Part shown: positions 1 to 64,000 of the stretch, piece by piece
How positions within the stretch are numbered: the stretch's first letter is position 1
How the letters are laid out: every line of letters begins with the position of its first letter
DNA from: Nitrososphaeraceae archaeon
GTDB taxonomy: Archaea; Thermoproteota; Nitrososphaeria; Nitrososphaerales; Nitrososphaeraceae
Assembly: GCA_031316115.1 (NCBI GenBank)
Contig: JALDRC010000002.1
Span: 186,001 to 250,000 of the forward strand
DNA: 64,000 nt
Reading direction: 5' to 3'
Program-made: the position numbers and the translations under genes
Notes under the pieces: model-generated
What the model saw: the letters and a program-made list of their open reading frames with translations, nothing else
What the model was told of the DNA's origin: nothing
Database searches by the model: none

Positions 1-178
1 AAAAGTAAATTATATTTTTCAAAAAAAATATTTAGAAGAAAAGCCATTAATATTAATTATCTCAGATTTATTATATTTATGTCTAAATGATTATTAACAA
101 AAAGATTATCTCATTCATTTTACACTCAAATCTATGTATCTGGTAAAATGCCTTAATCAACAGAATATTTATTAAATT

Positions 179-346
179 TTAAAGTTCATCCATACTAAAA
201 GATTGATAACAAATATTACATTTAAATTTCTCTTTACCAGGATTATTAGAAATAACCTGCAATTGACTTTTAGCCCTACACTTTGGGCATTTTCCATAAA
301 CAGTTTTTTTTATGATAACGAATGAAAGATATTGCCAAATATATAT
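179..346 (-). CDS. Possible tiny zinc-ribbon protein, start codon not visible
   Basis: The minus strand reads openly from about 346 to a TAA at 179-181 and encodes a CPKC pair followed 19 residues later by a CNIC pair, a typical two-knuckle zinc ribbon. No in-frame ATG, GTG or TTG precedes the first cysteine pair, so it either uses an unusual start or is the remnant of a gene that lost its 5' end. Several other tiny zinc proteins occur in this window, so a real small gene is plausible. Function unknown; nucleic-acid binding would be usual for this fold. Confidence 0.35.
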   Translation of the reverse strand: MYIWQYLSFVIIKKTVYGKCPKCRAKSQLQVISNNPGKEKFKCNICYQSFSMDEL

Positions 347-431
347 TTAATTCTTGAGAATTAAAAATCATTATAAGTTTATTTACACCAAATAATTAAT
401 ATCACCAATTGCTCAACTATAATTATGGAAA

Positions 432-737
432 ATGGGATTATTTGGAGCATTTGCAGTACACAGTTCTGAATCCTGTCCACCTAACAATATAAAAAGTAGG
501 GAAATATTTGTTGAAATCAAAGATAAACTTGAAAAAAATACGTCAAATAATGATGCAATTAGGATAAAATCATTTTATATGTCTGTACTAAAAAACAAAT
601 GGCTAATTATTTCTGAAGGTCATAATCCATTTGATATCAACAATCGATTAATCGATGCAGGCGTAAGAAATTTCAATTCTGTAAAGATTGTACCTTTGAA
701 AAAATACGATGATGTGTTAAATAAAATCAAACAATGA
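432..737 (+). CDS. Small conserved hypothetical protein (101 aa)
   Basis: A 101-residue protein starting at ATG 432 with a glycine/alanine-rich N-terminus containing the segment FAVHSSESCPPNN, followed by a mixed alpha/beta body. There is no signal peptide or membrane helix. The size and alternation suggest a small ferredoxin-like fold, but I do not recognise a characterised family. The His-Ser-Ser-Glu-Ser-Cys stretch is the most distinctive part and could be an active or metal site. It ends 32 nt before the methyltransferase gene on the same strand, so co-transcription is possible. Function unknown. Confidence 0.7.
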   Translation: MGLFGAFAVHSSESCPPNNIKSREIFVEIKDKLEKNTSNNDAIRIKSFYMSVLKNKWLIISEGHNPFDINNRLIDAGVRNFNSVKIVPLKKYDDVLNKIKQ

Positions 738-769
738 CTAAGAGTATTTTCTAGTTCTTTTTTTTAAAT

Positions 770-1501
770 TTGAAAGCCCCTAACACTCGATCTGACAAAG
801 ATTTTCCCTCACATCTGTTACCTCGTACTGCATTTTACGGTAGGACCTTCGAAGAATACAAACGAATGTTCAATCTTAATATCGAGGAATTGAAAAATCT
901 TAGAATTCTTGATTGTCCATCTGGACCTTCTTCTTTTGTTTCAGAATCTTACAGAAAAAAAATAAATGTAGTTGGCTGTGATCCAATGTACAGATATAAA
1001 TTAAACTATTTACTCAAAACTGGACTAGAGGATATAGAAATGTTGTTAGAAAAAGTTGCATCCTACAGTGATAAATATAACTGGAATTTTTATAAATCTC
1101 TCCCTCATCTAAAAAAGTTCCGGGAATTGGCACTAAATCGATTCTCTAAAGATTTTGTCCCTGGAATAAAGGCCGGGAGATATCATATAGCTAGTCTTCC
1201 ATTTTTGCCATTTAAAGATAACACTTTTGATATAACATTCAGTGCTAATCTTCTTTTTTTATACGATAACCTGTACGATTTAGATTTTCACCTGACCTCA
1301 ATTCTTGAATTAACTAGAGTTACTTCGAAGGAAATTCGAATATTTCCTATTCAGGGTTCTGATTTTGCTATTTCTAGGATCTTTTTACCTATTGTACATC
1401 TATTGGTTAGACATAACCTCGCATGTAGGATTGAAAATGTAGAACACCATTTCCAAACTGGTGCAAATAAAATGATGCTAATAACTAAAGACTATAATTA
1501 A
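770..1501 (+). CDS. SAM-dependent methyltransferase-like protein
   Basis: A 243-residue protein with Rossmann-type methyltransferase features: a motif-I-like strand and glycine turn near residues 44-58 (ILDCPSGPSSF), an acidic strand end (VVGCDP) near residue 70, and a motif-IV-like segment (LPFKDNTFDITFSANLLF) near residues 145-162. Motif I has Cys-Pro-Ser-Gly-Pro where classical enzymes have Gly-x-Gly, so SAM binding is inferred rather than certain. The start is TTG at 770; no nearby ATG gives the same N-terminus. Substrate unknown. It follows the small gene at 432 by 32 nt and faces about 1.5 kb of non-coding DNA downstream. Confidence 0.75.
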   Translation: MKAPNTRSDKDFPSHLLPRTAFYGRTFEEYKRMFNLNIEELKNLRILDCPSGPSSFVSESYRKKINVVGCDPMYRYKLNYLLKTGLEDIEMLLEKVASYSDKYNWNFYKSLPHLKKFRELALNRFSKDFVPGIKAGRYHIASLPFLPFKDNTFDITFSANLLFLYDNLYDLDFHLTSILELTRVTSKEIRIFPIQGSDFAISRIFLPIVHLLVRHNLACRIENVEHHFQTGANKMMLITKDYN

Positions 1502-1533
1502 CACAATGATAAGTGATTTCGGATATAATGTGA

Positions 1534-1836
1534 TTTATTACCTTATTATTTGTAGATTTATTAGATGATTCTAATTTTACTTCAATATCTGGAAATAATC
1601 ACTATTCATCCAATGAAAATAAGGAAAAAAGATATTGTGTTCATTGTGAAACTTATGGACTTTTATATCCGGAATTAAACACAAGAACCAACCTTGAATC
1701 AGAACTTAAAAAAATCGTCAGATACTATCGGATGCCGAGAATCGGATTGAATACATTGCTTGCGTTACAATTTACCCATCAGAACACGGCAAGTAGAAAA
1801 ACAAACTCAAAGGATTCATTAAATTTCCAAATTTAA
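1534..1836 (+). pseudogene. Open frame without a start, zinc-knuckle remnant
   Basis: The frame 1534-1836 is open for 100 codons and ends at TAA 1834-1836. It encodes a protein-like sequence with a CVHCETYG knuckle in its middle and a basic helical C-terminal half. No ATG, GTG or TTG lies before the cysteine pair, and the frame begins directly after a TGA. It is best read as the 3' part of a decayed gene. Only one CxxC pair is left, so no function can be assigned. Confidence 0.35.
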
Positions 1837-1975
1837 TTCATGACAGTAAACGACATTATGTATTGTCTCTTTCCTAACATAATAGAAAATATACTAGAAA
1901 TATTAACAGAAATATATCAGAATCAGAAGAATTAGACCAGCTTATGAGGGACCGAATTGAAAGACGTAGTACACT

Positions 1976-2930
1976 AATTAGTTACTAGGATAATAATTCA
2001 AATTTAGAATAGTATAATAAAACAGATAGCAGGGAATAAGTCAACTCAGCTTGCTATTCTTTATTCCTACTCTCTCCTGAAACAATCCATTCCCTTCTAG
2101 TTTTCTAGTTTCGGTAAAACATATACGAGTGTAATGGATAGAAAACAGGAAAGTTGGGAGTAGAGTTAGACACTTAAATTCTAATCTATTGCTCTCTTAA
2201 AAAAATGTAACTACTTTGCGGTATTATAATATGTGAACAATGATATTTAAGAGTTAGATAAAATATAGGCAGTAAAGAGTAGGACCAAACTCTTTTCTAT
2301 CCCTCTGTATACAATCCACTACTATTCCACGTATTATAAAATGTGAAATATATTATTTATTGGTGTTAATAATAAAGATAGTAAATAATTCGATAAAAGT
2401 ATCATAGGAGGACACGGATCAAACTTCTACGACTTCTTACCCTCCACAGATGATACTACCTTTGTCTATTGTAATATGCGAAATATTATACTTAATTGAA
2501 TATAAAAGAGGAAACCAAGCAAGATAATGAAATGAGGATATCGCTATCTTGCCCACAAGCCTACAATTGTCTCAGATGCGATACTACATTATGGTAAACA
2601 TAATATTTAGAAGTTTAATTTAAGAAGATTAAAACCGGAGAGTAGAAGTGAAACATTTTGTACCCTCAGTTACAATGTCCTACTAGTTCCTCCCTCGTTG
2701 ATCAATGAGAGAGTTCTATACTGCCGTGGGATTTATGGTTTATAACAGTTCAATATTCCAAATCTGAAGATCTAAACCTCAAAGTATGGCTATCGAATAA
2801 TAATTATTTGTAAGAAAATTTAGATAGTAAAAATAGGAGAAAGTAGAAGGTGAGTCTAGGAGAGGATTGGCCACCACCATTCTCTCCCTGGAACGCTTCT
2901 TTTCCATTCTTAACTTATGAAACGGACACA
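1976..2930. repeat. Array of diverged hairpin/pseudoknot units
   Basis: About seven non-coding units spaced roughly 110-140 nt apart. Each has an AT-rich lead whose shape recurs (for example TATTATAATATGTGAA near 2223, TATTATAAAATGTGAA near 2331, TATTGTAATATGCGAA near 2467) followed by a purine-rich arm and a complementary pyrimidine-rich arm. The arms differ between units but pair within each. At 2399-2456 GTATCAT pairs with ATGATAC around a nested GGAGG/CCTCC. At 2519-2583 GCAAGATA pairs with TATCTTGC while TATCGC pairs with GCGATA, interleaved as in an H-type pseudoknot. At 2026-2067 ATAGCA/TGCTAT and GGAATAA/TTATTCC interleave the same way. No coding potential. Related arrays lie at 3779-4180 and 15950-16760. 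Confidence 0.55.
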
Positions 2931-2997
2931 AAACATGTTACGAGTTTAATAGATTGAGGATGGGATAGTCGGTTGAAGAGCTGCATGCTTCTATTCT

Positions 2998-3040
2998 AAC
3001 AAATTAGTCTCATTGGTATTTGAATTTTGATGGTAAATTC
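2998..3040 (+). repeat. 43-bp direct repeat, left copy flanking IS copy 1
   Basis: This 43-nt segment is repeated exactly at 3736-3778, on the other side of the truncated IS6-like element. The left copy ends exactly where the inverted terminal repeat GGCTCTGTTAA begins at 3041. It belongs to the hairpin-array sequence, so the IS sits inside an array unit. Confidence 0.85.
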
Positions 3041-3735
3041 GGCTCTGTTAACCTAAGCAGAAACAGCTATAGCTAAGAACATTCTATTTATCATATGAAT
3101 CAAATCAAATTTGAAAGAAATAGAACAGCTTCTTTTATTGTAATGTATTCTCTTTATCTGTACTTTCTTGGTTTGAGCCTACGCAGTACATCTAAAGCAT
3201 TAGTAGTATTTAGAGATGATAAAAGGAGTCATGTTTCTGTTTGGAATTGGATACAAAGGTTTGGTTCCTCCCGGATCTACAAAAGAAAAAGAGTAACTGC
3301 TTTTGTTATAGATGAAACAGTTATTCAGATTGGTAACCAACATTTTTGGTTATGGATATGTATAGAACCAATTAACTCTTCGGTGCTTGGAATCTATATT
3401 TCTGAAGAGAGAAACATGTTTGTGGCAGAGAATTTTATCAGATCTCTTGTATCCAGATATGGAAAACATACTGTCTATACAGATGGTGGTACCTGGTATA
3501 ATCAAGCATGTAATGTAATTGGATTGAAACACTATCTACATTCACCAATTCAGAAAAGTTTGATGGAAAGAGTAAACCAGTATTTGAAGGATAGAATCGA
3601 ATCATTTGATGATTACTATCCATGTAGACAACAGGAATGCAATCTATTTCGTAACATAACTGGATACAATTCTTTATCTCTATGTGCAATGATACCATAG
3701 CAAATAATAATCATTTTGAGTTAGAAAAGGAGGTG
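3041..3735 (+). mobile_element. IS6-like insertion sequence, copy 1, right end lost
   Basis: The left terminal inverted repeat starts with GGCTCTGTTAACCTAA at 3041, as in copies 2 and 3. Homology to the other copies stops at the GAGGTG near 3735; the last ~24 nt, including the right inverted repeat seen in copies 2, 3 and 4, are missing and replaced by a duplicate of the left flank. With one terminal repeat gone this copy should not transpose as a unit. Confidence 0.85.
3095..3700 (+). pseudogene. IS6/IS240-type DDE transposase, C-terminally frameshifted
   Basis: A 201-codon frame with an N-terminal helical region and a DDE core: Asp in FVIDETVIQIG, Asp in VYTDGGTWY and Glu in SLMERVNQYL. 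Up to about residue 185 it matches the 220-residue copy at 29934 throughout. After NLF the sequence loses one base relative to the other copies (CGT-AAC-ATA-ACT-GG here against 15 nt ending in AAC-TGG or AAC-TAG elsewhere), so the normal tyrosine-tryptophan-rich tail is replaced by a short out-of-frame end. All catalytic residues remain. Together with the missing right terminal repeat, the element looks dead. Confidence 0.85.
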
Positions 3736-3778
3736 AACAAATTAGTCTCATTGGTATTTGAATTTTGATGGTAAATTC
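3736..3778 (+). repeat. 43-bp direct repeat, right copy flanking IS copy 1
   Basis: Exact second copy of 2998-3040, joined to the truncated 3' end of IS copy 1. It continues into the next unit of the hairpin array, so removing one repeat plus the IS would restore an uninterrupted array. Confidence 0.85.
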
Positions 3779-4180
3779 TAACATGAAATATGATATCTAT
3801 CGGTTGAATAAAAACAGAGATAATAACAAACTCCGAGCAAGCAAGCGGTATGTGGATGCATTTGAGTTCTACCACTTATTGCCTTCTGGATTAGATTGGT
3901 AATTTTTTCGGTATAAAAATATGAACAGCCTTGAATTTATCGATTGTAAATAAAAGTTAGTGAAAACTGGAGTGTAAATATATAGTGATTACTAATATCG
4001 CAACTGTTACTACCTTGTCCTCCAGATTGATTTTCTACCCTTGTTTAACAGTATGGTGAATATGATATATATCGACTGTTGATAATAGCTAGTACAAATT
4101 GGAATTGGAGTTGGTAAAAAGATTACATGGGTTTACTCCTACCATGAATCCTTACTTTTTCAGGATGTGGGTAACTAAAG
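3779..4180. repeat. Hairpin array, continuation beyond IS copy 1
   Basis: Three more units with the AT-rich lead and complementary arms. In the unit near 3840-3885, GCAA and GTGG pair with CCAC and TTGC. In the unit at 3967-4025, CTGGAG pairs with CTCCAG. In the unit near 4107-4147, GGAGT/ACTCC and CATGG/CCATG interleave as a possible pseudoknot. Leads such as ATGAAATATGATATCTATCGG and TATAAAAATATGAACAGC resemble those before the IS. No open reading frame is convincing. Confidence 0.5.
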
Positions 4181-4374
4181 TCTTTCTGACACAACACTAC
4201 TTATCCTAGTTCATCTATCGTCAATATTCTTTATCATTATATGATTTTACTCTTTGGTATGTGGTCTGTCCTCTTAACTTGCAACTGTGTCTTTTTGTTA
4301 TGTGCAATTATCTTTGTCATCGTCATTCCCAAGAGACATTTTTATCAGTGTCCATCTGCAATAATATTCTGTAT

Positions 4375-4500
4375 TTACATAGTAGGAATATCTTTATCTA
4401 ACTCAGATATAAAACGCTGACCATTAATATCATACATGTTATGTCTAAGATGCACCAAAAAGGATTTGATACTATCTTCAATAGTCTTTTAACTAAACCA
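4375..4500 (-). pseudogene. C-terminal coding remnant on the minus strand
   Basis: The minus strand carries about 37 in-frame codons ending at TAA 4375-4377, with protein-like composition (a segment HLRHNMYDINGQRFISELD). It follows an in-frame stop and has no start codon. This looks like the tail of an old gene, possibly from a mobile element, but too little remains to name it. Confidence 0.25.
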
Positions 4501-4776
4501 TCAACAAGACTAGGATATTATACTTTTTTTTATTCAAATGAAAGTCATAAAATACCTTAATCTTTTTATATAATAGTTTTTGGTATCTTTAGATTTGAAT
4601 TGATAAAGTTAGGATATTAATATTGGTAATTTTGATTAGTTTTTCGGTTATTACTATCCTGTTTTAATCCAAAAATCATAAATAGATCTCATTCTATATC
4701 GTGAATAAATACTTCTTTTTATATCCCAGTCTTGGTTTTAGAAATTAATATACCTCTATTATTTAATAATACTCTA

Positions 4777-5640
4777 ATGAAGATAACAGCTATTATTACA
4801 GATTATGACGGTACTATCTGTCCTACCAATTCAATGTATTCAGATGACAATCCTATCCCTGAAGACCTCTACTCTATTCTTTTAGAAATTTCTAAGAAAA
4901 TACCGATATGCATTCTTTCTAGCAAGTCATTAGAATCTTTAATCCCAAGTCTTGGTTTTTCCAAGGTTATTTCTTGTATACAAGGGATAGAAATATTTGT
5001 TTTTTCCGAACAAATAATTAAAAAAAAAATTACCAATTTAGATAAATCGATCTTGGAAAAAAATATTGAGATGTTCTACATTCAGCAAATGGAAAAATTG
5101 AAATCAAATTCTGTCATGCTCTCAGATCTTCCAGAATATATAAAATGCAGGTTTGAAGACATTCATATTGAAAAAAAATATACTTTTCACGATCACATAT
5201 TGGCTGGACTAACATTCGATTACAGACATATTTTGAAGTGGGAAAATTATAAAACCAATATCGAACCTCTAATATTGCAGAGAATTAATGAGTTCTTTAC
5301 TATGAATTCAGTATCTTTTGGTGATATAAATATACAAACCTATTCCAGTCATCCATTTATCGATATATATAGTACTAAATTCAACAAAGGCGATGCTATT
5401 GATAAGTTGAGAGAAATATTGGGGGTTAACAAGAATGGAAAAATATTATATCTTGGTGATTCTGAAAATGATAATCCTGCTTTTTTAAAGTCCGATCTCT
5501 CCATTAATGTTCGTTCAGATTCCAGGATCAACACACATCTAAAAACTCATTACGGGTTAGAATTTAATGAATTGACTAATTTTCTTACAAGGTTATATGA
5601 TTTGGATTTCCATTTTTCCAATATGCTAACGATGAATTAG
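4777..5640 (+). CDS. HAD-superfamily phosphatase (Cof/sugar-phosphatase type)
   Basis: Taken from ATG 4777, the protein has all four HAD motifs: DYDGT at residues 9-13 (nucleophile Asp9, acid/base Asp11), a motif-II serine run (ILSSKS) near residue 60, a motif-III lysine in KFNKGDAI, and motif IV LGDSENDNPAF. The large middle insertion is a C2-type cap, as in Cof, sucrose-phosphate and trehalose-phosphate phosphatases. An upstream in-frame TTG at 4732 would add 15 residues, but ATG 4777 places motif I at the normal distance from the N-terminus. Substrate cannot be read from the sequence; a sugar phosphate is likely. Cytosolic. Confidence 0.88.
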   Translation: MKITAIITDYDGTICPTNSMYSDDNPIPEDLYSILLEISKKIPICILSSKSLESLIPSLGFSKVISCIQGIEIFVFSEQIIKKKITNLDKSILEKNIEMFYIQQMEKLKSNSVMLSDLPEYIKCRFEDIHIEKKYTFHDHILAGLTFDYRHILKWENYKTNIEPLILQRINEFFTMNSVSFGDINIQTYSSHPFIDIYSTKFNKGDAIDKLREILGVNKNGKILYLGDSENDNPAFLKSDLSINVRSDSRINTHLKTHYGLEFNELTNFLTRLYDLDFHFSNMLTMN

Positions 5641-6228
5641 GAAGTAAAATCTACCGATTAAGAAATGATTTTAATTAATATGCACTGAGATTTATTATTA
5701 TAACCCCTATTGTTATTAAAAAACTGCCAAATTAAATTATTATTTTTGTTACTCTTAATATTTTTAATTGATTTTATATTTATCAATGAGGTAAAAATCT
5801 TCTCTTTTTTATTTGAATAACTTTCTATAAACATTGAAATATTTTAGAAGAACCAAATTTCGTTGTTTTGGATTATCCTTTACATTATGCCTTTATTTTT
5901 AATATTTTTACTATATGGAAATTGAAAAGAAAATACAATAACCAATAATTAATATTTAATTTAGACAATGATCATTCTTTTAATACTCATTAAATATTGC
6001 AGAAAAGTTTCAGAATATTATAAATGGTACTAAAATAATATCTTCTCTGATTCTTTTTTTATTACTTTGCTAATTCTGGTCAACCACCAGATCACAAATA
6101 AAAAACAAATAACTTTATATTCTTGATAAACAATTCAGGAGCTGACTAACAAATTAATAAAATTTCCTGTATTTCACTAATAATTAGTTACTATTTATAT
6201 TACATTTACCACTATTACCTAATCAATT
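5641..6228. other. Intergenic region with no recognisable gene
   Basis: About 590 nt of very AT-rich DNA between the HAD and CDF genes. I see no coding frame, repeat array or strong hairpin. It should hold the terminator of the upstream gene and the CDF promoter, but no single site stands out. Confidence 0.5.
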
Positions 6229-7791
6229 GTGACTGATTACCAAGGTAATGGAGATACCAATGGAAATGAAACTAGCAATAAAGTATTTATACAAAATAAA
6301 AAACAAGAACAATCCTATAAAGAAAAAAATAAAGTAGTTATAATTTCCATTATAGCATCTTCTTGTTTAGCTATTTTAAAGCTATCAATAGGATTTTCTA
6401 CAAATAGTCTTGCAATTTTATCAGAGGCATTCCATTCAGGATTAGACGTTTTAGCTGCATTTATGACTCTTTATGCTGTAAGATTAGTAATTAAACCACC
6501 AGATTTGCGATATACATATGGATACGCTAAAATAGAAAGTATCTCTAGTTTAGCAGAAATTCTTTTGCTACTTCTGGTAGCCGGATGGATATTTTATGAA
6601 GGAATTGAGAGAATCTTCTTCAAAAGCGTTGTACCAGAGATTACAATATTCTCATTCTTAATCATGGTAACTTCTATTGTGGTAGATTATGGGAGATCAA
6701 AAGCGTTATTTAAAATAGCCAGAAAATATGGCAGTCAAGCCATAGAGGCTGACGCATTGCACTTTCGAGCAGATATGATCTCTTCATTCATAGTCATAGT
6801 AGGATTAATATTCGTTCTAATACTAAACGTTCCTAACGCAGACGCTTATGCCGGGATAATTATTGGAGGAATGATTATATATACTTCATTAGGCCTCGGA
6901 AAGAGAACACTTGATGTATTATTGGATAAAGCGCCAAAAGGATTGAACCATATTGTTTTAGAATCTATAATAGGACTTGAAGGTGTTAATAGAGCACATG
7001 ATCTACGTATTAGAGCGGTAGGTAACACTATGTTTATAGATCTTCATATAGAAGTTCCGAGAACTTCAACACATGATAAAGCTCATAAAATTGCTACTAG
7101 CGTCGAAATGAAAATAAGACAGATTATCTCAAATGCCGATGTATTAGTACATGTTGATGCTATTGAAGCAGAATCTGAAACACTTTCTGATAGAATTAAA
7201 TTGATTGCGGATGAAATAGAAGGAATAAAAAATATTCATTCTATATATTTATCTAGAATACCCGAACTTAAAGAAGGAAAATCTAGACCCTTTACACACA
7301 ATCAATCTTATTCTAATCTCTCAGATTCGCAAGACGACAATAGAAATAATACTTCCAAAAATCATCTTCATTTATATCTTGATATCCAGGTTAATAATCG
7401 ACTGGATCTGAAAACGGCCCATAGTATTATTGAACAATTTGAGAGCAGAGTCAAGAATGAGATCAACGAGATAGGAAGTATCACTACACACATAGAAATA
7501 GACACCAGTGAAGATACCAAAACGATAGGAGTTGAAAAAAAAGTATCGCAATCTTATATTCAAATGATAAAAAATTCATGTCTGTCAATTGATGGCGTAG
7601 TAGAATGTAAAGATATTGGGATTGTAGATATGAATGGAAGTCAACATATCACTTTAACTGTGCTTATAAATTTACCAAATTCTTCAAAAATTTCAGTTTC
7701 AGAAGCTCATAAAATCGCTACCAGTGTTCAAGAACATATCATGAAAAAGACTAATGCCGAAAGAGTTGTTGTCCATACTGAACCAACTTGA
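6229..7791 (+). CDS. Cation diffusion facilitator with an extended C-terminal region
   Basis: A 520-residue CDF-family metal/proton antiporter. Six membrane helices lie between about residues 35 and 230. The paired metal sites are visible as H69-x3-D73 in TM2 (AFHSGLD) and H178-x3-D182 in TM5 (DALHFRAD), consistent with Zn/Fe/Mn/Co export. The cytoplasmic part is much longer than the usual single ~80-residue dimer domain: three ZT-dimer-like segments can be seen, near 240-320, 365-425 and 440-520, each with the phrase AH(K/S)I followed by a V-H-(V/T/I)-(D/E) strand. Start GTG 6229. A second CDF gene lies 715 nt downstream. Confidence 0.92.
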   Translation: MTDYQGNGDTNGNETSNKVFIQNKKQEQSYKEKNKVVIISIIASSCLAILKLSIGFSTNSLAILSEAFHSGLDVLAAFMTLYAVRLVIKPPDLRYTYGYAKIESISSLAEILLLLLVAGWIFYEGIERIFFKSVVPEITIFSFLIMVTSIVVDYGRSKALFKIARKYGSQAIEADALHFRADMISSFIVIVGLIFVLILNVPNADAYAGIIIGGMIIYTSLGLGKRTLDVLLDKAPKGLNHIVLESIIGLEGVNRAHDLRIRAVGNTMFIDLHIEVPRTSTHDKAHKIATSVEMKIRQIISNADVLVHVDAIEAESETLSDRIKLIADEIEGIKNIHSIYLSRIPELKEGKSRPFTHNQSYSNLSDSQDDNRNNTSKNHLHLYLDIQVNNRLDLKTAHSIIEQFESRVKNEINEIGSITTHIEIDTSEDTKTIGVEKKVSQSYIQMIKNSCLSIDGVVECKDIGIVDMNGSQHITLTVLINLPNSSKISVSEAHKIATSVQEHIMKKTNAERVVVHTEPT

Positions 7792-8505
7792 TCATAATAC
7801 TAAAAATATCTCAGTTAAGATTAGGATCTCTGTTATATGAGGATCTCTGTTAAATGAGATTTAACATAGCTTTTAAAATTGAGTATAGCACATTATAGAC
7901 CATTGTAAAATATATTTACTTTATTCCTTATCTCGACAGAACTTTACAATATTCTATATTTACAATATTATCTTAATCTTGAATTGATACTATATCAAAT
8001 ATTATGTAGAAAAGAGATCTCAAAATATAATACTTCTTCTCCCAAACAAACCACAATTGAATTAGAATTCGATTTAATAAATATCATGATAAAAACAAAA
8101 TTGTATCAAGCATAAAATTCTAATAGCGTAGATTATCAATATTTAGTACCTGTTGCCTATACCTCTATAATATATTTAAAATTTCGATAATTTTGTATTT
8201 AATATAAATTTAAATAATAATATCAGTAAAATGGAGCAGTTTCAAAAAGAAAACAAAAAATGAGATATCTCTACCATCAAATATCTCACGTTATTCAACA
8301 TCTCACAAATATTCCATATTTGCTGGATTCAATTTGAGTAATTAATGCTTTATATCCAAATGAACCAGAAAAAATAATGCTATTATTTAAGCAAAATCTT
8401 TTGATTTTAAAATAAACTTTATGAAGGCATTGACTCTAATCATATCTAAACTTAATTCCAAAACATTAATTATGACGTACTTGAAAACTATAGTCAACAA
8501 ATTAA
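7792..8505. other. Intergenic region with a 17-bp tandem duplication
   Basis: No gene is visible in these 714 nt. At 7823-7856 a 17-nt segment beginning AGGATCTCTGTTA occurs twice in tandem with one mismatch (TATATG against TAAATG). It may be a small slippage duplication or a protein-binding pair; its position just after the CDF gene gives no clear role. Confidence 0.5.
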
Positions 8506-9450
8506 TTGGTGGGCAAATCAAAAAAAGCAGTTTATGCTGCATTATTTGGTAATCTTGCCATTGCAATAGCAAAGCTCATAGCAGCAATTTTCACAGGGAG
8601 CAGTGCAATGTGGGCTGAAACATACCATTCATTTTCAGATACCATGAATCAAGTTCTTCTATTGATTGGAATAAAAAGCAGTACTAGACCCGCTACTGAA
8701 ACACATCCATTTGGATATGGAAAAGAACAATTTTTCTGGTCATTTCTTGTATCAACAATGATCTTCGGAATATCGGGAGTTCTATCTCTTCAGCAGGGCT
8801 TAGATGGTCTATTTTTTAACCCTCACCAAATTGAAAATATAGATATTAACTATATTATTTTGGGGATTTCAGCAATTTTCGAATTTAACGCATTAAGAAT
8901 AGCGTTTAAAGTTTTTAGTAGAAACATTGAAGCACGTGGCCAAAAATTAACATTCAAGACTATATTGGATGAATTTCAGGCAAGTAAAGATCCAACCATC
9001 CTAACGGTTTTAGTTGAAGATTCGGCAGCATTATTAGGTATTATAATAGCAACAATCGGAATTTCCTTGACACATCTAACAGGAAATGTAATGTACGATG
9101 CTATAAGTTCGCTAATGATTGGAATTGTGTTAATGGGATTTGCCTTTTTCCTAGCTAGAGAGAACAAAGGACTTCTTATAGGAGAAGGTATTTCCAAAAA
9201 AGATTCTCGGGAAATTATAAAATCTATTTTGACTTTACCGGAGGTCAATAAAGTTCTCTCAATTCGGACAATGTATCTAGGACCAGAGGATGTAATAGTG
9301 GCGATAGAGGTAAGTATGGCCGATAACCTTGTTACTGATAATATCGAAATATTGATTAGTAAAATTGAACAACAAGTCGTAGAAGTTCTACCTTATGTGA
9401 ATCGTTCTAGGATTTATGTTGAATTAAAGGATGATAAAATGGTAAAATAG
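8506..9450 (+). CDS. Cation diffusion facilitator, SLC30A9-like subgroup
   Basis: A 314-residue CDF-type transporter with helices over roughly residues 8-30, 38-56, 75-98, 110-130, 160-185 and 190-215, then a ~75-residue cytoplasmic dimer domain. TM2 keeps H41-x3-D45 (YHSFSD). The usual TM5 His-x3-Asp is replaced by a VEDSAALLG segment, as I recall for the ZnT9-like branch, so metal handling may differ from the 6229 protein. TTG 8506 and GTG 8509 are both possible starts. The two transporters probably serve different metals or compartments; no regulator is adjacent. Confidence 0.9.
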   Translation: MVGKSKKAVYAALFGNLAIAIAKLIAAIFTGSSAMWAETYHSFSDTMNQVLLLIGIKSSTRPATETHPFGYGKEQFFWSFLVSTMIFGISGVLSLQQGLDGLFFNPHQIENIDINYIILGISAIFEFNALRIAFKVFSRNIEARGQKLTFKTILDEFQASKDPTILTVLVEDSAALLGIIIATIGISLTHLTGNVMYDAISSLMIGIVLMGFAFFLARENKGLLIGEGISKKDSREIIKSILTLPEVNKVLSIRTMYLGPEDVIVAIEVSMADNLVTDNIEILISKIEQQVVEVLPYVNRSRIYVELKDDKMVK

Positions 9451-9733
9451 CTATTTTTATAAAGTAACAATTATTTTCGACCATAATATTTAAAATTAAA
9501 TACTATCTTAAAGCAATTTAAATATTTTGAAGGATTTTTCTATTCTTATTGCTATCTTTACTTTTTTGTTCTGAATTCAATTTACTTATTACACTGACTC
9601 TTAAAAAATCATAGCAGTAAAAATATTATAAAATTATTATTTAACAAGAAATGTCTTTTTTTATTTTAAATCTATTTAAAGTACTACTTGTTAAGTAAAT
9701 GTTTATTGGACATATTATAATCTTTTTTAGTAG

Positions 9734-10129
9734 TTAATTAGTTGTAGACTTATCCTTTAGTTTTAAAGATACAATTTTAAGGTTAATTTTTTTTAATTTA
9801 TAAAAGATTTTGAGGAGAGATACCATAACACGATATTTCTTGTCAAATAACAAATTAATCTCTTTATAATCTGAAGTAAATTCAAAATTTGCTATAGCAT
9901 CATATACTTCTCCTTTGATTTTTCCCTTTATGTTACAGCTCGCAAACTTCACATTTTTATTATTTCTAATTCTTTTAATCTTTCCAGAATTACTACCTGA
10001 TCTTATGAATATTTCATCATCTTTTATTACAAACCATACCGGCGTTGAAACAAAATTACCGTCTTTTCTTTGGGTTTGTAAATTAATATATTTTTCACTT
10101 GAAATTTTGTCAAAAATATTTTGTTTCAA
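9734..10129 (-). CDS. PPOX-class flavin/F420-dependent oxidoreductase-like protein
   Basis: A 131-residue split-barrel protein of the pyridoxamine-phosphate-oxidase-like superfamily. It has the typical opening (KYINLQTQRKDGNFVSTPVWFV), the IRSGSNSGKIKRIRNN segment that contacts the cofactor phosphate, and the VKFASCNIKGK strand. The length fits the small PPOX-class F420-dependent enzymes common in actinobacteria and archaea. Cofactor choice between F420 and FMN cannot be settled here. It is divergent from the PfkB gene; the shared ~260-nt interval should hold both promoters. Confidence 0.82.
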   Translation of the reverse strand: MKQNIFDKISSEKYINLQTQRKDGNFVSTPVWFVIKDDEIFIRSGSNSGKIKRIRNNKNVKFASCNIKGKIKGEVYDAIANFEFTSDYKEINLLFDKKYRVMVSLLKIFYKLKKINLKIVSLKLKDKSTTN

Positions 10130-10392
10130 TTAATATATATTTCAAAACATTATTAATATATTTATTTAATAGTTAAATAACAACCAATTAGCAATATACT
10201 ATAAATAGTAAATTCTAATAAGGTAAATTATAACAAATTTCTTCAAGGTGTCTTTCTTCAGGTAATTAACGAATATTTATTATGTTATTTATAATTTAAA
10301 TTTTTTCGTTGCCATATCTAGAATTCTGGAATACCAAATTATGATAATGATATAGATTAATATTGATAATAAGTAATACCAGAGTTTTAATC

Positions 10393-11298
10393 ATGAATCT
10401 AACCATAGTATCCAACCTAGCTATCGATCGAATAACTAACAACGATGGACAAACCATAGATAGCCTGGGTGGCCCTCCATGTTATTCAGGACTGATAGCA
10501 AAACAGTTTGGATTTTCAGTGAATCTTGTAACCAAATACGGTAGTGATCTTGGAAATGAATATTTATCATTTTTTAAAAAACATGGCCTTACCCTAAATG
10601 GATCTAATACGTGTTCTAAATGTTTAACGACAAGATTTATTATTAAGGTTATTAAAGACTCCCGAGAATTATATTTAGAGTCTGAATCTGAAGATATCAT
10701 GATTAGTGATATTGAATCTATTAAAACAAATGCCTGGTTAATTAGTCCAATATTAAATGAAATTTCACCTGCCGTATTAAATGTTCTTATCAAAAAGAAC
10801 GATAGTTTTAGAATAATAGATCCTCAAGGCTTTACACGTGCTGTAGATGCTGAAGGGAAGATTTTTATTAAGAAACAAATCGATTTTAACCTACATAATA
10901 TTGACGCAATTAAATTAGATTCAGATGAACTTTTTTGCGTTACCGGATCTAGGGATCTAAAAACTTTGCAACAATGGAAATCTAAAAATCATATTAATTT
11001 TATAATTTTCAGTGAAAACAACATAGTTCATATGTTACACCAGGATAAACATTATTGGCTTAATACTGATAACATTAAAACACGTGACTCGACTGGTGCA
11101 GGAGACATATTATCTTCTGCATTTACGTGTTCCTATATAAAAGAAAATGATTATCTATGGGCGTTTAGCTTTGGGGTCGGAGCATCACTAGCAGCTTTAC
11201 AAACAAGAAAAAATGGACTCGAAAAAATCCCACTCTATAAACATATCGAAGAAAATGCGTCATATAATTATAATTTGGTAAAATACGAGAATTTATAA
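10393..11298 (+). CDS. PfkB-family carbohydrate/nucleoside kinase
   Basis: A ribokinase-family ATP-dependent kinase. It shows the N-terminal glycine motif (SLGGPPCYSGLIAKQFG), the middle substrate region, and the C-terminal signature DSTGAGD, whose last Asp is the catalytic base and whose Gly-Ala-Gly forms the anion hole. ATG 10393 (MNLTIVSNLAID) is preferred over the upstream TTG 10363 because family members begin just before the first beta strand. Length about 300 residues is normal. The substrate is undefined; inositol, ribose or nucleosides are possible in archaea. Confidence 0.87.
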   Translation: MNLTIVSNLAIDRITNNDGQTIDSLGGPPCYSGLIAKQFGFSVNLVTKYGSDLGNEYLSFFKKHGLTLNGSNTCSKCLTTRFIIKVIKDSRELYLESESEDIMISDIESIKTNAWLISPILNEISPAVLNVLIKKNDSFRIIDPQGFTRAVDAEGKIFIKKQIDFNLHNIDAIKLDSDELFCVTGSRDLKTLQQWKSKNHINFIIFSENNIVHMLHQDKHYWLNTDNIKTRDSTGAGDILSSAFTCSYIKENDYLWAFSFGVGASLAALQTRKNGLEKIPLYKHIEENASYNYNLVKYENL

Positions 11299-11495
11299 TT
11301 CTTACAAAAATAAATTGTGTATATATCACATATTTTAAGTACACAAAATTAAAAGATATTTAATATCACAAACTATTTTTGAATTAAAATTAAATTATTC
11401 CTTCATTAGTTTAACTATCTCGCTTAACAATTATGTTATATATTTTTTATTTAGAAAAATATTCACTAAAATGATATGTGAAAACTATATAATTC

Positions 11496-13463
11496 ATGTT
11501 TTATTTGATCTTATTAAGAATGAAAATTCCCTGTAAATTGTCAAAAAAAGGGGGGTTAACAATCTTCATTACACTGGTTTGTATGATGATGATTACAGCA
11601 TATCCTTCCCAGTTACAAATGGATTTTAAATTTAATTCATTACTAAATACCGAATTACTAAAAAGTGCTACAGCAGAATCTGATAATGATGATTTCGAAT
11701 CAGATTCAAAAGATGATGATTTCGAATCAGATTCAAAAGATGATGATTTCGAATCAGATTCAAAAGATGATGATTTCGAATCAGATTCAAAAGATGATGA
11801 TTTCGAATCAGATTCAAAAGATGATGATTTCGAATCAGATTCAAAAGATGATGATTTCGAATCCGAAAGTGAAAGTACAAATGATTTTCAATCATCTGAT
11901 ACTTCTGATTCTGATTCCAAAGATTCTGATTCAGAATTCTCTAATGAGGACTTTGACGGATCACTTCAGTCAGCTAAGAATACAGAAGAGGCATTAGATA
12001 ATGATTTTGAAGATACTTCGGAGGAAAAATTTGAAAAAACAGAGATCTCAAACAATAACCAAGAATCGGGTGAATCTGATAAAAAATCAAAAAAAGAGGG
12101 TGTATTCGGATCAGTCTTCGATAAAATTTTTAACCTCGGCTCAACAGATAGTGATGATTCCGAGATCGATTTTGTATCTAAGGATGGATCTGATAAAAAA
12201 TCAGATGGTAAGAAAGAGAAATCATTTGAAGATGCTTTTCAACAGATTAGTTCAAATTCAAAAGAAGATGGAGACGTAGAGCAAGATTCAGAACAGGATT
12301 CAAAACAAGAATCTGACGTCGATGAAGGAGAATCTTCTCAAGATTCATCTCAAGAAAGTTCTCAGCAGGGATCTACTGAAGATGGAGACGTAGAGCAAGA
12401 TTCAGAACAGGATTCAAAACAAGAATCTGATGTAGAAGGTGGCGACTCGACCCAAGAATCATCACAAGAATCCTCTCAATTAGCTGGACCTGGTGAAAAT
12501 ATAGATCAAGAAACAAATCAGGAAACTAATCAAGAATCTGATGTAGAAGGTGGCGACTCGACCCAAGAATCATCACAAGAATCCTCTCAATTAGCTGGAC
12601 CTGGTGAAAATATAGATCAAGAAACAAATCAGGAAACAACACAAGAAGTTAAAATAGATGAAGGCAAAGTAGAACAAATAGCAGACCAAATATCTGAACA
12701 AATAGCACTAGGAGAAGGAAATAATGATAATGTTAAAAATTTATTAGACAAAGAGATAAAGAGTAATCCTTCAGGTGCTGTTAGCCAATCATTAGAGGCA
12801 TTAACCGGAATGGTTGCAACAGGGGATTTAGATGATGATGAAATAAAACAAATAGCAAAAATTCTAAATGTCCAAATAGCCCAAGGAGAAGATATAACAC
12901 AAATTTTTGCTCCTACGATTGTACAGGTAGCTGGGGAAAAATTTGGTGATGTAATTATAAAAGATTTAAACAGGTATGATGATGATGGGGATCGACATGA
13001 TAAAGATTATCAACACAACCATCATTACCACACTAAGAAGATTATAAAATACAAAAGTAATAAATGTTCGACACAATCTAGTTCAATACCTTTAACAGGT
13101 AAGATCGGACCAAAAACTCCTGTATTATTAGGTGATTTCTTCCCGTGTGAATTAAAAGATGGACGTGCAACATTGAATTTACCTGATAATCCTAATCTGC
13201 AATTCGTCGTCATGCATATTGACAAAAAAGGAGATGGCCATAACGGTGTCTCGGTAGATATGGATAAGATCCAAAGCTTGAGCAAAAACAATGGTTTATT
13301 CATAGTGAACTTTGACGATAAAATGAAAGGAGAAAATCCAATAACAGGAGACGCAAAGAAGATTAAAGATATCAATGCAATAGCTCTATTCAATAACTCA
13401 AAAGAAACTATAGATTTTAAAGCAGGTAACAGTCTAGCCATATCAGCTGTTCTTAAAACCTAA
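11496..13463 (+). CDS. Large acidic repeat-rich exported surface protein
   Basis: A 655-residue protein. A hydrophobic segment near residues 22-40 after a basic start (better start possibly ATG 11520, residue 9) is a signal peptide or anchor. It is followed by seven 9-residue Asp/Glu/Ser units (DDDFESDSK), a long Asp/Ser/Gln region, two 38-residue repeats opening DGDVEQDSEQDSK, two 37-residue repeats opening SDVEGGDSTQESS, a helical Gln/Glu section, a His/Asp run (about 495-515), and a 130-residue C-terminal globular domain with two cysteines. The composition suggests Ca-binding or an extended surface stalk holding the C-terminal domain. No homologous enzyme domain recognised. Confidence 0.85.
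   Translation: MFYLILLRMKIPCKLSKKGGLTIFITLVCMMMITAYPSQLQMDFKFNSLLNTELLKSATAESDNDDFESDSKDDDFESDSKDDDFESDSKDDDFESDSKDDDFESDSKDDDFESDSKDDDFESESESTNDFQSSDTSDSDSKDSDSEFSNEDFDGSLQSAKNTEEALDNDFEDTSEEKFEKTEISNNNQESGESDKKSKKEGVFGSVFDKIFNLGSTDSDDSEIDFVSKDGSDKKSDGKKEKSFEDAFQQISSNSKEDGDVEQDSEQDSKQESDVDEGESSQDSSQESSQQGSTEDGDVEQDSEQDSKQESDVEGGDSTQESSQESSQLAGPGENIDQETNQETNQESDVEGGDSTQESSQESSQLAGPGENIDQETNQETTQEVKIDEGKVEQIADQISEQIALGEGNNDNVKNLLDKEIKSNPSGAVSQSLEALTGMVATGDLDDDEIKQIAKILNVQIAQGEDITQIFAPTIVQVAGEKFGDVIIKDLNRYDDDGDRHDKDYQHNHHYHTKKIIKYKSNKCSTQSSSIPLTGKIGPKTPVLLGDFFPCELKDGRATLNLPDNPNLQFVVMHIDKKGDGHNGVSVDMDKIQSLSKNNGLFIVNFDDKMKGENPITGDAKKIKDINAIALFNNSKETIDFKAGNSLAISAVLKT
11685..11873 (+). repeat. Seven tandem 27-bp coding repeats
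   Basis: Seven 27-nt units inside the surface-protein gene encode (N/D)DDFESDSK-type repeats. The middle five are identical at the DNA level, so they are young or homogenised. Repeat number is likely to vary between strains by slippage or recombination. Confidence 0.95.
12264..12644 (+). repeat. Long coding repeats of 114 and 111 bp
   Basis: Within the surface-protein gene a segment beginning at 12264 recurs at 12378 (spacing 114 nt, 38 codons), and one beginning at 12423 recurs at 12534 (spacing 111 nt, 37 codons). The second pair is almost identical in DNA for about 100 nt, which points to recent tandem duplication. Confidence 0.9.
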
Positions 13464-13523
13464 CTCTTTTTTATTTATATAATATATTTAAATAAATGTC
13501 CAGTATTTTTAAATTAAATTCTA

Positions 13524-14924
13524 ATGAAGGATATTAAGTATACAGATTTCACTATTATCTACGTTAGTCACAATATAAAATGCGGAAAGATTTCCCCAGT
13601 AGATCTGACTCAATTTTGTCTTTCTAGAATTGAAAAATATAACCATTTAGTTAATTCTTTTATTACAATCTTAAAAAAAGAGGCGATCGAAAAAGCATAT
13701 TGTATGCAAAATGAAATAAAAAAAGGGAAATATATAGGAGAGTTACATGGAATTCCCTATTCTATAAAGGATAATATTTCTGCTAATCAAATCCGCTCAA
13801 CAAAGGGATCAGAGATGTTTTCAAATTATATTTCAAATTGTAATTCCGTTGTTGTTAAAAAGCTAAGTAAAGCTGGTGCCATTCTCCTGGGAACAAATAA
13901 TCTTAATGAATTTGCATCTGGTATAGATGGGAAAAATCTTTTTTATGGGAACACAAAAAACCCATGGGATGTTAATAGAATCTCTGGAGGTTCCAGTGGT
14001 GGATCTGCAGTAGCTGTTGCAACTGGTATGATATTTTTCTCTATTGGAACAGATACAGGAGGATCGATCAGAGTCCCTGCCTCATTATGTGGAATTATAG
14101 GGTTTAAACCAACCTATGGCGTGATTAGCAGGAGGGGCATCTTTGATTTATCACCTACCCTCGATCATGTTGGAATCCTTACAAGGAATATTTCTGATTG
14201 TAATTTAATATTTAAAACTCTTTGTAATAGACAAAACATTAGATCTCTAAATAATACAAGTAAATCTTTTTCCGATAATAGAAGGGTTGTTTTAGGGATT
14301 CCTAAAATACTGTTCGTAGATTATCTTGAGTCGGAGGTACGAAAAACCTTTTATAGATTTGTAAAAAAATTAGGATTATTAAATCTAGATCTAGCTAATG
14401 TGGATATCTCATTAACTAATGATATGATCTATAAGTCATGGTTATCAATCCGCATGTATGAGGCATGGAAAACACATTCCCATATTATGGACAAATATCC
14501 TAAATTATATAGCCCTGAGGTTAAAAAAATGATATTGGAAGGAAAAAATATCTCAGAAGAAACTTATCAATATGCACATAAGACAATAGATAAAATTAAG
14601 AAATATTTTGATAAGATTTTTGATAAAGTGGATTTACTACTAACCCCTACTACAATAATATCTGCCCCCAAAAGTGAAATTACTAAACTAAAAATTCGAA
14701 ATAGATCTATAACACTAAGAGATGCCTTGTTACAAAATACTATACTTTTTAATAGTATTGGTTTTCCAGCACTTACTCTTCCAATAGGTTTAAATAGATT
14801 TACGAGAATGCCTATAGGTTTACAAATAATAGGAAAACAATATTATGATAAAATAGTTTTGAATTTTAGTTATTATGTAGAAAAGAATCTACACCTAAAT
14901 AAAATTGTTCAAATGATAGGTTAA
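13524..14924 (+). CDS. Amidase-signature hydrolase (GatA-like)
   Basis: A 466-residue amidase-signature enzyme with the full Ser-cisSer-Lys triad: Lys82 (SIKDN), cis-Ser157 (GGSSGGSA) and nucleophile Ser181 (DTGGSIRVPAS), at the 75- and 24-residue spacings of GatA and malonamidase. It could be the glutaminase subunit of the tRNA amidotransferase, or a paralogous amide hydrolase. No gatB or gatC lies nearby, and the ~20-residue shortfall and divergent C-terminus make a stand-alone amidase slightly more likely. ATG 13524 is 60 nt after the surface-protein gene on the same strand. Confidence 0.88.
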   Translation: MKDIKYTDFTIIYVSHNIKCGKISPVDLTQFCLSRIEKYNHLVNSFITILKKEAIEKAYCMQNEIKKGKYIGELHGIPYSIKDNISANQIRSTKGSEMFSNYISNCNSVVVKKLSKAGAILLGTNNLNEFASGIDGKNLFYGNTKNPWDVNRISGGSSGGSAVAVATGMIFFSIGTDTGGSIRVPASLCGIIGFKPTYGVISRRGIFDLSPTLDHVGILTRNISDCNLIFKTLCNRQNIRSLNNTSKSFSDNRRVVLGIPKILFVDYLESEVRKTFYRFVKKLGLLNLDLANVDISLTNDMIYKSWLSIRMYEAWKTHSHIMDKYPKLYSPEVKKMILEGKNISEETYQYAHKTIDKIKKYFDKIFDKVDLLLTPTTIISAPKSEITKLKIRNRSITLRDALLQNTILFNSIGFPALTLPIGLNRFTRMPIGLQIIGKQYYDKIVLNFSYYVEKNLHLNKIVQMIG

Positions 14925-15949
14925 TGGTTCCGTCTAGTATAAAATCTAATTTGATAAATACTGATATGGATCTTATATAATAATACTTGTCTAGATTTGT
15001 AATATATAATTTCAATTACTTATTTTTTCATTAAAATTTTTCCAAAATTTTTTTAAATTAATATTTAATTTGCTCAGGATAATTTTATAAAACTATGAAA
15101 TAGAATTAATCTTTAATATACATAAGATATTAATTATTAAAAATGTAATTTTTGACTTAAATAAGATACTTGTTAGTTTTTTACTATAATTCCATCTAAC
15201 TATGATTGATTCTGGTTCGATCTTTCATTTTTCTTGACATATCTTTCTATGACCTTAGATTTCATCTTATAAACCGTATCTAATGCTACATGCCAAAGAT
15301 ATCATATCACTGCATTCACATGAAAGCTTACTCTAATGATATTCCATCTGCATTAAGGGTCTAGACGAGATAATAAGAGAGAGTTGATTAATTGCGACTA
15401 AGGTTGAAAAAGAAAATATTTACCAGAATAAATTATCCTCACTTGCCTTAAAATATATACATTCCGCTGACACATTCACTTAAATGGATGAACTCACTGA
15501 TGCTTAACACATCCAATTCTCTATAAAGTTTGTAGAAGATACTATACAAAAGCTAGAAAATTCATTTACAACAAGACAAAAAGAATAGGAGTTGACAACC
15601 AAGTCCTAACATGTTGACAGGACAACTGAAAAAGTAATATGACATTTAAAGATTTAGCGGATCTGATTAAACTCGCACAAGATACCGGCCACACATATAA
15701 TAACTGAAACCATCTTTCGTACTCAGCCCAGACCAGAATCTTCATAGAGCAATTTTGCCGGAAACCATTCTGGTTGGGTTGGACTAGTATTAGTATCAAT
15801 TCGATAGAATGCAAAAGCAACTAGATTCAGATTATTGATGGTAATTGTTGTTTAATCATTAAACCTGGTTTAACAAGTAATAAAAATACTAGTAAATAAA
15901 AACATCTCATACCAGAACAGATTGAATGCGATGCTAAATAAGTTATCAT
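14925..15949. other. Gene-free region with a possible minus-strand coding remnant
   Basis: About 1 kb without a credible intact gene. On the minus strand between about 15345 and 15195 a frame interrupted by one stop reads like a protein tail (WHVALDTVYKMKSKVIERYV), reminiscent of a decayed transposase, but too short to name. The open minus frame at 15566-15820 has shadow-like composition and no supporting signal. Confidence 0.35.
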
Positions 15950-16760
15950 GAATAATGGTTCAAATCTAGAATAAGATATTAAAATCAAGATAGCAGGGTT
16001 TTGCTCGGGTTACAAATTATCTGTGCTCTCTCGATATGGTACCGTTACTATTTTGCTATTTATGGTGCACGGGCTCTACTCATAATCCTAGCAATTGGAT
16101 ACGAAAGTGATAGTTAACTGTTATTGTTATTGTTATTACGAAGATAAATTATACTTCAAATATTGATTTTTTTGTTATGGTGTAATTGGGAGTTTAGCTT
16201 ATTGATAGATTCATTGAATAGAAAATTGGATAGTATTTGTCATGCTTGTGGGTTGGTTGTCTAAACTTTTCTTAATACAATTAAAGAATAATAGATTTAT
16301 TCAAAATTTAAAAATGAAAACTGAATAGTAAGATGATAGGAGATAGCCTGGTATACATCTATTCAATACACTCCAAGGAGTTTTCTACTTGTATTTAAAA
16401 TATTTTGGAAATTATCATATTTAGTGATTTAGTTTAGGATCAAATATAGTGAAAACTGAAAGTAGCTTTAAACCAACTACAGAGAAAAGGAATCTCTTCT
16501 ACTCTCAAATACTTTGTCCTCCCAGTTCCATGTTGCTCTTAATCAGTAGTAAGGTATTGGGAGTCGCTTTTCGAATTTATTGTTTATAATAGTTAACCAA
16601 ATAAAAATTTAAAAATTAAGTTTCTAAAAGTCTTACTATCTAATAATTAATTGGATCATAATCTAGAAAGTAAAGAGTATGAAATGAGTCTATAAGAATA
16701 TGTTTGTCCTTGCTCTCTCGGGACAGATCTTAGTCTATCACTTTGTTAATATGGCTTCGA
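15950..16760. repeat. Second array of diverged hairpin units
   Basis: Non-coding units of the same style as 1976-4180. In the unit at 16454-16527, AACTG-AAAGTA pairs with TACTTT and CAGTT in nested order around a GAGA/TCTC-containing interior. In the unit at 16331-16374, AGATG/CATCT and GGAG/CTCC interleave. AT-rich leads resembling ATTATCATATTTAGTGATTTAG precede the arms, and pyrimidine-rich segments such as TTTGTCCTCCCAG recur. Spacing is roughly 120-170 nt. No coding frames. Confidence 0.45.
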
Positions 16761-16954
16761 AATGAGATGTAAAAGTTCTTTCTAGATAGGTGGAAAAGTA
16801 ATATATTTATGAATTTTTGTTGATGGTAAATTATTCTTGCTCTGGTATTATTATAATATGATTTCAAATTTATCATATTTATCTATTGGTTTGTTGGTTA
16901 ACACGTTTTTTAGATTATAATAAAAATAAAATAAAATAAAAATTGTTAAAAAGT

Positions 16955-17499
16955 TTAGATTTGGAATCCCACATTAACCAATGCAGTTTTTTCAACGAAT
17001 ATTTGGATTAATCTGTACTCTAGAACAATATTTATATTATTTATTATTTCGTTACTCCCTTCGGCCTGTAAACCTCCGTTAATCTTTGGTCCTAAGTGGT
17101 TTCCTGTTGATCTTATGAGTGTTATCACTGTCACTAATTTCGGTAGCAATCCATCGCCAAAACTAGGAATCCAGGATATTTCAGTTTGATTTACTCCTAT
17201 GCTAAAACCTGTCTGTATTTGGACAATTGAATATCCACAGTTTTTAAAGCAACTTTTATAGATACTGTCCATGTGGCTAATCTGGTTTGAGTCTGCTTTA
17301 ACTGCACTAGTTACTAACTTGCCACTTTTTCTACAGATTTTAGATCATATACTTCAGACCTCGCAAATGCCGCAAAATTAGATTCAGTTAAATTTTTCCA
17401 GGGCTGGATATTTGAACTAAGCTTTGATAAAGCATTATTCGGTTTAATATGAGAGTATGGAATCAGTAGTTTAAAGAAGTTTCCGGCATGGTTTATCAT
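16955..17499 (-). pseudogene. Frameshifted hypothetical gene
   Basis: Two minus-strand frames abut. 17499-17314 (61 codons from ATG) ends KSVEKVAS, and the next frame, open upstream of ATG 17272, continues with KLVTSAVKADSNQISH and runs to 16955. A one-base shift near 17315 joins them into a ~183-residue protein-like sequence, so this is probably one gene with a recent frameshift (or a sequencing error). Composition is soluble; no motif is recognised. The downstream half is rich in Ile/Asn with repeated hydrophobic strands. Confidence 0.5.
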
Positions 17500-17606
17500 T
17501 GCTCTCTAAATATTGATTTTTTGAGTTCAATTCTCTAACGATGTTGATCTACCTATTTATAGTAAAAGATTTTATTTTTAACTAATTGGTAAATACAAAA
17601 AAAATA

Positions 17607-17744
17607 ATGGGAATAACAGGGATAGTATCCGCAGTTTTGGGAGGAGCAGCTTGGTTTTATCAACTAACTATTCCTGCGTTTGTCCTATGGGGAATAGCGG
17701 CTTATTTGGTATTAAAATTAAATAAAAGGCAGAAAAAACGATAA
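17607..17744 (+). CDS. Small membrane protein (45 aa)
   Basis: ATG 17607 to TAA 17742-17744 encodes 45 residues: a short N-terminus, two hydrophobic stretches (GIVSAVLGGAAWFY and IPAFVLWGIAAYLVLKL) and a basic tail ending KRQKKR. It is most likely a one- or two-helix membrane peptide with its C-terminus in the cytoplasm. Small single proteins of this type are common in Thaumarchaeota; function unknown. Confidence 0.55.
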   Translation: MGITGIVSAVLGGAAWFYQLTIPAFVLWGIAAYLVLKLNKRQKKR

Positions 17745-17819
17745 ATTAACATTATGTATCAAAAAAAAAGAATAAAGTTTTGAAATCACAAATTAAAAAA
17801 TGAGGAATCTATCTAGGCC

Positions 17820-18023
17820 TTATTTGTTGAACTCAAAAGGTAACACAGCATGAATAGGAGCAAATACTACGTTACAACTATGACAGTACAATTCGTATTT
17901 GTGATAGGCCGGATCTGGAATCTCCGCACTTAATACTATGTATCTGGATAAATGACAACAAGGACAGCCATACAGATATTTATCAAGAATTTCTCTTTTA
18001 TCTTTATTGTATCTAATCCTCAT
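17820..18023 (-). CDS. Zinc-ribbon protein (67 aa)
   Basis: A 67-residue protein with a CPCC pair near residues 20-23 and a CHSC pair near 47-50, separated by a beta hairpin, as in zinc ribbons. The N-terminus is basic. No membrane segment. Probably a nucleic-acid- or protein-binding small zinc protein; no family name can be given. Confidence 0.7.
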   Translation of the reverse strand: MRIRYNKDKREILDKYLYGCPCCHLSRYIVLSAEIPDPAYHKYELYCHSCNVVFAPIHAVLPFEFNK

Positions 18024-18524
18024 ATATCGTATTGATATGATTTTAGGAATTAAACTATTTGATTAATTATTGAAGATTTATTTTCTTTTATTATAGATAG
18101 TTATATTTTCTAAGTAATAGTTTATAGAACAAAATCCTTAATAAAAAGTTAATTTGAATATACTCAATTAATCTGTTATTTTTTTCAGCATGTTAATTCT
18201 TGTTTTTATTCAGAAATTAAATTTAATGCGAAAATATTGAAAAGACAGTGTAGAAAATTTTTTTTAAAAAATATGGGTGACGGATTTTTTGTCTAATCAC
18301 TTAATTATCATAATCCAACAGTTTATTATTATTTTATAAAATATTTGACATTGAATCTTTAGATTCTAATGGTTTTGATACAAAAACCTCAACTATTTAA
18401 TTGATTATTTAAATTTTAATACCAAACATACTACTAGATTAACCTTAAATAACTTGAATATATAATTATTTGTTAGAAAGTAAAGAGAAAATTAGTGGAT
18501 TGTTTTGTATAAAACTTAATGATA
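18024..18524. other. Intergenic region, nothing recognised
   Basis: About 500 nt of AT-rich DNA between two minus-strand zinc-protein genes. It contains long A and T runs but no coherent frame or repeat. Confidence 0.45.
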
Positions 18525-18692
18525 TTAACCTATGTAAAGAGGTTTATCAATATAACAAAAATCTTCAAGTGGAGGTAATTCAGAACCACAAAGTTGACAT
18601 TTGGCAATATGATTTTTTGTTGGATCTATTTTACCTAAAACATATTCTTTACATAAAAAACAAAATCTTATGGATGTTAGTATATAATCCAT
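18525..18692 (-). CDS. Small double-CxxC zinc protein (55 aa)
   Basis: The minus strand from ATG 18692 to TAA 18525 encodes 55 residues with CFLC near residues 11-14 and CQLC near 32-35, plus a lone Cys at 46. The two pairs with an 17-residue spacer form a rubredoxin/zinc-ribbon-like site. A plus-strand open frame over the same DNA lacks motifs and has shadow-like composition, so the minus strand is preferred. Function unknown. Confidence 0.6.
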   Translation of the reverse strand: MDYILTSIRFCFLCKEYVLGKIDPTKNHIAKCQLCGSELPPLEDFCYIDKPLYIG

Positions 18693-18849
18693 ATTATATT
18701 ATATCATAAGGTACATATTAAATTTGTTTATTTTTAATATAATTTTTTAATTTGGCTTGAACATTAACTATTTACAAAATAGATACTCTAGTAGTAATTC
18801 TATTCGTCCTCATAACAATTTATAGACCTAATATGTATATTTATCAATA

Positions 18850-20394
18850 TTGCCAAAGGCTAATATTGTAGAAGAACTTAGGCGTATCGCCAAGGGCGAG
18901 GTCTTATCAGATCCTTGGAGTAGAAAAATTTATTCCGTTGATGCCAGTCATTACATGATTTCTCCTGAAATTATAGTTAATGTGAAAGATACTGAAGAGA
19001 TATCTGAAATCTGTAAATATGCTTCGTCTTCAAATAAAGCGATTACCGGAAGGGGGGCAGGAACAGGTTTATTGGGACAATCTCTTAACACTGGAATATC
19101 ATTAGATTTCACGAGGTATATGAATAAAGTCATTGAATTAGAGGATAATTATGTAGTTGTCCAACCAGGTATAGTGAAAGGAGTATTGGATAAAGAACTA
19201 AAAAAAAGGAACAAAGTTTTCCCAGTTGATCCTTCTAGCAGCAATTATTGTACCATAGGAGGAATGGTTGCAAATAATTCTAGTGGTATACATGCATTAG
19301 GCTATGGAAGCACTATCGATTTTTTGGAACAACTAGAAGTAGTTTATTCAAATGGAATAGTGAACAGATTGAGCTCATTCCCAATTATTTCTCTACCGCC
19401 AAATACAGAAGATTATGCAAAGATATTAAAATTAAAAAAATTACTTTCTAACTATGCTCTAGATCTTATCAGAATAAAGTATCCAAAAGTAACGAAGAAT
19501 TCGTGCGGCTATCGTCTTGATTCCATAATAGACAATGGTAACTTTCATCCACAGAGGCTCTTTGCAGCTTCTGAATCTACTTTAGGAATAATCACTTTAG
19601 CTAGATTCAAAATTGTCGATATCCCATTGTATAGATATACTTTAGTGCTTGGTTTTTCAAACGTGCTTTTAGCAGTAAAAAATGTCCCAAAAATACTTCA
19701 ATTTTATCCATCTGCATTGGAACTACTTGATAGCTCCATATTTAGTTGTGAAATTGACAATTCCAAAAATAAAGATATAATAATTGATACTATAGATGAT
19801 AAAGGATGCTTATTGTTTGTTGAATTTGTTGGAAATAACCTTAAAAAGATAGATGAAATCTTTTCTGATTGTAAAAAGACTATGTCTCAATACTCAGAAA
19901 TAGTAGAGACGTCTTTCGATGCAATTAGTTCAGAACATATTTGGAACTCTAGAAAAAATGCACTTAATAACGTAATGAAACTCACTGTAGGTAGTAGGAA
20001 ACCGGTTGGACTAATAGAAGATACCGTGGTCAATCCTTTTGTTCTGTTTGATTTCATTGAATTTCTATTGTTAATGTATAAAAATTATAAAATGAACTAT
20101 GTACTCTACGGTCATGCCGGAAATGGTAATATCCATACTAGGCCATTAATTGATACTGAAAATGTCTTAGAGTTAGAAAAACTGGGTGATTTAGCCGATA
20201 AATTGTTTTCAAAAGTTTTTTCTCTCTCGGGTACTATATCTGGTGAACATGGCGATGGATTAGGAAGAATAGACTACATCAAAAAAATGTATGGCCTTCA
20301 AATCACTGATCTATTCAAATCAGTCAAACGAATATTCGATCCGCAAAATATCATGAATCCAGGAAAAAAAATTCCCATTAGGGACTTAATATAG
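18850..20394 (+). CDS. FAD-linked oxidase, GlcD/D-lactate dehydrogenase type
   Basis: A 514-residue FAD-binding PCMH oxidoreductase. The N-terminal FAD domain has TGRGAGTGLLGQS (near 66-78) and the DPSSSNYCTIGGMVANNSSG pyrophosphate-binding region. The C-terminal FAD-oxidase domain carries YGHAGNGNIHTRP and SGTISGEHGDGLGR, the His/Glu/His substrate and metal site of D-2-hydroxyacid dehydrogenases. It likely oxidises a 2-hydroxy acid such as glycolate or D-lactate and passes electrons to a quinone or another carrier. Start TTG 18850. No GlcE/GlcF partner is adjacent. Confidence 0.9.
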   Translation: MPKANIVEELRRIAKGEVLSDPWSRKIYSVDASHYMISPEIIVNVKDTEEISEICKYASSSNKAITGRGAGTGLLGQSLNTGISLDFTRYMNKVIELEDNYVVVQPGIVKGVLDKELKKRNKVFPVDPSSSNYCTIGGMVANNSSGIHALGYGSTIDFLEQLEVVYSNGIVNRLSSFPIISLPPNTEDYAKILKLKKLLSNYALDLIRIKYPKVTKNSCGYRLDSIIDNGNFHPQRLFAASESTLGIITLARFKIVDIPLYRYTLVLGFSNVLLAVKNVPKILQFYPSALELLDSSIFSCEIDNSKNKDIIIDTIDDKGCLLFVEFVGNNLKKIDEIFSDCKKTMSQYSEIVETSFDAISSEHIWNSRKNALNNVMKLTVGSRKPVGLIEDTVVNPFVLFDFIEFLLLMYKNYKMNYVLYGHAGNGNIHTRPLIDTENVLELEKLGDLADKLFSKVFSLSGTISGEHGDGLGRIDYIKKMYGLQITDLFKSVKRIFDPQNIMNPGKKIPIRDLI

Positions 20395-21794
20395 AATTTA
20401 ATGTTTGAAAAATTAAAATTTTTTTAATTCTTATAGAAATTTCTAATAGTATTGGTAAATAAATGTGACGATAAGAAATTACTTTGTTACATATCATCCA
20501 CATTCATACCAAGTTCAAGATTGAATTCATCAGTTTTCTGCAAAAAATTGCGAAATTGTTTAAAATTAAGGAGATGCTTTTTGGTATGTTTGTTTTATAA
20601 AAGAAAATAATTAACATACTTTAGACCTGATTCTCAAGAACTTTTGTTATTAAAACCTGAAAAGAACAAATTTAATGGTAGCTGCTTATCGAATATGATA
20701 TTTTTCTTATTCTACGAAAATACCAATAATTTTTTTCTGGAAAGATTATCAATTAGAGAAAAACATCAATGGAGCAAATTATAGTAAAAAACTCAAGTAT
20801 TGTAATTAGGAGTAAATTCACGGATTATATAATATATAGTACATAAATTTAGTAAATCAAGTAATTAAATTATATGGAGTTATTTCTTTTGAGAAAAAAC
20901 CCTCTTGAGTAAAATGGATACCGGTTAACCATTAAAAGTAGCCAAGATTATTGTCGAAAAAAAGAATATACACGATAAATGCTCCAAATATTTGAAAAAA
21001 AACAGCATAAATCTTTTCTATCGCAAGGATATTCACTCATTTCCAAATACAAAATGTTATCTAATGAAAAAAATATATCCTAAATATAAGGATCGACGAT
21101 TTACTTTTTATTAAATCATTACAGAATTCTTAATCTCCTCTTTATTTTTATCTATAGCATATTATTATGGTTAATGTATCTGGCCTTTGGTTTTTATATT
21201 CAATAGATTATAAATCATTTCAAAATCGGTATTCATTCAACAGCTATGTTTTTTATTTCTAAATTTGATTATGTGAATATAATAAAGATTATAGTTAAAA
21301 TTAACACACAGCCAAAAAAGAACATATCTATATAAAAAAAAGGACTCACAAATTGTCCTAATGAAAGATCGTTCAATCAAATCTTAACAAGCCTTTTTCC
21401 AACATTCATTATTAAGGTGTATGCTAACAAGTTATACCTTTTCAAGGTCAAAAACTGTACCACATGATTAGAGTTTTAGAAGGTAAAATAAAACAATCAC
21501 GGAAAAATGAAGATTCAATGAACATCCATTTAATTAAACTTCTTATCATTGGTATCATATAAATTACAAAACAAGATATAATCTGTGAAATTTCGAATAT
21601 TGATTGAATCTATGATTATCAAATTGTTATTCGAAATTTTTCCAAAGTTACTTTACTAATATAAATTGGTATTCTGATATGCTAATCTTTATTTGATATT
21701 TTATAGAAAAATACATAAAATTATAAAAATTAGGAAATTTAACTTTCTACATACATGGAACAGAAAATATTTTTAATCTATTGTATCACTACCA
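20395..21794. other. 1.4-kb gene-free region with coding relics
   Basis: No intact gene. A minus-strand frame ending at TAA 20487 and open back to about 20594 reads NFKQFRNFLQKTDEFNLELG and ends NVDDM, protein-like but without a start. A plus-strand stretch near 20935-21114 also reads as a Lys-rich protein fragment without a start. Both look like remnants of decayed genes. Confidence 0.35.
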
Positions 21795-22247
21795 TTATGA
21801 ACATTTACATAAAAAAGGTCTTATTCCTTCATCTGTAATTGTTACATATCCATTATCGGAATCAATTTTACTGTGCATTATTCGTTTTCCATCAAGCAAA
21901 ACATAATTTTGAGTTATAATACAAGTCATATTTTTTGATGAAAAAATTCCACTAACAATCAAAGTTTTTCGATCTACTACCCTAGATTCAATAAGGATTT
22001 CACCTTCCTTATTTAATAACAATATGTGATCTTTGATATTTTTTTTAATAGATATGCTATCATGACTAAATATAATTTTATTTTTCTCTATCTCAATAAA
22101 ATTATTATTGCTGTCATCAATAATTTTGCAACTTAGATAAGGAAAATCTTTCTCTTTGTTAATAGAAAAAAGTTTTCTTTTAAAGAGATAAACGCCCAGT
22201 GGATTATTATTAATAAAGTTATTTCCAATAATTACTCTATAGGACAC
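21795..22247 (-). CDS. Hypothetical beta-rich protein (150 aa)
   Basis: A 150-residue soluble protein with alternating hydrophobic strands and many Asn/Ile/Lys residues; it ends RPFLCKCS. No signal peptide or known motif. ATG 22247 is the first start of the open frame. It stands divergent from the membrane-protein gene at 22494. Function unknown. Confidence 0.65.
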   Translation of the reverse strand: MSYRVIIGNNFINNNPLGVYLFKRKLFSINKEKDFPYLSCKIIDDSNNNFIEIEKNKIIFSHDSISIKKNIKDHILLLNKEGEILIESRVVDRKTLIVSGIFSSKNMTCIITQNYVLLDGKRIMHSKIDSDNGYVTITDEGIRPFLCKCS

Positions 22248-22493
22248 ACTTTGATATTAGAACTATCCCTTTATTTGTCTTGATATTAATTATAATGCCT
22301 AGATAAATATTTTATTTAAAAAAGTTACGGCGATTAGAAAATTCAAACTTTATATCTAAAAATTGTTGTTTAACTTTAAACCAAGAAATTAATAATTTAA
22401 CTTTAGCTTAAAATACAGTATTGAAACTTGACAAAAAATGAGTATAAATTTAAATTAAGAATTAAATTGATCTTAATTGTAATTTGTTAACAC

Positions 22494-22937
22494 TTGGATA
22501 ATATCATCCAGTTTGTCTCTATGTTTGTACATATTATTTCAGGCACCCTATGGTGGGGTTTCGCTTTTTTTATTGTCTTTATTATTAATCCAAAAAATAA
22601 AAAAGGAATTATATCCTTCATATTACCAACAGTGCAAAAATATGTAGTTGCAATTTCTACTATAACAATAATTTCAGGAATTCTACTCATGTTAGTAAAT
22701 ATGAACTTTGATTGGAATAAATCCATTGAATCATTCTGGGGAAAATCGGTTATATTTGGTGGAATTTTCGCCATTCCTCCATATCTTAGAGTTTTATTAT
22801 CGTATAGTGGATGCAATTTGATACCAAATCTGTCTTTGAGAAATAAAGCAAAATTTGCGATGTTCTTGCCACATTTATATTTCGGAATGCTCACCTTTAC
22901 AATTATAATTATGATTTACTCAACTCAATTATTATAA
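22494..22937 (+). CDS. Four-helix integral membrane protein (CopD/DUF2269-like)
   Basis: A 147-residue membrane protein with helices near 4-31, 42-66, 84-102 and 120-145. The first helix carries HIISGTLWWGFAFFIVFIINP, and the last loop has PHLYFGML; His plus aromatic-Gly patterns of this kind occur in CopD- and DUF2269-type membrane proteins that may bind heme or copper. Assignment is by general resemblance only. TTG 22494 is the start that keeps the whole first helix. The opposite-strand open frame is an antisense shadow. Confidence 0.7.
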   Translation: MDNIIQFVSMFVHIISGTLWWGFAFFIVFIINPKNKKGIISFILPTVQKYVVAISTITIISGILLMLVNMNFDWNKSIESFWGKSVIFGGIFAIPPYLRVLLSYSGCNLIPNLSLRNKAKFAMFLPHLYFGMLTFTIIIMIYSTQLL

Positions 22938-23289
22938 AATAAAATCAATTTCTCGCTAGATTGATATGTTTTATTGATATTTTACTTAATACCAATTTAG
23001 TGGTTTATTAATGTATTTTTACTTATTTTAGTTAATTAGAAAAATCTATTGCTAAAAACAAATTAGTTATGATTTGTAGAAAATCAAATTTGAAAAAATC
23101 AAACATCTTTTTTACAAGTTTTTCCTTTATCCATATTTTCCAAATTTGATTCTATTAAAATATTGATAAGTTTTATAGACAAGTTAGTTTTTAGCTAGAA
23201 TTGCATCGAGTTCTAAATCCTATCAAATTTACAGTAATATGTCCGTTTTTTTTTAAATCTTGCACCATTTTTCAAATTGAATTTTGAAA

Positions 23290-23660
23290 TATGTGCTTCT
23301 GGTTTTGTATTCAATCATTCCACATAAATGTGATCGCCATATATATTTCAGAAGATATAAAAAGACTTTCAGCAAATTTTATCTGCTCTTTTATCAAAAT
23401 ACCAAAAATATAGTGTTCATACAACGGCAAATGAAGTTACATGGTAGGATAATACCATCTATGGATTACAGAGAAGCTTAATGGAAAGAGTAAATCGATA
23501 GGTTTAAAATATAATAAAAAGTTTGGATAATTTTAATCCATTTGTTAAAGAATAACGCAATCTATTTCGTTTGTATAACTGGATACAACTCTCCGAATGT
23601 AATGTGATACTGGCAAATAATAATGATGATCTTAGATTATAGGAGGTGAATTTTATATTC
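23290..23660 (+). mobile_element. Heavily decayed IS6-like copy (5th relic)
   Basis: Scattered blocks match the 3' half of the IS6-like transposase gene: a GTGCTTCTGG...ATATATTTCAGAAG stretch, the block coding SLMERVNR near 23480, TTTCGTTTGTATAACTGG (RLYNW tail) near 23567, and a closing AGGAGGTGA near 23640. Stops and frameshifts abound and no terminal repeat is recognisable. This relic preserves the 15-nt version of the site where copy 1 has lost one base. Confidence 0.7.
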
Positions 23661-23756
23661 CATGAGTTATTTTCTAATCTGCTAATTGTTATTATAGTAA
23701 ATTTAAGCTCAAAAATGTTATTAGATTTTTATCTGGGTTTATTCGTGTAATACTAG

Positions 23757-24266
23757 TTGGATAAATCCTCATCGTTAATCTACTTAACGCTAGTTTTTAT
23801 TACAATTATTATTATTATTATATTGTTTTTTCCTCAATTTACAAATACACAAAGTCAAACTTTATCAGAAAAAACATCTAACCTTTATCATAGTTCTGTA
23901 AATAAGATGGTTAATTGGCATATCAGTGACGCTTTTTTGAATGATGGCAATATAGAAATTCCTGACATAAAAGTAGATACTAACTTATTTTTGCAAAAGA
24001 TGAGCGAGTATATTTTAAATTTGAAATTAACTTCTCATAATTCTGATACAATTAAACGCGTTTTACTAGCCCATCTAGACAAAGCTAATTTGATTCTAAA
24101 CGATAACGATTCTGATAATGATAATCTAATTTGTTCAAGTATTATACCAGAATTCATATCAGATTTAGAATTATATGAGAAAATAAGATTCTTGAACTCA
24201 GACCAAGCTAATAAAATGTACATGCAAATCAAAGTTTTAGAGGAGTCTTTTTGTAAATTCAATTAA
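23757..24266 (+). CDS. Exported or membrane-anchored hypothetical protein (169 aa)
   Basis: A 169-residue protein with a very hydrophobic N-terminal helix (residues 8-26, Ile-rich, ending FFPQF) and a helical hydrophilic ectodomain that contains an Asp/Asn-rich loop (NDNDSDNDN) and two cysteines. The helix may be an uncleaved anchor. Start TTG 23757. No enzyme motif. It lies just after the decayed IS. Confidence 0.65.
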   Translation: MDKSSSLIYLTLVFITIIIIIILFFPQFTNTQSQTLSEKTSNLYHSSVNKMVNWHISDAFLNDGNIEIPDIKVDTNLFLQKMSEYILNLKLTSHNSDTIKRVLLAHLDKANLILNDNDSDNDNLICSSIIPEFISDLELYEKIRFLNSDQANKMYMQIKVLEESFCKFN

Positions 24267-24377
24267 TCTCTAAAATTCATTATTCTAAAAAATACGTAAA
24301 AATTATTTATTACTAACATTCTTTATAAAATAACTTCTTTCATCAAACTAACAGTGAATAATTAAGCTTAAAGGATC

Positions 24378-24611
24378 TTAGAGCTTTTGGCCTATTTTTA
24401 TAAAATAATTAATTTCAAACATTGTAATTATATCATTTAAATTTTCGTCGGAAGTAAAGTTACAAATAACTATATTTTGGTTATTTTTCTTGCCTTCTAT
24501 CTTGCAAAAGATTTCATCACTAAATATCAAGTCAATTTTAAAATTTCGTCTTAATTTTTCCTCTAATGCTAATAACAGTTTTTTTGGACCAGTTATTATT
24601 ATTCTTTTCAT
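24378..24611 (-). CDS. Small hypothetical protein (77 aa)
   Basis: A 77-residue alpha/beta protein starting MKRIIITGPKKLLLALEEKL, with a beta-alpha-beta order like a small ferredoxin-like domain. No catalytic motif can be identified. The ATG start and clean codon pattern support a real gene. Confidence 0.55.
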   Translation of the reverse strand: MKRIIITGPKKLLLALEEKLRRNFKIDLIFSDEIFCKIEGKKNNQNIVICNFTSDENLNDIITMFEINYFIKIGQKL

Positions 24612-24893
24612 ATTGATAAGAAAATCATGTCATAATATGAACTAATTTTGCCTCTATCTTCTTACTGTATCTAATTCAATGTCCTCATCAACCTAACTTG
24701 TGTTAATCTTAAACGGAATTTTCAATAAGGCATTCCAAAGGTAAATCTAGAGCTAAATTCATGATCCAATAATATGAATTAACTAAATGATGAAAAATCA
24801 AGTAATTTTATTGGTTTTTTTTATGTTATATTTCTCTAATTTCATTCCATTTCATTAGAAATTTACAACCATAAAGATCATTCTTGATATGAA

Positions 24894-25112
24894 TTAATGA
24901 TTTTTCCGCCTTCTGTATTCTATTTCCTTTTGTCTTTCTTCTTTTATGTGATGTAGTCTATCTTTCTCATTCAAAAATAATTTTCCACACTTTTGACATT
25001 TTCGAATATTGTGTTTGTGAACTTCACGAGCATGTCTAGCCAATTCATCCTCGTTACTAAATTTTTCACTACAGTCTGTACAATTATGTTTTTTTGAGAA
25101 TAATTTCAACAT
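24894..25112 (-). CDS. C2H2 zinc-finger protein (72 aa)
   Basis: A 72-residue protein with a classical first C2H2 finger (C-x2-C-x12-H-x4-H, in CTDCSEKFSNEDELARHAREVH) and a second finger-like unit (CQKCGKLFLNEKDRLHH) whose last histidine spacing is irregular. The tail is Lys/Arg/Glu-rich. Tiny C2H2 proteins are frequent in Thaumarchaeota and may bind DNA or RNA. Confidence 0.85.
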   Translation of the reverse strand: MLKLFSKKHNCTDCSEKFSNEDELARHAREVHKHNIRKCQKCGKLFLNEKDRLHHIKEERQKEIEYRRRKNH

Positions 25113-26483
25113 CTAATTATAAATTATATAAACTACTATTAAAATTAGACTATCTAAAAAAATAATTTAACTAATATTAATATTTCTTGAAATTATTATA
25201 TTAGTTTCATCTAAGACAGAATACTCTGAGATATAGAGTTTGCTTTATAATTTACAAACAGAAAATTTACCTAGTTTTCAAAAATGAATCAATAATTTGA
25301 ATACTATCAAATTTACATTTTACACACGCTAGAGTGATATTATATTAGAAAATAATTATAGTATCTATTCTAAAATCTGGTTAGATATTGCTTGATTAGA
25401 TTGTATAGATAATGAAATTCAATTAGAAAATATTAGTCAAGGCAAAAGATAGAAAATTTGTATATCCGTTCCCATTTTTCAAATGCGTAGGTATCATCAA
25501 TTAAAGATATTCTTATGAGAACCAAGCAGAAGATTTAGCATTAAATATAGTTGCTTGAATGGGATTAGCAAATTCGAGCAGAATTCACTAAATATATGTG
25601 TTTTCTACAACTTCAATTAAAGAGAAAACAAATATCTCGATTTTGGAGCTTATGTCAATAATAATAAATAATCCTAGCAATTGATGATTCGTCTGATATA
25701 ATCTTATAAGGAATGTAATTACAGCAAAGTACGACATAAGAAATAACATAGGAATTTTCTAATACCTATTGTAATTGCTAGAAAATCATTGGATATTGTC
25801 TTTTAAGAACATAATTTACAGTTCAAGATATCAACTAGTTTTGGCGAGCTATCTGGAAATGAAATCATGCAAAAAGTCATTCTATTAGAGAATGTAAGAA
25901 AGTCTATTGTCAATTTATTAATTTCTTAATGAGTATCTTCTACCTATTAGAAAGAATATTATTATTATGACCAGAAAGAGATACAGAAATGAAAGCTGAC
26001 ATCTAATTTAAAATATTTGGTAATAGTGATATAACTGACTGGTAAGAGATAAAACAGATGAATTCCCAAAATCGAAGTATTTTGATAATCCAAATACTTC
26101 AGAACCTTCCTAAATATATTCATTATGTAAAAAATATCAACTGATCTAAGGATAACATTATACAACAGATCTATATGCTATAGGATAATTATTTATTTTC
26201 TAAATAGAATTTATTCTTAAGAACTATACAATAGATAATGTATCCTCTTTCTTTTTTAAATATAATTGATTATTTAATTGTATTTTCAGTACATTAGAGT
26301 ATTAATTGATGAAAGTGAATTAGATCTAAACTATTTCGCATTGATCCTATTCATACTATTTTTTAGGAGCATCTAAAGAGATCTGTTCAATTTATCCCTC
26401 AATAATGACAATCAAAGTTATATTTTGAATGGATAGAGTTGAAAAAGTATAAATGCTACAAAATCAAAAACAAAACATTTTAA
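25113..26483. other. 1.4-kb gene-free region
   Basis: No convincing gene on either strand. The minus frame 25965-26165 is open for 66 codons, but it is hydrophobic/aromatic in the manner of antisense AT-rich DNA and has no supporting signal. Some purine- and pyrimidine-rich patches recall the hairpin arrays, without clear pairing. Confidence 0.4.
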
Positions 26484-26990
26484 TTGGAAAACCATAAAAA
26501 ATTAACCAAAAAATCTCCACTATTACATTTTTTTAATTTATCCAATTTAGTTTTAAATCATAAAGAAGAAATTTTTAGGTTCTATCTGGTAGGTACCACT
26601 GGTTTAATTATAAATTATTTTATCTCCTATTCTCTCTTTACATTTTTTGGCTTTACCCACATCCAATCAAGTTTTTCAGGGATTCTCGTTTCCCTTTCAA
26701 CAAATTTTTTATTGAATAAATTTTGGACTTTTAAAGATAAGGATATAGCCTTCCATACTATTATTAAACAATATCTAAAGTACTTTGTGTTCAATTCGAT
26801 AGGTATTGTACTACAATTATTCTTGGTTTCTAGTCTGGGGTCTTTCGGAATAGAATACACTTGGACAATATTTTTCGCTATTATAATCGCATCAGTGATA
26901 AACTTCATATTTAACAAAAAATTCATTTTTAAGAATAAAAATGTAGAACTGATGAATTTCAGGAAACGGTCAAATAATGGATTTTTATGA
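26484..26990 (+). CDS. GtrA-family membrane protein
   Basis: A 168-residue GtrA-like protein with four helices (about 30-52, 60-82, 98-120 and 125-145). Hallmarks are FRFYLVGTTGLIINYFISY near the first helix, STNFLLNKFWTFKD after the second, and VINFIFNKKFIFKNK after the fourth. The family is thought to flip lipid-linked sugars used in cell-wall or glycan assembly. TTG 26484 is the start. No glycosyltransferase is adjacent; the PMT gene at 51081 is the only one in the window. Confidence 0.88.
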   Translation: MENHKKLTKKSPLLHFFNLSNLVLNHKEEIFRFYLVGTTGLIINYFISYSLFTFFGFTHIQSSFSGILVSLSTNFLLNKFWTFKDKDIAFHTIIKQYLKYFVFNSIGIVLQLFLVSSLGSFGIEYTWTIFFAIIIASVINFIFNKKFIFKNKNVELMNFRKRSNNGFL

Positions 26991-27130
26991 ACTTGCACAT
27001 GAATACCCTATTCTAATAAATTATTGTATTTTTTCTAGTAATTCGGAAATGATTTTCATTTTTAATTTTTGTAAATTTAGTTTTGATGATTATTAGAATA
27101 AAGTAAATTATTATAAACAAGGCTATTTTT

Positions 27131-27851
27131 GGCTCTGTTAATTTAATCAGAAACAGCTATAGCTAAGAACATTCTATCTATCATATGAATCAAATCAAAT
27201 TTGAAAGAAACAGAACATCCACATGTATAGTGATGTATTCTCTTTATCTGTACTTTCTTGGTTTGAGTTTAAGTAATACATCTAAAGCATTAGTAATATT
27301 TAGAGATGAAAAGCAAAGTCATGTTTCTGTTTGGAATTTGATACAAAGATTTGGTTCTTGTCAGATCTACAAAAGAAAAAGAGTAACTGCTTTTATTATA
27401 GATGAAACCATTGTTCAGATTGGTAACCAGAATTTTTGGTTATGGATATGTATTGAACCAGTCCAGAGATCTGTGCTTGGAATCTATATATCATAAGATA
27501 GAAACATGTTTGTAGCAGAGAATTTTATCAGTTCTCTTGTATCAAAATATGGAAAACATACCATCTATACAGATGGTGGTACATGGTATAAGGAAGCCTG
27601 TGACGTAATTGGATTAAAACACTATTTGCATTCTTCAATAGAGAAAAGTTTGATGGAAAGAGTAAACCAGTTTTTGAAAGACAGAATAGAAAGTTTTGAT
27701 GATTACTATCCATGTAGACAAGAGGAATGTAATTTATTTCATGTTAATAACTAGATACAATTCTTTATTTCTATATACAATGATACTATAGCAAACAATA
27801 ATCATTTTGAGTTAGAAAAAGAGGTGAGTATTATCTTAAATTAACAGAGCC
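27131..27851 (+). mobile_element. IS6-like insertion sequence, copy 2
   Basis: 721 nt bounded by inverted repeats GGCTCTGTTAATTTAA (27131-27146) and TTAAATTAACAGAGCC (27836-27851). No exact 8-bp target duplication is visible. The transposase gene carries two stop codons. It differs from copy 3 at only a few bases. Confidence 0.92.
27185..27844 (+). pseudogene. IS6-like transposase with two in-frame stops
   Basis: The full frame 27185-27844 (219 codons plus stop inside the right terminal repeat) matches the copy at 29934, but is interrupted by TAA at 27494-27496, where copy 1 has a Glu codon in ISEER, and TAG at 27752-27754, where the normal residue is Trp in YNW. All three catalytic residues are encoded, but on different sides of the first stop. 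Both stops are shared with copy 3. Confidence 0.9.
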
Positions 27852-28798
27852 CAAATGCCTATTTATATTAAGTAAATAGTTGATTAATTATTATTGTGGT
27901 CGAATCTTTTTATTATATTGAAGATATTACCAATAGATTGAATAAAAAATTGGCTTATTTTAAATGAACTTAAATTCTGAGAGTGATCTAGCCAATATAT
28001 TTAAAAAATGCTACAATAAACCTAGTAAAATAAAAAGTCAATTTTTTGTCCTTTTATTTGTTTTTTTGGTTATACGGCGTATGTTTTCAACTACTGCATA
28101 AGGATTATATGTTGTATAAAACAATTTCACATCTAATTCGAATAGAAATTTTTTGTACTACTTTTATACTATGCTTTAAGTATTGGGTTTTCTTTTCTCC
28201 ACAAACATAGTAGTAATTGGAATATTCAATTAAATCTTTAAATTTTAGTTTTTTTTTTGGTAAAATTCTTAGATGGTATGACATGGGATCTGCGGTTGGG
28301 TTTAAGAAAGGTACATGTTAAAAAATACCACATTTATTGGTAAGTGTAAAAAGCATATTTTCAATACATGGACAAAAGGTAATTTATAATTTTTTTCAAA
28401 AAGATTTCTTAAATTTGGATTTCTAGGAGATCTTGTAATTTTTTCAATTTAAACCCAATCTAAAATTGTTTGAGTTTATTATGACCTATCCTTTCACCTA
28501 TCATGAATCCCTATAATATTATTCTCTTGTGAATATGCAACGAACTAAAACCTCAGTTCAATCAAATACTAAATGGTAAAATCAATGTTATGTTACCTCT
28601 TAAAAGGTTCGATGGGTTTGTTTTAAAATTTTTCAGTATCTATAAAAAAGAAATCTATCGTTACACAGGATGATCTACTTTAAATGATCTGGTGACAATA
28701 ACTAACAAATCGCACATCGACAACTTAATTCTTCCGCGAATTCAACCACATTGTTTTGGGATAGAAAAAATATAAATGATTTTTAAACCTACTGTAGT
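27852..28798. other. Gene-free region with a minus-strand relic
   Basis: No intact gene. On the minus strand between about 28205 and 28030, two overlapping frames read protein-like text (YYYVCGEKKTQYLKH, then YTTYNPYAVVENIRRITKKT), consistent with one small gene broken by a frameshift. The rest is featureless AT-rich DNA. Confidence 0.35.
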
Positions 28799-29362
28799 AT
28801 GTTAAAACAAGGACCCAAAGGATGGGAAATAATTTCTCATAAAAAAGTATACTCCAATAAATATCTAGAGATTTTTGAAGATCAGCTAAGTATTGATGGC
28901 GTAAATAAATTATATATCCAAGGAAACAGGAAAAACTATTCTACAATAGTTCCGTTTATCACTAGTAATGAGATAATGATAATAAAGAGTTATAGACATT
29001 TAGTTGATTCGATTCAAATAGAACTCCCTTCTGGGTATATCGAAACAGGAGAAACTAATAAAGATGCAGCATTAAGAGAACTTAAAGAAGAAACAGGTTA
29101 TGTTCCAAAATATATAGAACTAATAGGTGAGTATACATTAGATTATTCAATGTTTAATCAAAAAGGATATGTCTTTGTAGCTTATGATCTATCAAAAAAA
29201 CAGGAACAATCACTTGGTTTAATGGAAAAAATAGAAGTAGATTTTGTTAGCATAAAAGAAATAAAAAAACTATTAAGTGAGGGACAAATAATGAATGCTG
29301 CATCGATTGTAGCCTTATGCAAGGCATTAGATTACCATGAAAGAGCATGGAAAGAAAAATAA
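28799..29362 (+). CDS. NUDIX hydrolase (ADP-ribose pyrophosphatase type)
   Basis: A 187-residue NUDIX hydrolase. The box G79-x5-E85-x7-R93-E94-L95-x-E97-E98-x-G100-Y is complete, so the Mg-binding glutamates are present. The N-terminal beta region with KVYSNKYLEIFEDQL and the LPSGYIE entry to the box match ADP-ribose/nucleoside-diphosphate-sugar pyrophosphatases. The likely role is cytosolic hydrolysis of ADP-ribose to AMP and ribose-5-phosphate. ATG 28799. It stands alone between mobile elements. Confidence 0.92.
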   Translation: MLKQGPKGWEIISHKKVYSNKYLEIFEDQLSIDGVNKLYIQGNRKNYSTIVPFITSNEIMIIKSYRHLVDSIQIELPSGYIETGETNKDAALRELKEETGYVPKYIELIGEYTLDYSMFNQKGYVFVAYDLSKKQEQSLGLMEKIEVDFVSIKEIKKLLSEGQIMNAASIVALCKALDYHERAWKEK

Positions 29363-29871
29363 GCACTACATCTTGTTTAATACTTTTCTCATTAAATACG
29401 AATTATGATCTATCTCTCGATATTGTTAATGGAATAAATATTATTATTTAATTTACACATACACGTAACATAAATAAACCATCATGAAACCATTTATTTA
29501 TTTTAAAAACCTTTCTCTTTACCTGAACTCAATTCTGCTCATCAATCCGGTCCTGAGACAATCAAAATCTTAACAAAATTCATCCAAACATTTTTCTCAG
29601 AATGTTATCTATTCTGATTACGTTTTCCATTATTTTTTTTCCATTCAAATTATACTATTCGTATAAGATCCGAAAACTAAACTGTAATCTTAGCGATAAT
29701 CAACACAATGATGATAACCAGAACCTAAAAGTAAAGGATAAGCATTTATTTTTATTAAATCTTTCATATAGTTAGGCAAATGATTTGAAAAATGGAGAAA
29801 CTAGGAGAAAAACTCAAACATAAGTAAGATTCAAATGAATAAATAGTCACGTAATAATTCCATTTTGCAGT
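29363..29871. other. Intergenic region, nothing recognised
   Basis: About 510 nt of AT-rich DNA between the NUDIX gene and the IS6-like copy 4. No frame, repeat or hairpin that I can support. Confidence 0.45.
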
Positions 29872-29879
29872 ATTATTAC

Positions 29880-30603
29880 GGTGCTGTTAAGTTAACGAAA
29901 GAGATTTAGCTGTGAATGTTCTATTTCTAATCTATGGTCATTAGATTATTTGAAAGAAACAGAACATCCACATGTATAGTAATGTATTCTTTGTATTTGT
30001 ACTTTCTTGGTCTTAGTCTACGAAATACGTCTAAAGCACTAGAACCGTTTAAGGATCAGAATAGAAGTTATGTTGCAATTTGGGAGTGGATTCAACGTTT
30101 TGGTTCATTACAGATTTTCAGGAGAAAAAGAGTAACTGCTTTTATTATAGATGAAACAATTATTCAGATTGGTAACCAACATTATTGGTTATGGATTTGT
30201 ATTGAACCAATTCAGAGATCTGTGCTTGGAATTCATATATCAGAAGAGAGAAACATGTTTGTAGCAGAGAATTTTATCAGAACTCTTGTATCTAAATATG
30301 GTAGACATACAGTCTTCACAGATGGTGGTACATGGTATCCTCAAGCATGTAACTTTTTGCATTTGAAACATAGATTACATCCACCATTGGATAAGAGTTT
30401 GATTGAAAGAGTAATGCAGTATTTTAAGGATAGAACAGAATGTTTTGATGATTACTATCCATGTACCAAGAATAGTAGTATAAAATGTGATCTACAGCAT
30501 GTATACAATTGGATTAAATTATTTATTTATATCTATAATTCAAAAGTTAGAAATATTATTTTATTCAAAATTGGAGGTGAAATACTCTTAACTTAACAGC
30601 ACC
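29880..30603 (+). mobile_element. IS6-like insertion sequence, copy 4, intact
   Basis: 724 nt with perfect 16-bp inverted repeats GGTGCTGTTAAGTTAA and TTAACTTAACAGCACC, flanked by the exact 8-bp direct repeat ATTATTAC (29872-29879 and 30604-30611). The 8-bp duplication is the IS6-family value. The transposase frame is unbroken. It is a diverged relative of copies 1-3, which begin GGCTCTG rather than GGTGCTG. Confidence 0.95.
29934..30596 (+). CDS. IS6/IS240-type DDE transposase, intact
   Basis: 220 residues with catalytic Asp73 (IIDETIIQIG), Asp130 (VFTDGGTWY) and Glu158 (LIERVMQYF). The N-terminal part is a short helical DNA-binding segment. The tail (HVYNWIKLFIYIYNSKV) is complete, and the stop codon lies in the right terminal repeat. 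ATG 29934. It is the only uninterrupted member of the family in the window, so it is the likely source of transposase for the dead copies if the terminal repeats are similar enough. Confidence 0.93.
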   Translation: MVIRLFERNRTSTCIVMYSLYLYFLGLSLRNTSKALEPFKDQNRSYVAIWEWIQRFGSLQIFRRKRVTAFIIDETIIQIGNQHYWLWICIEPIQRSVLGIHISEERNMFVAENFIRTLVSKYGRHTVFTDGGTWYPQACNFLHLKHRLHPPLDKSLIERVMQYFKDRTECFDDYYPCTKNSSIKCDLQHVYNWIKLFIYIYNSKVRNIILFKIGGEILLT

Positions 30604-31170
30604 ATTATTACTTTCTATCGGGGCTATTATTTTGATTCCTTATAAATAATATTTAAACAAACAATACCATCATTACAATAAAGAAAACAGAACAAATGGA
30701 ACAATGTCCATCATGTCATTATAGTTATTTTAAGTGTAGCTTGTATCATTGATTGCTGAAAGTAAAGTGGAACCGATGACAAATCAAGGGTAATGCAGGA
30801 AAAAGCAGTTGTATTGCACCTATACATATAATTTAAGTCAAACAACTTATCGACGAAGCTAAAGAATTGATGAAATAGATATGGAAGATTCTGAGAATAA
30901 TCTAGATAAAACATATGAATGAGTGACACTTAAACCTCTGGTTATGTAAGTCATGCTAAAAGCAACTCCGAATAAATTCCTTGCGTGATTTTCTAATTGT
31001 TCAAGATAATTATAGAATAATATATCTGAGAACACTGTCTATTACTCTTTTGTATTGTTTTTCTTATGTTGGTTATGTTTTGACTATTCATACATCTCAG
31101 TATCCGCATTAAGTCTAATCATAATTCACATTCTTCAACTGGCTAGGCAATATTTTGGGGATAGTTGAAT

Positions 31171-31338
31171 TCATGATTGCATACAAGGTATGGTTACACG
31201 AGGAATTTTATTTTGCATTCGATCTGGGATGTGTACTACCATAATTTTATCAAATACCTTCTTTGAGAACGGAAGAAATTCGATACGTTCATGTTCATCT
31301 CTGTTATAATCAAAGAGTAGTCCCCAGTGGTAATAGGG
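31171..31338 (-). pseudogene. Protein-coding relic on the minus strand
   Basis: Fifty-five in-frame codons ending at TGA 31171-31173 read PYYHWGLLFDYNRDEHERIE followed by FLPFSKKVFDKIMVVHIPDR, clearly protein-like, but preceded by an in-frame stop and with no start codon. The family is not recognised. It is likely the 3' end of a decayed gene. Confidence 0.35.
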
Positions 31339-32075
31339 TTATCTGTTTTAGATTATATACTTACCTGTTATCTAATATGTTACACGAGTTATATTTCTAC
31401 ATAACCAATATTTTCCATATCAATTTTCATACCAAACTATAATTTGTTTTCAAATCTTTTCACTGCGATATGTTACCTTCATCTTTTCTATTTGGGTTAT
31501 TCTTGAACTGAATTCAAGGTTGCATCAATCTTTTAGTGCAAGTTTTCCCCTGAAAATATGAACTTCTAGTTATAAAATACGTTAATTGGTTTTTCTTGCC
31601 AGATTCTTTCGTTAGATTTTTTCCACTCTTAGGTTTTAATTATTTTTGATTTTTTATTTTACTAATATATCTATTTTCTTATCATTGCTGATTTATTCGC
31701 TCATTTATCTTAAATATCTAAAACAGATCACATGTATAGTCTTTTACAAATTAACAGCGAGATGAGAATAAATATAGGCGTGGGAATTAATGTAAAATAA
31801 TAATTCGACTTTGTGGAAGAGATCAATAGAAGTAACATAAAAATATTAATTAAAACAATAATCAGGATTACAAAAGCACTAATGAGAGTTAAAGCATTTA
31901 ACAATAAACAATAATCAAACCCTTGAGAGTTATTGTAACATAAGGATTAACCGAATATCCAGAAAAAAGAAACAGAAACAAAAATACTGTATGACAAAAG
32001 TGAACAATTTATCGATTTTTTATCTAAAATAGATAAATTTCATGATTACCATAATATAATACCGTAAAGCGGGAA

Positions 32076-32136
32076 ATCTCCTTGGAGGGTAAGAAGTAGA
32101 AATGGGTTCACTTTCTATTGTCTTACTCTCCGCTTT
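32076..32136. repeat. Long nested hairpin
   Basis: Four successive stems pair in order: AAAGCG/CGCTTT (32076-32081 with 32131-32136), GGAG/CTCC, GTAAGA/TCTTAC and TAGAAA/TTTCTA, closing on a loop near 32103-32111. Purine-rich left arm and pyrimidine-rich right arm match the style of the hairpin arrays elsewhere in the window. Confidence 0.7.
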
Positions 32137-32348
32137 TACTTTCTTTTTCTTATACTTTGAATTAAATAAATACCGATTTTTGAAATATACCTTCTCTATT
32201 TTAAACTGATAAATATCATATTTACCTTAACACATTACAGCATATATTAAAAGCATTATTCATCCATCAAACAGAAAATACGTATATCGTAATCGACAAT
32301 TTCACACTAATAAAATAATCTTAACGGCTATGCTGTATCAAAACAACC

Positions 32349-32405
32349 GTAGGAAGAACCCATCCGGATAGTGTAATGATGGAAAAGCCTTTCAATTCTT
32401 CTTAC
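32349..32405. repeat. Nested hairpin
   Basis: GTAGGAAGAA (32349-32358) pairs with TTCTTCTTAC (32396-32405) with one G-T pair, and CCATC (32360-32364) pairs with GATGG (32378-32382) inside. It probably belongs to the same hairpin family. Confidence 0.6.
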
Positions 32406-33120
32406 AACTCTCCAGTTATCAACATAGAAAGTTTGATCCAATAAATTATTCCATTCTTTGAATGAATGTTAGTTTCTTATAAAAATCCTACTAACTTAGG
32501 TTAGGCATACGTCTTGCTAAAAAACATCTCAGAACCTATTCCATTATCCAAGTATAACTGCTCTTTCAGGTTTGATCCCTTATCTAAGTTACAGTTGTGT
32601 TTAATATTGTGTTACTCATGGATCCTCTTAAGTGTTCATTCATCCAGTGCAATTATCATAATAAAAGCAAAATTATCTATTTTACGCATTTTTTGAACTC
32701 TTTTACAAGAATAACTAGATAGAATATTACAATGCTGTTAAGTTTGAACCTATGAAAAAGATATGAATAAACAAGCTAGATATTTTCATATCGTCATAGA
32801 CATCCAATCTATATTTTTTTTACTCGACTCGCAAAGTAGCAACAAATATCTGATTAGCTTTTTACGCAAGTCTTGAAAATTAATGGTTATTGTTACTAGG
32901 TAAAGTGTGGGAAAGATATCAGGCATAAATCAACTACTTGTTCTGATAGATTTATGATTTCCAAAACTGTAGAAGTACACGTTTACTACATAATTAACTA
33001 CAGAGATTTGCAGTTTGGTAATGAAGGTATCTCTTGATGTTGCAGTAATAAGAATCAAGATCGATTTATCCTATCCTATTTCCAACTTTAACGATATGTT
33101 AAATAAAAAAGCTAAATTTT

Positions 33121-33423
33121 ATGAAAATGTTATATAAATTAAATTCTATACTCTATTGTATGACTGAATATGATATCGTTTGTATAATACATGATGATAA
33201 AAAAAGAATAGTAAGAGTTAGGCTTGCAGGAAGTAACAAAGATTTTACGATTAATGATATTCTTAGACTTATTAGAGAGAAACATAGATTCTTTACATAT
33301 AGAGATGGTAGGAGAATCCCCGTTTTTAGAGGAAGACATCCAATAACTCATACTCCTCTTTTGACGGCTAACCTAAACGATCAAAGCGAGAATAACTTAG
33401 ACTTTTTACCACATTGTAAATAG
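33121..33423 (+). CDS. DUF3892-like small protein (100 aa)
   Basis: A 100-residue protein with an IVCIIHDDKKRIVRVRLAG strand pair, a central INDILRLIREKHRFFTYRDG segment and the C-terminal phrase NNLDFLPHC. This order (redox-neutral beta hairpin, DG turn, NLD-x-LP end) resembles the small DUF3892 proteins of bacteria and archaea. The resemblance is from memory and moderate. Start at ATG 33121 or ATG 33127. Function unknown. Confidence 0.6.
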   Translation: MKMLYKLNSILYCMTEYDIVCIIHDDKKRIVRVRLAGSNKDFTINDILRLIREKHRFFTYRDGRRIPVFRGRHPITHTPLLTANLNDQSENNLDFLPHCK

Positions 33424-33954
33424 TTTTATAAATCACTAGAGTTCGCATATTTAGGAAAACATCTATAATTTTACCAGACCATTATTTAGTTATTTTTAGA
33501 TACTAAATATTAATTGGAGCTAGAAAAATGATTTGTTTGTTAAAATTCCTACCATGAAAGACGTTTATTCAACTTATTTCAGGTAAATTACCACATTGTT
33601 CATATGTTCATTTTACAATATTTCCTACTGGCGTATCTTAACGATTCAAAAATAATACTTATTCTGAATTTGAAATAGATAAACTATCTTTCTATTTCTA
33701 TATATTCTAGGTAACAGAACTCCTGACCTGAAATTTTACTCATCCAGTTTTATGTGTATTTTTTTACAATCTTTAAATTTCTTAATGTGAATAGACTAAG
33801 GGACCAGAGACAATATTGGAAGTAACTTTTAGATTATTTTTTCTCATGTATTTCTTCAAGAAAATATAATCCAATTTTTCAATTTATTTTAAGGATTAAA
33901 TGCTAGAAAAAAGTGGAATATGAATCAACCTTGTTATATTAACCACAAAACAAC
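33424..33954. other. Intergenic region, nothing recognised
   Basis: About 530 nt without a coding frame, before the TTGAC array. Confidence 0.4.
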
Positions 33955-34022
33955 TTGACCATTTTGTTGACGGAATTGACGATTTTGCTGACCACTTGAC
34001 GGTTATATTGACATCATGTCAA
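33955..34022 (+). promoter_or_regulatory. TTGAC operator- or iteron-like array
   Basis: TTGAC (once CTGAC) occurs at 33955, 33967, 33976, 33988, 33996 and 34008, spaced 12, 9, 12, 8 and 12 nt, so three tandem 20-21-nt units each hold two boxes 12 nt apart. A final inverted box (GTCAA at 34018) forms the palindrome TTGACATCATGTCAA. The 20-21-nt period places units on one face of the helix. A TATA-like TTTTAAATATC follows at about 34024, then ATG 34053. This is the arrangement of regulator sites upstream of an archaeal promoter; a plasmid-type iteron is the alternative. Confidence 0.65.
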
Positions 34023-34052
34023 GTTTTAAATATCTTTTAACATCTAACCCAT

Positions 34053-34772
34053 ATGAGCAAAAAAATTCAATTTTATACTGAATTCAAAGCAAGAAAACTG
34101 GCTAAAAAGTATAGGTAGGGATGAAAATGCTGGGGATTGCGGTATTAGTACAGGTTAGGTTTCCAACATTATCACGACTTTTGTAGATTGTCTTCTTGGT
34201 TACGATATTGAATCAATGAGAGAATTTGTTATCCAATTGAGAAAAGAAAAAATTGGTGTGAAAGATGTTCACTTGGGTATAGACTTATAAATATTCTAGG
34301 TGGATTAGTTATTTCTTATTATGATGACAAACTAAAAATTTTTCTTGACACTTTTGATTTATGTAATAGATTAGAATTCAATCCAAATGTTATACCGGAG
34401 TGTCTGCTAGATATGAATAGAGTTGCAAAAGCGATTTTACCTTCGCAGACGCAATCTTATTTTTTTAGATAAATTGAAGAGAAACATTCATTAGATGAGA
34501 AAATTCGCAAATTGAAAGATATTATTCATAAAATTGAAAACACAAAAAATGATATTGAAAAAGATTTTGCTTTAGTTAAAGATAAAATTGGACTAACTTC
34601 CGCAGATTTAGATTGGTATTCGAATATCAAAGAAGATTTAGAAAAGGAAGATATGCCTGTAGAAGACTTCTCTTTCTTGACTGGAACAATAAAAACGATA
34701 AAAAAATATAGTACCAAAAACGTATTTGGAACTTTACAAAAAATTAATGAGATAGAAAATTTGGATAAATAA
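34053..34772 (+). pseudogene. Decayed coiled-coil gene behind the TTGAC array
   Basis: From ATG 34053 (MSKKIQFYTEFK) the coding sense continues through changing frames: NWLKSIGRDENAGDCGI, a TAG near 34166, IESMREFVIQLRKEKIGVKD, a frameshift near 34288, LGGLVISYYDDKLKIFLDTF, a TAA near 34470, then an open stretch to 34772 with a Lys/Glu coiled coil (34512-34560) and the phrase LTSADLDWYSNIKEDLEKED. Together these make one ~239-codon gene broken by two shifts and two stops. The WY-x-x-IK-x-x-L pattern recurs, from memory, in hypothetical proteins of Nitrososphaerales. Function unknown. Confidence 0.65.
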
Positions 34773-34808
34773 AATCAGAATAAAAAGAGAGCATGTGAGA
34801 TAATTAAT

Positions 34809-35102
34809 ATGGCAACGATAATAGATATCGATTCTGAATATATAGAAACATTGAGTTCAAAAATATTATTGTTGGAATCCTTGAAATATATTGAGAACTT
34901 GGAATTTAGTTTTGAAGATTTGAAAAAGATAATACAAGTTTTAGATGAATTATCCTTAGACAACGAGATGAACTTTAAAGATATAACATTAAGATTTTTT
35001 GAATTGCTTGCAAGATATGGCAAAAATTTAACCTTAGAAAAAGAGAAGGAGACACTGGAATATTTGATATCTGAGTTAGAAAAGGAAATTACCAAAAAGT
35101 GA
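34809..35102 (+). CDS. Small helical hypothetical protein (97 aa)
   Basis: A 97-residue all-helical protein rich in Leu, Glu and Lys (SSKILLLESLKYIENLEFSF; EKEKETLEYLISELEKEITK), likely coiled-coil. ATG 34809 lies 36 nt after the decayed gene, on the same strand, so the two were probably an operon controlled by the TTGAC array. It may now be unneeded. No motif for function. Confidence 0.6.
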   Translation: MATIIDIDSEYIETLSSKILLLESLKYIENLEFSFEDLKKIIQVLDELSLDNEMNFKDITLRFFELLARYGKNLTLEKEKETLEYLISELEKEITKK

Positions 35103-35128
35103 TCAGTTATTCTCAAAATTCATCGTGA

Positions 35129-35329
35129 ATTCTCTTAAAAAATTTATCAGATAAAGGTCTAAATGAAAATGATACTATATTAGTCAAATGATTTCTAGGT
35201 ACATTCGAAAAGAATAATATTGACCTAACTAATCTCGTAGAAATTTCCCTACGCTCTCCTTCACAATTCATATCACCGAATATTATGGAAGACAATAACA
35301 TTTTCAAAATACCTTTACATTCAATGTAA
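35129..35329 (+). pseudogene. Coding relic after the decayed operon
   Basis: The plus strand reads ILLKNLSDKGLNENDTILVK, a TGA, then FLGTFEKNNIDLTNLVEISL and on to SM-stop at 35329. This is more protein-like than the opposite-strand open frame 35433-35113, whose Phe/Leu/Ser-rich composition marks an antisense shadow. With no start and one internal stop it is a decayed third gene of the cluster. Family unknown. Confidence 0.35.
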
Positions 35330-35745
35330 AGAAATAAAGGAGTCAAAGAATCGGAGTAAAATTTGGAAAACAAATTAACAAGAATAAATGTTAAAAGCTT
35401 GTAATTATGATATAAAATAGCTGACCTATTCAAACAATGAAGAAATGAGATAGAGATTAAAATCTCACCTACAATTAAATTATTAAAGAAAAATATTCGA
35501 GAATTGCAGATTACTATTATTATATCCAGATCTTTTGGTTTAGGCTAAATCTATCTATTTCTTCCAGAGACAAGAACTAGATTTGATATAAAAAGCTTAT
35601 ATAAAAGTTGAATTATCGACTTTTCATAATCTTCCGGGCGAGTAAATTTTTTGTTTTCATTACTATTATTAAAATACCAGGTATTATGAATTTAAAATAA
35701 TTGATTTATTAAATTTTTTAATAGTTGATCCTGTTTGATATACCC
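35330..35745. other. Intergenic region before the P5C dehydrogenase
   Basis: About 415 nt, AT-rich, with no trustworthy gene; it should contain the promoter of the aldehyde dehydrogenase gene. Confidence 0.4.
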
Positions 35746-37323
35746 ATGAAATTTGTTAATGAACAAACATATGAAAATTTTTTTCATACAAACCGCGAAA
35801 GTGAATTTCATAAGAAATTCGAAATTGAAATTTCGAGTTTAAAAAAGCAGTTGTCTGATGAGAATATTTACCCAATCATGATTGAGAATAAAAAGATATT
35901 CTCCAAAACTAAATTTAAACATGTATCGCCCATAGATAAGCGTATAATTCTAGGATACATATCAATTGCTTCCGATAAAGAGATTAAAAAAGCAGTAAAA
36001 TCATCTGACATTGCCTTTAAAAAATGGGCTTTATTAGATTATATGAAAAGAATCGCAATACTAAAGAAAGCAGTAATTGAAATTCGTAATCGAAAATTTG
36101 AATTATCCGCATTATTAACATTTGAAAATGGCAAAAATCGATATGAAGCTATGGCAGATATTGATGAAGCAATTGATTTTATAAACTATTATTGTTTCGA
36201 AATGGAATTTAACAATGGTTTCGTTTCCAATAATTACGTAAAAAATGAAAAGGAACAATATCTAAGCGTGATGAAACCCTATGGCGTGTGGGGAATAATT
36301 TCCCCATTTAATTTTCCAGCAGCAATTTTTGTAGGGATGACAACCGGTGCCCTTGTTACTGGTAACACAGTGATAGTTAAACCTGCTAGTAATACTCCTA
36401 TAATAGGTTATAAAATAATAGAAATTTTGGTTAAAGCCGGAATACCACCAGGAGTCTTAAATTTTGTTACTGGTTCAGGAAAATCTATTGGGAAATTACT
36501 GGTGGGCAATAGAAGTGTAGCAGGAATCTTATTCACTGGATCCAAGGAAATTGGGTCTCAAATAGTAAGGGATTCTTCAAAAATAACATTAAGACCAATC
36601 ATCGCGGAACTAGGTGGAAAAAATCCTGTAATCGTAACCGGAACGGCTAATTTAGATAAGGCTGTTAATGGAGTTACTAAAGCTGCGTTTTCTTATTCTG
36701 GACAGAAATGTAGTGCATGTTCTAGAGTATATGTCCATAAAAAAGTTAAAAATGAGTTTCTTACTAAATTAATAAAAAATGTTGAGAATCTAAATATTTC
36801 AAATCCTGTCAATGAGGAATCTGATATAGGTCCATTAATCAACAAAGATGCATACCAAAAGTATAAACAATTTACTAAAATTGCCTCAAAAAAAGGTAAA
36901 ATCTTGTTTGGAGGCTCAATAATACAAGACGGAGAGCTCGAATATGGATATTATGTAGAACCAACAATTGTTACGAATATATCCGAGAAAAGTTCGTTGG
37001 CGAAAAAGGAATTATTTTTACCATTGGTAATCGTAAATGAATACAAAAACTTTGAAAATGCAATAAAGATGGCTAACCGTTCTGAATTTGGTCTTACTGC
37101 TGGAATCTATTCTAATGATCAAAGGGAAATAGATTTTTTCCTCCAACATATAGAATCTGGAGTTGTATATGTTAATCGAGCCAAAGGTGCTACTACCGGA
37201 GCTATGGTCGGCCAACAATCCTTTGGTGGATGGAAAAATTCCGGAACTTCAGGTAAGGGAACAGGAGGTAAGTACTATTTATCACAATTCATGAGAGAGC
37301 AAAGTCAAACAATTCTGTCGTAA
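35746..37323 (+). CDS. 1-pyrroline-5-carboxylate dehydrogenase
   Basis: An aldehyde-dehydrogenase-superfamily enzyme of the RocA/PutA C-domain type that oxidises glutamate-semialdehyde/P5C to glutamate with NAD. Visible features are the N-terminal FVNEQTYENF phrase typical of P5CDH, the VMKPYGVWGIISPFNFP nucleotide-binding entry, IVKPASNTP, the FTGSKEIG turn, catalytic Glu in IAELGGKNP, catalytic Cys in SGQKCSACSR, and the C-terminal QQSFGGWKNSGTSGKGTGG. ATG 35746 is preferred over an in-frame TTG at 35725. The proline dehydrogenase at 44831 would supply its substrate, although the two are 7.5 kb apart. Confidence 0.93.
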   Translation: MKFVNEQTYENFFHTNRESEFHKKFEIEISSLKKQLSDENIYPIMIENKKIFSKTKFKHVSPIDKRIILGYISIASDKEIKKAVKSSDIAFKKWALLDYMKRIAILKKAVIEIRNRKFELSALLTFENGKNRYEAMADIDEAIDFINYYCFEMEFNNGFVSNNYVKNEKEQYLSVMKPYGVWGIISPFNFPAAIFVGMTTGALVTGNTVIVKPASNTPIIGYKIIEILVKAGIPPGVLNFVTGSGKSIGKLLVGNRSVAGILFTGSKEIGSQIVRDSSKITLRPIIAELGGKNPVIVTGTANLDKAVNGVTKAAFSYSGQKCSACSRVYVHKKVKNEFLTKLIKNVENLNISNPVNEESDIGPLINKDAYQKYKQFTKIASKKGKILFGGSIIQDGELEYGYYVEPTIVTNISEKSSLAKKELFLPLVIVNEYKNFENAIKMANRSEFGLTAGIYSNDQREIDFFLQHIESGVVYVNRAKGATTGAMVGQQSFGGWKNSGTSGKGTGGKYYLSQFMREQSQTILS

Positions 37324-37392
37324 AGAGAATATTTGAGATTCTTTTTTTATATTTTTTATATTTATTAATCCCTCTGTTGAATTCTATACAAT

Positions 37393-37956
37393 TTGAACAT
37401 AAAAAGACCGCTTGGAATTACAATCATTACTATATTGTTGATCGTTAATGGTTCATTTCTATTATTTAGCGGTATTTCAACATTTATTCTAATTACTAAT
37501 TTCAGTTCTGAGTTTAAAAATTCAAATTTTACACAAAGCTCTCCAATTATTCAGAATACCAACACTACTCTCAGCAATGAAGATTTCAAACGTATCATGG
37601 AAAATTTTGATTATTTCCTAAATTTGGTAGGAATAATTCTTGTAGTATTTGCAAGTATTCATTTCATTATTGCATATGGTTTATTGAAAGCAAAGTCATG
37701 GGCCCGTAAAACGACAATAATTATTGCTGTAGTGGGGATAGTTATCAATTTATCAATTATGTCGATAGCTATAAGTATTTTAAATGTTACCGGCATAACA
37801 GATACATTTACAATTTTTGCTGGAAATATTTTTACGATTTTATTGAATGCAATAATAATCTATTATCTAACAAGAAGGGAAGTTAAAGATTTTTTTGTCT
37901 TTTCCAAAAGTAAATCTTTTTCAGACTCTTTCTCTTCTCTAGATGATCTTAGATAA
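37393..37956 (+). CDS. Four-helix membrane protein (187 aa)
   Basis: Helices near 8-34, 74-96, 105-130 and 138-160, with a Ser/Asn/Thr-rich loop between the first two and a Ser-rich cytoplasmic tail. The IKRPLGITIITIL start and YGLLKAKSWARK turn after the second helix are common in small archaeal and bacterial membrane proteins of unknown role. Start TTG 37393, 69 nt after the P5C dehydrogenase. Confidence 0.7.
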   Translation: MNIKRPLGITIITILLIVNGSFLLFSGISTFILITNFSSEFKNSNFTQSSPIIQNTNTTLSNEDFKRIMENFDYFLNLVGIILVVFASIHFIIAYGLLKAKSWARKTTIIIAVVGIVINLSIMSIAISILNVTGITDTFTIFAGNIFTILLNAIIIYYLTRREVKDFFVFSKSKSFSDSFSSLDDLR

Positions 37957-38264
37957 TCTTGAAAGGTGATAGCGAAGAGTAAGTAATCATCCTATGAACA
38001 TATGGGTACAATTACTAATAAGAAAAAATCTTTCTTACCCAAAATCGGAAGTCAAAACCACTTAAAGCAAAATATATGATCAAGAATTACAATATCTTAA
38101 ATTATCTTTGTAATAAAATATAACAATATAAGGGATTCAGGACTTATATCAACAGAACATCTAATATAATAGGTAAACATTTCGTTATCTATTTCCTATG
38201 ATATTATAGAAATAAACTTTGGATAATAATGATGAGATTATTTTAGTCCCTGAATCCAAAGAAA
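37957..38264. other. Convergent intergenic region
   Basis: About 308 nt between convergent genes; only termination signals are expected and nothing else is seen. Confidence 0.4.
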
Positions 38265-38804
38265 TCATAAGTAACGTTCAACATTGTTGGTTGATGAGTT
38301 AAGTAATTCTAATATTTCTTGATCGATTTTTTGCGTAGTTTCTTTTATTTTTTTTTCGTCATTGTAAAATAATTCTTTTAACAGATCAATTTCCCAAATA
38401 TTTCCAGCATCGAGTATTTTCCCTTCTGTATTTAACAATTTTCTATTTCTAAATGCGATATGAGAAAATCCATCATTAGAAAAAGAACCATGAAAATGAA
38501 AAACATTAGCAGGAATACTCACAACATCCCCTACTTCCATTATCATCACTTTCTCAGGGGTAATTTTATCTAAAAAATTCTCTTTTATTAAACATACAAT
38601 CCCTTTTCCTTTTGTTGCTATTAATATTTGTTCTGTCTTGTGGGAATGAATGGTAGTAATAGCCCTTTTTTTGAAGAAGACATGATACATTTCATATTGT
38701 TCAGAATTATCTTTATTTAAAACTTCAATCATCCTTACATCTCCGCGAAAATAGGATTTATTAATAGTCTTTTCACTTCCTTTATTATAATTTTCTTTGG
38801 ACAC
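38265..38804 (-). CDS. Cupin-domain protein
   Basis: A 179-residue single cupin. Motif 1 is seen in TTIHSHKTEQILIATKGKG (His-x-His, Glu and the glycine turn) and motif 2 in VVSIPANVFHFHG, giving a typical His/Glu metal site. A helical C-terminal extension of about 50 residues follows. It could be an isomerase, a dioxygenase or a sensor; the family is too broad to decide. ATG at 38804. Confidence 0.85.
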   Translation of the reverse strand: MSKENYNKGSEKTINKSYFRGDVRMIEVLNKDNSEQYEMYHVFFKKRAITTIHSHKTEQILIATKGKGIVCLIKENFLDKITPEKVMIMEVGDVVSIPANVFHFHGSFSNDGFSHIAFRNRKLLNTEGKILDAGNIWEIDLLKELFYNDEKKIKETTQKIDQEILELLNSSTNNVERYL

Positions 38805-39453
38805 TTGATAACAAAATTAGTTATGATTAAATGCTTAAATATACCTTTCTGATTTTAATAGAACTATCCATTTAAATCTACATGCGTTTTGCATTTAGCA
38901 GACTGTTTTATCAGATTTTAATTATAAAAATTTAATTAATATTAAATACTATATTTAGACAACATAATATTATAATAACATACTTTTGTAAATACATCTA
39001 TATTTGACATGAATTAAATCAAGATATTTATTGTAGATCCTTGATTCTCTAATAGTCAATATATTACTGGTCAAAATATTAAACTAAATTATTAGTTATC
39101 TTGAAGCACAATTACATTTATTAAATTATTTGTCTATAGTGATAAGATACACTCGTTTTTATTATAATTTATCATAGATAGTTAAATACTTTTAATTCAT
39201 TTTTTCTATCTTTGTCATAAAAGAGAAATGATAGCTTATGCCATTAATTGAATATCAGTGAGAAATTCATTTTCTATAATATCTCTTTTAGAAACATTAT
39301 TATTTTAATCAGAATTTGGAGTAAAATCAATACTAAAATAAAAAATACTATATAGAATCATACTATAAAATCAAAGCTTGAATACTTGGTTAAATGAAGT
39401 ATTAACTTTGATAAACATTGAAATTAAGTCTCCTCTTTTAAATTTTAATTTAT
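38805..39453. other. Divergent promoter region, no gene
   Basis: About 650 nt between divergent cupin and agmatinase-like genes. Very AT-rich, no coding frame. It must hold both promoters, but many TATA-like strings prevent choosing one. Confidence 0.4.
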
Positions 39454-40320
39454 ATGATTAGTTCAAATGTAAGTTCTATCTCAGATGCTGATATCGTTAT
39501 CGTTGGTGTACCGGATGAATCAAAGTCTAAAGCTCCTCGCAAAGGAGCTAGAAATGGCCCAGATGAATTAAGAAAAGCTATGAAATTGTCGGAAAATTTC
39601 AAAAGATTTAGAAAAATTATTCCAATAATGCCAATGGATGGAAGACTTGATAATAAAAAAGTTTTCGATTTTGGTAATGTAAAAAGAGATAAACTTTACG
39701 AAACTATTATAGATATCGTATCTAAAAATAAAATTCCCGTCGTTATAGGGGGGGATCATTCAGTGACTTCTACTTCATTAAAAGCAATTGCTGAGGTTAC
39801 AAATAAAAAAATAAATCTAATATATTTTGATGCACATCCTGATTTTGTTACTTCTGTAAAGGATTATTACGGTTCAGTGGTTAGCGATTCTCTTGGATTT
39901 ATCGATATGGAAAATAGTGTATTTGTAGGAACACGAGCATGCGAACCAGAAGAGGTCATTAATTTAAAATCTCACAAATCTAAGGTCATTAATCCATTGG
40001 AACTTCACGAAATTGGATCTACTAAAACTCTAAAGAAAATCATAGACATCTGTAATCCTAATGTAAAAAAAAATCAAATCTATATATCTATAGATCTTGA
40101 TTGTTTGGATCCTGTCTTTGCTCCTGGGATCTCGGTTCCAGCACCATGTGGATTATCCACCATAGAACTTACATTTCTTGTAAAAAAGATTCTTGAAAAA
40201 TATCACATAATAGGATGTGACATTGTAGAGCTCTCCCCTACATATGACATGAATAATGTAACTGCGAACTTTTCAGCAAGACTGTTAAAAGAAATTTTAG
40301 CATCTATTCGTTTAATGTAA
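39454..40320 (+). CDS. Ureohydrolase (agmatinase/arginase family)
   Basis: A 288-residue SpeB-type Mn-dependent ureohydrolase. All six metal ligands are present: His102 (GGDHS), Asp126/His128/Asp130 (DAHPD), and Asp214/Asp216 (SIDLDCLDP). The length and the SxDxDxxDP followed by APGISVPAPCGLS favour agmatinase over arginase, giving putrescine and urea, but guanidinobutyrate and other guanidino substrates are possible. Its closeness to P5C dehydrogenase hints at arginine/proline/polyamine turnover. ATG 39454. Confidence 0.9.
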   Translation: MISSNVSSISDADIVIVGVPDESKSKAPRKGARNGPDELRKAMKLSENFKRFRKIIPIMPMDGRLDNKKVFDFGNVKRDKLYETIIDIVSKNKIPVVIGGDHSVTSTSLKAIAEVTNKKINLIYFDAHPDFVTSVKDYYGSVVSDSLGFIDMENSVFVGTRACEPEEVINLKSHKSKVINPLELHEIGSTKTLKKIIDICNPNVKKNQIYISIDLDCLDPVFAPGISVPAPCGLSTIELTFLVKKILEKYHIIGCDIVELSPTYDMNNVTANFSARLLKEILASIRLM

Positions 40321-40474
40321 AAAATTATTTTTTCAATTTTAGGAAAAATGATCTATCTAATCTAATTTAATTATTTTTGTGTTTTTAAATCATATGAAAT
40401 ATTATTTATTCCATCTATTAGTCATAAACGATTAGTTCTGTATTTCTGATTTTTTTGTTAAAATACCGAATTTA

Positions 40475-41713
40475 TCAATATGCCCTATAATTATATCCTA
40501 AAATTTCTGAAGCTATCTTTAATTCTAGAACTTCATTCGTTCCTTCATATATCAAAGTAGCTCTAGAATCGAGGAAATGTTTGGCAACTCTTGAAGTTTT
40601 TTTATATCCTTCAGATCCAAAAATTTGAACAGACATATTTGCCACATCAAAGGACATATTTGTTGCATAATATTTTGCTATTGCAGCTAATTTGTCACTC
40701 TTCCGTCTCAAATCAACATATTTTTTGTTTTTTCTACTCAGATTGAATATCCATTTATCATCATTTCTTTTTAGATCTTCAATGTAGTCATTGAGTTGTT
40801 GTTTTGCTATTGCAGCCCGATATGTTAACCACTTTGCACTTTCAATTGAAACTTCCATTTTTGCTAAATATTGTTGAATTAATTGTTTTTTAGCTAAAGC
40901 AGAACCATGTTGGCATCTATTTTTTGCATATGCTAGAGATTCATTCAAGCAATCCTCCATTACTCCTATAGCACCTGCAGCAACACTTAACCTTCCATCA
41001 ATTAAGGCACTAAATGCAATGCTTAACCCTTGACCTTTTAGACCTAATAAATTTTCTTTAGGTATCTTGCATTTATCAAACTCTATAATTGCATTTTTAA
41101 CAGTCAACAATCCCATTTTATTCCTGATTTCTTTCTTTTTTATGTTTGGTAAATTCATATCAATGATAAAACTAGAAATACTTTTTGTATCCCCTCCTTT
41201 CTCTTTTGCATAAGTGGTTATTGTCTTAGCAAAGGTACCGTTGCCAATCCAATGTTTTTTTCCTGAAATTAAATAATATTCTCCGTTGTCTTCATAATGA
41301 GTATCCAAAACGGAGGGGTCACTTCCAGCCTCTGGTTCAGTTAATGCAAAAGCCATAATCGATTTTCCAGATGTAGTATCTGGAAGGTATTTTTTTTTCT
41401 GTTCATCATTTGACCATGTTTGAAGAACTAATTGACCAATTGATGTATGGCATGAGAAGAATGTTCGCATTGCACTACCTTCTTCTCCTATTCTCTGCAA
41501 GGCAAGTATGTAAGTTAAAATATCATATCCTAATCCTTTATACTGCTTTGAAATTGGACATCCTAACATTCCTATCTTGTTGAATTCTGGAATGAGCTTA
41601 TCATTTACTGATTCCTTTAAATATGCGATTTCTTCATTAGCTCGCAGTACTTTACAAACCTTATCTACTTGCTTTATAAATTTTTTTTGTTTCTCGGAAT
41701 ATTCAAAATTCAT
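40475..41713 (-). CDS. Acyl-CoA dehydrogenase
   Basis: An FAD-dependent acyl-CoA dehydrogenase. It shows the FALTEPEAGSDPS and KKHWIGNGTFA signatures (flavin contact), a middle beta domain, the helical DGRLSVAAGAIGVMEDCL region and the C-terminal catalytic base in IYEGTNEVLEL, the glutaryl-/short-chain position. Sequence resemblance to glutaryl-CoA dehydrogenases is general, so substrate is open. ATG 41713 (MNFEYSEKQKKF) is chosen; an ATG at 41770 would add 19 unusual residues. It is divergent from the aldolase-like gene. Confidence 0.92.
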   Translation of the reverse strand: MNFEYSEKQKKFIKQVDKVCKVLRANEEIAYLKESVNDKLIPEFNKIGMLGCPISKQYKGLGYDILTYILALQRIGEEGSAMRTFFSCHTSIGQLVLQTWSNDEQKKKYLPDTTSGKSIMAFALTEPEAGSDPSVLDTHYEDNGEYYLISGKKHWIGNGTFAKTITTYAKEKGGDTKSISSFIIDMNLPNIKKKEIRNKMGLLTVKNAIIEFDKCKIPKENLLGLKGQGLSIAFSALIDGRLSVAAGAIGVMEDCLNESLAYAKNRCQHGSALAKKQLIQQYLAKMEVSIESAKWLTYRAAIAKQQLNDYIEDLKRNDDKWIFNLSRKNKKYVDLRRKSDKLAAIAKYYATNMSFDVANMSVQIFGSEGYKKTSRVAKHFLDSRATLIYEGTNEVLELKIASEILGYNYRAY

Positions 41714-41883
41714 TGATGAGATTTTTGTAAAATAATTTTTATTATGTATATCTTTGTTTATCAAAATCATTATTAATATAAAGTAAAATAAAAATGATTC
41801 TGCAGTACTACCATTATTTATTTTTATTTGGTTTGTTTTGAAAACGTAATTTATTACTCAATAGGAAATTTCTAGTTATAACT

Positions 41884-42519
41884 TTGATATATTTGATATC
41901 CATCTCAAAATTTATAATAGAATTGAAAAAAAATAGTCTAAAGAAAAAATTAATTCAATGTACAAGAGATTTTTATAGAATGGGATTAAATTCCTCTATT
42001 TCAGGAAACCAGAGCATAAGAAAAGATAAAAATTGGATGTGGATTACCCCCTCTGGAATCCCTAGGTATGATCTAACAAGACATCATCTTGTGAAGGTAA
42101 ATTTAAGAGATGGAAGCTACTCTGGATCCTTAAAACCAAGCGTTGAATGGCAATTGCACAGTGATATCTATATGAATATGGAGAAAATTAATTCTGTTTT
42201 ACATACTCATAGTCCATATTCTTTATCAATTGCTATTTCCTCAGAGTTTCTTCCTGTGTTAGAAGAAGCAGAAGTAGTATTAGGTGAAATTCCTTCCATT
42301 ATACCAAATAAACCGTCAGGATCGAATGAACTTGCAAAAGAAGTTTTGAAAGTCATTAGCAAAAATAAGAGTAATGTAGTAATTATTCTTAATCATGGAA
42401 TTATATCTATTGGTGAAACTTTGGAACAGGCTAGAATTAAGATTGAATCTCTAGAAGAATGGTCAAAAATCTTGGCAATATCCAGATTATTTGGTGGACC
42501 AAGACACTTTTTGTATTAA
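41884..42519 (+). CDS. Class II aldolase/adducin-family protein
   Basis: A 211-residue class II (zinc) aldolase-like protein. It has SSISGNQSIR for phosphate binding, PSGIPRYDL, PSVEWQLHSDIY with the catalytic Glu, the Zn ligands HTHSPYS, and a second His in ILNHGIIS. Such enzymes cleave fuculose-, ribulose- or methylthioribulose-phosphates; which one cannot be told. The first ~15 residues before LKKKLIQCTRDFYRMG are likely not part of the protein or are a short extension, so the start (TTG 41884) is uncertain. Confidence 0.88.
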   Translation: MIYLISISKFIIELKKNSLKKKLIQCTRDFYRMGLNSSISGNQSIRKDKNWMWITPSGIPRYDLTRHHLVKVNLRDGSYSGSLKPSVEWQLHSDIYMNMEKINSVLHTHSPYSLSIAISSEFLPVLEEAEVVLGEIPSIIPNKPSGSNELAKEVLKVISKNKSNVVIILNHGIISIGETLEQARIKIESLEEWSKILAISRLFGGPRHFLY

Positions 42520-42563
42520 GATTGGATCTTATTCTGTATATTTTTGATTTATGTTTAATACAA

Positions 42564-42707
42564 TTAATCTCTGAAATATTTCTTCATTATTTTGGACATT
42601 TCAAGTCTGGTTACCTTTTCGTATTCCTCGGGGTGTTTTGTTTTTAAATGGCGTAATGCAAATCTAACTTTTTCACCACATAATCTACATTGCGCTTTAC
42701 CAAACAT
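42564..42707 (-). CDS. Tiny C2H2-type zinc protein (47 aa)
   Basis: The minus strand from ATG 42707 to TAA 42564 encodes 47 residues: MFGKAQCRLCGEKVRFALRH, then LKTKHPEEYEKV and a basic helix. The C-x2-C-x9-H-x5-H pattern is a short C2H2/BED-like finger. It is convergent with the aldolase gene, 44 nt away, and upstream of thiC's 3' end. The compact zinc site and lack of alternatives support a real microprotein. Confidence 0.75.
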   Translation of the reverse strand: MFGKAQCRLCGEKVRFALRHLKTKHPEEYEKVTRLEMSKIMKKYFRD

Positions 42708-42854
42708 ATTCGTTATGAATTGTTAATATGTCAAATTAATTAAGTTTTTCGTCCTATTATACATATTATTTACTTCCGAATTACAATTATAATGATTCAA
42801 AGAATATAATAAAAAAACTGTAATTTTATTTTTTAAGCTAAGTAATTTTGTTAT

Positions 42855-44207
42855 TTAACTTATTCTTTCATTATTGATTGTAGTTTCTAAATTCTGTTCC
42901 TCAATTTTGTCTTCATATTTTCTTTGTTGTGGTAACATTATATACACACATGCTCCTCCACACATGGTACATGGTACATTATTTCCATCATGTTGACCAT
43001 TTCTATTATGAATTCTTTCTGCTTCCTCAGGATTTATAGATAATTCTATTTGTCTCTGCCAATTAAGTGTCCTTCGTGCTTTTGTTATTTCTTTATCCCA
43101 TTTAATTGCTTTATCTCTCATCTTTACAATATCACCTGCATGAGCAGCTATCCTGTATGCTATCAATCCTTCTTTTACGTCTTCTACAGAAGGTAATGCT
43201 AAATGTTCTGCTGGCGTCAAATAACACAAAAGATCAACGCCTTCAGATGCCGATATTGCTGCACCTATGGCACTTGCTATGTGATCATATCCAGCTGCTA
43301 TATCGGTAACCAATGGGCCTAGAACGTAATAAGGTACTTCTCCTATCAATGATTTTGCTAATCTAACATTTGCAGCTACTTCATTTAAAGGAACATGGCC
43401 AGGTCCTTCAATCATAACTTGAACGTCATAATCATGTGCACGTTTTGCAAGTCGTGATACATTTATCATTTCTGCGACCTGAAGCTCATCATGAGAATCA
43501 AGAATAGAACCAGGACGCAAGGCATCTCCTAAACTAAAAGTTACATCGTATTTTTTCGCTATTTCACACATATAATCAAAGTGTTGAAAATAGGGATTTT
43601 CCTTTTCGTATTTTAACATCCATGCAGCTGTTATAGTGCCTCCTTTGGAAACTATTCCTGCATGGCGGCGTACTTCTAAAATCCTTTTTGCAATATCTTT
43701 GGTAATTCCAGAATGAATAGTTGTATAATCAACTCCATCTTTTGCATGTTTTTCAAAAGCATTAAGAAAGTCATCTTCAGTTATATTTAGTGGATTCTTG
43801 TATTTTTCAACACCGTATGCATATGCTTGGTAAATGGGTACTGTTCCAAAGGTAATAGGTGCAGCATCTAAGAGCTTTTCTCTAATTAAATCTAGATCTC
43901 CACCATCTGACAGATCCATTATAGTATCTCCTCCATACTTTACAGCGACTTGAGCTTTGGTTATTTCTTCTTCTATATTTTGATATAAGGTTGAAGTTCC
44001 TATGTTTACATTAACTTTAGTTTTTAGACCTTTTCCGATCCCTACTACCTTAATTTCTTGTTTTCTCTGGTTATTTTTAGGAATAATAACTGAACCATTG
44101 GCTATTTTATGAGTAAGATAATCTATAGTAACATCTTCATTTTTCGCAACTTGAATCATCTCTTCTGTTGCAATTCCTCTTCTCGCACTGCTCATTTGGG
44201 TAACCAT
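42855..44207 (-). CDS. thiC: Phosphomethylpyrimidine synthase ThiC
   Basis: A 450-residue radical-SAM enzyme that converts aminoimidazole ribotide to HMP-phosphate in thiamine synthesis. Signature blocks include VNVNIGTSTLYQNIEEEI, GGDTIMDLSDGG, YTTIHSGI, SLGDALRPGSI, IEGPGHVPLNE and the C-terminal [4Fe-4S] motif C-x2-C-x4-C (CTMCGGACVY). Length is normal for the archaeal/short form. No TPP riboswitch (no CTGAGA or THI-box core) is visible upstream; a perfect 10-bp inverted repeat lies about 100 nt before the start. Confidence 0.97.
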   Translation of the reverse strand: MVTQMSSARRGIATEEMIQVAKNEDVTIDYLTHKIANGSVIIPKNNQRKQEIKVVGIGKGLKTKVNVNIGTSTLYQNIEEEITKAQVAVKYGGDTIMDLSDGGDLDLIREKLLDAAPITFGTVPIYQAYAYGVEKYKNPLNITEDDFLNAFEKHAKDGVDYTTIHSGITKDIAKRILEVRRHAGIVSKGGTITAAWMLKYEKENPYFQHFDYMCEIAKKYDVTFSLGDALRPGSILDSHDELQVAEMINVSRLAKRAHDYDVQVMIEGPGHVPLNEVAANVRLAKSLIGEVPYYVLGPLVTDIAAGYDHIASAIGAAISASEGVDLLCYLTPAEHLALPSVEDVKEGLIAYRIAAHAGDIVKMRDKAIKWDKEITKARRTLNWQRQIELSINPEEAERIHNRNGQHDGNNVPCTMCGGACVYIMLPQQRKYEDKIEEQNLETTINNERIS

Positions 44208-44307
44208 TTTATAACAAGTAAATATACCATCTCTTGCTATAAAAGAATGTCTAAAATCATTTAGACGATTTAATTTTGCATTAACTCTTTAAAAACACTA
44301 TATCGGA

Positions 44308-44336
44308 TTAGGGTTTTAATATAATAAAAACCCTAA
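44308..44336 (-). promoter_or_regulatory. 10-bp inverted repeat upstream of thiC
   Basis: TTAGGGTTTT (44308-44317) and AAAACCCTAA (44327-44336) are perfect inverted repeats around a 9-nt AT-rich loop, 100-129 nt before the thiC start. It may be the binding site of a thiamine regulator such as ThiR, or the terminator of the small gene at 44442-44678. Position favours neither strongly. Confidence 0.5.
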
Positions 44337-44441
44337 AATAATCTATTAAGTAACTTTTTTAAGAGAAATAAAATTCCTACCTGATTCATTCTAAACATGA
44401 TGGATATTGTACTTTGCATGTTTAGAAATGTATTTATTCAA

Positions 44442-44678
44442 TTAGGTCAAGAATTTAAAAAATGATAATTTATCTTTTGGTATAGTTAAGATCATCTTGA
44501 GGTAAAGTCCATGAATTAGTATAAATAGGGATAAAACTATCGACAAGCCTTTATACTCCTTCGATAAACTAAAACTAAAATAGATTGGAATCAGAGCGGC
44601 ACTAAACATCACTATCCGACTAATCAAACCAAGATTAGACTCCAGATCCACTACAGTTCCTAAGGAAATGTATAACAT
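44442..44678 (-). CDS. Small membrane protein, possibly truncated (78 aa)
   Basis: A 78-residue protein with two hydrophobic segments (IVMFSAALIPIYFSFSL and GLSIVLSLFILIHGLYLKM) joined by SKEYKG. It is on the thiC strand, 230 nt upstream. The short length and abrupt N-terminus could mean a truncated larger membrane protein. No family known. Confidence 0.5.
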   Translation of the reverse strand: MLYISLGTVVDLESNLGLISRIVMFSAALIPIYFSFSLSKEYKGLSIVLSLFILIHGLYLKMILTIPKDKLSFFKFLT

Positions 44679-44830
44679 TAAACCTATATAGGACTTCTAT
44701 TTATGAAATTTACGATCAAATTTATCTTTTTTGATATACCTATTAAAGACAAAAAAATTTGCTATTTAATATAATATTTCTTTAAAAAACAACATCCTTT
44801 AAAGAAAACACAAGGATCAAATAATTACAT

Positions 44831-45775
44831 ATGTCACCTGAAGAAAATTCTAAAAATTATAGTTATGAAAATATTCCTTTTTCTCATAATTTTAATCACA
44901 CTCTGGTAGATAGATTCCTTTTTCCACTATCAAAAAAATGGATAGCAGGTTTCAATAGAGACCAAGCACTAAAGTATGTAAAACAAACGAATCAACGAGG
45001 AATAGGATGTATTTTAAACTATCTTGGAGAAGATTTGACAGAAAAAGGGAAGATAATTGATACTATCCACGAATATGAAAATTTGTTAGGTCAGATTAAT
45101 ATCATGTGTCTAAAAGGATGTATATCTATCAAACCATCTCAGATCGGTCTTTCTTTAAATTACGATTTCTGTCTAAATAACTTAGAGCGCATTGTGAAAT
45201 ACGCAAAGAAAAAAGGAATATTCGTATGGTTAGACATGGAATCATACAAATACGTCCCTTCAACAATTTTACTTTATGAAGAGTTAACAAAAGAACATAG
45301 TAATGTAGGTATAGTGGTGCAGTCTTATCTGAAAAGAAGTATTCCAGATTTAAGTGATTTACTAAACTACAGTTCAGGAATTAGAATCGTAAAAGGGGCG
45401 TACAAGGAAAGTGAGGATGTTGCTTTCCAATCTAAATCACAAATAGATGAAAACTTTATTAATTTAGTAAAACTTATGTTTTCTCAAAGCAAGGAATCAC
45501 AAAAAAATGATTGCATTATTGCCATAGCAACTCATGACTCTAAACTTATAGATATGATAATTGATCTATTTTTCCAACTTAATGGAAATAATATAAATAT
45601 GGAATTTCAATTTTTAAAAGGGGTCAGAGATAAACTCAAAATAGAACTATTAAAACGTGGCTTTCGAATCTATGAATACACTCCTTATGGGGATAACTGG
45701 TTACCATACTCTATCAGAAGACTTAAAGAGAGAAAAAGAAATGTTTTCTTGTTGATGCGTTCTCTGGTTGATTAA
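44831..45775 (+). CDS. Proline dehydrogenase
   Basis: A 314-residue FAD-dependent TIM-barrel proline dehydrogenase (PutA N-domain/PRODH type), which oxidises proline to P5C. Visible marks are the RGIGCILNYLGED beta-strand region, KGCISIKPSQIG, FVWLDMESYKY, VVQSYLKRS, RIVKGAYKES, IATHDS, and near the end EFQFLKGVRD and YTPYGDNWLPYSIRRLKER, the proline carboxylate-binding Arg pair. Electrons go to the membrane quinone or another acceptor. The product is used by the P5C dehydrogenase at 35746. Confidence 0.95.
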   Translation: MSPEENSKNYSYENIPFSHNFNHTLVDRFLFPLSKKWIAGFNRDQALKYVKQTNQRGIGCILNYLGEDLTEKGKIIDTIHEYENLLGQINIMCLKGCISIKPSQIGLSLNYDFCLNNLERIVKYAKKKGIFVWLDMESYKYVPSTILLYEELTKEHSNVGIVVQSYLKRSIPDLSDLLNYSSGIRIVKGAYKESEDVAFQSKSQIDENFINLVKLMFSQSKESQKNDCIIAIATHDSKLIDMIIDLFFQLNGNNINMEFQFLKGVRDKLKIELLKRGFRIYEYTPYGDNWLPYSIRRLKERKRNVFLLMRSLVD

Positions 45776-45840
45776 ATTCTGGATTATCCTCATTGTTAAC
45801 AAGATCCATATTGTAAATTAATTGAAAATTATTATAATTA

Positions 45841-46720
45841 GAGCCTATCCCAAAAATAGATAGGAATATAGCTAGTTTGTTTCCTATCCTATCCAATAAT
45901 GCTAAAGCGGAAAAAGTTTGTCAGAACAATTACATAAATTCCAGATGATTTGTGGAGTGAAATTCAAAATATTTTACCAGATGAGAAACCAGAGAATACA
46001 ATTGGTCGCCCAATAGTTCCATACAGAAAAGTACTTGATGGTATAGTATTTGTCCTAAGGACTGGATGTCAATGGAAAATGTTACCTAAAGAATATGGTT
46101 CAGGTTCAACATGTCATAGAAGATTTCAAGAATGGATACAATTAGGTATATTTGATCTAATTTGGACCAGATTACTAAAATTATATGATAAAAAGATAGG
46201 AATCAAATGGAATTGGCAATCACTTGACAGTATATCAATAAAATCACCTTTAGGGGGGCGATGACAGGTCATAATCCTACAGATATAAGTAAATTAGGTA
46301 GCAAAAGACATATTTTAACAGATAAAGATGGTATTCCTCTATCTACTTTTATAACATCTGCCAATACTCATGATGTTACTGTTGCCATGAATACAATTGA
46401 TAATATTGTTATCAAAAGACCATCTAAATACAAACATAAACAAAATCTATGTCTTGATAAAACATATCATTCCAAAGAGGTAGAACAAGAAATCATCAAA
46501 AGAAGATACATTCCACATATACGTCATAGAAGAGAGGAGGAAAAATTATTTCCTAGAAAACATCCTACTAGAAGATGGGTAGTAGAGAGAACAAATTTAT
46601 GGCATAACAGATTCAGGAAATTGTTTACAAGATATGAAAAGAAAGATGAGAACTACTTTGGTCTTGTGGAATTGGCTAATAGTCTTATTATTTACAGGAA
46701 GTTAATTTTGGGATAGGCTC
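45841..46720 (+). mobile_element. IS5-family insertion sequence
   Basis: 880 nt with 15-bp inverted repeats GAGCCTATCCCAAAA (45841-45855) and TTTTGGGATAGGCTC (46706-46720), flanked by the 3-bp direct repeat TTA (45838-45840 and 46721-46723), the T-N-A target typical of IS427/IS1031-type IS5 elements. It carries two overlapping transposase frames. It appears complete. Confidence 0.93.
45950..46716 (+). CDS. IS5-type transposase in two frames, probable -1 frameshift
   Basis: Frame 1 (45950-46264) holds the DUF4096-like N-domain: GRPIVPYRKVLDGIVFVLRT, GCQWKMLPKEYG, the first catalytic Asp in SLDSISIKSPLGG. Frame 2 (46261-46716) holds the DDE core: GHNPTDISKLGSKRHILTD, the second Asp in NLCLDKTYHS, and RRWVVERTNLWHNRFRKLF with the catalytic Glu. 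The junction is a run of six G (A-GGG-GGG near 46252-46257), where a -1 slip reads PLGG-GAMTGHNP and continues in frame 2. Fused sequence is the normal ~255-residue enzyme, start TTG 45950 or slightly upstream. Likely active if frameshifting occurs. Confidence 0.85.
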
Positions 46721-46946
46721 TTAATCAAAGATCAGGTAAACAAATACTAGTCATAGAAGAAAAGATTATGATTCTACTTTTGAATTAAATTAATTCTTCT
46801 CATTGTCTAAAATAATTGTAAAAGACCATATTAGTAAAAAATTAAATTTGAAAAGGATATTTTCTACCCCATAATGAAAATCAGGGTATTTCATATCAGC
46901 CGATCTCGATAGTTGTCAAACAGTTTTTTTGGTATATTACTTTTAT

Positions 46947-47192
46947 TTATTTTATAGCATACAAATAAAAATCACAATTATAACAGAGATAGTAAAGAGA
47001 ATCGAGTTCGGAACACAAAGTCATAATGTCTTTACATCTTGGACAATCAATCTCATGTTCTAATTCGTTGTATTCAGAATATTCGTTGGATTCTTTGAAT
47101 CGAGATTTGTTAGAATCATTTTCATCTAATATTTCAGGTTTTAACTCATTCGGTTTTTCCAGTTCAGAATATGACTTGTGTTTATCTTTCAT
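46947..47192 (-). CDS. Zinc-ribbon protein with acidic N-terminus (81 aa)
   Basis: The first 45 residues are charged and disordered-looking (Glu/Ser/Asn/Lys-rich). The C-terminus is a zinc ribbon: CPRC near 50-53 and CYNC near 70-73, closing with YLCYNCDFYLYAIK. ATG 47192. A small regulator or factor-type protein; function unknown. Confidence 0.75.
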   Translation of the reverse strand: MKDKHKSYSELEKPNELKPEILDENDSNKSRFKESNEYSEYNELEHEIDCPRCKDIMTLCSELDSLYYLCYNCDFYLYAIK

Positions 47193-47362
47193 GATATTTT
47201 TATTAAAGTGAAATTATAAAAAAGATAGGTACTTTAAGGAGAGTGAGGGGGAGAGAAATATATGTTAAGGTACAATCATCTTTTAACCTCTTCAGCATAT
47301 ACTATCGAAATTAACAAAATGTATTCAAATAAATAAATTTACATGATAACTATTGTTATTTA

Positions 47363-47770
47363 TTATCTGTATTTTATTGTACTAAATTCTCCATTATTTG
47401 CCGAGACTATGACCTTATCGAAATTCAATTCTCCTTCTTCAGGAGTTACAAATATAGCACTAAATGGGGCTATGTTTCCAAAAGTATATTTTTTTCCATT
47501 GTCACCAAATTGTACTATTACATCTTTCAACTCATGAGGATAGTTGTTATTTATTTTTACACTTATCGTTTTGACAGAATGTGCTGCTTCCCTTTCACTT
47601 ATTTCTACAGTGAGTCCTGCCCTTGGAATAAATACGCTAAGTACAACGATGGCAACCACTATGAATCCACCAACTATGACGTATTTGGCAATTTTTTTGT
47701 AATCTCTCTTTGAATGTCTTTCTTTCCCATATTCATCCCATTTATTTGGATCTTTGTCCCATCTACCCAA
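47363..47770 (-). CDS. Membrane-anchored hypothetical protein (135 aa)
   Basis: N-terminal 28 residues are hydrophilic and basic (KDPNKWDEYGKERHSKRDYK), then a single helix (AKYVIVGGFIVVAIVVLSVF) and an extracellular beta domain of about 80 residues (TVEISEREAAHSVKTISVKI; VIVQFGDNGKKYTFG). The immunoglobulin-like strand pattern suggests an envelope-exposed domain. The start TTG 47770 is the first in the open frame. Confidence 0.7.
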   Translation of the reverse strand: MGRWDKDPNKWDEYGKERHSKRDYKKIAKYVIVGGFIVVAIVVLSVFIPRAGLTVEISEREAAHSVKTISVKINNNYPHELKDVIVQFGDNGKKYTFGNIAPFSAIFVTPEEGELNFDKVIVSANNGEFSTIKYR

Positions 47771-47916
47771 TAATCGATCTATGTACGATTATTCTAATAA
47801 AAGTTAATAATACTAATCTAGTTTTAAGATAGGACAACTTTTTCTACTATAATTTTGCCTGGAAATTAGAATAACATTTTCATAAAATTTATTTAATAAG
47901 CCTTTAAACTATACTA

Positions 47917-48438
47917 ATGCCTGAAAATGAAAAAACCGATAAAATATTTGCTTATCAGATCATGTCTGACAATATCGTCAAGGCGAGCGCAAAAAGTACA
48001 GGGCTAGATATTTCCAAATTAATGATTAAAAAAAATATAAGTTCGGTAGTGATCACGGACAATAATTCTGATAAAATTATCGGTATCGTTACAGAAAGAG
48101 ACCTGATAAGAAATGTTTGTGTTCATAATATTTTAGCCAATTCGGTAACAGCCGCAAGAAATCTTATGTCCTCACCTCTTCTCACAGTAACCAAAAATAC
48201 TACAATTAAAGAAGCTACAAAATTGATGTTAGAGAAGAGAATTAGACATTTAGCAGTAGGTGATGGTGAGGAGATTTTGGGTATAATTACTACCAGAGAT
48301 ATAATTAACAATATGCGAATAAAAATGAAACAAGAAATGAAAATAGATTATGATATACTAGATGTAATGACTATGGCTGATGTTCCTCTTGAGGAAGGTG
48401 GGTTTTCACTTCCGCTTGCAGAAGATGAATTAAAGTGA
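47917..48438 (+). CDS. CBS-domain pair protein
   Basis: A 173-residue protein with two CBS domains: residues about 10-75 (AYQIMSDNIVKAS; IIGIVTERDLIRN) and 80-135 (RNLMSSPLLTVTKNTTIKEA; ILGIITTRDIINN). Such pairs bind adenine nucleotides and act as energy or ionic-strength sensors. The C-terminal tail is acidic. ATG 47917, directly followed by the CoA-binding protein 52 nt later, likely one operon. Confidence 0.93.
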   Translation: MPENEKTDKIFAYQIMSDNIVKASAKSTGLDISKLMIKKNISSVVITDNNSDKIIGIVTERDLIRNVCVHNILANSVTAARNLMSSPLLTVTKNTTIKEATKLMLEKRIRHLAVGDGEEILGIITTRDIINNMRIKMKQEMKIDYDILDVMTMADVPLEEGGFSLPLAEDELK

Positions 48439-48490
48439 CTAGATAAATTTCATTATGAATTAAATAGTCAAGATTGATAAATAAGAGAAT

Positions 48491-48910
48491 ATGAACATAG
48501 ATAACCATACTGACAAAGAGATTAAGGATTTTTATAATTTTAGAAATATCGCAGTTGTTGGAATGTCAAGTAACAATCAAAAACCTGCGAATTTCGTTCC
48601 AAGTTACTTAATTCAAAAAGGCTATAATATCATACCAGTAAACCCAAATTCGGATCAAATCCTGGGACGAAAATGTTATGATCGGGTTTCAGATATAAAA
48701 GAAGATGTAGAGATAGTAAATATATTTAGAAAGTCAGAAGATGTCTTTCCTGTAGTGCAAGATCTGTTAAATAAAAAAACGATAAAACTAATATGGTTAC
48801 AAAAAGACATTTTTGATGAAAATTCAATGAAATTAGCAAAAGAAATGGGAATAGATTTTGTATATAACAGATGTATGATGGAAGAGCATCAACGTTTATT
48901 TGATCCCTAA
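48491..48910 (+). CDS. CoA-binding (YccU-like) protein
   Basis: A 139-residue Rossmann-like CoA_binding-2 protein. It has NIAVVGMSSNNQKPANFVPSYL (nucleotide loop), IIPVNPNSDQILGRKCYDRV, IVNIFRKSEDVFPVV and the VYNRCMMEEHQRL end with a conserved Cys. Role unknown; probably cytosolic CoA or acyl-CoA binding. Start ATG 48491. Confidence 0.9.
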   Translation: MNIDNHTDKEIKDFYNFRNIAVVGMSSNNQKPANFVPSYLIQKGYNIIPVNPNSDQILGRKCYDRVSDIKEDVEIVNIFRKSEDVFPVVQDLLNKKTIKLIWLQKDIFDENSMKLAKEMGIDFVYNRCMMEEHQRLFDP

Positions 48911-49016
48911 ATTCGAATTGATTATATATTTTCAAAAAATTTTATATCTCGATTACCTACCGACTAGCAGAGATCTCATGTGATTTGAAAAATACAACAT
49001 ATTATAAAAATAGAAA

Positions 49017-49232
49017 ATGAAAAGTACAAAGATTCTGTATTTAATTTCAGGTGGTTTTGTATTTTTCGGAATATTGTTTATCGCTCAAAGTCAATCATTT
49101 GTTGGGCCAACTCAATCATTTATGTATGATAATCCTGAATGGGAGGTAAATGGATCTATATTACTAAGCATTGGCATCCTGATTTTTCTTTCAGCTCTGA
49201 CAATGACCATCTGGAAAAATAAAAGAACATGA
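49017..49232 (+). CDS. Two-helix membrane protein (71 aa)
   Basis: Two helices (residues 7-25 and 46-64) separated by a polar loop (QSFVGPTQSFMYDNPEWEVN), with a basic tail. It opens the co-oriented envelope block. Function unknown. ATG 49017. Confidence 0.65.
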   Translation: MKSTKILYLISGGFVFFGILFIAQSQSFVGPTQSFMYDNPEWEVNGSILLSIGILIFLSALTMTIWKNKRT

Positions 49233-49321
49233 GATAAATTTCTGGTAGAGATCAGAAGATCTTTAGTTCTTGCTCTATGGATTTTTACATCTCTCATTAA
49301 ATAAATTATTTTTGGGAATAA

Positions 49322-49981
49322 ATGCGATTTATGAATTTAGGCTGTGTTTTACCTACAGTAGATGCCAGATTGATTATTTCGCTTGCTTTGGGGTTGATTT
49401 TTTTTAATTTTATTTCTGTCTCCGGATTAGTTTACGGTCAAGACTTCGAATCTGAGCTAACAGGTCCAATGATGAATAGCGAAGAAGATGACATCGAATT
49501 AACAGGTCCAATGATGAATAGCGAAGAAGATGACATCGAATTAACAGGTCCAATGATGAATAGCGAAGAAGATGACATCGAATTACAAACTCCCCCAGAA
49601 ACATCTTCAGAATTTCAAAGCACCAATCCATCCAAAATGTTTGTAAAAATAACTTCCCATGAAAGTGCTGAAAAGGTAGATTCAGGGACTCTGGAAATCC
49701 TTGGAATATCTAGTGATAACAATTCACGAGATTGTATAGTACAAATGGATTGGAATAATGAAAAACCTGCATGGATTGTTACTCCTACCGGTCCTGGTGG
49801 TGAAAGTGATTTTTCTACATGGAGTTTCACATACGATATTAATACTCATGAGATCGAACCTGGTAAGAATGAATTAACCTCAAAGTTAACTTGTATCAAT
49901 CCTGGACCATTAAATAAATGGTATAGTATTACATTGATAGGCAATCCAATTCCGTTGCCTCGTCCTCTTCCAGTACCTTGA
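49322..49981 (+). CDS. Exported repeat protein (219 aa)
   Basis: A signal or anchor helix (LIISLALGLIFFNFISVSGL, about residues 17-37) is followed by three identical 14-residue acidic repeats (ELTGPMMNSEEDDI) and an immunoglobulin-like C-terminal domain with two cysteines (DCIVQMDWNN; LTCINPG) ending in a Pro-rich tail. It is a probable surface or secreted protein. The repeats are identical in DNA. Start ATG 49322. Confidence 0.75.
   Translation: MRFMNLGCVLPTVDARLIISLALGLIFFNFISVSGLVYGQDFESELTGPMMNSEEDDIELTGPMMNSEEDDIELTGPMMNSEEDDIELQTPPETSSEFQSTNPSKMFVKITSHESAEKVDSGTLEILGISSDNNSRDCIVQMDWNNEKPAWIVTPTGPGGESDFSTWSFTYDINTHEIEPGKNELTSKLTCINPGPLNKWYSITLIGNPIPLPRPLPVP
49454..49579 (+). repeat. Three tandem 42-bp coding repeats
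   Basis: Three units of 42 nt encoding ELTGPMMNSEEDDI, differing only at one base in the first copy. Copy number is likely variable. Confidence 0.93.
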
Positions 49982-50091
49982 TCTTAGTGGATTTTTTATC
50001 CTATTTTTTATATTTTTATTTCTAAGAAAATTTTTACAATATTTTTTTATTTTAAAATTTTATATTTAACTTTATTAATTGATCTAATGGG

Positions 50092-51015
50092 TTGAAAACG
50101 TTTTTTTTTAATTTGAAATTGAAATTATTATTTTTATTAACAATTATGACTCTTTTAGTTTCAAGCTCATTGAATAGTAGTTATGAACATACCTTTACTT
50201 CTGACGAAACTTCGTTTTATTTAACATTCGTGGACGAGATGAATGTTCAGAAAGACTTGGTTAAAAAGTATATAAACGAAGGAGATTATGATAATGCAAA
50301 AGATCATCTCACAAGAATGAATGAACTTTATATCGATGAAATCAAAAATGAATTAGCCGAAAAAAACCAGAGGATTTCCAAAGAGATCTCTTCTTACATC
50401 AGAGGTGTAGGTGATCAAATCAAACAAGGATTAGATGCAAAATCTATACTGAATTCCATAGATGTCTTGGATCCTGTTTTAGCAGAATCTTTAGATGTTA
50501 GATTAGATCCAGAGTCGCTTAATAATTCTACTATTCATGCTTTGCATTTTGCCTCATTACTTAATTCCATGGAGATAAATTACAGGACCTCTCTATTATC
50601 AAAGAATAGTCTAAATGATTCTGAAATAGGTGTATCAATAGTATCAAATAAAACAGAACAAATGAACCATGACCATATGGAAGGACAGACAACTAATATG
50701 GAAAAAATTGCAAGTAATATAACTGATTTTGTATCATATGACACTGCAAAAGGTTTATTGACTGTTATCAAGAATTTTTATAACAGTACTGTAAAACATG
50801 ATACTAATCAAACTCAATCTACAGATTTGGATAAAATCAACATCGCATTAGACCAGTCTGAAGACATAATAAATTCAGTGCGACCATATAAAGAGCTTGC
50901 AGTACAGATACACGGAATAATACATCCTACTATCATCGATATATACGGATTGGATCATTTAGATATCAATCAACCAACGACCTTAAACTTGCAACAACAA
51001 GATTCTCATTCTTAA
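50092..51015 (+). CDS. Exported helical protein (307 aa)
   Basis: An N-terminal signal helix (LLFLLTIMTLLVSSSLNSS) precedes a largely alpha-helical ectodomain with charged stretches (KNELAEKNQRISKEISSYIR) and several N-glycosylation sequons (NNST, NKTE, NITD, NSTV). No catalytic motif. Possible cell-surface or pseudoperiplasmic factor. TTG 50092 is the start that includes the signal helix. Co-oriented with the neighbouring glycosyltransferase. Confidence 0.7.
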   Translation: MKTFFFNLKLKLLFLLTIMTLLVSSSLNSSYEHTFTSDETSFYLTFVDEMNVQKDLVKKYINEGDYDNAKDHLTRMNELYIDEIKNELAEKNQRISKEISSYIRGVGDQIKQGLDAKSILNSIDVLDPVLAESLDVRLDPESLNNSTIHALHFASLLNSMEINYRTSLLSKNSLNDSEIGVSIVSNKTEQMNHDHMEGQTTNMEKIASNITDFVSYDTAKGLLTVIKNFYNSTVKHDTNQTQSTDLDKINIALDQSEDIINSVRPYKELAVQIHGIIHPTIIDIYGLDHLDINQPTTLNLQQQDSHS

Positions 51016-51080
51016 ATATGATAACAACTTGATGACTGTCTTATCTTCGGATTTTAAAGTATTTCAGTGAAATTACGAAT

Positions 51081-52613
51081 TTGATCCCGAAATACAAATT
51101 AAAAAGGCGTTTGGTTCCTGCTTTTTACAGAAATGAAATATTTATAGTAATAATGTTAGTTGTAGTTTCATTCGCTCTTAGATTATATGGAACAGATGAC
51201 TTGGGATTTAATAATGATGAATCTATATATGTAGCACAAGGGGCTTCCCTTGCAAATTTTGAAGAATTTCGTGAACACTTTTCAATTTTCAGGGCTCATC
51301 CTCTACTAATGCAATTTTTTGTTTCTTTATCATTATCATTATTAGGTTTAAGTGAAATTTCTGCAAGACTCGTACCTGTATTGATGGGAACTGGTATAGT
51401 TTTTCTTACATACTTTATAGCTAGAAATATATATTCCAAACCAGTTGCTATTATTTCTTCTACAATTCTAACCTTCTTACCATATCATATCATAATTTCC
51501 AGACAAGTAATAGTTGATGTCTCATTTTCATTTTTTCTATTACTTAATATATTATTACTTGTAATTTACATCAAAAGTAATAGCAATAAGAAATTATTAT
51601 TATTTTTAATAGGCTCATGTTCTGGATTGTCTTTTCTTTCTAAGGAAATTGGAATAGTAGTTTTGATTACTTCTCTTATCACAATTGCATTAACCAAAAA
51701 ACATTTAACAAAAAATATAACTTTAGTATTGACGACATTTTTGGCAGTTACTTCCCCATATTGGATTTCTTTCTTGTTTTTAGAAAATGCACAACAATCA
51801 ATTATTGAATATTTTAATTGGCAATCTTCAAGACCTGCAAATCATGAAAATTTGTATTATTTCGAGGTAATGTCAAAAGAAATTCTTGGCTATCCACTCT
51901 GTATATTGATTATTATATTCTACATTCAATTTATTTTACAGAGAAAACTGTGGAATTCCCTAACAACATTTATTCCTTTTATTTGGATTCCTGTATTCTT
52001 TATTTTTTACCAAGTTATACCTTTAAAGAATTTTACATTTCTATATTCAATAGTGCCTTTATTTGTGATAATCGGGATTTCTGCACTCTTCAGCTCGCCT
52101 ATGAATAAAATAAGATTTAATAGAATCCTTCTATTGATATTAATACCTGTAATTTTGATTTCTAATTCATTTTTTTTGAATAATTTTGTATTCTCAATTC
52201 CATACCATCCTACTCTTGGGTCTGAATCAGTTAATTATATGAAAGATGCGTCACTATGGATAGAAGAAAATACTCCAACAAATTCTACATCTTTAACATT
52301 GTATACACATATGTCCAACATAATAAAATTCTACTCACATAGAGATTCCATATCACTTCAGTCAAATAATAATCCATCTTATGACAAAATAGCTGATGCA
52401 GATTTTCTAATTGCATCAAAAAAAATAAATTATTTAGTATACGAAAAGGTTCAACTAGACAATGCAAATTTTTTAAAAAATGAAGCAACGAAAATGGAGG
52501 AGTATATACAAAAATTCGATGCAATCCCAATTCATACAACTTATTCAAATTACACTAATAGCGACGGTAAGAGTCTCGCAACAGCTGCTATAATAATTTA
52601 TAAAATTAATTAG
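51081..52613 (+). CDS. PMT/ArnT-type membrane glycosyltransferase
   Basis: A 510-residue GT-C-fold enzyme with about 11-12 membrane helices. The first external loop carries GFNNDESIYVAQGASL, with the Asp-Glu pair that serves as catalytic base in PMT, ArnT and dolichol-phosphate-sugar transferases. A Lys/Arg-rich loop and ESVNYMKDASLWIEENTP give the extracytoplasmic C-terminal domain seen in this family. It transfers sugar from a lipid carrier to a surface protein or lipid. TTG 51081 follows the exported protein by 65 nt, and it precedes the phosphoesterase homologue, so surface substrates are close at hand. Confidence 0.9.
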   Translation: MIPKYKLKRRLVPAFYRNEIFIVIMLVVVSFALRLYGTDDLGFNNDESIYVAQGASLANFEEFREHFSIFRAHPLLMQFFVSLSLSLLGLSEISARLVPVLMGTGIVFLTYFIARNIYSKPVAIISSTILTFLPYHIIISRQVIVDVSFSFFLLLNILLLVIYIKSNSNKKLLLFLIGSCSGLSFLSKEIGIVVLITSLITIALTKKHLTKNITLVLTTFLAVTSPYWISFLFLENAQQSIIEYFNWQSSRPANHENLYYFEVMSKEILGYPLCILIIIFYIQFILQRKLWNSLTTFIPFIWIPVFFIFYQVIPLKNFTFLYSIVPLFVIIGISALFSSPMNKIRFNRILLLILIPVILISNSFFLNNFVFSIPYHPTLGSESVNYMKDASLWIEENTPTNSTSLTLYTHMSNIIKFYSHRDSISLQSNNNPSYDKIADADFLIASKKINYLVYEKVQLDNANFLKNEATKMEEYIQKFDAIPIHTTYSNYTNSDGKSLATAAIIIYKIN

Positions 52614-52670
52614 ATTCTATATGAAAAAAAAGAAGTGTGAAGATATAAATTCTTTCTATTATCAAGCGGT

Positions 52671-54644
52671 ATGTTTGGATTTTTGAACAAAATATCTATT
52701 AAATTTTTGTTATTGTTACTAATTATACTAGTACCGGTTCTACTAGCTCAAAATCAAGCTCTATGCACAGAGTTTTCCAATACTGTTGAAGATAAAGTAA
52801 ATAATACCAGAACTCCGATAGAACATATAATAGTATTATCGCAAGGACGTCGTAGTTTTGATAATTATTTTGGAACATATCCAGGAGCCAATGGATTTCC
52901 TAATGACATTTCTATTCCGATCAATCCTTTAGCAAACATAATAAACTTTAAAAATTATACCATACACTTGGATTTCAAATTAAACCAATCTAAAACCAAA
53001 TCCGATCAATTCATTATTACAAAAGGCGGATTAGGAAAGGAAACTCCTGGAGATAATTTAAATTTTGGTGTATTAATAACACCTGATTATAGAATAAAAG
53101 CTGGATTTGAAGATAGGCAAGGTATAGACCATTTCGTTTATTCCAATAAAAGATATAATGATAATAAATGGCATAATCTGATAGTTTCGTATGATGGAAA
53201 TTACTTGAGTCTTTATCTGGATAAAATTTTAATTGAAAAAAAAAATACTCAAAAAGCTACTCCTGATGACAATAAATTGCCATTTATAAGGATTGGAGCA
53301 AATTTCTTGAAAGCTGAATTACCTTTCATTGGTGATTTAGATCATTTAAAAATCTGGAATAGAACATTAACAGCAGATGAACTTACTTTTCTTTTTAAAG
53401 GGTCAAAAAATTATTCTGATCCTCTAGTCGATCTTGATCGTAATCTAAATCACAGTTCTGGTTCCCTTAATTTCAACGGATCTAATTATTTTGATATTAA
53501 AGTTACTGCAAAGAATTACGAACTTAACCCTGTTAAACCATTCGACCTTCAGAATACAAAAACTCACCAGTTAAGTTTTGATAAGACAGTATTTGAAAAA
53601 TCTTATGACTACGGATTCATGGATGGTTTTATATTTGCCCAAAATAGCGAATCTAATAAAAATGGAACCATTGTTATGGGCTATTATGATAATAAAACTA
53701 TAGGATTATATTGGCTTCTTGCATCTGAATTTGTACTAACTGATAATTTTTTTGGTCCTTCGTCCAATGATCTTGCTAACAATCTCCGCTTGTATACATT
53801 AGGTGCCGATTCTTATAAAAAAAATATTCCTGAGGATGGATTGGTAGATATAAATATGACAATCTTTGACATTCTTGAAAAAAATAATATATCTTGGAAA
53901 ATTTATGTTGAAGATTATAATCCAGATCTAAATTATACACTTAATGATGTTAAATCTAAACGTCATCTTCCTATCAATCCTATTTTGGCTATACCGAGGT
54001 TTGTAGAAAATTCAACATTAAATTCCAAGATAGTTGATCTAGATCAGTATTTTGAAGATTTAAAAGAAGGACTCCCAAATATATCTTATATCATTTCTTC
54101 AAATAGTCACGAGAGTTCTCCAAAAGATCTTTTAAAAGGAGAAGAATTTGTTACCACTTTAATATCAGCATTGATGCAGAGCAAATATTGGAAAACTAGT
54201 GTATTTATATTAACATATAGTAGTTCTGGTGGATGGTACGATCATGTAATACCTCCACAATTAGAAGGTAATCCATTGGGATTTCGAGTCCCAACCTTAA
54301 TAATTTCTCCTTATGCCAAACGGGGATTCGTAGATAGTACATTATATGATCATACCTCTATCCTAAGATTCATTGCTTATAATAATAATCTTGACTTGTT
54401 TAATTCCAGTGAATTAAAATCCAATAATATTCTAAATTCTTTTGATTTTGACACTATTCCACCAGCTTCAAGGAACATTGTAGATGACTTAGTGTATACA
54501 TATGAATCAGGCAAGTTTACAAAAAACAGGAATGATGAAGTTTCAGATATTTCAATTATTTTCTTATTATATGTTTTAACGATGACTTCTATTCTAATCA
54601 TTTATTTTTCTGTAACCTTTCTTAGGTTTAAAAATAGAAAATAA
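52671..54644 (+). CDS. Membrane-anchored phosphoesterase homologue with LamG insert, probably inactive
   Basis: A 657-residue protein of the phosphoesterase/phospholipase C/AcpA family (PF04185 type). Signal peptide residues 9-30; N-motif VLSQGRRSFDNYFGTYPGAN at 55-74; a LamG/concanavalin-like insert (about 90-245); the catalytic-region remainder to 570; and a C-terminal membrane helix (about 627-650). The family's metal ligands are changed: Q-E-N-R-S-F is Q-G-R-R-S-F (Gly59, Arg60), and T-Y-D-D-S-G-G is T-Y-S-S-S-G-G (Ser517, Ser518). The GPSSNDLANN stretch (362-371) holds a possible nucleophile serine. It is likely a non-catalytic surface binding protein. It follows the PMT gene by 57 nt. 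Confidence 0.88.
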   Translation: MFGFLNKISIKFLLLLLIILVPVLLAQNQALCTEFSNTVEDKVNNTRTPIEHIIVLSQGRRSFDNYFGTYPGANGFPNDISIPINPLANIINFKNYTIHLDFKLNQSKTKSDQFIITKGGLGKETPGDNLNFGVLITPDYRIKAGFEDRQGIDHFVYSNKRYNDNKWHNLIVSYDGNYLSLYLDKILIEKKNTQKATPDDNKLPFIRIGANFLKAELPFIGDLDHLKIWNRTLTADELTFLFKGSKNYSDPLVDLDRNLNHSSGSLNFNGSNYFDIKVTAKNYELNPVKPFDLQNTKTHQLSFDKTVFEKSYDYGFMDGFIFAQNSESNKNGTIVMGYYDNKTIGLYWLLASEFVLTDNFFGPSSNDLANNLRLYTLGADSYKKNIPEDGLVDINMTIFDILEKNNISWKIYVEDYNPDLNYTLNDVKSKRHLPINPILAIPRFVENSTLNSKIVDLDQYFEDLKEGLPNISYIISSNSHESSPKDLLKGEEFVTTLISALMQSKYWKTSVFILTYSSSGGWYDHVIPPQLEGNPLGFRVPTLIISPYAKRGFVDSTLYDHTSILRFIAYNNNLDLFNSSELKSNNILNSFDFDTIPPASRNIVDDLVYTYESGKFTKNRNDEVSDISIIFLLYVLTMTSILIIYFSVTFLRFKNRK

Positions 54645-54701
54645 AAATAATTAGAATATCTTTAATCCTTCTATATTGAGTTTATGAACTGAATCAAAAT
54701 T

Positions 54702-55421
54702 GGCTCTGTTAATTTAATCAGAAACAGCTATAGCTAAGAACATTCTATCTATCATATGAATCAAATCAAATTTGAAAGAAACAGAACATCCACATGTATA
54801 GTGATGTATTCTCTTTATCTTGATTTTCTTGGTTTGAGTTTAAGTAATACATCTAAAGCATTAGTAATATTTAGAGATGAAAAGCAAAGTCATGTTTCTG
54901 TTTGGAATTTGATACAAAGATTTGGTTCTTGTCAGATTCACAAAAGAAAAAGAGTAACTGCTTTTATTATAGATGAAACCATTGTTCAGATTGGTAACCA
55001 GAATTTTTGGTTATGGATATGTATTGAACCAGTCCAGAGATCTGTGCTTGGAATCTATATATCATAAGATAGAAACATGTTTGTAGCAGAGAATTTTATC
55101 AGTTCTCTTGTATCAAAATATGGAAAACATACCATCTATACAGATGGTGGTACATGGTATAAGGAAGCCTGTGACGTAATTGGATTAAAACACTATTTGC
55201 ATTCTTCAATAGAGAAAAGTTTGATGGAAAGAGTAAACCAGTTTTTGAAAGACAGAATAGAAAGTTTTGATGATTACTATCCATGTAGACAAGAGGAATG
55301 TAATTTATTTCATGTTAATAACTAGATACAATTCTTTATTTCTATATACAATGATACTATAGCAAACAATAATCATTTTGAGTTAGAAAAAGAGGTGAGT
55401 ATTATCTTAAATTAACAGAGC
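54702..55421 (+). mobile_element. IS6-like insertion sequence, copy 3
   Basis: 720 nt with terminal repeats GGCTCTGTTAATTTAA and TTAAATTAACAGAGC. The final base beyond the right repeat differs from copy 2 (A in place of C). No clean 8-bp target duplication. It differs from copy 2 by a handful of bases (for example Tyr/Phe codons near 54821 and Tyr/His near 54938). Confidence 0.9.
54756..55415 (+). pseudogene. IS6-like transposase with two in-frame stops (copy 3)
   Basis: Same structure as copy 2. The full 219-codon frame is cut by TAA at 55065-55067 and TAG at 55323-55325, both identical in position to copy 2. The DDE residues are present in the remaining sequence. This copy must have moved, or been copied, after both stops arose. 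Confidence 0.9.
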
Positions 55422-56272
55422 ACATTATCTGGTAGTTTCTCGTTGATTTGTTAATGCTTTAACTTAAGTAAATGCAACAGCTGTCAGTTTTGGTATTGAA
55501 TAATTTAAACATAATTTTTCTTTTATCTTTTTTCTTTTTGATCACCTAATTATTAATAAGATAATATATCTTGTTGAACATAAATCTATATAATAACTAT
55601 AATATTTACAAAAAAAATAAAAAATATTACTGCAGATATAAAATTAGTAGAAAAGTTTATCTAATGCTAAGTCAGGTTTCTTTTTAAGAATATCAAAAAC
55701 TTTTTTATAATAATTTCGTAAAGTGAGCTTTTTGATTTTACATTAATTTCGTTCTAAAGATATTATTAATAAATAAAAACTCTTTTAAATTTATTTAAAA
55801 AGTTAAAACTGACATAAAATAAAGTATTTAACAACAAATAGAAATGCTATAATGATTTGCTGAATTTGTTTATATTCTCCAAATCATATTCTATTACCCA
55901 ATTGGTTCACTTAGTTTTTAATAATAAAACACAATAACTTAATCGAATGATAAATTAAAAAATCGTAAAGAATTTTATATTTTTAATTTATTTTCATAGT
56001 ATTTAAATATTAGCATAGTTAACTAGTAACAAATACAAACATTATTGTATAATTTCTTTTAAAATTAGAAATAATAATTTAAGTATATTTTATTCTATTG
56101 ATAACAGAATAGAATCTCATTAATTTTTTTATAATAATTTCCGTAATTTATATCATCCTTTTGGCCACAAATATTTTTAGTAAACCTCTATGTTTATCAT
56201 AGTATATCTAATTTATCAAAATTATAAAAAATGAATCGGTTCATACTAGAATCAGATCCTGTGAAATTGATG
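55422..56272. other. Intergenic region, nothing recognised
   Basis: About 850 nt of AT-rich DNA with long A/T runs. No coding frame or repeat array that I can support. Confidence 0.4.
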
Positions 56273-57151
56273 TTAATTTATTCCATTTAATTTCTTCATC
56301 ACTTTATAAATTGCTGTATAATCCAAATTGCCAAATCCAATTTTCTGACCATAATCAAATAATTGTAGAACAGAATTTGTTAAAGGAAGAGAAATTCCTT
56401 TCTCTCTTGCTGATTCGATGACTAAACTAAGATCTTTTTTCATATTTCTGAGATAAAAAGATGGAGGATACTCATCATTTATCATTTTATCGCCTTTCTT
56501 TTCACTAGTGTTTGTTTTAAAATAAGTAGAATTTAAAATTTTTAAATATATACTTGGATCTAAGTCAAATTTTGAGGCTAAAACTAATCCCTCTGAAAGC
56601 GCAGCGGCTATTATGGCTATATTTAGGTTTAATGATAGTTTAATTGCATTAGCAGTGCCAGGTTGATCCCCCAAATAATAGATTTGATTACCTAGGTTTT
56701 CAAGTATTGGTTTAATTCGTTCGAAGGAAGAATTATCTCCTGAAACAATGGGAATAAGATTTCCATTTAGTGCAGCTGTAGGTCCTCCCATCACAGGAGT
56801 ATTCAAAAAAGAAATTCCATATTCCTTCAATCTCTGAGACAAAAATTCGCCTTGTTTAGGGGTTATTGTACTAAAATCAGAAATTATTAATGTTTTGTTA
56901 TTAGTATTAACTAAGCCATTTTCGTTAAATAATATATTATTAATTGCCTCAAAATTAGTAACACATAAAATAATTATGTTAGACATGTTAGCTAATTGTT
57001 TAGGATTTTCATAAACTATAGCTCCACTTTCACTTAATGATTCTGATTTCGAATAAGTTCTATTATACACTCCTATTTTATATCCACAATGTATTAGCCT
57101 TAAGCTGATACTATTACCAAGTAACCCTAATCCTATAATTCCTATCTTCAA
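56273..57151 (-). CDS. Beta-hydroxyacid dehydrogenase (HIBADH/GLYR family)
   Basis: A 292-residue NAD(P)-dependent dehydrogenase. The N-terminal Rossmann fold has GLGLLGNSISLRLIHCGYKI (GxGxxG-type), then ILCVTN and the DFSTITP and PVMGGPTAALNGNL substrate blocks, and the catalytic Lys in TANAIKLSLNLNIA. The C-terminal helical domain has FYLRNMKKDLSLVIESARE. It is a 3-hydroxyisobutyrate/glyoxylate-reductase-type enzyme with unknown substrate. ATG 57151. It lies behind the Rieske gene on the same strand, 53 nt downstream. Confidence 0.9.
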   Translation of the reverse strand: MKIGIIGLGLLGNSISLRLIHCGYKIGVYNRTYSKSESLSESGAIVYENPKQLANMSNIIILCVTNFEAINNILFNENGLVNTNNKTLIISDFSTITPKQGEFLSQRLKEYGISFLNTPVMGGPTAALNGNLIPIVSGDNSSFERIKPILENLGNQIYYLGDQPGTANAIKLSLNLNIAIIAAALSEGLVLASKFDLDPSIYLKILNSTYFKTNTSEKKGDKMINDEYPPSFYLRNMKKDLSLVIESAREKGISLPLTNSVLQLFDYGQKIGFGNLDYTAIYKVMKKLNGIN

Positions 57152-57204
57152 TAAAACATATAATCAATAGATAAAATTAATAGTTTTTGTAATACAAACA
57201 GATA

Positions 57205-57516
57205 TTAAATTAGTAATAATATTTCCCCATCTGAAATCTTCGTCTCATAAAGTTTTAATGGCTCTTCTGCTGGTAAGTTTTGAGGAATTCCATTTTCTAG
57301 ATTAAAAACAGACATATGAAGAGGACAAGTTACAGTTTTTTCTTTTTCGTTTAAGATTCCAGATACTAGATCTGCATACGCATGTGTACAAATCCGATCA
57401 CTTGCGTAAATTTTGTTATCTAATTTTACTAGTAATATTTTTTTGTCTTGATAATCAAATTCAAATAATTCCCCTGGTTTCAAGGATTCATCCTTACATA
57501 CCTTCACCCATGACAT
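57205..57516 (-). CDS. Rieske [2Fe-2S] ferredoxin-like protein
   Basis: A 103-residue soluble Rieske protein with C-x-H-x16-C-x2-H ligands (CTHAYADL and CPLHMSVF), the small-subunit NirD/ferredoxin type. There is no membrane helix. It is 36 nt after sufD on the same strand, so it is likely co-transcribed and may receive its cluster from the Suf system or donate electrons in a linked reaction. Confidence 0.92.
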   Translation of the reverse strand: MSWVKVCKDESLKPGELFEFDYQDKKILLVKLDNKIYASDRICTHAYADLVSGILNEKEKTVTCPLHMSVFNLENGIPQNLPAEEPLKLYETKISDGEILLLI

Positions 57517-57552
57517 GTTATATCAACCTCTATCGAAGAATATATTGATTTC

Positions 57553-58962
57553 TTATCTATATTTATAATGTTTTTCAAATATATCCTCGACTTCTCGGTA
57601 TCTACTTTTTTCGACTTCAAGAATTTGTTCCATAGCTTCATCTGTTCTTAATACCAAAGGTTTTCCTGACCATTTATTATCCATAAGGTAACTTATCCAT
57701 GCACGAATTATAGGATCCATTTTTCTTGAAATAGGTTCAATAAAGCCTCCAACGATTTCTCTTTTTGCAGATTCTTTAGATAGTCCCCGGGTCATTAAAT
57801 AGAATATTTGTTTATCATCTATCTGTGAAACTGATGCAGAATGAGTTGCTTTTACTTCATTTGATTCTATCTCGAGTCCAGGAATTGCATCTGATTTTGC
57901 TCCTTTATCCAACAGGATAGCATGTCCTGCCAAATACGACTCTGTGGATTTAGCATTCTTGTTTATCTTAATCATACCCTTAAATAGAGATTGAGCTGTA
58001 TCTTTCATTACAGATTTTACTATTACTTTGCCTTTCGTATTGGGTGCTGAATGTATTAAATTTGATGTGATATCAAATGATTGATTATTTATTCCAAATA
58101 TTATTTCCATATCTTCTGCGGATGCTCCTTGTCCTTTCATTATACTATCTATTTTATACCTAGAAAGTTTTGTTCCGAATAAACCTAAAGACCAAGACAT
58201 TCTAGCATCGTTATGAACAAATGCCTTTCGATTTGAGAAGTTTACGGCATCATAATCCAATGATTGCAAAGTAATGACCTCTAAATGAGAATTATTCATA
58301 ACATATGAATCAAATAATTCAAAGTAAGTTTGTTGGACATCCTTGTTTTTTATCTCTGGTGAGTATAATTCCTGTACTATGGTACACTTGGAATATGGTT
58401 CACTTATCACTACATTTCTTGAAATAGATGAAGATCCAGATTTTGAGAGATTGTTAATTATCTTTACCGGATCTTCTATCACAACTTCCCTGGGAACATA
58501 TACAAAAAAGCCATTTTGAAAAGCAGCTAAAGTTAATGCAAGATATCTATCTTCATTAAAATCAAGTTTATTTTTGATAAAATGATTATAGATCAGATCA
58601 GGAAATTTCTGTATTGCTTCGGAGATATCGGTTATAATAACACCTTCCTTGCTTAATCTCTCAGGCAAGAATGTCTTGACAATTTTCGAATTTTTACATA
58701 ATACGCTAGGTCCTTTTGATAAATCATCAAGTCTATTATCCCACTCCTCAATTTCATTATCTATATCCTCTTCATCAAGTAAAACTTGGTCGGGCCTCAA
58801 ATGATTAGCGTTGGAATATTTTGTGTATAACTGAGAAACCTCAAATGGAAGTTTGTTATATGACAGAAAAGCTTCTTTACGAATATCATGCATCCACTTG
58901 GGTTCTTGTATTTCCTCAAAATTCTGACTATAATCTTCCTTTATATTAGATAGTTTATACAT
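57553..58962 (-). CDS. sufD: Fe-S assembly scaffold protein SufD
   Basis: A 469-residue SufB/SufD-family protein with the right-handed beta-helix core. The end block (KQIFYLMTRGLSKESAKREIVGGF; EPISRKMD) is shared with SufB. Compared with the SufB neighbour the sequence is more diverged and lacks its Cys-rich segment, so this is called SufD. SufB and SufD form the scaffold with SufC ATPase for cluster assembly. It begins 35 nt after sufB ends, in the same operon. Confidence 0.93.
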   Translation of the reverse strand: MYKLSNIKEDYSQNFEEIQEPKWMHDIRKEAFLSYNKLPFEVSQLYTKYSNANHLRPDQVLLDEEDIDNEIEEWDNRLDDLSKGPSVLCKNSKIVKTFLPERLSKEGVIITDISEAIQKFPDLIYNHFIKNKLDFNEDRYLALTLAAFQNGFFVYVPREVVIEDPVKIINNLSKSGSSSISRNVVISEPYSKCTIVQELYSPEIKNKDVQQTYFELFDSYVMNNSHLEVITLQSLDYDAVNFSNRKAFVHNDARMSWSLGLFGTKLSRYKIDSIMKGQGASAEDMEIIFGINNQSFDITSNLIHSAPNTKGKVIVKSVMKDTAQSLFKGMIKINKNAKSTESYLAGHAILLDKGAKSDAIPGLEIESNEVKATHSASVSQIDDKQIFYLMTRGLSKESAKREIVGGFIEPISRKMDPIIRAWISYLMDNKWSGKPLVLRTDEAMEQILEVEKSRYREVEDIFEKHYKYR

Positions 58963-58997
58963 TATAATTACCTGCTAGAAAATCACTAATTGATTAG

Positions 58998-60398
58998 TTA
59001 ACCAACTGAGCCTTCCATTTCTAATTTAACTAATCGATTAAGTTCAACTGCATACTCCATGGGTAATTCTTTTGTAAAAGGTTCCATGAATCCTCCAACT
59101 ATAAGAGATAGTGCATCAGATTCTGAGAAGCCTCTACTCATTAAATAAAATATTTGATCTTCACCAATTTTTCCTACTGTAGCTTCATGAGAAATTGTTG
59201 CATCATCTTCATTTACTTCTACATATGGATAAGTATCTGTTCGAGAATTCTCATCAAGCAAAAGAGCATCACATCTTACGTTTGATTTTACACCAGTAGC
59301 TCCTTTTGCTACATGCAATAATCCTCTATATGTTGTTCTTCCTGATTGTTTACTTACTGATTTACTGGTGATTCTTGATGTTGTATCTGGTGCAAGATGT
59401 ACAGCTTTTGCTCCTGCATCTTGATGTTGATCTGGACCAGCAAAAGCAATTGATATTACTTCGGCATGAGCATTTCTACCTAGCATATATACACCAGGAT
59501 ATTTCATTGTTAATTTGCTTCCAAGATTTCCATCGATCCATTCTACTTTGGCATTTTCGTAAGCGTATGCTCTTTTTGTTACCAAATTATAAACATCTTT
59601 GCTCCAATTTTGGATGGTAGTGTATCTTATTTTGGCACCTTTTTTAGCAATTAATTCAACAACAGCTGAATGTAAGGATTCAGTAGTATAGACAGGAGCA
59701 GTACAACCCTCGATATAATGCACTTCAGAACCTTCGTCAGCTATTATCAACGTACGTTCAAACTGACCTATATTTTCTGCGTTAATTCTGAAATATGCCT
59801 GAAGAGGTAATTCAACTTTTACATTTGGTGGAATATAGATAAATGAACCTCCTGACCAAACAGCGCTATTTAATGCGGCAAATTTATTATCCTCAGGTGG
59901 GATAATTTTTCCAAAATACTTTCTGAGCAGATCTGGATGTTCCTTTACAGCACTATCAGTATCTAAAAAGACAACTCCTTGTTTAGCTAAATCTTCATGT
60001 AAGTTATGGTATACTACTTCAGATTCATACTGTGCACCAACACCAGCAAGAAATTTTTTTTCGGCTTCAGGAATACCAAGCTTGTCAAAGGTATTTTTAA
60101 CAGATTCAGGAACATCATCCCAACTTTTACTTTGTTTTTCTGATGCCTTTGCATAGTAGTAAATATTTTGGAAATCTATTTTTGATAGATCTCCTCCCCA
60201 TAGTGGCATTGGTTTTTTCATGAAAATATCATAAGAACGTAATCTAAAATCAAGCATCCATTGTGGTTCATTTTTTATTTTACTTATTTCTTCTATAGTT
60301 CCTCGTGTAAGACCTTTTTTACTTAGATATACATATAAATCAGTAGAGTCCTTAAAATCATATTTACTATAATCCATATTCAATTCTTCTATCGTCAT
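58998..60398 (-). CDS. sufB: Fe-S assembly scaffold protein SufB
   Basis: A 466-residue SufB. N-terminal [20 protein letters not shown], the [15 protein letters not shown] block, [22 protein letters not shown] with Cys, the [13 protein letters not shown] region, [20 protein letters not shown] with a second Cys, and [21 protein letters not shown] are all family-typical. SufC is not adjacent; hemD lies immediately upstream instead. A TATA box sits just before ATG 60398, so this can be transcribed separately from the heme genes. Confidence 0.97.
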
Positions 60399-60420
60399 GA
60401 TTTTAATAACGGCGTTATGC

Positions 60421-60430
60421 TTTATATATT
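60421..60430 (-). promoter_or_regulatory. TATA box of the sufB operon
   Basis: On the minus strand, AATATATAAA is centred about 27 nt before the sufB ATG (60398). With the usual ~25-nt distance from TATA to transcription start, the mRNA would begin at or next to the ATG, i.e. leaderless. Confidence 0.6.
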
Positions 60431-60500
60431 TTTTCCATCATTGAAAAGGGGGGAAAGGGTTGCAGAAGAATTAAGCAAACTAGTAAAATTATAATACCAT

Positions 60501-61298
60501 TCAGAAAGATTTAGAGTTTATCAGTCTTGCTATTCCTTGTAATGAATGAATCTTCGCTTCAGCGAAATAAAGATTATAGCGTTTTAATTCCTTACTTGTT
60601 TTAGGACCAATTGATATAACTAAGCCTATGTTGGAAACATTACTTATCAAATCAGAAGATGTCTTTTCTAAAATTTCAAAAAAAGATCTCACATTTGAAG
60701 GACTAGTAAAAATAAGGAAATCAATATTGTCACATCTTAATAAGCTCAAAAATTCAATCCATTGATCGTCTATCTCTGCAATTCTTACCTGATACAAATA
60801 AAACTCGTAAACTTGGTATCCCAATTTAGAAAGAGCATCTTTAAGATATCCATCAGCTAGAGAACTCCTAGGTATAATAATTTTAGATTGTTTTTTTGCT
60901 ATTCTTTGAAATATTTCGACAATCCCTTGAGATGACGATATTTTGGGTATGTAGCTTACTGCGATACCATTTTTTTCTAGAATATTACTGGTCGAGACAC
61001 CAATTGCAACAACCTTTACCCTATTATTAAGAATATATATAATATCATCGAATCTTGTGGATTTCTTTGCAAAATCAATAAAAATCTTTACTGCATTAAT
61101 ACTTAAAAAAATAAAATAATCATTATTGCCAAAAGATAGTTTTAAAATATCATCTATTATATTATCTTCAACAGGAACTATTTCAGTAGTTTTAAGTCTT
61201 ATTAACTTGAACATATTTGTCAATAATAGATCGGGAAAATTCCTAGATATCTCTCCCGCTTGTGTTATTCCAATGAACTTGTATTGTTTTGATGTCAT
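60501..61298 (-). CDS. hemD: Uroporphyrinogen-III synthase
   Basis: A 265-residue two-domain HemD-like protein that cyclises hydroxymethylbilane. It is poorly conserved, as usual. Features: FIFLSINAVKIFIDFAKK, VVAIGVSTSNILEKNGIAVSY, IIIPRSSLADGYLKDALSKLGYQVYEFYLYQV, DFLIFTSPSNVRSFFEIL and ISIGPKTSKELKRYN, matching the phosphate- and tetrapyrrole-binding loops. ATG 61298, 6 nt after cobA. Together with hemC it finishes uroporphyrinogen III. Confidence 0.9.
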   Translation of the reverse strand: MTSKQYKFIGITQAGEISRNFPDLLLTNMFKLIRLKTTEIVPVEDNIIDDILKLSFGNNDYFIFLSINAVKIFIDFAKKSTRFDDIIYILNNRVKVVAIGVSTSNILEKNGIAVSYIPKISSSQGIVEIFQRIAKKQSKIIIPRSSLADGYLKDALSKLGYQVYEFYLYQVRIAEIDDQWIEFLSLLRCDNIDFLIFTSPSNVRSFFEILEKTSSDLISNVSNIGLVISIGPKTSKELKRYNLYFAEAKIHSLQGIARLINSKSF

Positions 61299-61304
61299 AT
61301 ATCC

Positions 61305-62066
61305 TTAAGTCCATCTTAACTTTTGGGATAAAGAGACAACATCTCCTATCAGGATAATCGCAGGTGGTTTGATAGAGTATTTATCCATTTTTTGTATTAT
61401 GTTTGATAATTTTCCTACAATAATTTTTTGATCCGGAAGTGTTCCTCTTTCTATGATAGCGATATCTGTTTCCTCATTTAATCCATGATTTATTAATCTA
61501 TCAATTATTTTCGAAATGTTTTCTATTCCCATCAATATTACTATAGTATCAACAGCAGTAGCCAATTTATCCCATTTGACACTTTTTTCTCCTTTTAGAG
61601 GATCTTCGTGTCCTGTTACAATAGCTACTGAAGAAGAAAATTTTCTGTGGGTTAGAGGAATCCCAGCATAAATAGCTGATCCTATCGCAGAAGAAATTCC
61701 TGGAACAATTTCAAAAGGAATCTTATATTCAGTTAAGAATTCTGCTTCTTCACCTCCTCGGCCGAAAATAAAAGGATCCCCGCCTTTTAATCTTAGGACT
61801 TGTTTGCCTTCAAGTGCATAATTGAGCATTATTTTATTGGTATTATCTTGATTAGTAGTCGGATCTCCTGAAGCACGTCCAACATAAACTTTAAGTGTAT
61901 GTTCTGGTATCAATTTTAGGATCTCGTTACCAACTAATCGATCATACAAAATAACATCACATTTTTCTATTAATTCCTTGCAACGCACTGTTATCAATTT
62001 TGGATCACCTGGTCCTGATCCGCAAATAAAGACAGTCCCTTTAGTTAACTTTTTTGTTCCACTCAA
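61305..62066 (-). CDS. cobA: Uroporphyrinogen-III C-methyltransferase (CobA/SUMT)
   Basis: A 253-residue SAM-dependent tetrapyrrole methylase. Signatures: VFICGSGPGDPKLITVRC, LYDRLVGNEILKLIP, VLRLKGGDPFIFGRGGEEAE (SAM site), PGISSAIGSAIYAGIPLTHR, VTGHEDP, LMGIENI and PPAIILIGDVV. It methylates uroporphyrinogen III at C2 and C7 to precorrin-2 for siroheme, cobalamin and the archaeal siroheme-dependent heme route. ATG 62066 overlaps the 3' end of hemC by 26 nt. Confidence 0.96.
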   Translation of the reverse strand: MSGTKKLTKGTVFICGSGPGDPKLITVRCKELIEKCDVILYDRLVGNEILKLIPEHTLKVYVGRASGDPTTNQDNTNKIMLNYALEGKQVLRLKGGDPFIFGRGGEEAEFLTEYKIPFEIVPGISSAIGSAIYAGIPLTHRKFSSSVAIVTGHEDPLKGEKSVKWDKLATAVDTIVILMGIENISKIIDRLINHGLNEETDIAIIERGTLPDQKIIVGKLSNIIQKMDKYSIKPPAIILIGDVVSLSQKLRWT

Positions 62067-62997
62067 TTACAGCTTGATCCCATCCTTGTGCTAGTTTAAT
62101 TGCTCCCTTTTTTACAAAGTATTTTGCAGCCCTTGTACCCAAACTTTTTGGTGAATTATATTTACCATCAAAATTAAAAAATAATTGAGTAGATCCATCT
62201 GCGGAAAACACTTTTGCAAAAAATTTTATGTTATTATTTTGTTTTGAAGAGATAGCATATGCACCTATAGGAAATCTACAACCTCCGCCTATTTTTGAAA
62301 TAAACATTCTTTCTACCTCTATTGATTTACGAGATGGTTCATGTTCAAGTACGCTCAAAAATTTAATTAAATTCTTATTAGTTTTCTTACATACAATTGC
62401 TAGTGCACCTTGTCCTGGAGCTGGTAAAAATTCATTCAGACCAAGTACTTGACTAACAACATCTGTTTTTGCTAATCTTTTCAATCCTGCTTCTGCAAGG
62501 ATAATTGCATCATATTCTCCTTTAGAAATTTTTTCTATTCTTGTGTCGATATTTCCTCTGATTGGTTTGACTTTCAAGTCCTTCCTAAGAAGAACTAGTT
62601 GTATTGCTCGGCGAAGACTACTAGTCCCTACTACAGATCCTTGAGGAAGGTTATTTAACTTCATTTTTTTTTTACTTATCAATACATCTTTTATAGACTC
62701 TCGTTTTGGAATAGTTGAAATTGTAAGGTTTGTATGAATATTTGTAGGAACATCCTTGATACTATGAATAGCAAAATCTACTTTATTATTTAGAACAGAT
62801 TCATCTAGTTCCTTTTCAAATATTCCTTTTCGGTCCATTGAAAATAAAGGGTGTTGTTTATCTAAATCTCCACTAGTTACAATTTTTACAATTTCATATT
62901 TGACATCTGGATAAAATTTTGATAATTGATCTAAAATTATTTGTGTCTGCGCAATAGCCAATCTACTACCACGAGTTCCTACTTTAATTAATTTCAT
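62041..62997 (-). CDS. hemC: Hydroxymethylbilane synthase (porphobilinogen deaminase)
   Basis: A 318-residue HemC. GTRGSRLAIAQTQ at the start, DFAIHSIKDVPTN, GTSSLRRAIQL, KPIRGNIDTRI, EAGLKRL, LPAPGQGALAIVCK, and the dipyrromethane-carrying Cys in GGGCRFPIGAYA are all present. The C-terminus after LGTRAAKYFVKKGA is typical. ATG 62997 overlaps the hemL stop by 4 nt, so the two are translationally coupled. Confidence 0.97.
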   Translation of the reverse strand: MKLIKVGTRGSRLAIAQTQIILDQLSKFYPDVKYEIVKIVTSGDLDKQHPLFSMDRKGIFEKELDESVLNNKVDFAIHSIKDVPTNIHTNLTISTIPKRESIKDVLISKKKMKLNNLPQGSVVGTSSLRRAIQLVLLRKDLKVKPIRGNIDTRIEKISKGEYDAIILAEAGLKRLAKTDVVSQVLGLNEFLPAPGQGALAIVCKKTNKNLIKFLSVLEHEPSRKSIEVERMFISKIGGGCRFPIGAYAISSKQNNNIKFFAKVFSADGSTQLFFNFDGKYNSPKSLGTRAAKYFVKKGAIKLAQGWDQAVIEWNKKVN

Positions 62998-64000
62998 TTT
63001 TCCTTCATAATTTTTATCAACGAATCTGAATAAACCTCAATAGTTCTTTCGATATTTTCATCAGTGTGAGAATATGAAATAAAGCAAGATTCAAACTGAG
63101 AAGGAGGTATAAATATATTAGAATTTAGAAGATTCAAGAAAAGTTGATCAAATTTTTTTTGATCGGAATTTCTTACATCTAATGGAGAATTTATTCTTTC
63201 ACTACTAAAAAATATTTGAAATAATGAACCTATAGAATTTATAGTAAATAATTGATTAAATTTAGATACATTATCTTTTATCCCGGTAACTAGGGTATCA
63301 CACAATCGCGCTAATTTTGGATAAATTATATTTTGTTTGGTTTTAAGTGTGTCTATTGTAGCTATAGCTGCAGAAACAGAAACAGGATTCCCAGCATACG
63401 TACTGGCCTGATAAACATGTCCTACTGGAGATAATAAATCCATGATTTCATCTTTGCCACAAATCGCAGCAACAGGAAATCCATTTCCCATGGCTTTAGA
63501 AAATGTAGCCAGATCTGGTTTTATACCAAAGAACTCACTTCCACCTCCCAAAGACAACCTAAATCCTGTTATTACTTCATCAAAAATTAAAACTATATTG
63601 TGTTGTTTGGTTATTTGTCTGATACGATTCAAATAATCTTTTTCAGGCAAAATTAGACCATAGTTTCCCAGAACAGGTTCTATTATTAGGCAGCTAATGT
63701 CATTTCCTTCCCTTTTAATAGCGTTTTCGAGATCTTCTAAATCATTATATTTTACCACTACAGTCTGTCGCGAAATTTCATCCAATGATCCTTCTGATGA
63801 AGGAATATATGCTGAACCGGAACCTGCCTTTACTAGAACATAATCATAGGCACCGTGATAACCCCCGTCGAATTTTATTATTTTTTTCTTCTTCGTATAT
63901 GCCCTAGAAAGTCTAATTGCTGTCATTGTTGCTTCAGATCCAGTGTTTACAATCCTCACTTTTTCAGCACAGGGAATAATCTGAGTCAAGATTTCTGCCA
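62994..64000 (-). CDS. hemL: Glutamate-1-semialdehyde aminomutase, 5' part outside window
   Basis: The frame is open to the window edge. About 335 residues are visible (usual length ~430), so roughly 95-100 N-terminal residues are missing. PLP-enzyme marks are IVNTGSEATMTAIRLSRAYT, KFDGGYHGAYDYVLVKAG, LIIEPVLGNYGLI, LIFDEVITGFRLSLGGG (Asp for PLP N1) and the Schiff-base Lys in ATFSKAMGNGFPVAAI. It converts glutamate-1-semialdehyde to 5-aminolevulinate, first gene of the minus-strand heme operon. Confidence 0.95.
   Translation of the reverse strand, partial: AEILTQIIPCAEKVRIVNTGSEATMTAIRLSRAYTKKKKIIKFDGGYHGAYDYVLVKAGSGSAYIPSSEGSLDEISRQTVVVKYNDLEDLENAIKREGNDISCLIIEPVLGNYGLILPEKDYLNRIRQITKQHNIVLIFDEVITGFRLSLGGGSEFFGIKPDLATFSKAMGNGFPVAAICGKDEIMDLLSPVGHVYQASTYAGNPVSVSAAIATIDTLKTKQNIIYPKLARLCDTLVTGIKDNVSKFNQLFTINSIGSLFQIFFSSERINSPLDVRNSDQKKFDQLFLNLLNSNIFIPPSQFESCFISYSHTDENIERTIEVYSDSLIKIMKEK

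Follow-up and report, generated by a model that had tools for sequence, protein, structure and literature searches.

Genes and features of the locus

The window, i.e., the whole stretch of 64,000 nucleotides that was analyzed, carries a gene pair in which a membrane glycosyltransferase (GT) gene is followed on the same strand by the gene of a PF04185 protein (P0001, the pseudoenzyme below). The features of the pair and of one upstream gene are the following:

49322..49981, + strand: small secreted protein upstream of the pair, genus-conserved, possibly accessory (locus comparison)
51081..52613, + strand: partner PMT_2 (PF13231) GT-C membrane glycosyltransferase, 510 aa, with NNDE at 44-47 (Pfam, locus comparison)
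52671..54644, + strand: PF04185 pseudo-phosphoesterase with LamG insert, 657 aa (Pfam, AcpA alignment, family alignment)
52671..52775, + strand: N-terminal hydrophobic segment, putative signal peptide or anchor (residues 1-35; Kyte-Doolittle (KD) hydropathy 2.90 at residue 8; model helix 10-35)
52842..52862, + strand: degenerate motif 1, QGRRSFD (residues 58-64; canonical QENRSFD), with G59/R60 in place of the metal ligands Glu/Asn (alignments)
52941..53384, + strand: inserted LamG domain (Laminin_G_3, residues 91-238; Pfam and fold match to pentraxin, LNS and perlecan LG3)
53535..54470, + strand: PF04185 body (residues 289-600; Pfam; dN/dS 0.08-0.13 within the genus)
53769..53771, + strand: nucleophile position, Asp367 where Ser/Thr is canonical (family alignment)
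54216..54245, + strand: degenerate motif YSSSGGWYDH (residues 516-525), with S517-S518 in place of Asp-Asp (alignments)
54549..54620, + strand: predicted C-terminal transmembrane (TM) helix (residues ~627-650) with basic tail (KD 2.39; model helix 624-656)

Domain make-up, topology and fold of the pseudoenzyme

The start, stop and 657-aa length of the open reading frame at 52671-54644 were checked in the sequence and match the first-pass annotation, which had been made from the letters alone. The protein is a PF04185 homologue according to Pfam (185 bits, gathering cut-off 23), and the match falls into two stretches, with the main one at residues 306-574 and the first motif set apart from it. 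Between them lies Laminin_G_3 (61 bits, cut-off 27.6), a profile of the LamG/ConA-like lectin superfamily, which confirms the earlier proposal that a LamG domain sits as an insert behind the first motif. The scores against TIGR03396 (PC_PLC; 139, curated cut-off 580 bits) and TIGR03397 (acid phosphatase; 128, curated cut-off 363 bits) are below the thresholds, as they likewise are for the canonical paralogues.

Hydropathy and model helices agree with the signal peptide and C-terminal helix that had been taken to place the protein on the cell surface. The N-terminal hydrophobic segment is present in all complete clade members, which also end in a TM helix followed by a basic tail (RFKNRK in the window protein). 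The C-terminal TM helix is absent from the same-family canonical PF04185 relatives checked, but L032, a canonical relative from another family of the order, does have one. These predictions support a secreted or surface-located protein that is C-terminally anchored in the membrane. Of the N-glycosylation sequons, seven are shared by all clade members that cover them, although sequons are frequent in canonical PF04185 relatives too.

An initial AF2 model was weak (pLDDT 69) and was replaced by one from a deeper, 39-row alignment (pLDDT 78.7, pTM 0.66), with a confident prediction of motif 1 and of the strand at 510-520. Foldseek matched the body to AcpA (E 4.7e-19) and non-specific PLCs, and the insert to pentraxin, LNS, sialic-acid-binding CBM40 and perlecan LG3 folds, so that the retention of the PF04185 landmarks, as first described, holds in both profile and model. 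The TM-scores, 0.42 when normalized by query length and at most 0.64 by target length, are moderate, which is probably an effect of the LamG insert together with the loop at 314-332, where the model is poor.

Loss of the active site

G59-R60 align with E43-N44 of Francisella AcpA (2d1g) and S517-S518 with its Asp pair, and the family alignment agrees, so the replacements of Glu-Asn and of the Asp pair had been read correctly. That these are metal-binding positions is borne out by plant NPC4, whose metal contacts are E23, N24, T158, D299 and E300 at the equivalent positions, and in which Ala mutants of the metal-contact residues, H79 or H264 have dramatically reduced or abolished activity (PMC9837106). 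The damage is larger than first described: the four metal positions were recognized, while the loss of the nucleophile and of one catalytic His had been overlooked.

All 30 canonical rows of the family alignment (A4, several families) keep E-N, S/T at the nucleophile and D-[DE]. In the pseudoenzyme clade, the first pair reads G-[RK] in 9/9 members, with residue 60 always basic, the nucleophile column holds Asp (within the genus) or Gly (in two other genera), and the Asp pair has become SS, SG or RE (8/9 genomes where the region is present, the G004 fragment included). The first catalytic His column, which is His in most canonical rows and Asn or Glu in a few lineages, is Phe303 in the window protein. 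Metal-ligand, nucleophile and His columns are thus altered in every clade member that covers them, and none of the three hallmarks of an active enzyme (Glu-Asn, Ser/Thr nucleophile, Asp-Asp/Glu pair) is present. Most members have Ser in place of a later His, which the closest canonical relatives carry within SEHPP, but the alignment is gapped at this place and the assignment less certain. The SGGWYDH frame and R539 are retained, and within the clade the His and acidic positions are variable.

The first-pass annotation would have been undermined by intact ligands elsewhere in the protein, and none were found in the family alignment, whose columns are unambiguous and in which the clade has no new shared acidic pair. 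Ser364 was considered as a retained nucleophile and rejected, as it came from a shifted phmmer alignment and the family alignment gives the Asp/Gly column instead. A sequencing error or one-off mutation was likewise dismissed as the source of the motif changes, since nine genomes agree. With metal site, nucleophile and catalytic His replaced, we infer that the protein is catalytically inactive. The exchange of E, N, D, D for G, R/K and SS/SG/RE shifts the summed charge over the four ligand positions and the nucleophile from -3 to 0 or +1, which would mean that the metal is lost while a phosphate or anion site could remain; the former metal pocket with its Arg/Lys, as read from the alignment columns, may bind an anion.

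Distribution, phylogeny and selection

Orthologues were searched in 121 relatives and all 70 genomes of the family. Eight further ones were recovered: the remaining five genomes of the genus each have one, and three come from genomes of two further genera. All nine share the LamG insert and QG[RK]RSFD. When 400 genomes of the order were searched for the pattern QG[RK]RSFDN, the matches came from these nine genomes and no others, and a class-wide PF04185 search (300 genomes) had no other insert-split locus among the matches listed. Scanning genome contigs for similar proteins gave LamG matches only, from Bacteroidota. The carrier genomes are ammonia oxidisers: archaeal AmoA was found in 8/9, the ninth being an 87% complete assembly.

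In a maximum-likelihood tree computed with LamG removed, the seven near-full-length pseudoenzymes form one clade (support 100/100), and the sister group is not resolved (83/65). A shared Gly-Arg/Ser-Ser signature had been suggested as a check, and the clade carries Gly-Arg or Gly-Lys at the first pair, with SG and RE occurring beside SS at the second. For the closer members of the genus, pairwise dN/dS was 0.16-0.22 for the whole gene; by part, it was 0.08-0.13 for the PF04185 body and 0.16-0.35 for LamG, with the highest values in the signal region, so constraint is strongest on the dead enzyme domain and not on the lectin-like insert. Several clade-invariant residues are absent or rare in canonical relatives (e.g., S57, G59, R431, P442, R443). 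Seven orthologues are near-full-length and uninterrupted, six of them complete, and their location is conserved.

Because of the strong purifying selection on the PF04185 body, we regard the protein as a maintained pseudoenzyme subfamily of PF04185, in which, as alignments and model indicate, the enzyme fold persists, the catalytic residues are lost and the gene is under selection. The earlier view that selection has kept a non-catalytic form is therefore upheld by the clade-wide signature, monophyly and low dN/dS, and its possible weakness, a change unique to one sequence under relaxed selection, does not apply, as nine genomes share the change. Low dN/dS and the clade-specific invariant residues exclude simple decay.

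The partner glycosyltransferase

The upstream gene belongs to the PMT/PMT_2 group by Pfam (PMT_2, 64 bits, cut-off 26.1) and has weak similarity to Agl23 and archaeal STT3. PMT-type transferases use polyprenyl-phosphate sugars at the membrane's outer face, and the substrate specificity of PMT_2 members is unreadable from sequence. Since [FL]NNDE[AS]IY is kept at the N-terminus of the GT in 8/8 sequences reaching it, the pair is probably an active transferase with a dead hydrolase.

In 9/9 loci, the GT orthologue lies directly upstream of the pseudoenzyme and is read in the same direction, with gaps of 57 (the window), 65, 66, 59, 63, 45, 4, 4 and -11 nt, a spacing that points to an operon. Close GT homologues (E < 1e-70) occur in exactly the nine pseudoenzyme-bearing genomes among the 70 of the family; the next match, with 23% identity, is in G049, where no adjoining PF04185 gene was seen within the short stretch examined. 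The co-occurrence (Fisher 1.5e-11) is computed as if related genomes were independent, and as nine genomes in three genera are not, the p value overstates the significance and its true weight is that of three genera.

Comparison with known systems

Fold and motif order are those of Francisella AcpA and PF04185 (phmmer E 2.9e-28), but AcpA retains its metal ligands, Ser nucleophile and His and has no LamG insert, and the pseudoenzyme differs in all of these. The fold and landmarks are likewise shared with plant NPC4 and the bacterial PC-PLCs PlcH and PlcN, from which the pseudoenzyme is distinguished by its replaced metal ligands, nucleophile and first His, the lack of a plant-type CTD, its predicted membrane anchor and the LamG insert. 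The one canonical paralogue in the same genome (L001, G000:C12:442216-443502) is also a secreted PF04185 protein; unlike the pseudoenzyme, it has intact QENISFD and YDDTGGWYDH, a full-length Pfam match, neither LamG nor C-terminal TM helix, and is not beside the GT. For the partner, an archaeal PMT-type example is Haloferax AglS, a Dol-P-Man mannosyltransferase (PMC3871713) that is likewise polytopic and expected to act at the outer face, a likeness by family. No pseudoenzyme partner of an archaeal GT-C such as AglS was found in the literature searched, nor did literature searches return a description of the pseudoenzyme proteins themselves.

Proposed role and alternative explanations

For an anchored dead ectodomain encoded with a PMT-type GT, the simplest roles are those of an accessory or acceptor-presenting subunit or of a dedicated substrate. 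We thus propose a two-gene surface-glycosylation module, a reading to which we give about an even chance. In it, the polytopic GT-C of PMT_2 type (gene 1) would take sugar from a polyprenyl-phosphate carrier and attach it to an acceptor at the membrane's outer face, and the secreted, C-terminally anchored pseudoenzyme (gene 2) would keep the fold of its PF04185 body as a platform for binding. With its invariant Arg/Lys and ligand positions that are no longer net acidic, the old metal site could hold a phosphate or anion without hydrolysis, and the inserted LamG would offer a second surface for glycan or protein binding. The pseudoenzyme would most likely be a GT subunit outside the cytoplasm that assists the enzyme or presents acceptors to it; a close second, still within this module, is the role of dedicated glycoprotein substrate of the GT. 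A physical partnership of the two proteins and the binding of anions or glycans are what we infer from this arrangement. A more specific version, in which the dead PLC-type domain is an obligate extracytoplasmic GT-C subunit whose Arg/Lys pocket holds the polyprenyl-phosphate sugar donor or an anionic acceptor glycan, is unlikely as it stands and is put forward tentatively.

The obligate GT linkage, the seven conserved sequons and the membrane anchoring would also fit a protein that is solely a substrate, i.e., a major glycoprotein of the surface or a part of a sheath to which the cognate GT adds sugars, LamG and the dead PLC domain being structural or adhesive. We consider this possible but doubtful, as the dead body need not then be the most conserved part of the protein, and a mere substrate does not need the clade-specific invariant R431, P442 and R443. 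The first-pass annotation had favoured a lectin-like receptor or adhesin, which in its present form would bind outside cells or particles, the GT linkage being incidental or the GT only modifying the adhesin. Surface anchoring and the LamG matches to sialic-acid-binding CBM40 and pentraxins speak for it; yet the proposal was built on LamG, a domain with diverse ligands that is numerous in these genomes and does not specify adhesion, the insert evolves faster than the PF04185 body, and the pairing with one GT is left unexplained. The strict GT linkage is the reason why we replace this now quite improbable role by the surface-glycosylation module.

The chances are slimmer still that the protein is an enzyme with a rebuilt active site, e.g., a phosphotransferase or hydrolase that works through Asp367/Arg60 and needs no metal. 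Compatible with this are the Asp that the genus has at the nucleophile position, the Arg/Lys of the pocket, the preserved SGGWYDH frame and R539, and an NPC4 activity that EDTA left unreduced in one study (PMC9837106), but the Asp is Gly in the two other genera, the His and acidic positions vary inside the clade, and NPC4 loses activity in T158D/E and in mutants of E23, N24, D299 and E300 (PMC9837106). A decaying gene under relaxed selection would account for the lost active site, but with seven near-full-length uninterrupted orthologues at a conserved location, low dN/dS in the whole gene and lower in the body, and clade-wide conservation, it is already refuted for practical purposes.

Returning to the surface-glycosylation module, what is new is the invariable pairing with one GT, and the whole is a new combination of known parts, not a categorically new system. 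Pseudoenzymes are well known from eukaryotic signalling, while few studies deal with those of archaeal cell envelopes, and the present group is a clean example within the PLC/AcpA superfamily that spans a whole clade and combines active-site loss, domain insertion, a membrane anchor and strict linkage to one GT. It offers a concrete candidate for how certain soil-type ammonia-oxidising archaea modify their surface. An annotation of these genes as 'phosphoesterase/phospholipase C' would mislead in studies of archaeal phosphorus use.

Other features of the neighbourhood

The small secreted protein at 49322-49981 is absent from the loci of the other two genera; its gene contains three exact 42-bp repeats (ELTGPMMNSEEDDI-type), seemingly missing from the 183-184-aa versions of relatives. 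Between this repeat protein and the GT, 50092-51015 encodes a 307-aa secreted protein of no clear family, present only in the window genome among the loci compared. In two g6 genomes, multi-LamG surface proteins lie directly upstream of the pair (L050 1-1986 and L053 2931-5036), one of which also carries Big_9/cadherin-like domains. Directly 3' of the pseudoenzyme, L050 (5741-8062, G044) has a fusion of a calcineurin-like phosphoesterase and a glucose/sorbosone dehydrogenase. A D12-class N6-adenine methyltransferase (L046 13042-13944) is genus-conserved downstream of the pair and missing there in the window, where the pseudoenzyme is directly followed by a two-frame transposase-like remnant without Pfam match (54756-55325); in G004, a related element is located just past the orthologue's 3' end (L052 2585-3241). 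Further upstream, an IS4/5-family transposase spans two overlapping frames (45950-46716; PF13340, then DDE_Tnp_1) that meet at a G6 run, a split due either to a programmed frameshift or to a mutation, and the ends of this element match (AGAGCCTATCCCAAAA-type).
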